From Alphaproteobacteria bacterium (lineage in GTDB: Bacteria > Pseudomonadota > Alphaproteobacteria > WRAU01 > Hepatincolaceae): DNA of 42,964 bases. This document shows, piece after piece, positions 1 through 42,964 of this stretch. The notes under the pieces are model-generated. The model had not been told where the DNA came from. It did not search any database and saw only the letters and a program-made list of their open reading frames with translations. Location: positions 1 through 42,964 of the forward strand of contig CANHGT010000003.1 in NCBI GenBank assembly GCA_947460385.1, written 5' to 3'. Positions within the stretch are counted from its first letter, which is position 1; every line of letters begins with the position of its first letter. The position numbers and the translations under genes were made by a program.

Positions 1-134
1 GGTGCATTAAAAGAGCTTAACCAAAAGGTGTTGTTAGAGGATAGTTCCAAAAGGAGATGTGCTACAGGATAAATTGACATCTTTAATTAGTGCAGACAGT
101 TAGAGGATAGTTCCAAAAGGAGATGTGCTACAGG
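1..134 (+). CRISPR. Trailing end of a type II CRISPR array (36-bp repeats, 30-bp spacers)
   Basis: Two identical 36-bp repeats lie at 33-68 and 99-134; each starts GTTAGAGG and ends GTGCTACAGG. They are exactly 66 bp apart, leaving a 30-bp spacer at 69-98. The window opens with GG, the last two bases of another repeat at the same 66-bp period, so 3-32 is a second 30-bp spacer. A 36+30 unit is typical of type II arrays. The partial anti-repeat just downstream at 265-297 fixes both the type and the strand: crRNAs would be read rightwards, so this is the leader-distal end. No cas gene lies in the window; cas9, cas1 and cas2 are expected to the left or elsewhere. I cannot name the spacer targets. 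The two bases AT after both repeats are probably a coincidence. Confidence 0.88.
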
Positions 135-186
135 ATTAATCTCTTAAGTGTATATTTAGCCAAGTGTTTGAGCTAAAATCACCTAA

Positions 187-238
187 AAAAAATGAGATTT
201 TTTACTAATTTTTTGTAGTAAAAATGTCATTTTTTTTA
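187..238. terminator. Hairpin terminator after the CRISPR array, probably bidirectional
   Basis: An A-tract (184-192) precedes a long imperfect inverted repeat whose inner stem TTTTTACTA/TAGTAAAAA and outer AATGA/TCATT arms span 191-231. A run of eight T residues (230-237) follows. Having A and T tracts on both sides, it could stop transcripts from either strand. It would end the array transcript and separate it from the tracrRNA gene. Confidence 0.7.
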
Positions 239-254
239 AGAAATTATTTTTTTT

Positions 255-342
255 AGTTTCATCTATGTAGCACAACTCCTTTTGGAATGCCTCTTAATAA
301 AAGAAATTGCAAAATAAAAAGGGGGATAAAAACCCCTTTTAT
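255..342 (+). ncRNA. tracrRNA for the type II CRISPR system
   Basis: Bases 265-297 are an imperfect reverse complement of the CRISPR repeat. The upper duplex pairs the repeat segment TTCCAAAAGGAG perfectly, has one A/A mismatch, then pairs TGTGCTAC. A bulge follows (ATAG in the repeat opposite two bases here), then a short lower stem pairing GAGG with CCTC. Bulged duplexes of this kind are what Cas9 systems use. The 3' tail (298-315) is short and AT-rich, with no obvious strong nexus hairpin, and ends in the terminator at 316-342. Transcription must be rightward, the same strand as the crRNAs. The 5' end is not known: I see no convincing promoter between the upstream terminator and 262, so the start given is approximate. 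Confidence 0.83.
316..342 (+). terminator. Rho-independent terminator of the tracrRNA
   Basis: The stem AAAAGGGG (317-324) pairs with CCCCTTTT (333-340) across an eight-base loop, with T-rich sequence after it. It lies about 20 bases past the anti-repeat, where tracrRNAs normally end, and gives the transcript its direction. Confidence 0.8.
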
Positions 343-763
343 TAAATTTAACTAAATCTCTAAATTATTATACTTTGTTATATATCTATGTTGTTGTTTA
401 GCTTTTAAAATTATCCACATCAGTTATCAAATATTCATCTTAAGACATAATAAACTAAACAACTATTGCTTGTTATTTTATATATGCTATAATGCTTTTA
501 GGGTTATCTTAACCAAAAATTATTATTAAAAAATCAATAACAAACTATTTCAACAAAATACATAAGTTTTTCACTTTATTATATAAAGCATTTTCCTTGT
601 GCAGTATTAATATGTATTACGATATACCTAAGGTACAATTTTCTTGATACAATGGCTTATTACAAGGTAACAAGGTAGTTATTTTTCATAATTTATCAAA
701 TCCTCTTACAGAAAAAATAGAGTATCTTTTATAGAGGGTTAACTTAACTTTAAGCTATACAAC
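343..763. other. Gene-free region between the tracrRNA and the 3' end of glmS
   Basis: I find no convincing coding sequence and no tRNA or rRNA here. The stretch holds a promoter-like site at 466-493, an inverted repeat GTTGTTTAG/CTAAACAAC (about 391-399 and 453-461), a short palindrome GGTTATCTTAACC (501-513), one consensus DnaA-box word at 411-419 and one CtrA-like TTAA-N7-TTAA at 739-753. The last two are expected by chance in DNA this AT-rich. Confidence 0.6.
466..493 (+). promoter_or_regulatory. Promoter-like site with extended -10, no gene downstream
   Basis: TTGCTT (466-471) is followed after 16 bases by TGCTATAAT, a consensus -10 with the extended TGN element (TATAAT at 488-493). Transcription would start near 500 and run towards the 3' end of the oppositely oriented glmS. 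No open reading frame follows. It could drive a small RNA or a glmS antisense transcript, or be a chance match. Confidence 0.35.
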
Positions 764-2623
764 TTATTCCACAGTTACCGATTTAGCTAAATTGCGAGGC
801 TTGTCTATATCATTACCCTTATGCTTTGATACAAAATAAGAAAGCAGTTGCAAAGGCACTATACTAGAAAAAACACCTAGCAAATAATGGGTGTTGGGAG
901 TAAATATTATTTCAGATCCTAAATCTTGCTGTAAATTTTCATCTAGCATATCTTGTTGAATAAGGGTTATGTTAAATGCTCCCCGTACTAAAGTTTCTTG
1001 AATGCTAGACAAACTTTTTTTCACAATAGTTTTATCATTAATAATTGCCACAACGGGAAAATTATTTTGAATTAAAGCTATATAACCATGTTTTAGTTCG
1101 CCAGATGCAATAGCTTCTGAATGAATATAAGATATCTCTTTCATTTTTAATGATGCTTCTTGGGCAATAATAAAATCTAGTCCTTTGCCAATAAAAAACA
1201 TATTAGGAGCTTGATAAATTTTTAATGCAATTTTTTCTATATGTTGTTTTTGTAATAATATTTTAGCACAGTGGCTAGGAACTTCTGTTAAATTGCGTAT
1301 AATACTATTATAATCTAATGTAGATATTTTATTACATTTTTTAAGATAATACATGGCAAACAAGTAAGTTGTTATTACTTGGGCAGAAAAAGCTTTAGTA
1401 GAGGCAACAGCTACCTCAATTCCTGCATGACTATAAATAACAAAGTTAGATTCACGAGCAATGGAAGATTTATCTGTATTCACAAAAGAAAGTACCTTTA
1501 CATTTTTTTCTTTCAATTTTTTAATAACCTTAATGCTATCTGCGGTTTCTCCCGATTGGGAAATAACAATTAATAATGTATTAGCATCATAATGATAATT
1601 TTTATTTAATAATTCAGAAGCCACTTCACAAACTATTTGTACTGTGCTATCAAAATATTGAAGAAAATTAGCCAAGCACAACCCAGCAAAATAAGCTGTT
1701 CCACAGGCAGTAATATAAATTTTTTCTACATTTTGTATTAAATTTTGTAAATCTTCTGAATTGTCAAAAATAATATTATTGTCTTTAGTTGTGTATAAAT
1801 TTAATAAAGACTGTAAAATTTGCGGTTGCTCTTCTATTTCTTTTAACATAAAGTGAGAATAGCCATTTTTTGAGGTTTCTTGAAAATTAAACTGTACTAT
1901 TTCACTGTCTTTCTTAATTTCTATATAATTATTATTATCTTTCTTAAAAAAATTAATGCTCCCATTATTATCTTTGCTGGTAATTAAAGCTATTTCATAA
2001 TCATGCAAATAGTATAATTCATTGCTATATTCAGCAATGGCACTATGGTCGGATGCTATAAAAAAATCATTATCTTTAATACCAATAAGCAGTGGGCTAT
2101 CTTTTTTAGCTACAACTAATGTATTAGGGTTGTTACTATCCATAAAAACAAAAGCATAAGCACCTTGTATTTCCTGCAATGCTTGTTGAACTGCCGTAAG
2201 TAAATTACCGCTGTAATAATACTCTACTAAATTTGCCACTACTTCTGTGTCGGTCGTTGAAGAAAATTCAAATCCCTTGTCTATAAGCTTAGATTTTAAA
2301 TCTTGGTAATTTTCAATAATACCGTTATGGACAACCGCAATTGTTTTATTGTTGCTTATATGTGGGTGGGCATTAATATCTGATGGTACACCGTGGGTTG
2401 CCCATCTCGTATGCCCAATACCAATATTTCCTTGAATAGTATTTTCTGCTAAATGGTTAATAAGATTAACTAATTTACCCTGTTTTTTAGCTACATTTAA
2501 TTTGTTATTATTAAATACACAAATACCCGAGGAATCATATCCCCTGTATTCTAATTTTTGTAATCCTTGAATTATAATATCTTGAGCATGCATTTTGCCT
2601 ACATAAGCTACAATTCCACACAT
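764..2623 (-). CDS. glmS: Glutamine--fructose-6-phosphate aminotransferase (isomerizing)
   Basis: GlmS makes glucosamine-6-phosphate from fructose-6-phosphate and glutamine, the first committed step to UDP-GlcNAc for peptidoglycan and LPS. The protein is 619 residues, normal for the family (about 610). It begins MCGIVAYVG, with the N-terminal nucleophile Cys2 of the class II glutaminase domain (about residues 1-220, with GHTRWATHG and HNGIIENY). Two SIS isomerase domains follow, with SQSGETADS and STKAFSAQ in the first and KMKEISYIHSEA in the second. It ends PRNLAKSVTVE as expected. It is transcribed away from kbl, and a GGGG ribosome-binding sequence lies just before the ATG. I see no glmS ribozyme upstream, as expected outside Firmicutes. 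The assignment is firm. Confidence 0.98.
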   Translation of the reverse strand: MCGIVAYVGKMHAQDIIIQGLQKLEYRGYDSSGICVFNNNKLNVAKKQGKLVNLINHLAENTIQGNIGIGHTRWATHGVPSDINAHPHISNNKTIAVVHNGIIENYQDLKSKLIDKGFEFSSTTDTEVVANLVEYYYSGNLLTAVQQALQEIQGAYAFVFMDSNNPNTLVVAKKDSPLLIGIKDNDFFIASDHSAIAEYSNELYYLHDYEIALITSKDNNGSINFFKKDNNNYIEIKKDSEIVQFNFQETSKNGYSHFMLKEIEEQPQILQSLLNLYTTKDNNIIFDNSEDLQNLIQNVEKIYITACGTAYFAGLCLANFLQYFDSTVQIVCEVASELLNKNYHYDANTLLIVISQSGETADSIKVIKKLKEKNVKVLSFVNTDKSSIARESNFVIYSHAGIEVAVASTKAFSAQVITTYLFAMYYLKKCNKISTLDYNSIIRNLTEVPSHCAKILLQKQHIEKIALKIYQAPNMFFIGKGLDFIIAQEASLKMKEISYIHSEAIASGELKHGYIALIQNNFPVVAIINDKTIVKKSLSSIQETLVRGAFNITLIQQDMLDENLQQDLGSEIIFTPNTHYLLGVFSSIVPLQLLSYFVSKHKGNDIDKPRNLAKSVTVE

Positions 2624-2687
2624 AACAGCCCCAAAATGTTCTTATTTTACAATTATAAATGAATAATACACAATACATTAACACATT

Positions 2688-2728
2688 GCAACACAATTAA
2701 ATTGTAATGTTGGGTTGTGTTGCTTTTT
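2688..2728 (+). terminator. Perfect 9-bp hairpin with T-tract between divergent glmS and kbl
   Basis: GCAACACAA (2688-2696) and TTGTGTTGC (2715-2723) form a perfect stem, followed by TTTTT (2724-2728). A smaller hairpin ACAAT/ATTGT can form in the overlapping left arm and loop. It looks like a rightward Rho-independent terminator, yet no gene reads rightward into it. It sits upstream of the predicted kbl promoter and could end a short RNA, shield kbl from read-through, or be an operator. Confidence 0.5.
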
Positions 2729-2771
2729 GAATCAGTAACAATATATTTCAGCTATGTAACAACTGGTAGAC

Positions 2772-2800
2772 TTGTATAAAACATTATGTTATGCTAAAAT
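2772..2800 (+). promoter_or_regulatory. Predicted sigma-70 promoter of kbl-tdh
   Basis: TTGTAT (2772-2777) and TAAAAT (2795-2800) are separated by an ideal 17 bases and lie 34 bases before the kbl start codon. This is a sequence-only prediction in an AT-rich background. Confidence 0.5.
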
Positions 2801-2833
2801 AACATTTATAAGTGAAAAATAAGGTTCAAACAA

Positions 2834-4015
2834 ATGAAAACACAATTAGATATTTTCTTAGAAACCAATCTTAATAATTTAAAAAACAAAGGGCTTTATA
2901 ATATTATTGATACATTAGATGGTGCCAATGGTCCATTAATATCTATTAATAACAAAGAATATATTAATTTATCTTCCAATAATTATTTAGGCTTAGCAAA
3001 CCACCCAGCTTTAATTAGTAAAGCAATTGAAGGTTTACAAAAATATGGGGTAGGGGCAGGAGCAGTAAGACCTATCAACGGTACTCTTGCAATACATAAA
3101 GAACTAGAAGAATCTTTAGCAAAATTTAAAGGAACAGAATCTGCAATAGTGTATCAGTCGGGATTTAACTGCAATATGGGTGCAATAGGTGCATTAATGA
3201 CATCTAAAGACCTAATATTGTCCGACCAATTAAATCATGCTTCTATTATTGATGGTTGTAGATTATCTAAAGCCCAAGTAATAGCAGTAAAACATAGCAA
3301 TATGGAAGATTTTAAAGCAAAAATTCAAGAAAATATCGGTAAATATGAAAAAATTATGTATATAACAGATGGTGTTTTTTCTATGGACGGAGATCTTTGC
3401 AAATTGCCTGAAATTGTAAAAATTGCTAAAGAGTTCAATGTTATTACCTATGTAGATGATGCCCATGGTTCAGGAGTAACAGGTAAGGGAGCGGGAACGG
3501 TTAAACATTTTGGTTTACAAAATGAAGTTGATTTACAAATTGGTACTCTTTCTAAAGCAATAGGAGTTGTGGGTGGATATGTAGCAGGTAAACAAAATTT
3601 AATAGATTGGCTAAAGGTCAGCTCCCGTCCATTTTTATTTTCAACCAGCTTAATGCCTGTGGCAGCATCTGCTTGTATTGAAGCTATTAGTATAATAAGC
3701 ACAAGCACCGAATTGCATGATTCACTATGGGAAAATAGCAAGTATCTTAAACAAGGGTTAAAAAAGTTAGGTTTCAATATTGGTAACAGTGAAACCCCAA
3801 TTACCCCATGTATTATTGGGGAAGAGAAACTTACTCAAGAATTTTCTAAGTGTTTAATGAACAAAGGTGTTTACGCCAAAGCAATAGTGTATCCAACTGT
3901 TCCTCTTAATACAGGAAGAATTAGAAATATGCCAATAGCCTCACATAATAAAGAGATGTTAAATAGGGTATTAGAAGTATATGCAGAAGTAGGCAAAGAA
4001 TTAAATATTATATAA
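2834..4015 (+). CDS. kbl: Glycine C-acetyltransferase (2-amino-3-ketobutyrate CoA ligase)
   Basis: This PLP enzyme cleaves 2-amino-3-oxobutyrate with CoA into glycine and acetyl-CoA, the second step of threonine catabolism. At 393 residues it matches the family (about 398). It shows the alpha-oxoamine synthase hallmarks: NYLGLANHP near residue 50, the aspartate of [11 protein letters not shown] (about 207-217) that holds the pyridine nitrogen, and GTLSKAIG with the Schiff-base Lys241. The gene downstream is threonine dehydrogenase, the preceding step, so the two form a two-gene operon 28 bases apart. Other members of the same fold (8-amino-7-oxononanoate synthase, ALA synthase) are less likely because of that neighbour. 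Threonine could thus supply glycine and acetyl-CoA. Confidence 0.95.
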
Positions 4016-4043
4016 CAAACTAATTAGCAAAGGAGTGGAAGCA

Positions 4044-4997
4044 ATGAAAAAAATATTAATTACAGGTGCATTAGGGCAAATTGGTTCTGAACTTGTGCCA
4101 CACTTACAAAATATTTATGGGGAATCTGCAGTTATTTCTACAGATGTTCGTAAAATAGAAAATCACCCTATTATAGAAAATGGAATTTTTGAAGAATTAG
4201 ATGTCTTAAATAAAGAAAAATATAGCAGTATAGTTAATAAGTATAAAGTAGATACAATAATTCATATGGCAGCATTGCTATCTGCTACGGCTGAGCAAAA
4301 TCCACTATTGGCATGGAATCTAAATATGAATGGTTTAATAAATACTTTAGAAGTATGCAGGGAGCTAGGGGTAAATTTGTTTCACCCTAGCTCTATAGCA
4401 AGTTTTGGTCCTACCTCACCCCAAGTAGATACTCCACAAAATACCATAGAACGCCCTACAACCATGTATGGGGTAACTAAAGTAGCAGGTGAGTTATTAT
4501 GTGATTATTATTTTTTAAAATATCAAGTAGATAGCAGGGGGTTAAGGTTTCCGGGCTTAATTTCCAATGTTACTTTGCCAGGTGGAGGCACAACCGATTA
4601 TGCAGTATCTATTTATTATGATGCCGTAAAACATGGTAAGTACACCAGTTATATAGCAGAAAATACTTATATGCCAATGATGTATATGCCCGATGCCTTA
4701 AATGCAGTAGTAGACTTAATGGAAGCAAACCCAAGTAACTTAAAAGAACGTAATGCTTTCAATATTAGTTCTATGAGTTTTTCTCCTGAAGAAATTGCAT
4801 CATCTATTGCTAAAATTATTCCAAAATTTCAACTGTCTTATAATGTAGACCCATTGCGTCAAGCTATTGCTAACTCATGGCCACAATCTTTAGATTGTTC
4901 TGAAGCAAAAAAACAATGGAACTTTACATATAAATACGATCTTGATAGTATGAGTAAAGATATGATTACCAAATTACAAATCAAATTAAAAAATTAA
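4044..4997 (+). CDS. tdh: L-threonine 3-dehydrogenase, NAD-dependent epimerase (SDR) type
   Basis: The protein is a 317-residue extended short-chain dehydrogenase. It has the Rossmann glycine motif GALGQIG at 8-14, the HPSSIASFGP serine region near 117 and the catalytic Tyr142/Lys146 in MYGVTK. The sequence around RFPGLIS and GGGTTDYAVSIYYDA is typical of the SDR-type threonine dehydrogenases that oxidise L-threonine to 2-amino-3-oxobutyrate for Kbl. It is unrelated to the zinc-dependent E. coli Tdh. An upstream in-frame GTG at 4035 is possible, but AAGGAG (4030-4035) sits 8 bases before the ATG at 4044, so I chose the ATG. It follows kbl closely and is surely co-transcribed. It meets mpg tail to tail 10 bases later. 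Confidence 0.93.
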   Translation: MKKILITGALGQIGSELVPHLQNIYGESAVISTDVRKIENHPIIENGIFEELDVLNKEKYSSIVNKYKVDTIIHMAALLSATAEQNPLLAWNLNMNGLINTLEVCRELGVNLFHPSSIASFGPTSPQVDTPQNTIERPTTMYGVTKVAGELLCDYYFLKYQVDSRGLRFPGLISNVTLPGGGTTDYAVSIYYDAVKHGKYTSYIAENTYMPMMYMPDALNAVVDLMEANPSNLKERNAFNISSMSFSPEEIASSIAKIIPKFQLSYNVDPLRQAIANSWPQSLDCSEAKKQWNFTYKYDLDSMSKDMITKLQIKLKN

Positions 4998-5007
4998 AAT
5001 CATTTAG

Positions 5008-5514
5008 CTATATTTTTATATAACGCATAAGTAAATCTGCCCCGTGTTTTAAGCCAACACGGGGTTTTATTGTATATTCGTTGTAATTAAGAGGAAATAA
5101 GCTTGTAATATAAAAATTATTATTATTTAATAAGCTTTCTTTATTGTTAGCTAAAGTAATGCCTAAATATTTACAAGTTTTACCACAGCCAATTATTTTT
5201 TGTTTGCTTGTAACATCTAAAATGCCTCTTATAAGAACTGAACAAGCAAAATCTTTTTTGCCAAATACAATATTCAAGCAATGATGCATACCATAAATTA
5301 AATAAACATAGGCTAATCCACCACTTTCAAACATCACGCTATTACGCTTAGTTTTTTTGCCTAAAAAAGCATGGCAACCAGCTTCATCTTGGCTATAATA
5401 TTCAGCTTCTATAATCTGTACTTCTTTACCATAAAAATGTAGTGTGCTACCTAGTAAATCTTTAGCTATATTGACATCAGTTCTTAAAAAGAAGTCTTTA
5501 CTTACTATATTCAT
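5008..5514 (-). CDS. mpg: 3-methyladenine DNA glycosylase (AAG/MPG type)
   Basis: This base-excision repair enzyme removes alkylated purines and hypoxanthine from DNA. Family marks are EAEYYSQDEAGCHAF (containing the glutamate that activates water), KTKRNSVMF, the strongly conserved LAYVYLIYGMHHCLNIV, and the C-terminal PRVGLKHGADLLMRY. At 168 residues it is shorter than most bacterial members (about 190-210), but both ends look complete, so it is a trimmed version and not a fragment. It lies directly after the P-type ATPase gene with 2 bases between, so the two are probably co-transcribed; nothing functional links them. Confidence 0.92.
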   Translation of the reverse strand: MNIVSKDFFLRTDVNIAKDLLGSTLHFYGKEVQIIEAEYYSQDEAGCHAFLGKKTKRNSVMFESGGLAYVYLIYGMHHCLNIVFGKKDFACSVLIRGILDVTSKQKIIGCGKTCKYLGITLANNKESLLNNNNFYITSLFPLNYNEYTIKPRVGLKHGADLLMRYIKI

Positions 5515-5516
5515 AT

Positions 5517-8255
5517 TTAATAGCTAAAATTCTTAAAGTAAAACTTCTTAGTGAATTGTACTAGCATAACATAACTTATAATAATGATTGGTAAAAATAC
5601 AAAGTATGTTACAGGCAATACTTCCATTTTAAAATAACTGCCAATAGAAGACATTGCTGTAGTTAAGGATAAGCATACTATCCCTAATGTCATCATAATT
5701 ACGGGGGTAGAGGCATTGCTTTGTAAAAATGGTATCTTATTAGTTCTAATAATATGCACAATAATTACTTGGGTTATTAAGCCCTCTATAAACCAGCCTG
5801 TTTGAAATAAACTTTGTTTATCCAAAGTGTTAAAGCCTAAAATATACCACATTACAGCATATGTTATTAGGTCAAAAATTGAACTTAGCGGACCAAAAAA
5901 TAGCATAAACATTCCAATATGCTTAGTATTCCATTGTTGCGGTTTTTTTATTAGTTCTTCATCTACATTATCAAATGGGATAGTAGTTTGCGAAATGTCG
6001 TATAAAAGATTTTGCAATAGCAACTGTAAAGGAAGAATTGGTAAAAATGGCAATAAGAATGATGCAAAAATTAATGAAAACACATTGCCAAAATTAGAAC
6101 TAGCAGTAATACATATATATTTTAACATATTATTAAAAGTTCTTCTACCCTCTATAATCCCTTGCTCTAGTACCATTAAACTTTTTTCAAGTAAAACTAT
6201 GTCGGCAGCTTCTTTTGCAATATCAACTGCGGTATCTACTGAAATTCCCACATCGGCTGTTTTTAAAGCAGGGGCATCGTTAATACCATCGCCCATAAAC
6301 CCAACAACATTACCATGACTTTGCAACACTTGAATGATGCGTTCTTTATGTATAGGTGTTAGCTTTACAAAAACATTAATATTTTTTGCTCTCTCGTAAA
6401 GTTCGTTGTCATTTAGTGCAGATAGTTCACTACCATTCATAATGCCTTGAATATTAATGCCTACTTCTTTGCAAACTTTTTGCGTAACTAATTCATTATC
6501 TCCTGTTAGAATTTTTAGTTCTACCCCATGTTCTTTTAACGCTTTAACTGCAGGAGCTGTGGTTTCTTTCGGCGGGTCTAAAAAGGCAATGTATCCTATT
6601 AATACAAGTTCAGATTCATCTAATTTGCTATAAGATGTTTTTTCTATAGGAAATTCCCTAGTAGCTACCGCTAAAACTCTTAACCCATCTTTATTAAGGT
6701 CGTTAGCTATTTTGGTAATTTTCTTTAATATTTCTTCATTAAGAATAGAGATATGGTTATTTATTACTACATGTTTGCAAATATCAAGAATTTCTTCTAA
6801 AGCACCCTTGCAAATTAAACGGTTATGATCTTTAAATTCATTAACAACAACAGACATTCTTCTACGATTAAAATCAAAAGGAATTTCATCTACCTTGAAA
6901 AAATTTTCTTTGATTTTTAATTGTTCCTCAATATCTATTTTTTCAAGAACAGCTACATCTAGCAGATTCTTCAAGCCCGTTTGATAGTAACTATTAATGT
7001 AAGCATATTCTAGCACTTCGTTGCTTTCTGTCCCAAAAACATCTGTATGCTTCTCTAAAAAGATTTTATCTTGGGTCAGTGTACCCGTTTTGTCGGTACA
7101 TAAAATATTCATAGCACCAAAATTTTGTATAGCATCAATATGTTTTACAATAACTTTCTTTTTACTTAATGATAAAGCACCTTTAATAAGGGTTGAATTT
7201 ACAATCATTGGTAGCATTTCAGGAGTTAAGCCAACAGCTACAGATAAAGCAAAAAGCGAAGCATTTAGCCAATCATGTTGAGATAATCCATTAATAATTA
7301 ATACAACAGGCACCATGGCAAACATAAATTGAATTAACAGCCAGCTAACTTTATTTACACCTGTATGAAAAGCATTTGTAGATTTTTTCGCAATTACTTT
7401 TTCAGCAAAACCACCAAAATAAGTATTTTTACCTGTGGCAACAACAATAGCAACGGCTGAACCACTAATAACATTGGTTCCCATGAATAACATATTACTA
7501 AAGTCTAATTGATTTGTTTCACTATGATTATTTAAAGTTGCAAATTTTTCAATGGGTTCTGTTTCACCCGTCATTGTAGATTGTGAAATGAATAAGTCTT
7601 TAGCAATAATAATTTTTAAGTCTGCAGGTATCATGTTGCCCGCTGAAAGTAAAACAATGTCTCCTACAACTAATTGTTCAATAGGTACTTCTATTTCATT
7701 ATGCCTAGATGCCACAGAATTAGTTGGTGCATCTATACTTTCTGTGCTATTTTGACGTAATACAAAAACAGTATTACTAACCATCTCCTTTAATTTGCTG
7801 GTAGCATTATAAGATTTTCTTTCTTGAAAAAATCTTAATAAGGTAGAGACTATAACCATAATGCTAATAACAACAGTAGCTTTTAACTCACCTGTAACAA
7901 AAGAAACTATTGCTAAAACAGAAAGTAAAATATTAAATGGGTTGCTGTAGCAAGTCCACAGGTGATACAAATTACTTCGCTTAATTTCTGTTTCAATTGC
8001 ATTTAAGCCCAAATTTTCTTGTAAGGTAGTTACATTATCATAAGTTAAGCCTTTAATATTACTTCTGAAGTGTTTAATTACTTCTTTTGTAGACATATTA
8101 GCAATATGAGAAATGAAAGTAAAATTGATTTTATCTATATTTGAATTAGTAGATTTTTTTTTTATATTTCTAATAATATCTAAGATGTTAAGAGAACGTT
8201 TTATAATGTTTTTATTATGGAAAATAAATATATTTTTCACTAAGCCTTTCATCAT
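5517..8255 (-). CDS. mgtA: Magnesium-translocating P-type ATPase, MgtA/MgtB type
   Basis: This P3B-type ATPase imports Mg2+ through the inner membrane. The length (912 residues) matches MgtA. Domains in order: a charged N-terminus, a cation ATPase N-domain (about 52-110), paired membrane helices, the actuator loop with MTGETEP, the phosphorylation site CTDKTGTLTQ (Asp about residue 387), the nucleotide domain, and the hinge MGDGINDAPAL. Six C-terminal helices follow, with the MgtA-type sequence QLLLQNLLYDISQTTIPFDNVD. The start is one of two adjacent ATGs behind a strong GGGGGAG ribosome-binding sequence. The N-terminal extension before MSTKEV is lysine/asparagine-rich and poorly conserved. 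I do not recognise an mgtL-like leader in the 146 bases upstream. Mg2+ is the likely ion, though family members can also carry Ni2+. Confidence 0.94.
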   Translation of the reverse strand: MMKGLVKNIFIFHNKNIIKRSLNILDIIRNIKKKSTNSNIDKINFTFISHIANMSTKEVIKHFRSNIKGLTYDNVTTLQENLGLNAIETEIKRSNLYHLWTCYSNPFNILLSVLAIVSFVTGELKATVVISIMVIVSTLLRFFQERKSYNATSKLKEMVSNTVFVLRQNSTESIDAPTNSVASRHNEIEVPIEQLVVGDIVLLSAGNMIPADLKIIIAKDLFISQSTMTGETEPIEKFATLNNHSETNQLDFSNMLFMGTNVISGSAVAIVVATGKNTYFGGFAEKVIAKKSTNAFHTGVNKVSWLLIQFMFAMVPVVLIINGLSQHDWLNASLFALSVAVGLTPEMLPMIVNSTLIKGALSLSKKKVIVKHIDAIQNFGAMNILCTDKTGTLTQDKIFLEKHTDVFGTESNEVLEYAYINSYYQTGLKNLLDVAVLEKIDIEEQLKIKENFFKVDEIPFDFNRRRMSVVVNEFKDHNRLICKGALEEILDICKHVVINNHISILNEEILKKITKIANDLNKDGLRVLAVATREFPIEKTSYSKLDESELVLIGYIAFLDPPKETTAPAVKALKEHGVELKILTGDNELVTQKVCKEVGINIQGIMNGSELSALNDNELYERAKNINVFVKLTPIHKERIIQVLQSHGNVVGFMGDGINDAPALKTADVGISVDTAVDIAKEAADIVLLEKSLMVLEQGIIEGRRTFNNMLKYICITASSNFGNVFSLIFASFLLPFLPILPLQLLLQNLLYDISQTTIPFDNVDEELIKKPQQWNTKHIGMFMLFFGPLSSIFDLITYAVMWYILGFNTLDKQSLFQTGWFIEGLITQVIIVHIIRTNKIPFLQSNASTPVIMMTLGIVCLSLTTAMSSIGSYFKMEVLPVTYFVFLPIIIISYVMLVQFTKKFYFKNFSY

Positions 8256-8434
8256 GCTTTACTCCCCCAATAATCATTATAAACATTGCAAACTAATGAT
8301 AATTAAAATTGTATAAAAATAATCTTTTTTAGTCAAGTAGTAAAAAAATAAATTAAAATCTTTGCAAAAATGTAAAAAATTATATATCCTAAGATTATAT
8401 AATGAAATTATTGCGTAAAAAGGGAGATAAATTC

Positions 8435-9646
8435 ATGAACTCATTTGATTGGTATAGTCCTACTAGTATTCATTTTGGTAAAGGTAAAATATCTGTTTTA
8501 TCTACAAAATTAAAAGAATTAAAAGTTAAAAAAGTGTTGTTTTTATATGGTCATGGTAGCATCAAAAAAAATGGTGTTTATGATGATGTAATGGCTGAAT
8601 TAAAATTATCAGGTGTGGCATTTGTAGAAAAAAACGGTGTTCACCCTAATCCTCGCTACGATACAGTTTTAGAAGCAGCTAAAATTTGTAAAGAAGAACA
8701 AGTAGACTTCATTCTAGCTGTTGGCGGTGGTAGTGTTGTAGACTGTGCTAAGGCAATTTCTTTAGCTACTTTTTATGAAGGTGATTTTTGGAATGATATT
8801 ATTTTAGCCAATAAAGGGCATACCTTGCCACAACATATTAAAATTGGGGTAGTATTAACTTTATCTGCTACAGGTTCAGAAATGAATGGTGGTGCGGTAA
8901 TAAGTAATATGGCTACTAGGGAAAAGCTAGCTTTGTTTTCTCCCCTTGTGAATCCAACATTTTCTATTTTAGATCCTCAGTACACATACAGTGTTCCTAA
9001 ATCACAAATTTCAGCAGGTGTATGTGATGCATTCAGCCATTGCTTAGAACAATTATTTTCTCCAGAAAAAAATGCTTTAATAACCGACGGTGTATTATTA
9101 GGTGTTATGTGGGGTTTAAAAGCTATTGGTCGCACAGCAATGGACAATCCTAACGACTATGACTCCCATGCTAATTTAATGTGGGGAGCCACAATGGCTT
9201 TGAATGGTATAACAGGAGTTGGCAAAACCCACGATTGGGCAACCCATCAAATAGAACATGCTGTTTCAGCATTTTATGATATAACACATGGCTTAGGCTT
9301 GGCAATTATTTTCCCATATTGGATGGAATACGTGCTAGATATAACAAATGTAGACCGCTTCTTTTTAATTGGATCATTGTTCGGTATTATTGCACCACCT
9401 GCAAGTGCTAGCGATAATGAAAAAATAGCAGTAGCTAAAAAAATTATTAGTGCTATAAGAGATTTCTTTGTTTCTTTAGATATGCCAACTAAATTATCAG
9501 ATGTTGGCGTTCAAGCAAGCGATATTGATGGAATGGTAGAAAGCGTTGTTGCTAAATCTAAATATAATAAAAATTTTGAATTTACAGGTTCTTTGAAAAA
9601 ACTTAGTAAGCTTGATGTGAAAAAAATCTTAGAGTTGGCAATGTAA
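8435..9646 (+). CDS. Iron-containing alcohol dehydrogenase, YqhD/butanol dehydrogenase type
   Basis: This is a 403-residue group III metal-dependent alcohol dehydrogenase that reduces aldehydes or oxidises alcohols with NAD(P)H. The opening SFDWYSPTSIHFGKGK and GGGSVVDCAKAIS (nucleotide binding) are typical of the YqhD/BDH branch. The metal ligands are visible as Asp and His in GVCDAFSHCLEQ and two His in THDWATHQIEHAVSAFYDITHGLGLAI. An in-frame ATG exists at 8402, but AAGGGAG (about 8420-8425) lies just before the ATG at 8435 and the family begins there, so I used the later start. It is probably monocistronic, diverging from the Mg2+ ATPase gene, with a hairpin after it. In a fermentative cell it would detoxify aldehydes or regenerate NAD(P)+. 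The exact substrate cannot be read from sequence. Confidence 0.93.
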   Translation: MNSFDWYSPTSIHFGKGKISVLSTKLKELKVKKVLFLYGHGSIKKNGVYDDVMAELKLSGVAFVEKNGVHPNPRYDTVLEAAKICKEEQVDFILAVGGGSVVDCAKAISLATFYEGDFWNDIILANKGHTLPQHIKIGVVLTLSATGSEMNGGAVISNMATREKLALFSPLVNPTFSILDPQYTYSVPKSQISAGVCDAFSHCLEQLFSPEKNALITDGVLLGVMWGLKAIGRTAMDNPNDYDSHANLMWGATMALNGITGVGKTHDWATHQIEHAVSAFYDITHGLGLAIIFPYWMEYVLDITNVDRFFLIGSLFGIIAPPASASDNEKIAVAKKIISAIRDFFVSLDMPTKLSDVGVQASDIDGMVESVVAKSKYNKNFEFTGSLKKLSKLDVKKILELAM

Positions 9647-9678
9647 TTTTTATTTCTAATTTTCTTAAATTATGATAG

Positions 9679-9724
9679 AATCTCCTTAGTATACATTTAA
9701 CAATGTACTACTATGGAGATTTTC
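9679..9724 (+). terminator. Probable terminator after the alcohol dehydrogenase gene
   Basis: AATCTCC...TACAT (9679-9696) pairs imperfectly with ATGTAC...GGAGATT (9703-9721) to make a long stem with a small loop, followed by only three or four T residues. The stem is strong but the T-tract is short. Confidence 0.45.
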
Positions 9725-9825
9725 CACTTGTAGCATCATTACAATGAAATAATATATAATATTGTAATATCATTAATTTTTTATATTAAAAAAGGATAAT
9801 GTCATATTGATAACAGGAGACTTAA

Positions 9826-11394
9826 ATGGATAATTTAAAATTTAAAGATTTAGGATTAACGGCGAAGTCTTGGCCTTTTGTAGAGGCTAGAAAAATCCTA
9901 GAAAAAATTAATGGTAAATGTCCAAGCAAGGGCTATGTTTTGTTTGAAACAGGTTATGGTCCATCGGGTTTGCCTCATATTGGTACTTTTGGTGAAGTAG
10001 CTAGAACAACAATGGTAAGATTTGCTTTTCAACAATTAAGCGATATTCCAACTAAATTAATAGCTTTTTCTGATGATTTAGACGGCTTAAGAAAAATACC
10101 AAGCAATGTTCCTAATCAAGAACTATTAAAAATACATATAGATAAACCACTAACATCAGTTCCTGATCCATTTGAATTATATGCTAGTTTTGGCGATCAT
10201 AATAATAATATGTTACAAGATTTCTTAAATAAGTTTGGTTTTGATTTTGAATTTTATAGCTCCACCAAATGCTACAAGGCAGGTCTTTTTAATGATGCCT
10301 TAAAGCTTGTACTAAAGCATCATCAAGCAATATTAGATGTAATGTTACCATCTTTGGGCGAAGAAAGGCGGGCAAACTATTCTCCATTTTTACCAATTTG
10401 TAAGAAGTCGGGCAAAGTTCTACAAGCTGAAGTTGTGGAATATAAATTAAACAGCAATAGTATTGTTTATAAAGATATAGATGGTAGTTTAGTTGAAACT
10501 AGTGTTCTAAACGGTGAATGTAAATTACAGTGGAAGGCAGACTGGGCAATGCGTTGGTTCGCCCTAGATGTAGACTACGAAATGCACGGTAAAGACTTAA
10601 TAGCTTCGGCAGATTTATCTAGTAAAATTTGTAAAATACTCGGTAAACAACCACCACAAATTTTGAAATATGAATTGTTTTTAGATAAAAATGGCGAGAA
10701 AATTTCTAAATCTAAAGGTAATGGTCTGTCAATAGATGAATGGCTATGCTATGGCAATAAAGAAAGTTTATCTTATTATATGTATCAAAAACCACAAACA
10801 GCTAAAAGATTATTTTTTGAAATTATTCCAAAAAGCGTAGATGAGTGGATAAGCAGTGTAAGTAAATATGAATCATTAAGCACGTTAGAGCAAATAGAAA
10901 GCCCTATCTTTTTTATTCATAGAAATAATCCGCCTAAAGATTTAGAAGAGCTTTCGTTTAATTTAATATTGAATCTAGTAAGTGTTGTGAATACAAACAA
11001 CAAAGAAATGTTGTGGGGGTTTATGAACAAATATAAAACATTTAATGATTCTACCAAAGTTATTGTAGATGAGCTATTTAATTACGCAATTAATTACTAT
11101 AACGACTTTGTAAAGCCCAATTTAGTGTTTAAAGTTCCAAGTGTAGAAGAAAAAGGCTATCTTAGTAATTTACTAAGTGAGTTACAGCTTTTAAATGATG
11201 CAACCTCCGCACAAGACATACAAACGGTTGTTTATACTGTAGGCAAAACTACTAATTTAGAGTTAAAAAATTGGTTTAAATTGCTATATGAAAGCTTACT
11301 TGGGCAGTCTGAAGGACCACGAATGGGTTCGTTTTTTGCCTTGTATGGTTTGCAAAACTCTATTGATTTAATTAATAATGTTATAAAAAAATAA
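9826..11394 (+). CDS. lysS: Lysine--tRNA ligase, class I (archaeal/alphaproteobacterial type)
   Basis: The enzyme charges tRNA-Lys with lysine. This is the class I form, found in archaea, alphaproteobacteria and spirochaetes, not the class II form of most bacteria. At 522 residues it matches. The HIGH motif appears as HIGT at 51-54 in GPSGLPHIGTFGE, and the KMSKS motif as KISKS at 292-296, followed by KGNG. The middle section with HGKDLIASADLS is typical. An AGGAGA ribosome-binding site lies 6 bases before the ATG. gcrA starts 10 bases downstream, so lysS, gcrA and the Nudix gene probably share a transcript. Confidence 0.97.
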   Translation: MDNLKFKDLGLTAKSWPFVEARKILEKINGKCPSKGYVLFETGYGPSGLPHIGTFGEVARTTMVRFAFQQLSDIPTKLIAFSDDLDGLRKIPSNVPNQELLKIHIDKPLTSVPDPFELYASFGDHNNNMLQDFLNKFGFDFEFYSSTKCYKAGLFNDALKLVLKHHQAILDVMLPSLGEERRANYSPFLPICKKSGKVLQAEVVEYKLNSNSIVYKDIDGSLVETSVLNGECKLQWKADWAMRWFALDVDYEMHGKDLIASADLSSKICKILGKQPPQILKYELFLDKNGEKISKSKGNGLSIDEWLCYGNKESLSYYMYQKPQTAKRLFFEIIPKSVDEWISSVSKYESLSTLEQIESPIFFIHRNNPPKDLEELSFNLILNLVSVVNTNNKEMLWGFMNKYKTFNDSTKVIVDELFNYAINYYNDFVKPNLVFKVPSVEEKGYLSNLLSELQLLNDATSAQDIQTVVYTVGKTTNLELKNWFKLLYESLLGQSEGPRMGSFFALYGLQNSIDLINNVIKK

Positions 11395-11404
11395 GGTTTT
11401 TAAA

Positions 11405-11896
11405 ATGTCTAAAATATCCCAATGGAATGAAGATAAAATTCAAGAATTAAAAGATTTATACCTTACTAGCGATCTATCTAGTGTGGAAATTGCTAAAAGA
11501 TTGGGGCTTACTAAAAATGCAGTCATTGGTAAAATTCACCGAATGGGGCTTAATATAGAAAAAGCTAACATTGGAAAAGATAGTGTTGATATTGTAGAAC
11601 AACTAGGGATTGTATCTGAAAAAATTGTTAATCCTACTTATAAAAAAGGTGATTACTTGCTTGAACATTTAGAATACAGTATGTGTGCATGGCCATATGG
11701 CGACGACCATATTACATTCTGCGGTGAACCAGTTATTTTTGGCAATCCATATTGTCAAGAACATTTAAAGCTTGTATATTTACCTGTAAAAAAAGCATTA
11801 ATGAAACGAGAAAACATCTACGTTGAAGACAAAGATGAAGAGGTTTATGCCGAAGATTTAGACGATATAGAAATAGAAGATGAAATTATTGAATAA
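11405..11896 (+). CDS. gcrA: GcrA family cell-cycle regulator
   Basis: GcrA is an alphaproteobacterial transcription factor that works with sigma-70 at promoters carrying CcrM-methylated GANTC sites. The N-terminal helix-turn-helix (about residues 5-50) reads WNEDKIQELKDLY then SSVEIAKRLG then KNAVIGKIHRMGL, the GcrA signature. The C-terminal part has CAWPYGDDHITFCG and NPYCQEHLKLVYLP, a cysteine/histidine cluster conserved in the family. The middle linker is short and the tail (about 140-163) is very acidic. It sits between lysS and a Nudix gene with tight spacing. It is strong evidence for an alphaproteobacterium; the CcrM partner is outside this window. Confidence 0.95.
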   Translation: MSKISQWNEDKIQELKDLYLTSDLSSVEIAKRLGLTKNAVIGKIHRMGLNIEKANIGKDSVDIVEQLGIVSEKIVNPTYKKGDYLLEHLEYSMCAWPYGDDHITFCGEPVIFGNPYCQEHLKLVYLPVKKALMKRENIYVEDKDEEVYAEDLDDIEIEDEIIE

Positions 11897-11908
11897 AAAT
11901 ATAATATT

Positions 11909-12754
11909 ATGAGTAATTTTCAACAAGTTTATGAATATTTTACTTCTTTTCAAAAAGAAAAATTTATAGAATTTTATATTCATAATACTTTATGTGGATA
12001 TTTAAAGGAAGACTTTTGCACTTTATTAGAGCAGAACTTTTCTTCTGATTTTACTAGAGTTGGGCATAAAATTTTTTTATCTAATAAATACAGCAATTTT
12101 CAAGAAATATCTATGTTTTTTGAAAGTCTAGGTAAGTCTTTGCACTCTATGAAATACTTAGAATTGCGAGGCGAGTATATGCCCTTATTATCTTATAATA
12201 ACAAACAATTAATAGCTAAAATAGACAGGCGACTAACCAATTATTTTGGCACTTTGTCTGAGGGTATTCACGTTAATGGTTATGTTAAAAAACCTAGCGG
12301 AGTACATTTGTGGATATCTAAACGCTCACCCTTCATTATAGATCCAAATAGTTATGATAATATGGTGGCAGGAGGGGTATCTTTTGGCTATAGCCTTGTA
12401 GAAACATTGTTTAAAGAGTGTTTAGAGGAAGCTAATATTCCCGCAGAAATTGTAGAAAATTTTACGTGGGGCTATAAATTTCGTTATACCCTAGAAAGAT
12501 ATGCAGGTATTCGCAATGATTTAGTGTATTCTTTTAATATAGAAATACCACAAAACTTCATCCCAGAAGCACTTGATGGAGAAGTATCTAATTTCTATTT
12601 AATGTCCTTAGAGGAAGTGTATAATTTATTAAAAACCAATGATAATATCAAATTTAATAGCTTTTTAGTAATAGCTTCATTCCTTTTGAACAATAGTAAC
12701 ATTTTAAGTATTGCAGAAAGAAAAATCATTAATAAACTTGCTTATGCTTATTAA
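11909..12754 (+). CDS. Nudix hydrolase with DUF4743 (thiamine-pyrophosphokinase-like)
   Basis: The protein has 281 residues. An N-terminal DUF4743-like region (about 1-115) is followed by a Nudix domain (about 120-260). The Nudix box reads GGVSFGYSLVETLFKECLEEANIP: it keeps the glutamates that bind metal but has Lys in place of the usual Arg, as is normal for this branch. HLWISKRSP and YSFNIEIPQNFIP are further family marks. Relatives are fused to thiamine pyrophosphokinase in yeasts and plants or act on oxidised thiamine diphosphates, so a clean-up role for damaged thiamine cofactor is a reasonable inference, not shown here. It starts 12 bases after gcrA. I see no good ribosome-binding site, which suggests translational coupling. 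Confidence 0.85.
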   Translation: MSNFQQVYEYFTSFQKEKFIEFYIHNTLCGYLKEDFCTLLEQNFSSDFTRVGHKIFLSNKYSNFQEISMFFESLGKSLHSMKYLELRGEYMPLLSYNNKQLIAKIDRRLTNYFGTLSEGIHVNGYVKKPSGVHLWISKRSPFIIDPNSYDNMVAGGVSFGYSLVETLFKECLEEANIPAEIVENFTWGYKFRYTLERYAGIRNDLVYSFNIEIPQNFIPEALDGEVSNFYLMSLEEVYNLLKTNDNIKFNSFLVIASFLLNNSNILSIAERKIINKLAYAY

Positions 12755-12797
12755 ATTTAGTATCTTAATAATGTAATCATGCTCTTAGAGGTAGTAA

Positions 12798-13568
12798 ATG
12801 AAAAAAAATATTTGTACAATATTAACACTGTCCATGTTTTTTGTATGTTTAAACAGTGTTAATTTGTTTTGTAATGAAACCGCAGTTATTATTATAGAAA
12901 AAAGTTTTGAACTATTTCGGGGTAAAGATTCTTCCCATGCTCAAATGACTATGTCTATTAATAGACCAAATCGCAACGATGTCCTCTCTCTTGAATCATG
13001 GACAAAGGGCGATCAACTATCTTTATCTAAGTTTTTGTTGCCCGCAAAATTTAAAGGGCAAGGTGTTTTAATAAACAATGATTCCATGTGGACATATAGT
13101 GCAAAATCGGGGCGTAGTATCAAAATTTCTAACTCTATGAAAAGTCAAGGTTGGATGGGTTCAGACGCTTCATATGACGATATTTCTAAATCTACAGATA
13201 CCATCTTTAAATACACTCATAAGATATTAAGGCAAGAAAAAAATGCCAAAGGTAAAACAGTTTATATTATAGAAAGTATTCCAAAAAGAGATTCTGCAAT
13301 AGTATGGGGTAAAGAAGTAACTGCCATTGAAGTGGGTACATACGCTATGCAGTGGAAAGAATTTTACGACCAAGCAGGTAAAATAGTAAAACGTTTTGAT
13401 GTTCTTGAAATAGGGGCATACAAAGGTAAACCTTATATGAAGCACTTTAAAATCACTAATTTAGAGAAAGAAGGCTATACAACAGAACTTAAAACAGATA
13501 GCATTGTGCTAGATGAGCCTATGAGTGCCGAATTTTTTAGTATTAATAATTTAGAAAAAAATAGTTAG
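12798..13568 (+). CDS. Outer membrane lipoprotein-sorting protein, LolA-like
   Basis: The 256-residue protein starts with a signal peptide (MKKNICTILTLSMFFVCL, cut around residue 26), so it acts in the periplasm. The rest matches the LolA-like family usually annotated as outer membrane lipoprotein-sorting protein: SLESWTKGDQLSLSKFLLPAKFKGQG, NDSMWTYSAKSGRSIKI and QGWMGSDASYDDIS. I see no lipobox. Members of this fold carry lipids or lipoprotein acyl chains in a half-barrel cavity. It is the first gene of a tight five-gene unit with two FtsX-type permeases, an ATPase and a beta-barrel, so it is probably the shuttle of that export system. The cargo is unknown. It is distinct from canonical LolA. 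Confidence 0.85.
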   Translation: MKKNICTILTLSMFFVCLNSVNLFCNETAVIIIEKSFELFRGKDSSHAQMTMSINRPNRNDVLSLESWTKGDQLSLSKFLLPAKFKGQGVLINNDSMWTYSAKSGRSIKISNSMKSQGWMGSDASYDDISKSTDTIFKYTHKILRQEKNAKGKTVYIIESIPKRDSAIVWGKEVTAIEVGTYAMQWKEFYDQAGKIVKRFDVLEIGAYKGKPYMKHFKITNLEKEGYTTELKTDSIVLDEPMSAEFFSINNLEKNS

Positions 13569-13575
13569 ATTTACT

Positions 13576-14823
13576 ATGTGGAACATATTATTTGCTATAT
13601 CTCTTAGAAATGTAATAAGAAGAAAGCTACAAACAAGTTTATTAGGTACAATGATACTGGTTACAACCTTTGCAATTTTTGCTATGGTTGGTATTCAAAC
13701 AGGTGCATATAGAGGACTAGAACAAAGTTATACCTCTATTTTTTATGGCGATTTTCAAATTAGAAATAAAGACTATAAAACTGTAAAAGATTACGATGTT
13801 ACACTTAATAATGGTGAAATAAAAAACATCACAACTCTTTTAGATGGCTACAGTAAATCTAAAATAGTTTACGGTAAAAGAGCTATTAGTTTTGCGGTAG
13901 TAAGTTTTAACAACAGAACATTTACTACCCAATTAGTTGGGGTAGAACCTGTAAAAGAACAAAATTTATCTATTATTCCAAGTAAAATGATTATGGGTAA
14001 CTATTTAGATGAAAAGAATCAATATTCTATGGTTATAGGCAAAGATTTTGCCGAATATTTGAACGTTAAAGTAGGCGATGAACTAGTTATTATGACTAGT
14101 GATATAGATGGAGCATTTATTATTGAACCATTTACTATTTCAGGTATTTTTAAAACAGGCGATATAGCTATAGATAAAATGTACGCTTTTGTTAATTTTA
14201 ATTTTTTTAGTACGTCAATTTTTTATTCTAATGATATTTTTACTAATATCACAGTTAAGCTAGATAATTCTTATTACAGCAGTGATTTACAGCTTGAATT
14301 AAATAAGAATGGTAACGCAAAAATTGATGTTCTATCATGGACAGATATTTTACCAAGGGTGAAACAAACCATGTCTTTTCAAGCATTAATTAGTGGTTTT
14401 TATTTTATTATATTTATGTTTTTAGTAGCATTTAGTGTCTTAAATTCTATGGTTTTATCTACCATTAAGCGTATACCAGAATTTGGAATATTAAGTGCAT
14501 TAGGGCTTGAAACTAGATACTTTAAATATATTTTATTGTTTGAAAACATTATTTTATGTGGCACTACAATTATTTTGGCATCTATATTAGGGCTATGGTT
14601 TGTTTATTATTTTGGGCAAGTTGGAATACCACTTCCTGAAAGCTCTAATAAAGTAGCAGATGGGGCACCACTAACTATTTTGTTTAGAAGAATTTATCCT
14701 GATATATATAGTCCATTGCTATGGTATGGTCCTTGTATTATGTTTGTATCTTGTTTATTGTCTATCTTACCTTCTATTTTTAGGCTTAATAAAAGTAACC
14801 CTGTACAAGCTTTAACATCTTAA
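13576..14823 (+). CDS. ABC transporter permease, FtsX/MacB (LolC/E-like) family, first copy
   Basis: The 415-residue inner-membrane protein has the MacB/LolCDE layout: one N-terminal membrane helix (about 20-42), a periplasmic domain of about 220 residues (MacB-PCD type) and three C-terminal helices (about 270-300, 315-345, 375-400). The FtsX-like motif after helix two reads STIKRIPEFGILSALGLETRYF. The last residues, NPVQALTS, match the PxxALR-like end of the family. It starts 7 bases after the LolA-like gene and is followed by a second permease of the same build, so the transporter is probably a heterodimer like LolC/LolE. The family moves substrates out of the outer leaflet of the inner membrane rather than across it. 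Confidence 0.88.
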   Translation: MWNILFAISLRNVIRRKLQTSLLGTMILVTTFAIFAMVGIQTGAYRGLEQSYTSIFYGDFQIRNKDYKTVKDYDVTLNNGEIKNITTLLDGYSKSKIVYGKRAISFAVVSFNNRTFTTQLVGVEPVKEQNLSIIPSKMIMGNYLDEKNQYSMVIGKDFAEYLNVKVGDELVIMTSDIDGAFIIEPFTISGIFKTGDIAIDKMYAFVNFNFFSTSIFYSNDIFTNITVKLDNSYYSSDLQLELNKNGNAKIDVLSWTDILPRVKQTMSFQALISGFYFIIFMFLVAFSVLNSMVLSTIKRIPEFGILSALGLETRYFKYILLFENIILCGTTIILASILGLWFVYYFGQVGIPLPESSNKVADGAPLTILFRRIYPDIYSPLLWYGPCIMFVSCLLSILPSIFRLNKSNPVQALTS

Positions 14824-14833
14824 GAGGAACAAC

Positions 14834-16063
14834 ATGATTGCTATAATCTTCAAATTAGCTTGGCGTAATGTTTTAGGTTATTCTGATAAAAACAAAATTA
14901 TTGTATCAATTATTATTGTATCTGTAATTTTTATTCAGTTTTTATGGGCTTTAAGTGAGGGTTTTGGAAGGCAAGTGAAAACTTTTGCCTTAGATTCTTT
15001 GGTTGGTAATATGCAAATTTTACATGAAAATGCTAAAATTAACCCATCAGTAGCCAACAGTTTTGAAATCTCAGATATCACCCTTAATAAAATTGCTACT
15101 ATTCAAGGAGTTGTAGGTGTTACAAAGCGTGTAAAAGTTCCCATGGTTTTGCGTAGTGAACGAGTAGCACAAAATGCTATGTTAGTTGGTATAGATTTAG
15201 TAACAGAGCAAAAATTATCTTTTTATGGTAAAGATTATCTACCTTATAATGAACCCATCACTTATAAAAATAATGGTGTGGTAATGGGTAAAACTTTAGT
15301 AGATGATTTAGAAACACAAAAAAACTTTAGAGTTGTTTCAAGTGCAGAAGATTATAAAGGTAACAGCATTGAAAGCCCATTATATATTAATGATATTTAC
15401 AAATCAAGTATGCCCAATGTGGAAGAAATGTATTTGTTTCAAGATATTAAACAAGTGCAAAAAAGATACAATTTAGGCAACAAAGTAACCGAAGTATCTA
15501 TTATTTTTTCAGATGATAAATATACAGATGCACTATATGATGAAATTAATAAATTAATACCCCCGCACACTAAATTGTACAAATGGGGCGATATTATGGG
15601 ATTTTTAAAAAATTGGCTAGCAATGATGACAATAAATATTACTGTATTTTTCCTTATAGTTTTTATATCAGCAAGCTTTCCCCTAGCAAATACCTTGCTA
15701 ATATCAGTGCTTGAAAGAACTCATGAATTTGGTATTATTAATGCCTTGGGTTTAAAAAAATTCTATATTTTTTTATTAATTATGTTTGAAGCATTTTTTA
15801 TTTTATTAATATCAATATCTATTGGCTTCATTTTGGGTGCAATTATTACTATTACTTTGTCTGATATTGGTATTAACATATCTGGTTTTGGGGCAGGATT
15901 AGCCCAGTTAGGGCTTGGAGATTACCTGTATCCCCATTACAACATTGTATCTAGCATCATTATTGCCTCGCTATTATTTATTATTGGAATGCTAGTATCT
16001 TTATACCCTGCTATTAAAGCTAGCTTATATAATCCCGCTACAGCAATGTCTAAAAGAGGTTAA
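14834..16063 (+). CDS. ABC transporter permease, FtsX/MacB (LolC/E-like) family, second copy
   Basis: At 409 residues it has the same topology as its neighbour: helix one at about 22-42, a periplasmic domain, then three helices from about 265, with the cytoplasmic motif LERTHEFGIINALGLKKFYI and the ending NPATAMSKRG. It differs enough from the first copy that the two probably have separate roles in a heterodimer. An AGAGGA ribosome-binding site precedes the ATG, and only one base separates its stop from the ATPase gene. It could belong to a lipid exporter instead of a lipoprotein one; sequence does not decide. Confidence 0.88.
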   Translation: MIAIIFKLAWRNVLGYSDKNKIIVSIIIVSVIFIQFLWALSEGFGRQVKTFALDSLVGNMQILHENAKINPSVANSFEISDITLNKIATIQGVVGVTKRVKVPMVLRSERVAQNAMLVGIDLVTEQKLSFYGKDYLPYNEPITYKNNGVVMGKTLVDDLETQKNFRVVSSAEDYKGNSIESPLYINDIYKSSMPNVEEMYLFQDIKQVQKRYNLGNKVTEVSIIFSDDKYTDALYDEINKLIPPHTKLYKWGDIMGFLKNWLAMMTINITVFFLIVFISASFPLANTLLISVLERTHEFGIINALGLKKFYIFLLIMFEAFFILLISISIGFILGAIITITLSDIGINISGFGAGLAQLGLGDYLYPHYNIVSSIIIASLLFIIGMLVSLYPAIKASLYNPATAMSKRG

Positions 16064-16064
16064 C

Positions 16065-16733
16065 ATGAAGAGTATCATTATAAAAAATATTAGTAAAATT
16101 TACGTACAAGCAAATACAAATTTTTATGCCTTGAAAAATGTATCTTTTGAAATTGTTCCTAAAGAATTTGTGGTGCTTTCAGGACCATCAGGAAGTGGTA
16201 AGTCTACATTGTTAAATATTATTGGTTCTTTAGATAGTGCTAGCAGTGGAGAAATATTAATTAATGGTGAAGATATTTGTAAAAAAAATTCTTCTGAATT
16301 ATCAAATTTTAGGTTGCATAAATTGGGTTTTATTTTTCAATCTTATAATTTGTTGCCTGTATTAACTGCCCTTGAAAATGTTGCACTTTCTTTAGATTTA
16401 CAAGGATTGCCTAAAAAAGAAAGTATAGAAAGAGCAAAACAAGCACTTAGTGATGTAGGCTTGGCAAATTATTTTAAATCTAAACCTAAAGAATTATCTG
16501 GTGGGCAACAACAAAGGGTAGCTATAGCAAGGGCATTAGTTGGTAACCCTGAATTAATTTTAGCCGATGAACCAACTGCCAATTTAGATGGTAAAAATGC
16601 AGAATCTTTAATTGCTATTATGAAATCTATGAAAGAGAAGTATAATACTACTATTATAGCATCGTCCCATGATGACAGAGTAATAACACAAGCAGAGAGG
16701 CTTATTAAATTAAGAGATGGTGAAATTGTTTAA
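16065..16733 (+). CDS. ABC transporter ATP-binding protein, LolD/MacB-like
   Basis: This is a 222-residue ATPase of the MacB/LolD/FtsE group. Walker A is GPSGSGKST (40-48), the Q-loop is in FIFQSYNLLP, the signature is LSGGQQQRVAIARAL, and Walker B is LILADEPTANLD, followed by the H-loop in ASSHD. The length and the FQSYNLLP and EPTANLD wording are typical of ATPases that power FtsX-type permeases by mechanotransmission. Its gene follows the permease by one base and overlaps the beta-barrel gene by 17 bases. It should bind the cytoplasmic loops of both permeases. Confidence 0.93.
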   Translation: MKSIIIKNISKIYVQANTNFYALKNVSFEIVPKEFVVLSGPSGSGKSTLLNIIGSLDSASSGEILINGEDICKKNSSELSNFRLHKLGFIFQSYNLLPVLTALENVALSLDLQGLPKKESIERAKQALSDVGLANYFKSKPKELSGGQQQRVAIARALVGNPELILADEPTANLDGKNAESLIAIMKSMKEKYNTTIIASSHDDRVITQAERLIKLRDGEIV

Positions 16734-17985
16734 AAAAGCTACATTTATTTTATTATTTTGTTTGTATGTAGGCATTAGTAACTTATGGGCAGAACTTAGC
16801 CTAAATAATATGATGAATGGGCAGTTCTTTTATAATACAAAGCAAAAAAATCCATATATTAATGGTAATATAGTAAATGGCGACTTGGTAGATAATTATT
16901 CAATGCAAGAACGCTTAGATAATAGATTTATGTTACAGTACGAAAATGATTGGTTTCAAGTTGAAGCCCATTTACTTACTAGTATATCTCATAATGATAC
17001 ATCTAATTTTAACATGCCTAGTAATAGTTTGTACATTAAAGATGATACCTATTCTCTATTTAATTTAACCCATGTGAACAACAGTAAATATGGTTCATTT
17101 ATTAATCGTATAGATAGATTAAACATTAGTTTCACTTCGCCAAAATATCAACTAACCATTGGTAGAACAGCATTAACTTGGAGCAGGGCTAGAATATTTC
17201 ATGTTACCGATTTTTTTAACCCACAAATACCCGGTTTTTATGATGGAACATATAAAATTGGTGTAGATGTTCTTTATAATAACTTTTCACTAGGGCAAGA
17301 CGATAGTATAGCTTTTGTTATTAATCCTCGTAGGTCATTTACAAGTCAAGAAATTACATATCAAGATGCTACAGTAATGGGCAAATACTTACATAGTAAT
17401 AGTACAAGCGACTATACTGTGATGGTAGGGCAGTATCTACGAGATTATATTTTTGCAGTTGGTTTTTCATCGGACTTTATTTTGGGTTCAGTTTTAAGAA
17501 GCGATGTTTCCATAGTATCTACAGAGGCAGAGCATGATAAAGCTTATGTTGTAGGTGTTGTTGGCTTAGAAGAATCATTTTATTGGCTAGAGAGGGCACA
17601 TACAATTTTTACCGAGTATTATTACAATGGCTTAGGCATTAAAAACATAGGTAGTTCATTAAATCCTATGATGAATCCTAGCATGGTAAAACGCTTTAGT
17701 AATGGCGATACAGTACTTTTAGCAACAAATTATGTAGCTTTAGGGCTAAGTAGTGAAATTACCAGTTATATCAATTTTACTGCTTCAGGGGTTATGAATA
17801 CATTAGATAAAAGTATATTCCATAATGTAGGGATATCTTATAATTATAATGAACACTTAGATTTATCTTTAAGTGCTTCTATTCCTGTAGGAGATAATAA
17901 TAGTGAGTTTGGTGAAATTTGTAATTTAGATATTTGTAAAGTATTACCACAACAGTATATATTAGGCTTCACATACAATATTTAG
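16717..17985 (+). CDS. Putative outer-membrane beta-barrel protein of the ABC export unit
   Basis: The 422-residue protein has a signal peptide (residues 3-24, ending NLWA before ELSLNN). A long series of alternating aromatic/polar strands follows, such as RFMLQYENDWFQVEAHLL, YQLTIGRTALTWS and LDLSLSASIPVG, and it ends LGFTYNI with an aromatic near the C-terminus. This is the pattern of a porin-like outer-membrane barrel of perhaps 16-18 strands. I do not recognise a named family; the middle (TIGRTALTWSRARIFHVTDFFNPQ) resembles the alginate- and DUF1302-type barrels seen beside similar ABC/LolA-like clusters. The overlap with the ATPase gene implies translational coupling. It is likely the outer-membrane end of this system. 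Confidence 0.7.
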   Translation: MVKLFKKATFILLFCLYVGISNLWAELSLNNMMNGQFFYNTKQKNPYINGNIVNGDLVDNYSMQERLDNRFMLQYENDWFQVEAHLLTSISHNDTSNFNMPSNSLYIKDDTYSLFNLTHVNNSKYGSFINRIDRLNISFTSPKYQLTIGRTALTWSRARIFHVTDFFNPQIPGFYDGTYKIGVDVLYNNFSLGQDDSIAFVINPRRSFTSQEITYQDATVMGKYLHSNSTSDYTVMVGQYLRDYIFAVGFSSDFILGSVLRSDVSIVSTEAEHDKAYVVGVVGLEESFYWLERAHTIFTEYYYNGLGIKNIGSSLNPMMNPSMVKRFSNGDTVLLATNYVALGLSSEITSYINFTASGVMNTLDKSIFHNVGISYNYNEHLDLSLSASIPVGDNNSEFGEICNLDICKVLPQQYILGFTYNI

Positions 17986-18905
17986 CTATACTCTTTTATT
18001 TGAAAAATAATGCTAAGAAATACACTATTGAAGTCAAGATTCAATACAGAGAATTGTTTTTGCAGTGTGTTAATAGTATTAACCAAACTTTCTTTAACAA
18101 GGGGATTGTACTGTTTGTTGTTGGTAACAAACGATATTAAAATATTAAATACAGTGCTATGGTTAAATTTTTCTACAGATTTAATTTTTCCCAAAAAAGT
18201 AAAGCAATCGGTTTCATAATTATTCTTATTATTTAAAATAATAAATAATAATTTATATAGTGGTAGATGTTCGTGAAAATATTGAAAATTAGCAAAGGAG
18301 CCTTGTGCTAATTTGCACAGAGTGGCATAATTTTCTAATGTATCTATATTATGATTCCTACTTAATAATTCTATTTCATTATTAGACAAACCTTGAAACT
18401 TAATATTTAGGGTGCGAGATTTTATAGTATCTATTAAAGTGCTGTAATTATGCGATATTAAAAAAAATATTGTTCTACTTGTTGGCTCTTCTAAAATTTT
18501 TAACAAAGCATTCAAACCATTATTATTTAGGTTGTCTAAGGCATCTATAATAATTACCTTATAGGTAGTCGTGCTATTGCTTAAATGTACAAAACTATTT
18601 ATTTTACGTATTTGTTCAACTGCAATACTATTTTTAAACACTTGTTTTTTTGCATCAAACTCAGGTTGTATTAATAATAAATTACTATGAGAGTTTTTAT
18701 CTACTAAATTAGCCACTTCTTCTTTAATGCTGTAGTCTGCATTGCTATTAGAAGATAATAAAATTTTAGTAAATTCTTTAGCAATGGTAAATTTACCAAT
18801 ACCTTGAATGCCACTAAGAATTAAGGCATGATGTAATTTATTTTGTTGCAACATTTTTAAAAATAGCGAGCAAGAATCAGCATGCCCAACAATGGAATCA
18901 AACAT
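17982..18905 (-). CDS. holB: DNA polymerase III subunit delta'
   Basis: The 307-residue protein is a clamp-loader subunit. It shows the AAA+ layout FDSIVGHADS, HALILSGIQGIGKFTIAKEF (P-loop-like), VIIIDALDNLNNNGLNALLKILEEP and the SRTLNIKFQ sensor region. The last two strings are the most conserved part of delta'. I see no zinc-binding cysteine set, as is common in shortened versions. It overlaps the end of tmk by 8 bases and meets the beta-barrel gene tail to tail with a 4-base overlap. The order dac-tmk-holB is common in alphaproteobacteria and supports the call over dnaX or a generic AAA+ protein. Confidence 0.92.
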   Translation of the reverse strand: MFDSIVGHADSCSLFLKMLQQNKLHHALILSGIQGIGKFTIAKEFTKILLSSNSNADYSIKEEVANLVDKNSHSNLLLIQPEFDAKKQVFKNSIAVEQIRKINSFVHLSNSTTTYKVIIIDALDNLNNNGLNALLKILEEPTSRTIFFLISHNYSTLIDTIKSRTLNIKFQGLSNNEIELLSRNHNIDTLENYATLCKLAQGSFANFQYFHEHLPLYKLLFIILNNKNNYETDCFTFLGKIKSVEKFNHSTVFNILISFVTNNKQYNPLVKESLVNTINTLQKQFSVLNLDFNSVFLSIIFQIKEYS

Positions 18906-19554
18906 CTATTTTATTTATTTCTAATGGTTCTATATTTATATTAAAATAGGTATTAATATTTTTAATTATTTCTTTATGCAAAGAATATATATCTTGATTT
19001 CCGTTAATTATAATAGCATCACTTGGATAAATATTGCCATAATTTCTAAACGATTGTATTATTTTCTCATGAAACTCTTTCGGTTTATCATCTATTTTAT
19101 TATTGTGTGGTCTACGTTGCAGGCGAAGTAAACAATTTTCGGTTGAAATATCAATAATAATGGTTAAATGAGGAAATAAATTATTATTATATACTCTATG
19201 TAATTCTAAAATATTTTCTAGGGGTATATTTAATATGATTCCTTGATACACAAGGCTAGATAATACAAAGCGATCACAGAAAACAGTAACATTATTGTTT
19301 AAATTAGGCTTAATAATATTTTCAATATTTTCATGGCGAGAAGCAAAAAATAGAAGAAGTTCACTCATTTTATGAAAATGATTATTCAGTAATAGATCTC
19401 TAATTTTTTCCGACAACTCACAGCCACCCGGCTCCCTAGTAAGTATGTTTGGTAAGCTGGCATTATGAAAAGCTTTAGAAAGTAACTTAATTTGGGTAGA
19501 TTTTCCAACAGCTTCTGCACCTTCAAATGCAATAAATTTAGCAAAATTTTTCAT
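18898..19554 (-). CDS. tmk: Thymidylate kinase
   Basis: Tmk phosphorylates dTMP to dTDP for DNA synthesis. The 218 residues fit the family. The P-loop reads FEGAEAVGKSTQ (usually FEGxEGxGKST, so a glycine is replaced by alanine), followed by TREPGGCELSEKIR and the FCDRFVLSSLVYQG motif that binds the nucleotide. The lid has RLQRRPHNNK. It ends with a short lysine-rich tail. It lies 2 bases after the dac gene and overlaps holB, so it belongs to a three-gene operon. Confidence 0.96.
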   Translation of the reverse strand: MKNFAKFIAFEGAEAVGKSTQIKLLSKAFHNASLPNILTREPGGCELSEKIRDLLLNNHFHKMSELLLFFASRHENIENIIKPNLNNNVTVFCDRFVLSSLVYQGIILNIPLENILELHRVYNNNLFPHLTIIIDISTENCLLRLQRRPHNNKIDDKPKEFHEKIIQSFRNYGNIYPSDAIIINGNQDIYSLHKEIIKNINTYFNINIEPLEINKIDV

Positions 19555-19556
19555 AT

Positions 19557-20759
19557 TTAATTAAATAATTTTTTTAAAGCATAATATGGTGCAAATAAAA
19601 CTCTAAGCACTATATTGCTTTTTTCAATTTTTGTTTCAGCAAATAAGGGAATTTCCATGTTAAAAAGCGGGTCGTCGGTTGTAATTTTTAGGGTAGCTAT
19701 TTTATCTCCTTCTTTAATTGGAGCAATTAAATACTGCGGAGCTAGAATTACTATTTCAGCCTTAGCTTTTAGCTTAGAAAATTTAGAGTATAAAAAATAT
19801 ATATCTTCTTTTGCACGCAATATAACAGAACTTTCAGCACCTATGTTTACAGGTATTTCTATAATTTTTTCACCCTTATGATATACTAATTTTTGGTCAA
19901 AATTATCAAAAACCCACTGTATTAATTTTTTAGTTTCACTTAAGCGGTCAGCCTGTGTTTTCACACCACTCACTATTCCTGTAATACGCATATTATTGTT
20001 GTTTATAGCACTAAATGCTATGGAGTATTTGGAAATGTCGGTATGCCCCGTTTTTAATCCATCTACCACAATATTATTAAGAGGAAATTTTGTATTTAAT
20101 AATAAATTTCTATTGGGTTGCTTAATGTTATTAAATGTGAAGTCTACATCATTAAAATAATCATAATACTTGGGGAAATTGTTAATAATTAAATAAGATA
20201 AATAGGTTAAATCTTCAGCGGTACTATAATGTTTAGGGTTATGAATGCCATCTACATTTGCAAAGTGAGTGCCTGTTAAGTGTAACTCTTGAGCCATATT
20301 ATTCATAAGATTCACAAACTGTTCTTCACTTCCCGCAATTAATTCAGAAAGTGTAATGGCAGCATCATTACCTGAGGAAACAATAATTCCTTTAATTAAA
20401 TCTTCTACTGAAACGCTTTGCCCCGCATTTAAAAACATAGTAGAACCACCCGTTGTGATATTGCCTTTCTTAAAAGCATTATTGCTAACTATTGCAGTAT
20501 CTTGTAAAGATAATTGTTTGTCTTGGATTCTTCTAAAAGCAATGTATAGGGTCATAAGTTTGGTAATAGATGCAGGGTATAACCTAGCTTTTTCATTTTT
20601 ATTAAATAGAACTTTTTGTTGATTTTGATTTATTATTAATACATATTTTGCATTAGTAGTAATATTTGAATTCACAGCCAAAATAGAACTAGAAACAACA
20701 GTAAAACAAAAAATAATAACGTATAATAATGATTGCTTAATAATATTAATTTTAACCAC
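19557..20759 (-). CDS. dac: D-alanyl-D-alanine carboxypeptidase (PBP5/6 type)
   Basis: This low-molecular-weight penicillin-binding protein trims the terminal D-Ala of peptidoglycan pentapeptides. The 400 residues include a signal peptide (about 8-30), the active-site SxxK as SITK (Ser64), SGN at 129-131 and KTG at 236-238. A C-terminal beta domain (about 280-370) and an amphipathic anchor-like end (LRVLFAPYYALKKLF) follow. The start is unclear: the only usual codon ahead of the signal peptide is the GTG at 20759, which has a poorly placed ribosome-binding site, while an AGGTGG overlaps it and would suit a rare ATT start a few codons later. It heads the dac-tmk-holB operon, as in other alphaproteobacteria (dacF). 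Confidence 0.93.
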   Translation of the reverse strand: MVKINIIKQSLLYVIIFCFTVVSSSILAVNSNITTNAKYVLIINQNQQKVLFNKNEKARLYPASITKLMTLYIAFRRIQDKQLSLQDTAIVSNNAFKKGNITTGGSTMFLNAGQSVSVEDLIKGIIVSSGNDAAITLSELIAGSEEQFVNLMNNMAQELHLTGTHFANVDGIHNPKHYSTAEDLTYLSYLIINNFPKYYDYFNDVDFTFNNIKQPNRNLLLNTKFPLNNIVVDGLKTGHTDISKYSIAFSAINNNNMRITGIVSGVKTQADRLSETKKLIQWVFDNFDQKLVYHKGEKIIEIPVNIGAESSVILRAKEDIYFLYSKFSKLKAKAEIVILAPQYLIAPIKEGDKIATLKITTDDPLFNMEIPLFAETKIEKSNIVLRVLFAPYYALKKLFN

Positions 20760-20940
20760 CTAATAGTAATAAATAAATTATCTAATTGTTCATATGATAC
20801 TACAATTTTATTTTTTTATCTAATGATTTTTTATTCTATAATAATATCTATCTTAGAATAAAAATGTGTAAAATAAATTCATTGCAGTTTTTATATTTAT
20901 TCATTGTAAAATATCAGAAGTTATTTAATTGGGATTTTAC

Positions 20941-21984
20941 ATGCTTAAAATTTATTATCTATTAGTTTTTTTTATTATTGCAGAATGCTTATGTGCTGAA
21001 GAAGTTTTAAATAGTCAGATAGATAAACTAAATTCTTCACAACCTAATGTAACTGTAAAAGATAAAAATGCTTATTATGAAATTCAAGAAGCCAAACGAA
21101 TTGCTTTGCTTTACCCATATATTCGCAATGGATTTTTCCTAAACTTGGGGGTTGGAAGTACAATTTTTGTAGATAAAATAACTATGAAAAGCAATAACAC
21201 CTATATTACTACAAGCACTTCAGATGACGTAAAACCACTTGTTCCAGATAAAGAAGAAGGAGACTCATTAGATTGGATATGCAAGCCTCTCGTTGGAGAA
21301 GACGTATGTATGGTACTTTCTAAAATTGAAGAAGATACTAGTGAAACTTATAGGGTAAAAAGCATGGTTAATATCATACCACACCTTGAGTTTGGTTATG
21401 AGTGGGACAGCTATGGGGTTAGTTTAAGTGCCGAGGCATACAATATTGAATATGATAAAAGCATATCTAAAACCCAAACATATAATAATTACGGATTTAC
21501 TAGCTTAGATTTAGTCTTTAGTGGTTATTATAAATTTAACTTTAAAACAATTCCAATCATTCCATATATTGGAGCTAGTTATGGCTTAACAATTATTAAA
21601 AGACATCTATATACAAGTAAAGACTTTACCCATTATACAGATACAGATGTGTCTGTAGACTTAAATAATTATGAGGGAGAAGACATTCTTAGCAAGTTTA
21701 ATATATCTAAAATACAAATGTCTCCAATTTTATATCTTAATGCTGGTTTTAACTATACAATGACCGATAAAGTTTCTTTGATATTTAATTATTCAATAAA
21801 TAATTTTTTTAATAAGCAGTATCTATTGCTAGGTAGAGATACACAATTAGTTGGTTCTCTTTACTATTACCTAGATAATATTAAAGATCCCGGATCATTC
21901 TTTAAAAATAAGTATTCTACCGATATTAATATTTCTAATCCTTTAATTCAACGCTTTACAATTAAGATTCAATATTATGTATAA
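20941..21984 (+). CDS. Outer-membrane beta-barrel protein, first of a tandem paralogous pair
   Basis: The 347-residue protein has a signal peptide (MLKIYYLLVFFIIAECLCA, cut before EE) and many short beta strands, so an outer-membrane barrel of 8-10 strands with long loops is likely. A match to its neighbour is plain: NGFFLNLGVGS, IIPHLEFGYEWDSYGVSLSAEAYNIEYDK, YYKFNFKTIP and PYIGASYGLTII each have a partner there. The pattern resembles opacity/P44-type surface antigens but I cannot place it in a family. A TTG at 20929 could start it, but the ATG at 20941 behind GGGA fits the signal peptide better. Cysteines in an exposed loop (WICKPLVGEDVCM) may form a disulfide. Confidence 0.75.
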   Translation: MLKIYYLLVFFIIAECLCAEEVLNSQIDKLNSSQPNVTVKDKNAYYEIQEAKRIALLYPYIRNGFFLNLGVGSTIFVDKITMKSNNTYITTSTSDDVKPLVPDKEEGDSLDWICKPLVGEDVCMVLSKIEEDTSETYRVKSMVNIIPHLEFGYEWDSYGVSLSAEAYNIEYDKSISKTQTYNNYGFTSLDLVFSGYYKFNFKTIPIIPYIGASYGLTIIKRHLYTSKDFTHYTDTDVSVDLNNYEGEDILSKFNISKIQMSPILYLNAGFNYTMTDKVSLIFNYSINNFFNKQYLLLGRDTQLVGSLYYYLDNIKDPGSFFKNKYSTDINISNPLIQRFTIKIQYYV

Positions 21985-22963
21985 ATTTATTTTCCTTTTT
22001 TTAGTTATTATTTTATATAACAATGTAGCTTTATTAGCTAAAGCACCACCAGTAAGAGAGCCTACACCACCACTTAGTTATGAAAAAGATGAAACTATAG
22101 ATATTAGAGACCTAGATTTAAGAAATGTTGGTGAACAGCAGATATATAGAGTAGATCCCTTAGAATTACAAGAACTAAAATCCAATGTTAACATACGTTC
22201 GGGCTGGTTTATGTCTGTGGGATTACAAAGTAATTTGTACTCATCTTTAAAAATATTAAGCAACAAAGCAACTATACTTCGTACGGACTCTGCTGTTTTA
22301 GATTTTTTGCGTCCAATCAATTTAGAAGACGGAGGTCCTTGTATTTATAATGGGCAAGAGGTGATGTGTTATTATGATAATACTATCAATAAATCAGAAT
22401 ATGCCACTAAAATTTTCTCAAATATCTCACCTAATTTTAATGTAGGTTATGAGTGGGAAAGTTTTGGCATTGATTTAGGAATAACGTATAATAATATGCA
22501 ATATAACACTTTTATAGATGGCATTAAGCAGAGTTATGAAGAAATAAAATTAAACTCTAATGATATTTTTATACAAACATACTATAAGTTGAATTTACAA
22601 TATCCATTTACTCCATATATAGGCATGGGGGTTGGATACTCATTGGTAAATATAGGACTTACTAACGTTAGTGGTGAGAATGAAATAGAAACATATAATT
22701 TTACAAATAAGCTATTTGTCCCTCTATATCTGTTCAATTTAGGCATGCAATATAACTTATCTAACCATTTTGCTTTAAATATGGAAGTAGAGGCAAGAGG
22801 ATTAATGGGTAATGTTGAAAAAAAGCTGAAAATAACAGGAAACAATTATTATGAAACAATATATGATAAACAATATGTTATACAAACCAGTAAGGAAGGA
22901 ACTTTAGTAATTGATTCTAGAATGCTTGTAAATTTATTAGTTAAACTTAAATATTATTTGTAA
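21977..22963 (+). CDS. Outer-membrane beta-barrel protein, second of a tandem paralogous pair
   Basis: The 328-residue paralogue of the upstream gene overlaps its end by 8 bases, so translation is probably coupled. It has a signal peptide (ending LLAKA) and a proline-rich mature start (PPVREPTPPLS). Shared elements follow: SGWFMSVGLQSNLY, ISPNFNVGYEWESFGIDLGITYNNMQYN, YYKLNLQYPFTPYIGMGVGYSLV and a last strand ending VKLKYYL. It also keeps a cysteine pair in the same loop (GPCIYNGQEVMCY). The divergence in the loops against conserved strands suggests an old duplication with surface variation. Function is unknown; adhesion or host contact is only a guess. Confidence 0.75.
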   Translation: MYKFIFLFLVIILYNNVALLAKAPPVREPTPPLSYEKDETIDIRDLDLRNVGEQQIYRVDPLELQELKSNVNIRSGWFMSVGLQSNLYSSLKILSNKATILRTDSAVLDFLRPINLEDGGPCIYNGQEVMCYYDNTINKSEYATKIFSNISPNFNVGYEWESFGIDLGITYNNMQYNTFIDGIKQSYEEIKLNSNDIFIQTYYKLNLQYPFTPYIGMGVGYSLVNIGLTNVSGENEIETYNFTNKLFVPLYLFNLGMQYNLSNHFALNMEVEARGLMGNVEKKLKITGNNYYETIYDKQYVIQTSKEGTLVIDSRMLVNLLVKLKYYL

Positions 22964-22983
22964 GCTATTTGACGTAGATATCT

Positions 22984-23841
22984 TTATTTTATGTTGGTTT
23001 TTTTTATCCAAAAATTAGGGAATAATTGTTTTATTGTTTTCTCTGCTTCTGCAATCTGCTTAGAATCATTGTAAACAGCAAAACAGGTGGCTCCACTACC
23101 ACTCATTCTTGCAAATATAGAGTTAGTATTTTCTAATGCAACTATAACTTCATTAATTATAGGCTCTAACTCTACTGCTATGTTTGTTAAGTCGTTTTTT
23201 TGTAATTTCATAAAATAAATAAAATCTGTTTCGTTTTTATGGGAATATGTATGTATAATTTTTTCACTATAATTTTGCTGGAATTGATTAAAAATTTGTT
23301 TAGTATCACAATGTACTAAAGGATTTACTAACAATATGTGGTTGTTGCCATTACAATATATGGGTTTAAGTACTTCACCTATTCCTGTGGCAAAAAAACA
23401 ACAATTATTATGGTACTGATGCAACAATACAGGAACATCTGCCCCAAATTTTATAGCTATTTCTATCATTTCATTGATGTTCATATTTAATTTAAAAATA
23501 TCATTAACAGCCAAAATAGTAGTAGCACAATTAGAAGAACCACCTCCTAAGCCACCACCTGTTGGTAAATTCTTTATTAAATGTATAGATAAATTAGTTT
23601 GAATATTATATTTGTTTTTTAAAAAAATCCATACTTTATAAATTAAGTTGTTTTCTATTTGTGGCATGTTCTTAGCAAACTCACCATCACAAATAATATT
23701 ATTATAATTAGTAATTTGAAATTCTAAACTATCATAAATATTAATAAATGCAAAACAAGTTTCAAGTGCATGATAATTATTAGGTAGCTTTTCACAAACA
23801 TGAAGAAATAGATTAATTTTAGCGTAAGAATTATAAATCAT
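22984..23841 (-). CDS. ispE: 4-diphosphocytidyl-2-C-methyl-D-erythritol kinase
   Basis: IspE is the GHMP kinase of the non-mevalonate (MEP) isoprenoid pathway, phosphorylating CDP-methylerythritol. The 285 residues match. It begins YNSYAKINLFLHV with the catalytic lysine, has YHALETCFAFINIYD, the ATP-binding LPTGGGLGGGSSNCA loop (about 90-104), GADVPVLL, and ARMSGSGATCFAVY near the C-terminus. It converges with the second beta-barrel gene. Its presence implies that the MEP route supplies quinone and undecaprenyl precursors. Confidence 0.96.
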   Translation of the reverse strand: MIYNSYAKINLFLHVCEKLPNNYHALETCFAFINIYDSLEFQITNYNNIICDGEFAKNMPQIENNLIYKVWIFLKNKYNIQTNLSIHLIKNLPTGGGLGGGSSNCATTILAVNDIFKLNMNINEMIEIAIKFGADVPVLLHQYHNNCCFFATGIGEVLKPIYCNGNNHILLVNPLVHCDTKQIFNQFQQNYSEKIIHTYSHKNETDFIYFMKLQKNDLTNIAVELEPIINEVIVALENTNSIFARMSGSGATCFAVYNDSKQIAEAEKTIKQLFPNFWIKKTNIK

Positions 23842-24089
23842 GGAGAGTAAGACTCTAATTAATTAAGAAATATTAATTAATATTATGATATTTATATTAT
23901 TAAATCAAGGTCTTTGAAGTCTTGAAAAATCATTATTTGAAACACAGGGATGTTTTTTTAATTACAAGTTCAATTTTTATATAATATATAAGATGATATA
24001 AATAAATTAACATAATAATTTTCACTTGTAGGCATAAGTTGAAAAGTGTACACTATATTCTTAACAATAAAAAGATTAAGGCAATACAA

Positions 24090-25556
24090 ATGGTTAAATA
24101 TTTATTTTCTGATGTAGATGGAACTTTAATAAAAAAACAAAAAGATTCTCATAGCTATGTAATTGATGATTCCACAAAAAAGCAAATAATTAATTTTGTT
24201 AATAATGGTAATAAATTTATTATGGCAACAGGCAGAATGGATCATGATATTAAATTCTTAGAGGATCAAATAGGGGTAAAGTGTGATTTTCGTATATCAC
24301 AAAATGGTTCGGTTATTTGCGATATTAATGATAACCCTGTATATCAAAGCCATTTCCCCGATGAATTTGCCATAGATATAGCCAATTATTGTGATTCCCT
24401 AAGCAGTAGTTTAAGATGGGAAGTCTCAACCTTTTCTAACAGATACTCTAGTAGCAAACGCCCTAGCCATTTTGTAGCAGATTTTGTAAATCCTATAATT
24501 GTTGTTGAAAATATTGTAGGTGAAATTGGCAAAAGTATTATTCCAACAATTTTTTTATTAATGGCATACGATAATAATGATTTTCATTCAGTAAGAAATT
24601 ATATTAATGAAAAATATGGTGATCATCTACAGGCAGTAAGTACAGGCATTGGTTTTTTAGAAATTATGAGCAAAGGATCATCTAAAGGTAAAGCGATAGA
24701 TTTTTTATTTAACCACTATCATTACGATAAATCTAATGTTTTTGCTGTTGGCGATTCAGAAAATGATGTTTCTATGTTTCAATGTACAAAAAACTCTTTT
24801 GCCATGAAAGAAGCCAACGGTAAAATCATAAATCAAGCAAACTATGTGGTAGATTACGTAGGAGATGTAATAGATTATATATCTTCACCACAAGACAATT
24901 TTCTTAAAACAAATAAAAATCTGGTGCGAACTAAATCTCAATGTTGTATAAATTTAGAAACAATGGAACATAACAATCTATACGATAATGATTTTATTAG
25001 TAAAATAGCTATGGCAACAATTTTAGGCGGAAGTAAAGCTATTATTTGTAATAAGATAGTTAATATTAAAGCCATTCAAGAAATGAACAATGATGTATTA
25101 ATTTATTCTAGGTTGTACGATGGTGAATTAAGTAGCACACACAACACAGATTGGCTAATGAATAGAATTAAAATACTTATTCAGCTAGGAGTGGGTGGAT
25201 TAATAGTAAATTTTCAAGATTACAAGAAGATTGCACTAAATGAATTAATATCTTTAGCTAAAAAATTATGTCCTAATATTATCATTATAATGAATTTAGA
25301 TTCTAATTATGAAGTTTTAGAAGCAAACAAGCTAAATATAGATGTTATATGCCTTAATTATAAAGAACAAGAATATAACAATAATTTAGTAAATGAGTTG
25401 GTTAAAAGTTGCAAAAAGCCATTGTTTATTAATTATTTGTTGCCCCATAACAATGATGTTAAAAAATTATTGCAAAATGGAGTTTACTCTATTATTTTAA
25501 GTGATAGTGTTGTAAATCAACAGACTATAATGCAACAAATTGTAAGTGATTTATAG
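24090..25556 (+). CDS. HAD-superfamily phosphatase fused to a degenerate NanE-like domain
   Basis: The protein has about 488 residues. The first half (about 1-255) is a Cof-type HAD phosphatase with an intact site: DVDGTL with Asp8 and Asp10, the ATGR threonine, SSKGKA lysine and GDSEND. The second half (about 280-488) aligns by eye with N-acetylmannosamine-6-phosphate 2-epimerase (NanE), a TIM barrel: FISKIAMATILGGSKAI, IKAIQEMNNDVLIYSR, LNIDVICLN and NGVYSIILSDSVV. The residues NanE uses are changed: the lysine of the usual YKRDY is Ser340, the glutamate of the usual AEGR is Asn448, and the substrate-binding Arg and Asp also differ. So the phosphatase half should be active and the barrel not an epimerase. 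A TTG at 24039 could extend it, but AAGG lies before the ATG at 24090. The substrate is probably a sugar phosphate. Confidence 0.8.
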   Translation: MVKYLFSDVDGTLIKKQKDSHSYVIDDSTKKQIINFVNNGNKFIMATGRMDHDIKFLEDQIGVKCDFRISQNGSVICDINDNPVYQSHFPDEFAIDIANYCDSLSSSLRWEVSTFSNRYSSSKRPSHFVADFVNPIIVVENIVGEIGKSIIPTIFLLMAYDNNDFHSVRNYINEKYGDHLQAVSTGIGFLEIMSKGSSKGKAIDFLFNHYHYDKSNVFAVGDSENDVSMFQCTKNSFAMKEANGKIINQANYVVDYVGDVIDYISSPQDNFLKTNKNLVRTKSQCCINLETMEHNNLYDNDFISKIAMATILGGSKAIICNKIVNIKAIQEMNNDVLIYSRLYDGELSSTHNTDWLMNRIKILIQLGVGGLIVNFQDYKKIALNELISLAKKLCPNIIIIMNLDSNYEVLEANKLNIDVICLNYKEQEYNNNLVNELVKSCKKPLFINYLLPHNNDVKKLLQNGVYSIILSDSVVNQQTIMQQIVSDL

Positions 25557-25645
25557 ATTAAAAGCTTGTTAATTACTTAGATAAGATTGACTAAACTTAA
25601 TTTCCTTGTTATTATTATTCCATCATTATAATAAGGTAATATTAC

Positions 25646-27943
25646 ATGAATTATTTAATAAAAAAATGTCAAAAATATCCATTAATAACAAAATTATTGT
25701 TGTTTTTAATTGTAGTGGTTTTTATTACTCCTTCTAGGGGTAAATACTTATTTTTATCAATTATTTTGTATATTAGCATTCTATTTTTATATGAAACTTT
25801 AATAAATAAACTATTTAATAACACCTTTTTAAGAACATTTTTACATTCTTTTGTATATTGGATAATTTTTATTCTTGGAGCGTTCTGTTTTATTTATAAA
25901 AAGAAATTTCATGTACTAAATAAAGCCGATCTATTTGCTATATATCAAAGCAATATTTCGGAATCATATCAATTTATTGTTGTTAATAATTTATTGTATC
26001 CATTTTTAATTTTGGCTGTAATGTCATATGTTTTATTATTTTGTATATGCTTATTAATAAACAAGTATTTAATAACACAAATAATTAATAAAAAAATTAT
26101 TATATTTACCGTTGTTTTCAACGTATTAAATATTATTTATCTTCATTCATCACTCTCTAATTTAACAGAGAACGATAGATTTAATGGTAGATATATGGGA
26201 GTAATACCAACTATCTTTTCTTCATATGATTCTTACAAAGAAATATTAGCTATAAATAATGCTATTGCCTCTAATAATAACATTACATTAATTAATGATT
26301 CTAGGATTACCACCCCGGAACTTCATGTGGTTATTATTGGTGAATCTTCTACTTCGGATCATTTTTCCGAGTATGGTTATTTTTTCAATAATAATGCTAA
26401 CCTACACAATATATTAAAAAGCAACAGTGTGAAATACTCCCGTGCTTATTCTGCTTTTGATCGTACAGATAAAGTTCTGCATACCATTTTATCTGCAAAA
26501 TCAGAAGGGTTAATTAATGTATTGAATAAAGGCAAAATGAATACTTATTGGCTTTCAAACAATGGAAAAAATAGTTTATGGTCTACTTCTACAACTATTC
26601 TTACAACTGCAAGTAAAACACAGTTTTTTGCTACAGGTGGGGGTGATGAAGATACATTATTGCCTGAATTAGAAAATTCTTTAAACAATTTAGATAATAA
26701 TAAGAAAAATATAATTTTTTTACACACCAGAGGCTCTCATTCAGATGTTTGTACTGCCATAAAGCATAATTCTTTTAAAGAAAAACATGAAAAACTAAGA
26801 GAAAAAATACAGTTTTATTATGGTAAAGAGCCAATAATAAATTCTGTTGAACAAATATCTTGTTACGATCAAAGTATAGCAGATATAGATGAATTTATAT
26901 TAAAAGTAAAAGTCATGGCAGAAAAGAATCCTAATTTTGCTAGCTTAACCTATTTTAGTGATCATGGCGAAGATATTGTTACAAAAACTTATCATGGTAA
27001 TTTTAATAATAAGAACTATAACCAAGTGCGTATTCCATTAATAATGATATTTTCTAACAAATATATTAAGAATAATCCAGAAATTATCAAAAATATTAAA
27101 AAACATAAAGATAATATTGTTCTTAATAGTTTTATGTTTAATACTTTGCAAAATATAGTAGGGGTTAAATCTGCAAATTCTTATACTGCTAAATTAGATA
27201 TGTCTTCAAATGAATTTAATCCAACCCAAGCAGATTTAGATTATGGGCTAAAAATTACCAACGATCCTATCTTAAAACTTAATGAAAAAAATATAGAAAG
27301 TAAAAAATATTGGGTTCATAGGGTTAATAGTTTAGGTAAATTATATGATGTAGCAAAATCGAATCCTAACGGTGTTGAACTAGATATTATATATAAGGGT
27401 GGCACATTAATGGTAGGGCATGATGTTGAACATCTTAGTGGAGGAACATTAAATGAGTACATGGAACACACAGATAAATTAGCAATAAAAAATATGTGGT
27501 TAGATACTAAAAATATTAACAAAAATAATATTGTTGCTATTAAAAAGCAGTTAGATGCTATAGCTAAGCAATATCCTTATTTTAAAAAACATGCTTTCAT
27601 AGAAACATCGTACAATGGTAAAGAAATTAGCCTGCTTATAAATGCTGGCTATACTATTTCATATTATTTACCAACGACTGAATTATTAGAATTGCTAAAA
27701 GAAAATAATATTTTAAAGCTGAAAGAGGAAGCAAAAAGTATTAATAAACAACTTAAACAACAAGTTATTAAAAATATTTCTTTTGATGCAAGATTGTATC
27801 CCTTTGTAACAAATTATTTAGAAAAAGAAGATAATAGTTTATTATATAGAGTATGGCCTGGTAACAAAAATGTTAATATTACTAATGATCTTAAAGTAAA
27901 AGTATCGTTGATTCTATTTTCTTATAGGTTTGAGAAATTCTAA
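25646..27943 (+). CDS. Phosphoethanolamine-transferase-like (sulfatase-fold) membrane protein fused to a GDPD-like domain
   Basis: The protein has 765 residues. Five membrane helices (about 14-29, 33-52, 65-84, 115-138, 148-167) precede a periplasmic sulfatase-fold domain of the EptA/CptA type (about 222-530): VVIIGESSTSDHFSEYGY with the metal-binding Glu233, the nucleophile region FDRTDKVLHT, and the metal motifs FSDHGED and YHGN. Such enzymes move phosphoethanolamine from phosphatidylethanolamine to lipid A, LPS core or glycans. The last 210 residues (about 553-765) look like a glycerophosphodiester phosphodiesterase-fold domain: WVHRVNS (His558), GVELDI, VGHD and MWLDTKN keep the usual His, Glu, Asp and His positions. 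One enzyme would thus transfer a phospho-headgroup and perhaps hydrolyse a phosphodiester. It is not simply EptA. Confidence 0.8.
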   Translation: MNYLIKKCQKYPLITKLLLFLIVVVFITPSRGKYLFLSIILYISILFLYETLINKLFNNTFLRTFLHSFVYWIIFILGAFCFIYKKKFHVLNKADLFAIYQSNISESYQFIVVNNLLYPFLILAVMSYVLLFCICLLINKYLITQIINKKIIIFTVVFNVLNIIYLHSSLSNLTENDRFNGRYMGVIPTIFSSYDSYKEILAINNAIASNNNITLINDSRITTPELHVVIIGESSTSDHFSEYGYFFNNNANLHNILKSNSVKYSRAYSAFDRTDKVLHTILSAKSEGLINVLNKGKMNTYWLSNNGKNSLWSTSTTILTTASKTQFFATGGGDEDTLLPELENSLNNLDNNKKNIIFLHTRGSHSDVCTAIKHNSFKEKHEKLREKIQFYYGKEPIINSVEQISCYDQSIADIDEFILKVKVMAEKNPNFASLTYFSDHGEDIVTKTYHGNFNNKNYNQVRIPLIMIFSNKYIKNNPEIIKNIKKHKDNIVLNSFMFNTLQNIVGVKSANSYTAKLDMSSNEFNPTQADLDYGLKITNDPILKLNEKNIESKKYWVHRVNSLGKLYDVAKSNPNGVELDIIYKGGTLMVGHDVEHLSGGTLNEYMEHTDKLAIKNMWLDTKNINKNNIVAIKKQLDAIAKQYPYFKKHAFIETSYNGKEISLLINAGYTISYYLPTTELLELLKENNILKLKEEAKSINKQLKQQVIKNISFDARLYPFVTNYLEKEDNSLLYRVWPGNKNVNITNDLKVKVSLILFSYRFEKF

Positions 27944-28052
27944 TTGCAAAAATAAAAGATTTTTATAGCTAAATTTATTTATTTATTTCTTTGAAAGTAT
28001 GCTACAATTACAAGAGTTTATTTTATATCAACGCAAAATGTAAGAAAGTGTA

Positions 28053-29477
28053 ATGAAAATAATAATTGCAGGAGTTGGCAATACAGGAAGTTTTATAGCG
28101 CAATACTTGTCTGAAGAAAAGTATCATGATGTTACTATCATAGACAACAATTCTAAAGTTGTAACCGAAATAACCGATAATTATTCCCTTGGCGGAATAG
28201 TAGGAGATTCTACAGATTTCAACACCCTAGAAGATGCAGATATTAAAAATACCCAGCTTTTTATATCTTGTACTCCATCTGATGATATTAACATTATGTC
28301 TTGTCATCTGGCTTCATTAATGGGTGTAACAACTAATATTGCCAGATTAAAAAGTGCCAATTATTTAGATTATGGTTGGTCAGAATTATTTCGCTTAAAA
28401 ACTATACCACTAGATGGAATAATTGCTCCTGAAAGAGAAATGATTAACTCTATTAAAGACCTTATAAAGTACAAGTATCTAAATATTACAGATTTTCTTC
28501 ATTTTAGCAGTGCAAATATTAAAGTTTTAGCATTTGTTTGTAATGAAGATACAATATCATTAAATAAGTCTGTTTTAGATTTGAACACTTTAGCTAAAGA
28601 AAAAAACATTGTCTCTAAAATAATTGGTATCTTTAGAAGGGGGCATTTTTTGATTCCTCAAGATACCGATGTTATTCAAAAAGATGATAGAGTTTTTATT
28701 TCTACCATTGTAGATGATATTGAAGATGCTTATTTATTGTTTTATAATTTTAAAGAATCTGAAATGAAGTTATTAGAGAGTCAAGCACCTAATATAATAA
28801 TTACAGGAGACAATCCTTTTATTAAATTTGTAGCTATTGCTCTTTCTAATATTTATAAAATTAAGGTAATTACAGACAAAAAAACAGAAAGTGAAAATAA
28901 CTTTGGTGTAGAGTTAGAAAAATATAATATTCAAGTTATTATAGATGATATATCTAAGCCTCAATACCGTGATAACTACTTGAAATCTCAAGATGATATA
29001 ATAATATTGTTATATAAAAATGATAAAGATGCAATTTTTAACTCACTATTGTTAAAGTATCAAAAATTAGGGGATATTTTTTGCTTTTTACGGAATAGCC
29101 AACATGAAGACTTTTTATTTACAAGTGGTATTGCCCATGTTCTTGTACCAAATAATTTTATTATGTCTTCTATTTTAAGTAGTATTCGCAGAGGAATAAT
29201 CTATAATATTTATTCTTTATATAATACTGCAGAAATCATAGAACTTGAAGTTGCTCATAACTCTGTAGTTGTAGGGCAAACAGTAGAAGATATTGAATCT
29301 GTGGGTAATATTTTAGTGGCTAATATTATTAATGAACAAGGTAATATTGTACTTGTAAATCCTACCACAGTTATTAGTTCTAATCATACTGTAATAATTG
29401 TTGGATTAAGAACCCATATTAAAGACATAGAAAATTTATTTTCTCATAAAATAGGTTTAAATAACAGTATAATATAA
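28053..29477 (+). CDS. trkA: Trk system potassium uptake protein TrkA
   Basis: TrkA is the cytosolic NAD(H)-binding gating subunit of the TrkH/TrkG potassium channel. The 474 residues hold two RCK-N/RCK-C units: the first Rossmann motif is GVGNTG (7-12) with an acidic strand end at IIDNN, and the first unit keeps VGDSTD. The second nucleotide fold (about 245-370) has a weak motif (TGDNPFIKFVAIAL), so it may not bind NAD. No trkH is nearby. hfq begins 20 bases downstream; trkA-hfq neighbours are common in alphaproteobacteria. The start has only a weak ribosome-binding sequence. Confidence 0.94.
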   Translation: MKIIIAGVGNTGSFIAQYLSEEKYHDVTIIDNNSKVVTEITDNYSLGGIVGDSTDFNTLEDADIKNTQLFISCTPSDDINIMSCHLASLMGVTTNIARLKSANYLDYGWSELFRLKTIPLDGIIAPEREMINSIKDLIKYKYLNITDFLHFSSANIKVLAFVCNEDTISLNKSVLDLNTLAKEKNIVSKIIGIFRRGHFLIPQDTDVIQKDDRVFISTIVDDIEDAYLLFYNFKESEMKLLESQAPNIIITGDNPFIKFVAIALSNIYKIKVITDKKTESENNFGVELEKYNIQVIIDDISKPQYRDNYLKSQDDIIILLYKNDKDAIFNSLLLKYQKLGDIFCFLRNSQHEDFLFTSGIAHVLVPNNFIMSSILSSIRRGIIYNIYSLYNTAEIIELEVAHNSVVVGQTVEDIESVGNILVANIINEQGNIVLVNPTTVISSNHTVIIVGLRTHIKDIENLFSHKIGLNNSII

Positions 29478-29497
29478 TAATTTAGGAGACAATCTTT

Positions 29498-29794
29498 ATG
29501 ACTAAAAAAAACAATCTAAATTGTCAAGATTTGTTTTTAAATACTCTTAGAAAAAATAAAGTTCCTGCAACGATATTTTTATCTAATGGAATTAAACTTC
29601 AAGGCATAGTTACAGGGTTTGATAATTTTGCCGTACTATTAAGAAGAGATGCACATATACAATTAGTATATAAACATAGTATTTCTACTATTATGCCTAA
29701 TGGTCCTTTCACCTTGAAATTAGATGAAGATGATGATATAGATGTATCTTCTGTGGGGCAAAATGAACATAAAACTATAGTTGAAATTGTTTAA
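29498..29794 (+). CDS. hfq: RNA chaperone Hfq
   Basis: Hfq is a hexameric Sm-like protein that pairs small RNAs with mRNAs. The 98 residues contain Sm1 ([39 protein letters not shown]) and Sm2 ([13 protein letters not shown]). The LLRRDAHIQ linker is the alphaproteobacterial variant. A tail of about 25 residues is very acidic (LDEDDDIDV). TAGGAG stands before the ATG. It points to active small-RNA regulation despite the reduced look of the genome. Confidence 0.97.
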
Positions 29795-29871
29795 CATGTA
29801 TATAGCTAATGCTTTATACATTTATAGTGTCAGAATAAAGCAATTTAGTTATAATAAATTATTATGATATT

Positions 29872-30258
29872 ATGAATACAACTGCAAAACAAAAAGAATA
29901 TAAAACTATTGGAGATGTTGCTAAGATATTATCTTTAGAACAACATGTAGTAAGGTTTTGGACTTCTACTTTTGCTTTATATGTGAAGCCATTACGTAAG
30001 GCAGGCAATAGGCGTTATTACTCTAAAAATGATATTAATGTGCTAATTTTTATTAAAGAACAGCTTTATAGTAGGGGAATGTCTATTAAGGGAGTACAAC
30101 TTTTACTGTCAGAGAAAAAACACAAATACCAAGATAATAAATTAGAGAGAGACCCAAATAGCATTCTCTTTGTTGATCATAATAAGAGGGTAGATAAAAT
30201 TATAGACAATATAAATAATATTGTCTTTGCAATAGATAATTTTTTAAACAAACATTAA
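29872..30258 (+). CDS. MerR family transcriptional regulator
   Basis: The 128-residue protein has an N-terminal MerR winged helix-turn-helix (about 10-80): YKTIGDVAKILSLEQHVVRFWTSTF, then the wing PLRKAGNRRYYSKNDINVLIFIKEQLYSRGMSIKGVQ. The effector part is only a short helix, with no cysteines for metal. Alphaproteobacteria carry a conserved MerR-like protein of this size, usually near ihfA, of uncertain role; here it follows hfq by 77 bases. I see no strong ribosome-binding site before the ATG. It could be its own promoter's regulator. Confidence 0.85.
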   Translation: MNTTAKQKEYKTIGDVAKILSLEQHVVRFWTSTFALYVKPLRKAGNRRYYSKNDINVLIFIKEQLYSRGMSIKGVQLLLSEKKHKYQDNKLERDPNSILFVDHNKRVDKIIDNINNIVFAIDNFLNKH

Positions 30259-30310
30259 ATGCATCATATTATAATTCTTTTACCACCAAACATAATACGT
30301 TTATTAGCGG

Positions 30311-30360
30311 TATCTTTTTCATTTTAACAATACTTGTTTCATGAAAAAGATATTTTTTTT
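30311..30360 (+). terminator. Rho-independent terminator after the MerR gene
   Basis: TATCTTTTTCAT (30311-30322) pairs perfectly with ATGAAAAAGATA (30341-30352) around an 18-base loop, followed by eight T residues. It lies in the convergent gap between the MerR gene and the DUF502 gene. Confidence 0.8.
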
Positions 30361-30376
30361 AGTTATTGCCTCTACT

Positions 30377-30403
30377 TGAACTAACATCTAAATAGTTAGT
30401 TCA
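30377..30403. repeat. Palindrome in the MerR/DUF502 convergent gap
   Basis: TGAACTAAC (30377-30385) and GTTAGTTCA (30395-30403) form a perfect 9-bp stem over a nine-base loop. There is no T-tract on either strand right after it, so it is not a clear terminator; it may be a 3' mRNA-protecting hairpin for the leftward transcript. Confidence 0.5.
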
Positions 30404-30425
30404 TTTAGTTATATTCATTATTTTC

Positions 30426-31091
30426 TTAATGTAAATCTTCTTTTTTTTCATTCTTTTCTAATTTTGCTATGATATCATCAGCATTTATCATGCCACCACT
30501 AATAATTAATTTCATAGCTACTTCAGGAGTCATAGATAGCCTAATTACATCTGTAGTAGGAACAAACAATAAAAAGCCCGATGTAGGATTAGGTGTAGTA
30601 GGTACAAAAATACTTACCACATTATCATTGGTAAGAGTTTGAATTTCACCTTTTACCTCTGAAGTTACAAATGCTAGTACCCACATTCCCTTCCTAGGAT
30701 ACTCTACTAACACTACCTCTTTAAATGCTTTTGAGTTATTAGCTAACAGTGTGTCAAAAATTTGTTTAGTTGTTGAATAAATATTTCTTATTACAGGAAT
30801 TTTACTTAAAATTGCATCACTAAGTAAAACAAAATATCTTCCTAGAAAATTACTAGCTACAAACCCAATAACTACAACACATATTAATGATGTAGCAATA
30901 CCAAGCCCCGGAATGCTTGCCGCTAAAGAGGTGGGAAATAAGTTTTTAATAATTAAATTATCAAAAAAATTTATAATAGAAATAGTAATATACAAGGTAA
31001 TTGTAATTGGCAATGAAACTAATAAGCCAGTTATAAACCATTTTTTTATATTGTGGAAACTAGGACGTTTTTGTTCATTGATATTTTGCAT
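30426..31091 (-). CDS. DUF502 family inner-membrane protein
   Basis: The 221-residue protein has two membrane helices (about 17-38 and 58-82), with the family's GLLVSLPITITLYI and IPGLGI at their edges. A soluble C-terminal domain follows with IPVIRNIYSTTKQIFDTL, FKEVVLVEYPRKGMWVLAFVT and VFVPTTPNPTSGFLLFVP-like wording (here SIFVPTTPNPTSG). DUF502 is widespread in proteobacteria and plants (LIKE-COV) and has no agreed biochemical function. It is the last gene of the tkt-rpe-DUF502 unit, one base after rpe. Confidence 0.9.
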   Translation of the reverse strand: MQNINEQKRPSFHNIKKWFITGLLVSLPITITLYITISIINFFDNLIIKNLFPTSLAASIPGLGIATSLICVVVIGFVASNFLGRYFVLLSDAILSKIPVIRNIYSTTKQIFDTLLANNSKAFKEVVLVEYPRKGMWVLAFVTSEVKGEIQTLTNDNVVSIFVPTTPNPTSGFLLFVPTTDVIRLSMTPEVAMKLIISGGMINADDIIAKLEKNEKKEDLH

Positions 31092-31092
31092 T

Positions 31093-31746
31093 TTATAATC
31101 CTTTTAATTTACTGATGTTCTCTGCATAATTATTATTTTGAAAGATTGTAGTTCCAGCAACAAGTACATTGGCTCCCGCCTGCACTAAGTTTATGCTGTT
31201 TTGAAAATTTACCCCTCCATCTACTTCTAAGTCTATATTTTTATTTTTAATAAAATTGTCTTTTATGTTTTTAATTTTTGTTAATTGATTAGATAAAAAC
31301 TTCTGCCCACCAAATCCAGGGTTTACAGTCATTACCAGTATTAAATCTATTTCATCTACTAAATATTCTAGTACATTTTCATGAGTTGATGGATTTAAAG
31401 CAATGCCAACTTTAATACCTTTATCTTTAATGTATTTAACTAAACGATCATGGTGGGTAGTGGCTTCTATATGAAAAGTAATAATGTCTACCTTAGCTTT
31501 AATGAAATCATCAACAAAATTTTCAGGATTTTGAACCATTAAATGGGTGTCAAAAATTTTCTTAGTTAGTGGACGCAATTGTTTAACTATAGATGCCCCA
31601 AAGGTTAAATTAGGAACAAAATGACCGTCCATAATGTCTATATGAATATAGTCTGCTTCAGTATTATTTAAACGCAATATTTCATCTTTTAAGTTAGTAA
31701 AATCGGCCGATAGAATAGAAGGAGCAACTTTTACCAATGTGTTCAC
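31093..31746 (-). CDS. rpe: Ribulose-phosphate 3-epimerase
   Basis: Rpe interconverts ribulose-5-phosphate and xylulose-5-phosphate in the pentose phosphate pathway. The 217-residue TIM barrel shows APSILSADFTNL, the metal-binding HIDIMDGHFVPNLTFG, THLMV, MTVNPGFGGQKF and the phosphate-binding EVDGGVN. It lies 3 bases downstream of tkt, which uses the product, so the two are one metabolic operon. Confidence 0.97.
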   Translation of the reverse strand: MNTLVKVAPSILSADFTNLKDEILRLNNTEADYIHIDIMDGHFVPNLTFGASIVKQLRPLTKKIFDTHLMVQNPENFVDDFIKAKVDIITFHIEATTHHDRLVKYIKDKGIKVGIALNPSTHENVLEYLVDEIDLILVMTVNPGFGGQKFLSNQLTKIKNIKDNFIKNKNIDLEVDGGVNFQNSINLVQAGANVLVAGTTIFQNNNYAENISKLKGL

Positions 31747-31749
31747 CTA

Positions 31750-33747
31750 TTATTTCATAATACTCTTATATTTATCTTCTACAAATTTTAGAATTTTTTC
31801 AACGGTCATACCAAAATAATCCATTACTTGTTCCGCTTTGCCCGATAATCCAAAAGAGTCTATGCCATAAAGATAAGTTATACCACCTAAACTTTCTTGG
31901 TAACCAGTTAATTTTCCAGCTTCAATTACTACATTAAATTGAGGGTTTTTTAACACACTGAATTTATCGTCATCGCTAAGTTTATTAAATCTATTTAAAG
32001 AAGGCATAGATATTACATTGGTAATAATGCCTTTTTCATTTAAAATTTTAGCAACTTCCATAGCCAAATGTAGTTCAGATCCACTAGAAACTAAGTTAAT
32101 ACTATTATTTTCATTGTCTAGAAGTAAATAACCACCTTGTTTTACTTTGTTGTTATGTATATCATAATCTTTTCTTAAGGTAGGAACGTTATCACGCCCT
32201 AAAATCATAAGGGTTGGTTTGTTGGTATTTTCTAATGCAATATTGTAACATTCTATAGTTTCAATTAAATCACATGGTCTTAAAACTTCCACATTGGGAA
32301 TAAGTCTTAAAGATGCAATGTGTTCTATGGGTTGATGGGTAGGACCGTCTCCTCCTAAAGAAATATTATCGTGGGTAAATACATAAATAACTTGTTGTTC
32401 CATAAGGGCAGATAAACGAATAGCAGGACGCATATAATCTGAAAATACTAAGAACGTACCACCATACGGAATTAAGCCATTTTTATAACTAGCAATTCCA
32501 TTCATAACTGCACCCATAGCATGCTCTCTAACACCATAGTGAATATAGTTACCATTGTAATTGGTAGAATTAATAATATGGGAAAATTTATTAATAGTAT
32601 TGTTAGATGCACTTAAATCGGCCGAACCTCCTATTAAATTAGGAGAATTTTTACATAGTATTTCTAGAATTTTACCCGATGCAACCCTTGTAGCTATTTT
32701 TGGTTGATTTTCAAAGGTTTGCAGTGCTATAGCTTCTAAATCTTTAACACTGTTATGTATGTTTTTGTTAGATGTAAAATCAAGGAAGTCTTGCTTTTTG
32801 CTATCTTGATTTAGGGTGTCTGTCCATAAGTCATATTGTTTTATTTTTGCTTGCACTACCATGTTCCAAGTATCTTTAATTTCAGTGGGAGTAGCAAATG
32901 GTTCATAATGCCAATTCAGATTATCTTTTAAGGCTAATAATTCTTCCTTAGATAATGGACCACCATGTGCCTGTGGGGTTCCTTCCTTGTTGGGAACCTT
33001 ATAAGCAATTTTTGTGTTTGCAATAATGAACACGGGTTTACTACTGCTTTGTGAGGTATTAAAAGCCTTGTTAATTTCCGCAAAGTTATGTCCATCTATA
33101 GTAATTACTTCAAACCCCATAGATTCCATTCTAAGTGCAATATTTTCTTTGCTAGATAGGTCAAATGTCCCATCTATTGTAATGTTATTGCTATCATAAA
33201 TTACTACTAAGTTGCTTAGGTTAAGTTGTCCTGCCAAGGCAAGGGATTCATATGCAACTCCCTCCATAAGGCAACCATCACCAACAAGAGTATAAATTTT
33301 ATGGTGAATAATGCTTGGATATTTACTGTGTAAGATTTTTTCACTAATTGCCATTCCAACAGCCATAGATACTCCCTGCCCAAGAGGACCGGTTGTAACC
33401 TCAATGCCAGCTTTATGGTTAATTTCGGGGTGTCCTGAGGTAATTGAATTTAACTCCCTTAAATTCTTAATAGAATCAAGGCTAAATTCTTGATAGTGTA
33501 GGTGGTGCAAAGTAGAATATAGCATAATACAAGCATGCCCCGCTGAAAGAATAAATCTATCACGGTTTGCCCACAAAGGGTCGTTAGGATTAAAGTGCAT
33601 GAAGTTGGCAAACAAGGTCGCTATAACATCTGCTGCTCCAAGTGGAGTTCCTAAATGACCATTTTGAGATTTATTGAGTGCATCAGCCGACAACATTCTA
33701 ATAGAATCAGCAAGCTTTTCTAAATTTAGATTGTTAATATGTAGCAT
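31750..33747 (-). CDS. tkt: Transketolase
   Basis: Transketolase moves two-carbon units between sugar phosphates with thiamine diphosphate. The 665 residues match the family. Visible are SAGHACIMLYS, GPLGQGVSMAVGMA, the TPP/metal motif GDGCLMEGVAYESLALAG with NNITIDG, and the pyrimidine domain (about 320-500) with REHAMGAVMNG and FLVFSDYMRPAIRLSAL. The C-terminal domain has PSLNRF. It heads the tkt-rpe-DUF502 unit and is read away from tatC. The non-oxidative pentose pathway should feed nucleotide synthesis. Confidence 0.97.
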   Translation of the reverse strand: MLHINNLNLEKLADSIRMLSADALNKSQNGHLGTPLGAADVIATLFANFMHFNPNDPLWANRDRFILSAGHACIMLYSTLHHLHYQEFSLDSIKNLRELNSITSGHPEINHKAGIEVTTGPLGQGVSMAVGMAISEKILHSKYPSIIHHKIYTLVGDGCLMEGVAYESLALAGQLNLSNLVVIYDSNNITIDGTFDLSSKENIALRMESMGFEVITIDGHNFAEINKAFNTSQSSSKPVFIIANTKIAYKVPNKEGTPQAHGGPLSKEELLALKDNLNWHYEPFATPTEIKDTWNMVVQAKIKQYDLWTDTLNQDSKKQDFLDFTSNKNIHNSVKDLEAIALQTFENQPKIATRVASGKILEILCKNSPNLIGGSADLSASNNTINKFSHIINSTNYNGNYIHYGVREHAMGAVMNGIASYKNGLIPYGGTFLVFSDYMRPAIRLSALMEQQVIYVFTHDNISLGGDGPTHQPIEHIASLRLIPNVEVLRPCDLIETIECYNIALENTNKPTLMILGRDNVPTLRKDYDIHNNKVKQGGYLLLDNENNSINLVSSGSELHLAMEVAKILNEKGIITNVISMPSLNRFNKLSDDDKFSVLKNPQFNVVIEAGKLTGYQESLGGITYLYGIDSFGLSGKAEQVMDYFGMTVEKILKFVEDKYKSIMK

Positions 33748-33825
33748 TTTTCATTCACCTTTTTCATTAATCCTTTGACTATAATTATATAATAATATAC
33801 TTTATTTTTCAAGTAGTTATAATTA

Positions 33826-34581
33826 ATGGAATATAATAGTACAGTGACATTTTTTAATTTAGGAAATAGTAAAAAAGATTTATACAGTCATTTAGATGAT
33901 TTAAGAAAGCTTGTCATAATAAATATATTAGGTTATTTCATTTGTTTTGTTATTTGTTTTATTTATTCAAAAAGCATTTACAATATTTTTAGTATAAAAT
34001 TGTTAGATTTTTTAATAGATAATAATATTCCCAGCATCTTTATAACCACCTCTATTATGGAATTTTTTTTTACTAATATTAAATTAGCCTTTTTTACCTC
34101 ATTAATTGTTTATACTCCGTTATTTTTAATTATTATTTTTCTATTCATGCTATCTTCATTGCAACCAAAAGAAAAAAAAATAGGCTTGTTGCTAATATTT
34201 TTATCACCCTTATTGTTTTTTCTAGGACTATTGTTTGCATATTTTGTTTTGCTTCCAATGGTATGGAAGTTTTTTTTATTGTTTTATAATAATAATGAAG
34301 TACAATTATTGCCTAAAGTATCTGAATATATTTCTTTTATACTAAGTATTATATTGTCAACCGCTATTGCTTTTGAATTGCCAATTAGTTTAACTATATT
34401 GGCTTATTTTAATATTTTAAAAGCACACCACATTATTAAATTTGGTAAATATGCTATTGTTAGTGCTTTTATTATTGCTGCAATTTTAACTCCGCCTGAC
34501 CCATTTAGCCAAATTATTGTTGCCACTTTATTAATTATATTGTATTACTCTTCTTATTGGTTAGTTAAATATGTGCAATAA
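33826..34581 (+). CDS. tatC: Sec-independent protein translocase TatC
   Basis: TatC is the six-helix receptor for twin-arginine signal peptides. The 251 residues include the N-terminal motif as SHLDDLRKLVI (usually SHLxELRxR, so Glu is Asp here), ITTSIMEFFFTNIKLAF, the cytoplasmic LQPKEKKIGL loop, LSPLLFFLGLLFAYFVLLP, and the last pair of helices with FGKYAIVSAFIIAAILTPPDPFSQI, which is very typical. tatA and tatB are not adjacent in this window, and I see no clear twin-arginine signal among the proteins here. It begins 78 bases from the divergent tkt gene. Confidence 0.93.
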   Translation: MEYNSTVTFFNLGNSKKDLYSHLDDLRKLVIINILGYFICFVICFIYSKSIYNIFSIKLLDFLIDNNIPSIFITTSIMEFFFTNIKLAFFTSLIVYTPLFLIIIFLFMLSSLQPKEKKIGLLLIFLSPLLFFLGLLFAYFVLLPMVWKFFLLFYNNNEVQLLPKVSEYISFILSIILSTAIAFELPISLTILAYFNILKAHHIIKFGKYAIVSAFIIAAILTPPDPFSQIIVATLLIILYYSSYWLVKYVQ

Positions 34582-34674
34582 TATATTAATTTGTTTCAAT
34601 TTTACATCAATTTTATTAATTATGGTTTACAATACAACATATAAAAGAATTTATAATTAATATAGGGGATTTTT

Positions 34675-35223
34675 ATGCAAAAATTATTTTACGGCTTAGT
34701 TTTATTTATATTTTTTAATTATAATGTACAATTATCAGCAGATTCAAATCAAGTGAGTGAAAATAACATTAAACCAACAGATGTTTCTACTGTTGAAAAA
34801 GAAACCATAAATGAAGACGATTATGACGCAATTTTAATAGATGATAAAGGCAATATTTTAGAAGATTCAGATACACCAACAGGTGGGAAAACAATTCAAG
34901 ATTTAGGAAACAAGTTAGGTAAAAAATCATCTTTAAACATGAAAAAAGCTTATCATTCAGAAAAAATCATGGTAAAAAAAGGCGAAAGAGTTAAAGCTAT
35001 GTATGGTGGTACAATACTTGAACTAGATACACAAATTGGTAAGAATGTAGGTGGAGCTAGGGTTATGCGTTTAGAACTGTTTAATGGTGATGAATTAGTT
35101 GTTACAGGAGTTAATACTAAAGAAACCGAATTAAAAATAGGTGATAAAGTGCAAACAGGTGATTATCTTGGCGTTGCAGATTCAGATACGGTAGAGATAA
35201 GATTATTGTCAGTATCTAAATAA
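34675..35223 (+). CDS. Exported protein with a degenerate LytM/M23-like domain
   Basis: The 182-residue protein has a signal peptide (MQKLFYGLVLFIFFNYNVQLSA), an acidic low-complexity linker (about 24-75, with DDYDAILIDDKGNILEDSD), then a beta-rich domain (about 98-180). The latter follows the lysostaphin-like pattern: VKKGERVKAMYGGTILEL, RVMRLELFNGDELVVTGV, then LKIGDKVQTGDYLGVADS and VEIRLLS. The HxxxD and HxH zinc ligands of M23 peptidases are missing, so it is not a peptidase; degenerate LytM proteins often regulate amidases. This family reading is by eye and tentative. AGGGGA precedes the ATG, and a terminator follows at 35253. Confidence 0.5.
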   Translation: MQKLFYGLVLFIFFNYNVQLSADSNQVSENNIKPTDVSTVEKETINEDDYDAILIDDKGNILEDSDTPTGGKTIQDLGNKLGKKSSLNMKKAYHSEKIMVKKGERVKAMYGGTILELDTQIGKNVGGARVMRLELFNGDELVVTGVNTKETELKIGDKVQTGDYLGVADSDTVEIRLLSVSK

Positions 35224-35252
35224 ATACTTTAATTTATATTACTAAGTAGCAG

Positions 35253-35284
35253 AAAAGGTTGAAGATAAATATTCAACCTTTTTG
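35253..35284 (+). terminator. Rho-independent terminator before the TonB-dependent receptor
   Basis: AAAAGGTTGAA (35253-35263) and TTCAACCTTTT (35272-35282) form a perfect 11-bp stem with an eight-base loop and run into T residues. It separates the LytM-like gene from the receptor-tonB pair. Confidence 0.85.
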
Positions 35285-35359
35285 ATTGTAATTAGATAAA
35301 AATTGTATTATTATGTATTGTAACAAAATAATACATAGTTATAATTAGGATGTACAATT

Positions 35360-37243
35360 ATGAAGCTCACTTACTCTGTTTTTTTATTCTTTTTAGTCAT
35401 TATTATTAATTTTAGCAATTTGTATGCCATTGAAACCCTGAAAAAAGTTGAAGTATTTGGCGAAGTTACTAAAGAAGAAAACTTTTCAAAAAATATCATA
35501 GTTGTAACATCTGAAGATCTACGTAAAACACGTGCTAAAACACTAGTTGAAGCATTGCAATATGTTCCTGGTGTTTCAATAGTAAGTTATGCTCCATATC
35601 ATAATGCTTTTTTATATATTAAAGGTGCATCTCCCCATAGTAGTATAATATTAATAAATGGTGTGAAAATTGCAGATCCATCACAGGGAGCATTTGATAT
35701 TAGTCAAATACCATTAATGGCAGTAGATAGAATAGAAATTATTCAAAGTGGTGATGGAGTATCTTATGGTTCTTCTGCCGCATCAGGAGTAATAAATATT
35801 ATTACTACTACAGCTTCACAAAACACTGAAGTTAAAGGACTCATAGAAACAGGTTTAGATTCTTCTCATTATGGAGAATTGGGTTATTTAGGTGTTTCAA
35901 ATAATAATATGCATAGATTTAATTTTTTTATATCAGATCATGGTTCACAGGGTTATAATTTAGCCTATCCCGATCATAATAATCTTGGTGAGAAAGATGG
36001 TTTTTCTAAGCAGTCTTTTTTAACCACATATTCTTACAATAGTTTTGATGCTTTATTTCAATATAATAATGGTAAGCGTGATGGCGATGATTTAACAAAT
36101 GGACCACCTTGTAACGGACAATTTGTATGTTTGAAAGATATCTACAACACCGATTATAAAAAAGAAACTTACAATGGCTATTTGAAATATAATTTTGCAT
36201 TTAAAAACACTAATCATACATTATCATTGTCTACTTTTAATGTAGATAGATTAGATTATGCAGGTGGTGGACTCTTAATGAATAAAAGTTCGGGGCAAGA
36301 TATTAATATAGCTTATAATACATATATTAGATATTTAGACAATGGTTTTGTAAAATTAGGGTTAGATTACGATTTGCAAAAATTAAGTCAAAATTATGCT
36401 AATTTTATGGAAGTTCCACAAGAATTTACTTCATTTAATGAAAGTACTTTAGCTTATTATAGTATAATTGGTTACCGCTTTTTTAATGCTTTAAATTTAA
36501 GTGCAGGTCTAAGGTATAATACCTATAATGAGTATACAGCAGATAATAAAATCAATTATAATTTCTCTATGGATTACATATTCTTGAACAATTATAAATT
36601 AAGAGCAAATTATATCTATAATTTTAAAGCTCCTAATTTGTATGAATTACATGGTAGTTATGGCAATGAACAATTGTTAGAAGAACAAACTAAAGGATAT
36701 GATGTTGGTGTAGATGCCACTTTGCTAAATGGTAATTTATTATTAAATGCTACATATTTTAAGCAAAAAATTACTAATTTAATAACCTTAGATTATAATT
36801 TTAACACTGCTAACCATATACCAACTCAAGAGTTTACTAATATAGATGGAACATATGGTAGTGAAGGGTTTATGTTTTTTGCTAAAATGCCTATAACAAA
36901 ATATTTTAACTTTACAACAGGTTATACTCTATTATTCTTTAATGAAATAGCTAATAGAAGACCAAAGAATGCTGTAAATACGTCTTTAGAGTTTAAACCT
37001 ATATCTGATTTATCTTTTGTGGTAGATTATATGTATATTGGAAAAACTTTAGATGGTTTTGATAGCACAGGGTATCAAAAACTAGATTCTTATAATATTG
37101 TAAATACTAAAATAGAATACAACATTACTAATAATTTTGCTTCTTATTTAAAACTTACCAATATCTTTAATGAAGATTATCAATCTTCTATGGGCTTCCA
37201 AGGTGCAGGACGTGGCGCTTATATAGGATTGCTATGGAAGTAA
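35360..37243 (+). CDS. TonB-dependent outer-membrane receptor, BtuB-like
   Basis: The 627-residue protein has a signal peptide (ending NLYA), a likely TonB box near ETLKKVEVFGEV, a plug domain (about 45-150) with LVEALQYVPGVSIVS, IKGASPHSSIILINGVKI and VDRIEIIQSGDGVSYGSSAASGVINIIT, and a 22-strand barrel ending GRGAYIGLLWK. The plug wording and size are close to BtuB (cobalamin) and small siderophore receptors. The ligand is not decided by sequence: I find no cobalamin riboswitch or Fur box in the 76 bases before it. tonB follows 15 bases downstream, in keeping with a dedicated pair. Two cysteines in an extracellular loop (GPPCNGQFVCL) probably bond. Confidence 0.9.
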   Translation: MKLTYSVFLFFLVIIINFSNLYAIETLKKVEVFGEVTKEENFSKNIIVVTSEDLRKTRAKTLVEALQYVPGVSIVSYAPYHNAFLYIKGASPHSSIILINGVKIADPSQGAFDISQIPLMAVDRIEIIQSGDGVSYGSSAASGVINIITTTASQNTEVKGLIETGLDSSHYGELGYLGVSNNNMHRFNFFISDHGSQGYNLAYPDHNNLGEKDGFSKQSFLTTYSYNSFDALFQYNNGKRDGDDLTNGPPCNGQFVCLKDIYNTDYKKETYNGYLKYNFAFKNTNHTLSLSTFNVDRLDYAGGGLLMNKSSGQDINIAYNTYIRYLDNGFVKLGLDYDLQKLSQNYANFMEVPQEFTSFNESTLAYYSIIGYRFFNALNLSAGLRYNTYNEYTADNKINYNFSMDYIFLNNYKLRANYIYNFKAPNLYELHGSYGNEQLLEEQTKGYDVGVDATLLNGNLLLNATYFKQKITNLITLDYNFNTANHIPTQEFTNIDGTYGSEGFMFFAKMPITKYFNFTTGYTLLFFNEIANRRPKNAVNTSLEFKPISDLSFVVDYMYIGKTLDGFDSTGYQKLDSYNIVNTKIEYNITNNFASYLKLTNIFNEDYQSSMGFQGAGRGAYIGLLWK

Positions 37244-37258
37244 TAACGTAGGTGCTAT

Positions 37259-37891
37259 GTGTTAATAGTTCGAATAAAAAACATAAATATTTATAGCTCG
37301 TGGTTTATATCTGCATTGATACATGGCTTAGTATTATGTTTTTTATTTGTTCTTTACTTTTTTAATATTACCCCAAGTTATAATTTGGGTAGTTCTATTA
37401 AGGTTTCTTTAAGCACAGAAGTAAGCAATGCAAATTTGTCAACACCATTACCAACAACCCATAAATATATTCATAAAGCTAAGAAAAATAATATACCCGC
37501 TATTAATCGTAATGATGATGCTAATTTACAACAAGAGCAAATACCAAACAGTAGTACTTTGGCTAAAGAGCGTACATTACAACAAGAAAATCATCAATCT
37601 AATTTTCAGCATGAACCTATCAATTATGAAGATTTAGGAGGGAATAATGGCAATGAAATACCTGTGTATCCATTAATTGCTAGAATTAACAAATGGGAAG
37701 GACAGGTTATCTTGCATGCCACATTAAACACAGAAGGCAAGGTTGTTAATGTGGTTATTCAAACTAGCTCAGGTTATGAAGTTTTAGACAAAGCCGCAGT
37801 TAATGCAATTAAAAAATGGGAAATTAAGCATAATAGCAAATCAGAAATGGTTGTGCTAATACCTATAGTATTTAAAATAAATAATACATAG
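37259..37891 (+). CDS. tonB: TonB-like energy transducer
   Basis: The 210-residue protein has one N-terminal membrane anchor (about 14-36), a lysine/glutamine/asparagine-rich periplasmic linker without the usual Pro-Glu/Pro-Lys repeats, and a TonB C-terminal domain (about 135-207): IPVYPLIARINKWEGQVILHATLNTEGKV, then GYEVLDKAAVNAIKKWEI. It starts with GTG at 37259 behind TAGGTG, and I see no ATG alternative that keeps the anchor. It would pass proton-motive-force energy to the receptor upstream. exbB and exbD are not in the window. Confidence 0.88.
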   Translation: MLIVRIKNINIYSSWFISALIHGLVLCFLFVLYFFNITPSYNLGSSIKVSLSTEVSNANLSTPLPTTHKYIHKAKKNNIPAINRNDDANLQQEQIPNSSTLAKERTLQQENHQSNFQHEPINYEDLGGNNGNEIPVYPLIARINKWEGQVILHATLNTEGKVVNVVIQTSSGYEVLDKAAVNAIKKWEIKHNSKSEMVVLIPIVFKINNT

Positions 37892-37979
37892 CCTTGCTAA
37901 TTTAAGTCTTAAAATAATCACTTTTATGAATTATCTATTCAATAATTCTTCACTATAAAATCATGAAACTACATTGATA

Positions 37980-38008
37980 TTGAGTTTATATATAATTTAT
38001 TATATAAT
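37980..38008 (+). promoter_or_regulatory. Predicted sigma-70 promoter of the fructose PTS gene
   Basis: TTGAGT (37980-37985) and a consensus TATAAT (38003-38008) are 17 bases apart and 60 bases before the start codon. I see no obvious FruR/Cra-type operator. Confidence 0.45.
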
Positions 38009-38067
38009 TAAATAAGTTACAAGCACTATATAACAAGATTTATTAAGAAACTTTAGAGGAAAACATC

Positions 38068-39948
38068 ATGTTATTAAGAGATGTTATACAAAATAATTTA
38101 TATTTTACAAATATTAAACACACAACAAAGAAAGAAGTTTTAGCAGATTTAATAAGCACCTTAGATACTAATGGACTTATTAGCAATAAAGGATTTTTTT
38201 ATCAAGATATAATCTCCCGAGAAAACATATCTTCTACATTTATGGGAAATTTAGTGGCAATTCCCCATGCAAAAAGCGACCATGTTAAAGACGTGGCTAT
38301 ATCTTTTGGTATTTCTCAGTCTAAAATAAAAAATGATGATACCATTGAAAATGATGTTAATAACGAAGCCCAAATATTTTTCATGTTAGCAATTCCCAAA
38401 TCAGCAAGTGATGTGCATTTATCATTAATTTCTGAATTAGCACAATTATTAATACAGCAAGATTTTTGTGATGCTTTACTATTATGCAAATCTAAGGAAA
38501 ATATTTTAGAAGTGTTTGATCAATTTATATCTAATAACAATAATAAAATTAAAGCTGTAGAAAACACATCAAAAAGTTATGATATAGTAGCAGTAACAGC
38601 ATGTCCTGTAGGCATTGCACATACATATATAGCGGCAGAGAAATTACAAAATACAGCACAAGCGATGGGATACAGTATTAAAGTACAAACTAATGGTTCT
38701 ATTGGTATAAAAAATACTTTAACGGTTGATGATATTAAACATGCTAAGGCAGTTATTATTGCTAGTGATATTGATATTGAAGATGATATCTTTGTAGGTA
38801 AACCAGTATATAAATGTCCTGTAGCCGAAGCAGTTAAAAGTGCCGAAGAAGTTATTAAAAAATCTTTAAAAGCTCCTGTATTAAGTAGTTCATCTATAAA
38901 GTCGCAAGACGCAAGTAACAACAAATTAGGGGCATATAAACATTTGTTAAATGGTGTTTCTTTTATGATTCCATTTGTAGTGATGGGAGGAATTTTAATT
39001 GCCGTAGCTATTGCCTTATCGGGCATTAATTCAGGTAGTGGTGTGGCAATTACTAATGATATTTTAAAGAAGATGGAAACATTAGGAGCAATGTCTTTTG
39101 GCTTAATGGTACCAATTTTAGCAGGTTATATAGGCTATAGTATTGGTGGTAAGCCCGCACTTGCCCCAAGTATGGTTGGTGGTATGTTGGCAAATAGTAT
39201 GCAGGCAGGCTTTTTAGGTGGAATCTTAATTGGTTTTGTAGGTGGCTATGCTATTAAGTATTTTCTTATGATACCTGTAAAAAATAAAACCTTATTAACT
39301 ATTATGCCTGTGTTGATTATACCTTTAGTAGGGGTCGTGGTAGTAGGTGTATTTATGTATTCTATTGGAACATATATTGCTGATTTTATGGCATTATTAA
39401 CAAGCTCTTTACAAGTGATGTCTGCCAGCGGGCAAGCTAGTAATATTTTATTCTGTGCTTTGTTAGGATTAATGATTGTAATAGACATGGGTGGTCCAAT
39501 TAATAAGGTAGCATTTTTATTTGGTGCATCAATGATTGCAGCAGGTGTACCAACAATTATGGGACCAATAGCAGTAGCTGTAGCTATTCCACCTTTAGGT
39601 ATGTCTCTTGCCACCTTAATAAAAGGCAAAAATTATTCTGTAGAGGAAAAACAAGCAGGTAAAGCAGCATTTTTTATGGGAATGATTGGTATAACAGAAG
39701 GTGCGATTCCTTTTGCCGCATCTGATCCATTACGTGTAATTCCTGCTATTGTAGTAGGTGGAGCAGTAGGTGGAGCATTAGCAGGCTACTTTAAAGTGGC
39801 AGATTATGCACCACATGGCGGTCCAATAGTACTTCCTGTAGTAGATAATGTGGTTGGATTTTTAATTTCACTAGCAGTTGGCGTTCTAGTAACTGCTATT
39901 ATCGTTAATATATTAAAGTCTATGAATAATAAAAAAAGCCAAGCATAA
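38068..39948 (+). CDS. fruA: PTS fructose-type transporter, fused EIIA-EIIB-EIIC
   Basis: This is a complete sugar phosphotransferase permease in one chain of 626 residues. EIIA (about 1-150) has the phosphorylated His67 in AIPHAKS. EIIB (about 172-270) has Cys179 in VTACPVGIAHTYIAAEKL. EIIC (about 287-622) has about nine membrane helices with MIPFVVMGGILIA, IDMGGPINKVAF, ITEGAIPFAASDP and YAPHGGPIV, all fructose-family marks. Transported sugar leaves as the 1-phosphate if it is fructose. The A-B-C order with no HPr domain is more typical of Gram-positive FruA than of enterobacterial FruAB. No fruK, HPr or EI gene is adjacent. The gene stands alone behind its own promoter and ahead of a strong terminator. 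Confidence 0.93.
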   Translation: MLLRDVIQNNLYFTNIKHTTKKEVLADLISTLDTNGLISNKGFFYQDIISRENISSTFMGNLVAIPHAKSDHVKDVAISFGISQSKIKNDDTIENDVNNEAQIFFMLAIPKSASDVHLSLISELAQLLIQQDFCDALLLCKSKENILEVFDQFISNNNNKIKAVENTSKSYDIVAVTACPVGIAHTYIAAEKLQNTAQAMGYSIKVQTNGSIGIKNTLTVDDIKHAKAVIIASDIDIEDDIFVGKPVYKCPVAEAVKSAEEVIKKSLKAPVLSSSSIKSQDASNNKLGAYKHLLNGVSFMIPFVVMGGILIAVAIALSGINSGSGVAITNDILKKMETLGAMSFGLMVPILAGYIGYSIGGKPALAPSMVGGMLANSMQAGFLGGILIGFVGGYAIKYFLMIPVKNKTLLTIMPVLIIPLVGVVVVGVFMYSIGTYIADFMALLTSSLQVMSASGQASNILFCALLGLMIVIDMGGPINKVAFLFGASMIAAGVPTIMGPIAVAVAIPPLGMSLATLIKGKNYSVEEKQAGKAAFFMGMIGITEGAIPFAASDPLRVIPAIVVGGAVGGALAGYFKVADYAPHGGPIVLPVVDNVVGFLISLAVGVLVTAIIVNILKSMNNKKSQA

Positions 39949-39985
39949 ACATATCACATAGTTTATATTTATAAATGATACAAAG

Positions 39986-40021
39986 GGGGGGATAGTTATA
40001 ATATTATCTCCCCATTTTTTT
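39986..40021 (+). terminator. Strong Rho-independent terminator after the PTS gene
   Basis: GGGGGGATA (39986-39994) pairs with TATCTCCCC (40005-40013) over a ten-base loop with one G-U pair, followed by a run of T residues. Confidence 0.85.
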
Positions 40022-40164
40022 ATATATAGCTAACTCTTTATATCCAAATTAAATAATTTAGCTATATCTTTAATAGTTGTGTGGAAATATCAAAAAAAAT
40101 AATTTATAATATATAATCATATGACAAATTATTTATATCAACATTAAAGAATAAGGGGCATAAC

Positions 40165-41541
40165 ATGTTAAATATCTTAGTATTATTGTTAGTAATTTGG
40201 GTAGCTTACTTAATTATTAAACAATATAATCCACCCGCTGTGCTAATTATTGCTGGGTTACTTTTATTCAGTTTGGCATACTTTATAAATGGTACGCCTA
40301 TTATTAATCAAGATACTAATTCTACCAACTTATTTATATTTGATTTATGGCTGTTGTTCGACCAAGTAACAAATAATCGCTTAGCAAAATTAGGTCTAAC
40401 CTTAGTTTCTATAGCAGGTGTTGCTACATATATGAATAAAATAGGAGCATCGGCTTCTTTTATTAAGGCTACTTCAAAAACGATTGATAAAATCTCTAAT
40501 CCATATGTGTTACTGTATGCTACTTTAGTGGTAGTTTTTATTATGTATATTTTTATTACAGGGGCAACCTCATTATCTTTAATGCTAATGGGAACTTTGT
40601 ATCCTATTTTAAGAAATGCAGGAATAAGTAACAAAACAGCTTGTGCTACTATTGTAATTCCTACCGCTTGGGAGTATGGACCGGGGCAAATTAATGCGGT
40701 TTTAGGGGCAAAAGTAATTAATGTTGATATTATAGACTTTGTGATATATCATCAAACCCCTATTCAAATTGCTGTATTAATTACAATTCCACTGGTAAAT
40801 ATATTATGGCAAAAATATTTAGATAAGAAAGAGAACTACGTAATAGCAGAAAACAAGGGCAAATATCTGCACGAGATTAATCCAAGCGAAAAAGTAGATG
40901 CACCTAAATATTACGCACTATTTCCATTAATTCCCCTAGTGTTGTTAATTGCATTTTCACCTTTGTTTACGAACAAATACAATGTATCTATTCCTGTGGC
41001 AATGATGGTTACTATTAGTATTTGTATTATTATTGAATCGTTGCATTATAAATCGTTCAAGACAGCATTAGATAATTTTTCAGCTTGGATAGATGGCACA
41101 GGTAAAATTTTTGCCACAGTAATTATTTTAATGGTATCTGCGGAGTTTTTCGCCAAAGGATTAGAACAAGTAGGGGCAATTAATACGCTTATTACTTATG
41201 CTGAATATTTTGAAAATCAGCCATATTTAATTGCAATAGCATTTTCTTTGCTTATTTTACTTATTGCCTTTATTACAGGTTCGGGAAATGCCCCTGTGCT
41301 AGCATTTGTAAGCTTGGTTCCAACACTTTCTGCAAAATTTAACTTGAATCCATTAATTATTTTAGTGCCTATTTTACTGGCAGCAGGGGTTGGTAGAACT
41401 TTTTCACCTGTGGCAGGGGTAATAATTACAATAGCAGGTATTGCCAATTTGAACACTATAGATTTAGTAAAAAGAACGTGTTTACCAGTAATTGCTAGTT
41501 TAATAATTGCCATAGTTATTTCTGTTATTCGCTATAGTTAA
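40165..41541 (+). CDS. dcuC: C4-dicarboxylate carrier, DcuC family
   Basis: The 458-residue protein has 11-12 membrane helices. Family marks are FDLWLLFDQVTNNRLAKLGLTLVSIAGVATYMNKIGAS near the start, a PTAWEYGPGQINAVLGAK loop, and the repeat-type motif FITGSGNAPVLAFVSLVP with AGVGRTFSPVAGVI towards the end. DcuC exports succinate in fermenting E. coli and can exchange fumarate. With a PTS, an alcohol dehydrogenase and threonine degradation in the same window, mixed fermentation with succinate export is a fair inference. AAGGGG stands 9 bases before the ATG. Related short-chain-acid and YfcC-like carriers have similar topology, so the substrate is probable, not certain. Confidence 0.87.
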   Translation: MLNILVLLLVIWVAYLIIKQYNPPAVLIIAGLLLFSLAYFINGTPIINQDTNSTNLFIFDLWLLFDQVTNNRLAKLGLTLVSIAGVATYMNKIGASASFIKATSKTIDKISNPYVLLYATLVVVFIMYIFITGATSLSLMLMGTLYPILRNAGISNKTACATIVIPTAWEYGPGQINAVLGAKVINVDIIDFVIYHQTPIQIAVLITIPLVNILWQKYLDKKENYVIAENKGKYLHEINPSEKVDAPKYYALFPLIPLVLLIAFSPLFTNKYNVSIPVAMMVTISICIIIESLHYKSFKTALDNFSAWIDGTGKIFATVIILMVSAEFFAKGLEQVGAINTLITYAEYFENQPYLIAIAFSLLILLIAFITGSGNAPVLAFVSLVPTLSAKFNLNPLIILVPILLAAGVGRTFSPVAGVIITIAGIANLNTIDLVKRTCLPVIASLIIAIVISVIRYS

Positions 41542-41553
41542 AATCATCACTTA

Positions 41554-41645
41554 ATATGTGTGTATGTAAGTATGTTGAAAGATGTACTTACATGCATCAT
41601 TTTCATTTATTATATAACATTAAACTAAACTCATCATACACATAT
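41554..41645. other. Structured intergenic region between dcuC and the reverse transcriptase
   Basis: An outer inverted repeat pairs ATATGTGTGTATG (41554-41566) with CATACACATAT (41635-41645), apart from a two-base bulge. Inside it, ATGTAAGTA (41564-41572) pairs with TACTTACAT (41585-41593). The inner hairpin could be the dcuC terminator, though its T-tract is poor. The two pairings share a few bases at 41564-41566, so they compete at that edge. Because a reverse transcriptase follows, an RT-associated non-coding RNA is also possible. Confidence 0.4.
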
Positions 41646-41671
41646 CAAGTAATTTTTAAGTTATATTAAGA

Positions 41672-41700
41672 TTGATTTTGTAATATAACAATAGTATTAT
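41672..41700 (+). promoter_or_regulatory. Predicted promoter of the reverse transcriptase gene
   Basis: TTGATT (41672-41677) and TATTAT (41695-41700) are 17 bases apart, 36 bases before the start codon. An AAGG ribosome-binding sequence is 7 bases before the ATG. Confidence 0.4.
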
Positions 41701-41735
41701 GTATGAGATATAATAAAATTAATTAAGGTTGTATA

Positions 41736-42964
41736 ATGGTAAATGATACAGTTTTTGATAATTGTTTTAGTATTGATAATTTTAACGAAGTATTAAATAA
41801 ATTACAAAAAAAATCTAACAATATAGATACTAACAATATTGATATAACTAAAATAATAACATCAATTAATGATAAAAGTTATGACTTTCAGTTTTTTCAA
41901 GAAAAATTAATTATAAAAGATAGAACTGTACCACCTAGACTTATAGCGGTATTAAGTTTAGAAAAAAAGCTTGTTTTAAAGATAGTCAATAAATATTTAC
42001 AAGAAATAACAAAAAAATCTATTAAACAAGAAACTCCTAATACAAAAGTAAATAATCTATATAAGAAAATAATTAGTGAAAAAGAAGGAACTATTTATAA
42101 ATATGATATAACAAATTTTTACCCTAGTATTAAATTAGAAATATTATATGAAAAACTAGAAAAATTAGAACTTGATTCAAGAGTAATTAAGCTTATTAAA
42201 GATGCGTTAGAAACAAAAAATGTACCAAGTAAAAGCAAGTATGATTCAGAAAAGAACAACCCAAATAGCACATATAATCCCAAAGGAATACATCAAGGTA
42301 TTCCAATATCAAATATTTTAGCAGAAATATATCTAAAAGATTTTGATGAATCAATGAAGAACAGTGTAGATTATTATGATAGATATGTAGATGATATTAT
42401 TATTTTTGACAAAAGAGATGATGAAGATATTAAACACACGATTACAAATATTGTTACAAAAAATCTGGAAGTACAATGTTTAGAATTGAATGATAAAAAA
42501 ACAAATATATTTAATATACCACATAAAGATGATTTAAAGGAAGATTTTTCTTTTTTAGGCTATATAATAAAAAATAATGATGATAATAAAATCAAAAATA
42601 ATAAACCATTTACTTTAAGTATAAAGAAAGATAAGATTAATAAAAAAATTACTAAAATTTATAAAAAGTTTGTTTTTTTATCAAAGAATTTAGCTAAACA
42701 CTATGAGCCAAGTAAACACGGGTTTTCTGCAGATTTTCAACTGTATAAAAAAGTAGCTTTATTAGAAATTCAAACTGAGATATACGGTATTTGTTTTAAT
42801 GAAAAAGTATATGGTTGGCTAAATTATTATACAGCAATTAATGATGGATACGTTTTTGCTTCAATTTATCAACATATAAAAAGATTATGTAAGAAATATA
42901 AATACTATTTTGACATAGAAGATTTTAAAAGTCTTTATGAAATGAGAAAAAATATTTTAGATAA
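41736..42964 (+). CDS. Reverse transcriptase, probably defence-associated (DRT/UG group), 3' end cut by window
   Basis: At least 409 residues run open to the window end without a stop. The polymerase core is intact: motif A YKYDITNFYPSI (Asp124), motif B GIHQGIPISNILAEIYL (about 184-200), motif C DRYVDDIIIF (Asp219 and Asp220), motif D LNDKKTNIF and motif E FSFLGY (about 271-276). A helical C-terminal part follows. No group II intron maturase or HNH domain is seen. An N-terminus starting FDNCFSIDNF and the string AEIYLKDFDESM before YVDD remind me of the UG3 (Drt3a) branch of antiviral reverse transcriptases; that is from memory and needs a profile search. Unlike retron RTs there is no VTRYADD-type motif C. 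It is lysine/asparagine-rich like its neighbours, so composition does not prove recent transfer. Confidence 0.85.
   Translation, partial: MVNDTVFDNCFSIDNFNEVLNKLQKKSNNIDTNNIDITKIITSINDKSYDFQFFQEKLIIKDRTVPPRLIAVLSLEKKLVLKIVNKYLQEITKKSIKQETPNTKVNNLYKKIISEKEGTIYKYDITNFYPSIKLEILYEKLEKLELDSRVIKLIKDALETKNVPSKSKYDSEKNNPNSTYNPKGIHQGIPISNILAEIYLKDFDESMKNSVDYYDRYVDDIIIFDKRDDEDIKHTITNIVTKNLEVQCLELNDKKTNIFNIPHKDDLKEDFSFLGYIIKNNDDNKIKNNKPFTLSIKKDKINKKITKIYKKFVFLSKNLAKHYEPSKHGFSADFQLYKKVALLEIQTEIYGICFNEKVYGWLNYYTAINDGYVFASIYQHIKRLCKKYKYYFDIEDFKSLYEMRKNILD

Follow-up and report, generated by a model that had tools for sequence, protein, structure and literature searches.

The window analyzed here, a stretch of 42,964 nucleotides, is contig C3 of a 1.09 Mb genome in 66 contigs (92% completeness, 29.7% GC), and it opens within a CRISPR array. 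Two identical copies of a 36-bp repeat, GTTAGAGGATAGTTCCAAAAGGAGATGTGCTACAGG (hereafter R1), are located at 33-68 (+) and 99-134 (+) with a spacing of 66 bp; the latter is the last repeat of the array and has the same sequence as the other copies. At this spacing, the GG with which the window starts (1-2, +) closes a further repeat, which leaves spacers of 30 bp at 3-32 (+) and 69-98 (+). The original prediction had claimed the identical repeats, their spacing, the repeat end at the window start, and the spacer length, all of which were confirmed. CRISPR arrays are recognized as identical direct repeats of 21-48 bp with unique spacers of similar size between them. The R1 array has this organization, with 7 full repeats of 36 bp and 7 different spacers of 29-30 bp over two contigs (the single 29-bp spacer is on contig C31).

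The array was also predicted to run off the left edge of the window, and more copies of R1 are indeed found on C31. Elsewhere in the genome, R1 occurs only at the end of this contig, as five full copies (C31:58-357, -) and a partial copy of 28 nt that is cut by the contig end (C31:1-28). When the window was shuffled 100 times by dinucleotides, no match to R1 at 3 or fewer mismatches arose. The confinement of the 36-mer to the array on C3 and C31, together with the shuffles, rules out a scattered, dispersed repeat or chance as the origin of R1. Palindromic repeats of ~60-69 bp around GACACGCAAGTTGC..GCAACT, arranged head-to-tail, are also present in this genome and are not CRISPR; this family is found at the ends of contigs C1, C6, C11, C36, C47, C50, C52, and C59, and appears to break the assembly. 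Tandem repeats of 60 bp, probably coding, are found on C26 and C37, reaching the contig end on C37 and lying near one on C26.

C31 ends with bases 1-28 of the repeat and C3 with the last two, in compatible orientations. Because both contig ends lie inside R1, C31 and C3 most likely adjoin across an assembly gap, and the most likely order of the locus is a compact cas9, a promoter, the array, and a tracrRNA, continuous across the break. It is highly improbable that the two contigs carry separate arrays that share a repeat, with the window array and tracrRNA not physically beside the compact cas9. Separate arrays would allow for the lack of a bridging sequence and of an overlap between the contig ends, but both contigs break inside a repeat in compatible orientation, and the cas9 and promoter are found on one side with the tracrRNA on the other. 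Moreover, the anti-repeat would serve R1 in either case.

Directly upstream of the array on C31 is an intact open reading frame of 921 amino acids (C31:401-3166, -) that encodes a compact Cas9; its stop codon is 43 bp from the first repeat. The protein scores 159.7 bits with the TIGR01865 Cas9 model (cut-off 100) and 36 bits with HNH_4, also above the cut-off. In an alignment with ordinary Cas9s, all of its catalytic positions are kept: Asp17 (the RuvC-I aspartate), Glu423 (the RuvC-II glutamate), His510 and Asn531 (the HNH histidine and asparagine), and His660 and Asp663, which form the RuvC-III HxxD motif. Also retained is RGFKSN, a motif that follows the bridge helix. Residues 291-372 align to 243-536 of the II-C Cas9 encoded on contig C25, so that the recognition (REC) lobe is ~210 residues shorter than in the II-C Cas9, and a second deletion removes ~85 residues between RuvC-III and the C-terminal domain. 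Structure models reached pLDDT values of 50 (compact Cas9) and 37 and were not used as evidence. Type II systems are defined by a Cas9 with RuvC and HNH motifs next to an array, and by a tracrRNA with an anti-repeat. The R1 array has such a Cas9 beside it, and an orphan array in a genome free of cas9 is thereby ruled out. The claim of a Cas9-type locus holds, since the C31 array, the remainder of the R1 array, lies directly behind an intact 921-aa Cas9. The search for cas9, cas1, and cas2 that the original prediction proposed succeeded for cas9 beside the array; cas1 and cas2 are found on C25 instead, and neither was seen next to the array in the window or among the open reading frames on C31. 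No csn2 or cas4 was recognized near the compact cas9 from a reading of the open reading frames.

The anti-repeat claimed downstream of the array is real, and lies at 266-287 (+), where 21 of 22 positions are complementary to R1. Extended to 266-294 (+), it is predicted to pair with R1 in a long upper stem, a small bulge, and a 5-bp lower stem, arranged as in the dual RNAs of type II systems. With the full R1, this segment has a duplex energy of -42.1 kcal/mol, ahead of all others among the 48,412 windows taken from the genome outside the array, where the runner-up reaches -36.0. This lead is gone when only the 5′ 27 nt of R1 are used (-26.9 vs. -26.8 for the next window), so the case for the anti-repeat rests partly on its position and orientation. 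A tail (295-345, +) follows, which ends with a hairpin resembling an intrinsic terminator (317-340). The anti-repeat and terminator thus form a candidate tracrRNA of the kind expected for type II systems; Rfam gave no match in positions 1-800 of the window. Between the array and the tracrRNA is an A+T-rich inverted repeat (177-245, +) with 26-nt arms (177-202 and 220-245) that are 85% complementary, possibly the end of the array transcript. On the other side of the array, a promoter (TTGACA-17-TAAATT; C31 386-358, -) ends one base ahead of the first repeat. Promoter-like sites in this region are not above chance in number, and it is therefore the position of the promoter that counts. Being on the cas9 side of the first repeat, it implies transcription from cas9 through the array into the window.

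The genome contains a second system, an ordinary and complete II-C one, with cas9 (1198 aa), cas1, and cas2 on C25 (L010:11673-16736) and an array of 24 repeats (R2) at C22:17430-18983. A candidate degenerate repeat behind the C25 cas2 was rejected: right after this gene lie, on the minus strand, an anti-repeat to R2 and a terminator hairpin, which belong to the II-C tracrRNA candidate. R2 ends in TGCTATAAT, possibly a promoter inside each repeat. R1 does not have this end and is preceded by a promoter instead. Spacer 7 of the C22 array matches C34:8360-8389 with one mismatch, and the surrounding genes resemble a type IV secretion/conjugation region; from this gene content, the probable target of the II-C array is a mobile element of which the genome itself has a copy. 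All arrays in the genome have 36-bp repeats and ~30-bp spacers. R1 and R2 have the same base at 18 of 36 positions, most of them at the two ends (shuffle p 0.002, post hoc). The R1 and II-C tracrRNA candidates are too short and A+T-rich for an alignment between them to support an argument. The resident II-C system thus resembles the R1 locus in its 36/30 array, its anti-repeat with a single terminator hairpin, its repeat ends, and the grouping of the two Cas9s in trees (see below), and differs from it in the size of its Cas9, which is 30% identical to the compact Cas9 over the best segment, and in its repeat and tracrRNA.

Over long segments, no Cas9 that was found exceeds ~30% identity to the compact Cas9, and the best matches come from many different phyla. 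No close relatives were found among genome contigs, viral contigs, plasmids, phages, 385 genomes of the class, or 399 of the phylum, where matches were confined to low-identity segments, in most cases 22-40% and short; PHROGs gave no match. The negatives of the whole-genome search are weak, as it missed the 26% match to the Cas9 of a genome of the same family (G003) that blastp detected. The alphaproteobacterial affiliation in the original prediction fits, in that another genome of the class (G709) has a Cas9 nearly identical to that of Thalassospira. In trees from two sets of alignment columns, the compact Cas9 joins the C25 Cas9 and the G003 Cas9 (99/96 and 99/97), on a terminal branch of 3.4-4.8 changes per column and with a biased composition. 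The long branch and odd composition make this placement unsure. The tree grouping and the similarity of the R1 and R2 ends together favor, without certainty, an origin within the II-C lineage that this family of bacteria carries. Judged from these comparisons, the compact Cas9 is most likely a fast-diverged, shortened effector of that lineage and a paralogue of the resident enzyme. The alternative, that it is not a paralogue and represents an independently acquired, deeply divergent Cas9 that works alike, is unlikely, though it has a real chance of being correct. Independent acquisition would agree with the low identity to any Cas9 found and with the spread of the best matches over phyla, with an earlier, larger quick tree (72 rows) in which the compact Cas9 was unresolved at the root, and with three relatives of the same family and order, in each of which a single large Cas9 (1274-1365 aa) occurs and a compact one is absent. 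Against it stand the two more careful trees and the likeness of R1 and R2 at the repeat ends.

The stretch in the window is therefore read, with good though not full confidence, as the distal end of a II-C-like locus with a diverged, shortened Cas9, its own array and tracrRNA, and adaptation in trans. In its evolution, an ancestral II-C Cas9 would have diverged fast and lost the ~210 REC residues and the further ~85, while its own repeat and tracrRNA were kept. Given the sequence evidence for the array, the Cas9 homology, the catalytic residues, the anti-repeat, the terminator, and a second cas9 locus with cas1/cas2, the R1 locus may be expected to transcribe, process its dual RNA, and cleave DNA by analogy with other type II systems. 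The array would be transcribed from the TTGACA-17-TAAATT promoter, from the cas9 side toward the window, and the repeats of the pre-crRNA would pair with a tracrRNA extending from window position 266 to about 345. The crRNA:tracrRNA duplex would then be trimmed, a step performed by RNase III in the type II systems known so far. Guided by this dual RNA, the 921-aa Cas9 would cut matching invading DNA at the RuvC and HNH sites. The R1 array would likely receive new spacers in trans, from the Cas1-Cas2 encoded in the C25 II-C locus, the only cas1/cas2 pair in the genome, which lies beside a cas9 whose array shares the 36/30 geometry.

A relic, in which the shortened Cas9 and the frozen array have lost both cutting and spacer acquisition, is an improbable reading of the same features. 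The absence of cas1/cas2 beside the compact cas9, the loss of ~300 residues, and the very long branch would be in keeping with decay, as would the spacers for which no target was found. Alignment of the window spacers (3-32 and 69-98) to phage, plasmid, and self sequences, as proposed in the original prediction, was run and yielded no target, nor did the R1 spacers as a whole match phages, plasmids, viral contigs, or the genome itself. When the 3′ cores of the spacers were compared with viral contigs, five had no exact match and one had chance hits only; matches of 18 nt to spacer A5 were rejected as a target because they do not extend. Missing spacer targets are common where the phages of an organism are little sampled. 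The relic reading is opposed by a frame that stays open over 921 codons in a genome of 29.7% GC with each catalytic residue present, by seven identical full repeats, the last one included, and by an intact promoter, anti-repeat, and terminator. An open frame and intact active sites after such divergence argue for selection and against decay.

A third CRISPR array is located on contig C2 (C2:30619-30784), with three 36-bp repeats, the first of which is degenerate, and 30-bp spacers. Its repeat is palindromic, forming a 14-bp hairpin (z -4.3), and no anti-repeat to it was found in the genome. Beside it is an open reading frame of 602 amino acids (C2:30896-32704, L115:10896-12704, -) with R-X4-H motifs at two positions only, 253 and 483, 230 residues apart; the chance of two or more such motifs is ~5%. 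The protein was not recognized in library, PDB, or PHROGs searches, and no relatives were found. Cas13an proteins are 429-577 aa in length, and in the one that has been characterized the R-X4-H motifs are 236 residues apart; their genes stand alone beside arrays, with type II cas1/cas2 in trans in 4 of 10 host genomes (PMC12165695). The C2 array and the 602-aa protein, a candidate HEPN effector, may therefore be a compact Cas13an-like system. C2:22861-28521, near this array, encodes proteins resembling a phage portal and a large terminase, and is probably a prophage remnant. That a genome of 1.1 Mb would combine three class 2 effectors, namely the ordinary Cas9 of the II-C system, its shortened paralogue, and a compact Cas13an-like HEPN protein, each with its own 36/30 array and all served by one Cas1-Cas2, is put forward tentatively and is doubtful as a whole.

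The short piece of array at the edge of the contig, unremarkable by itself, belongs to a very divergent, shortened Cas9 with a separate repeat and tracrRNA, in a genome that already bears a II-C system. Should the adaptation module be shared, the two systems would offer a natural test of how far a Cas9, its guide RNA, and its repeat can diverge and still work with one Cas1-Cas2. Cas9s smaller than 921 aa are already known; nevertheless, this enzyme and its short tracrRNA may interest those who search for compact nucleases.

Among known systems, subtype II-D loci, which encode the small Cas9d proteins, contain cas1, cas2, and cas4 (PMC12669027). The R1 locus shares the small Cas9 with II-D; however, no cas1, cas2, or cas4 was recognized among the open reading frames beside its cas9, and the compact Cas9 does not match the NCBIfam Cas9d model (NF049971). 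With type II-C, it shares the Cas9 family, 36-bp repeats, 30-bp spacers, a cognate tracrRNA with terminator, and the lack of any recognized csn2 or cas4 nearby. On the other hand, II-C loci have cas1 and cas2 in the operon, and the R1 locus has neither, which makes it a II-C-like effector locus and not a complete II-C locus; its Cas9, at 921 aa, is also very divergent. Acquisition in trans is known from Flavobacterium columnare, where a VI-B locus that lacks cas1/cas2 gains spacers via the II-C Cas1, and the VI-B and II-C repeats are both 36 bp with sequences only partly similar (PMC8092290). The arrangement here is alike in having an effector and array without cas1/cas2, a II-C adaptation module in the genome, and repeats of equal length. 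The dependent effector is a Cas13b in F. columnare and a second Cas9 here, and the dependence was established by experiment there and is a likely one here. The R1 locus is best seen as a variant of the II-C kind of type II, in which the effector is shortened and strongly diverged and adaptation genes are missing.
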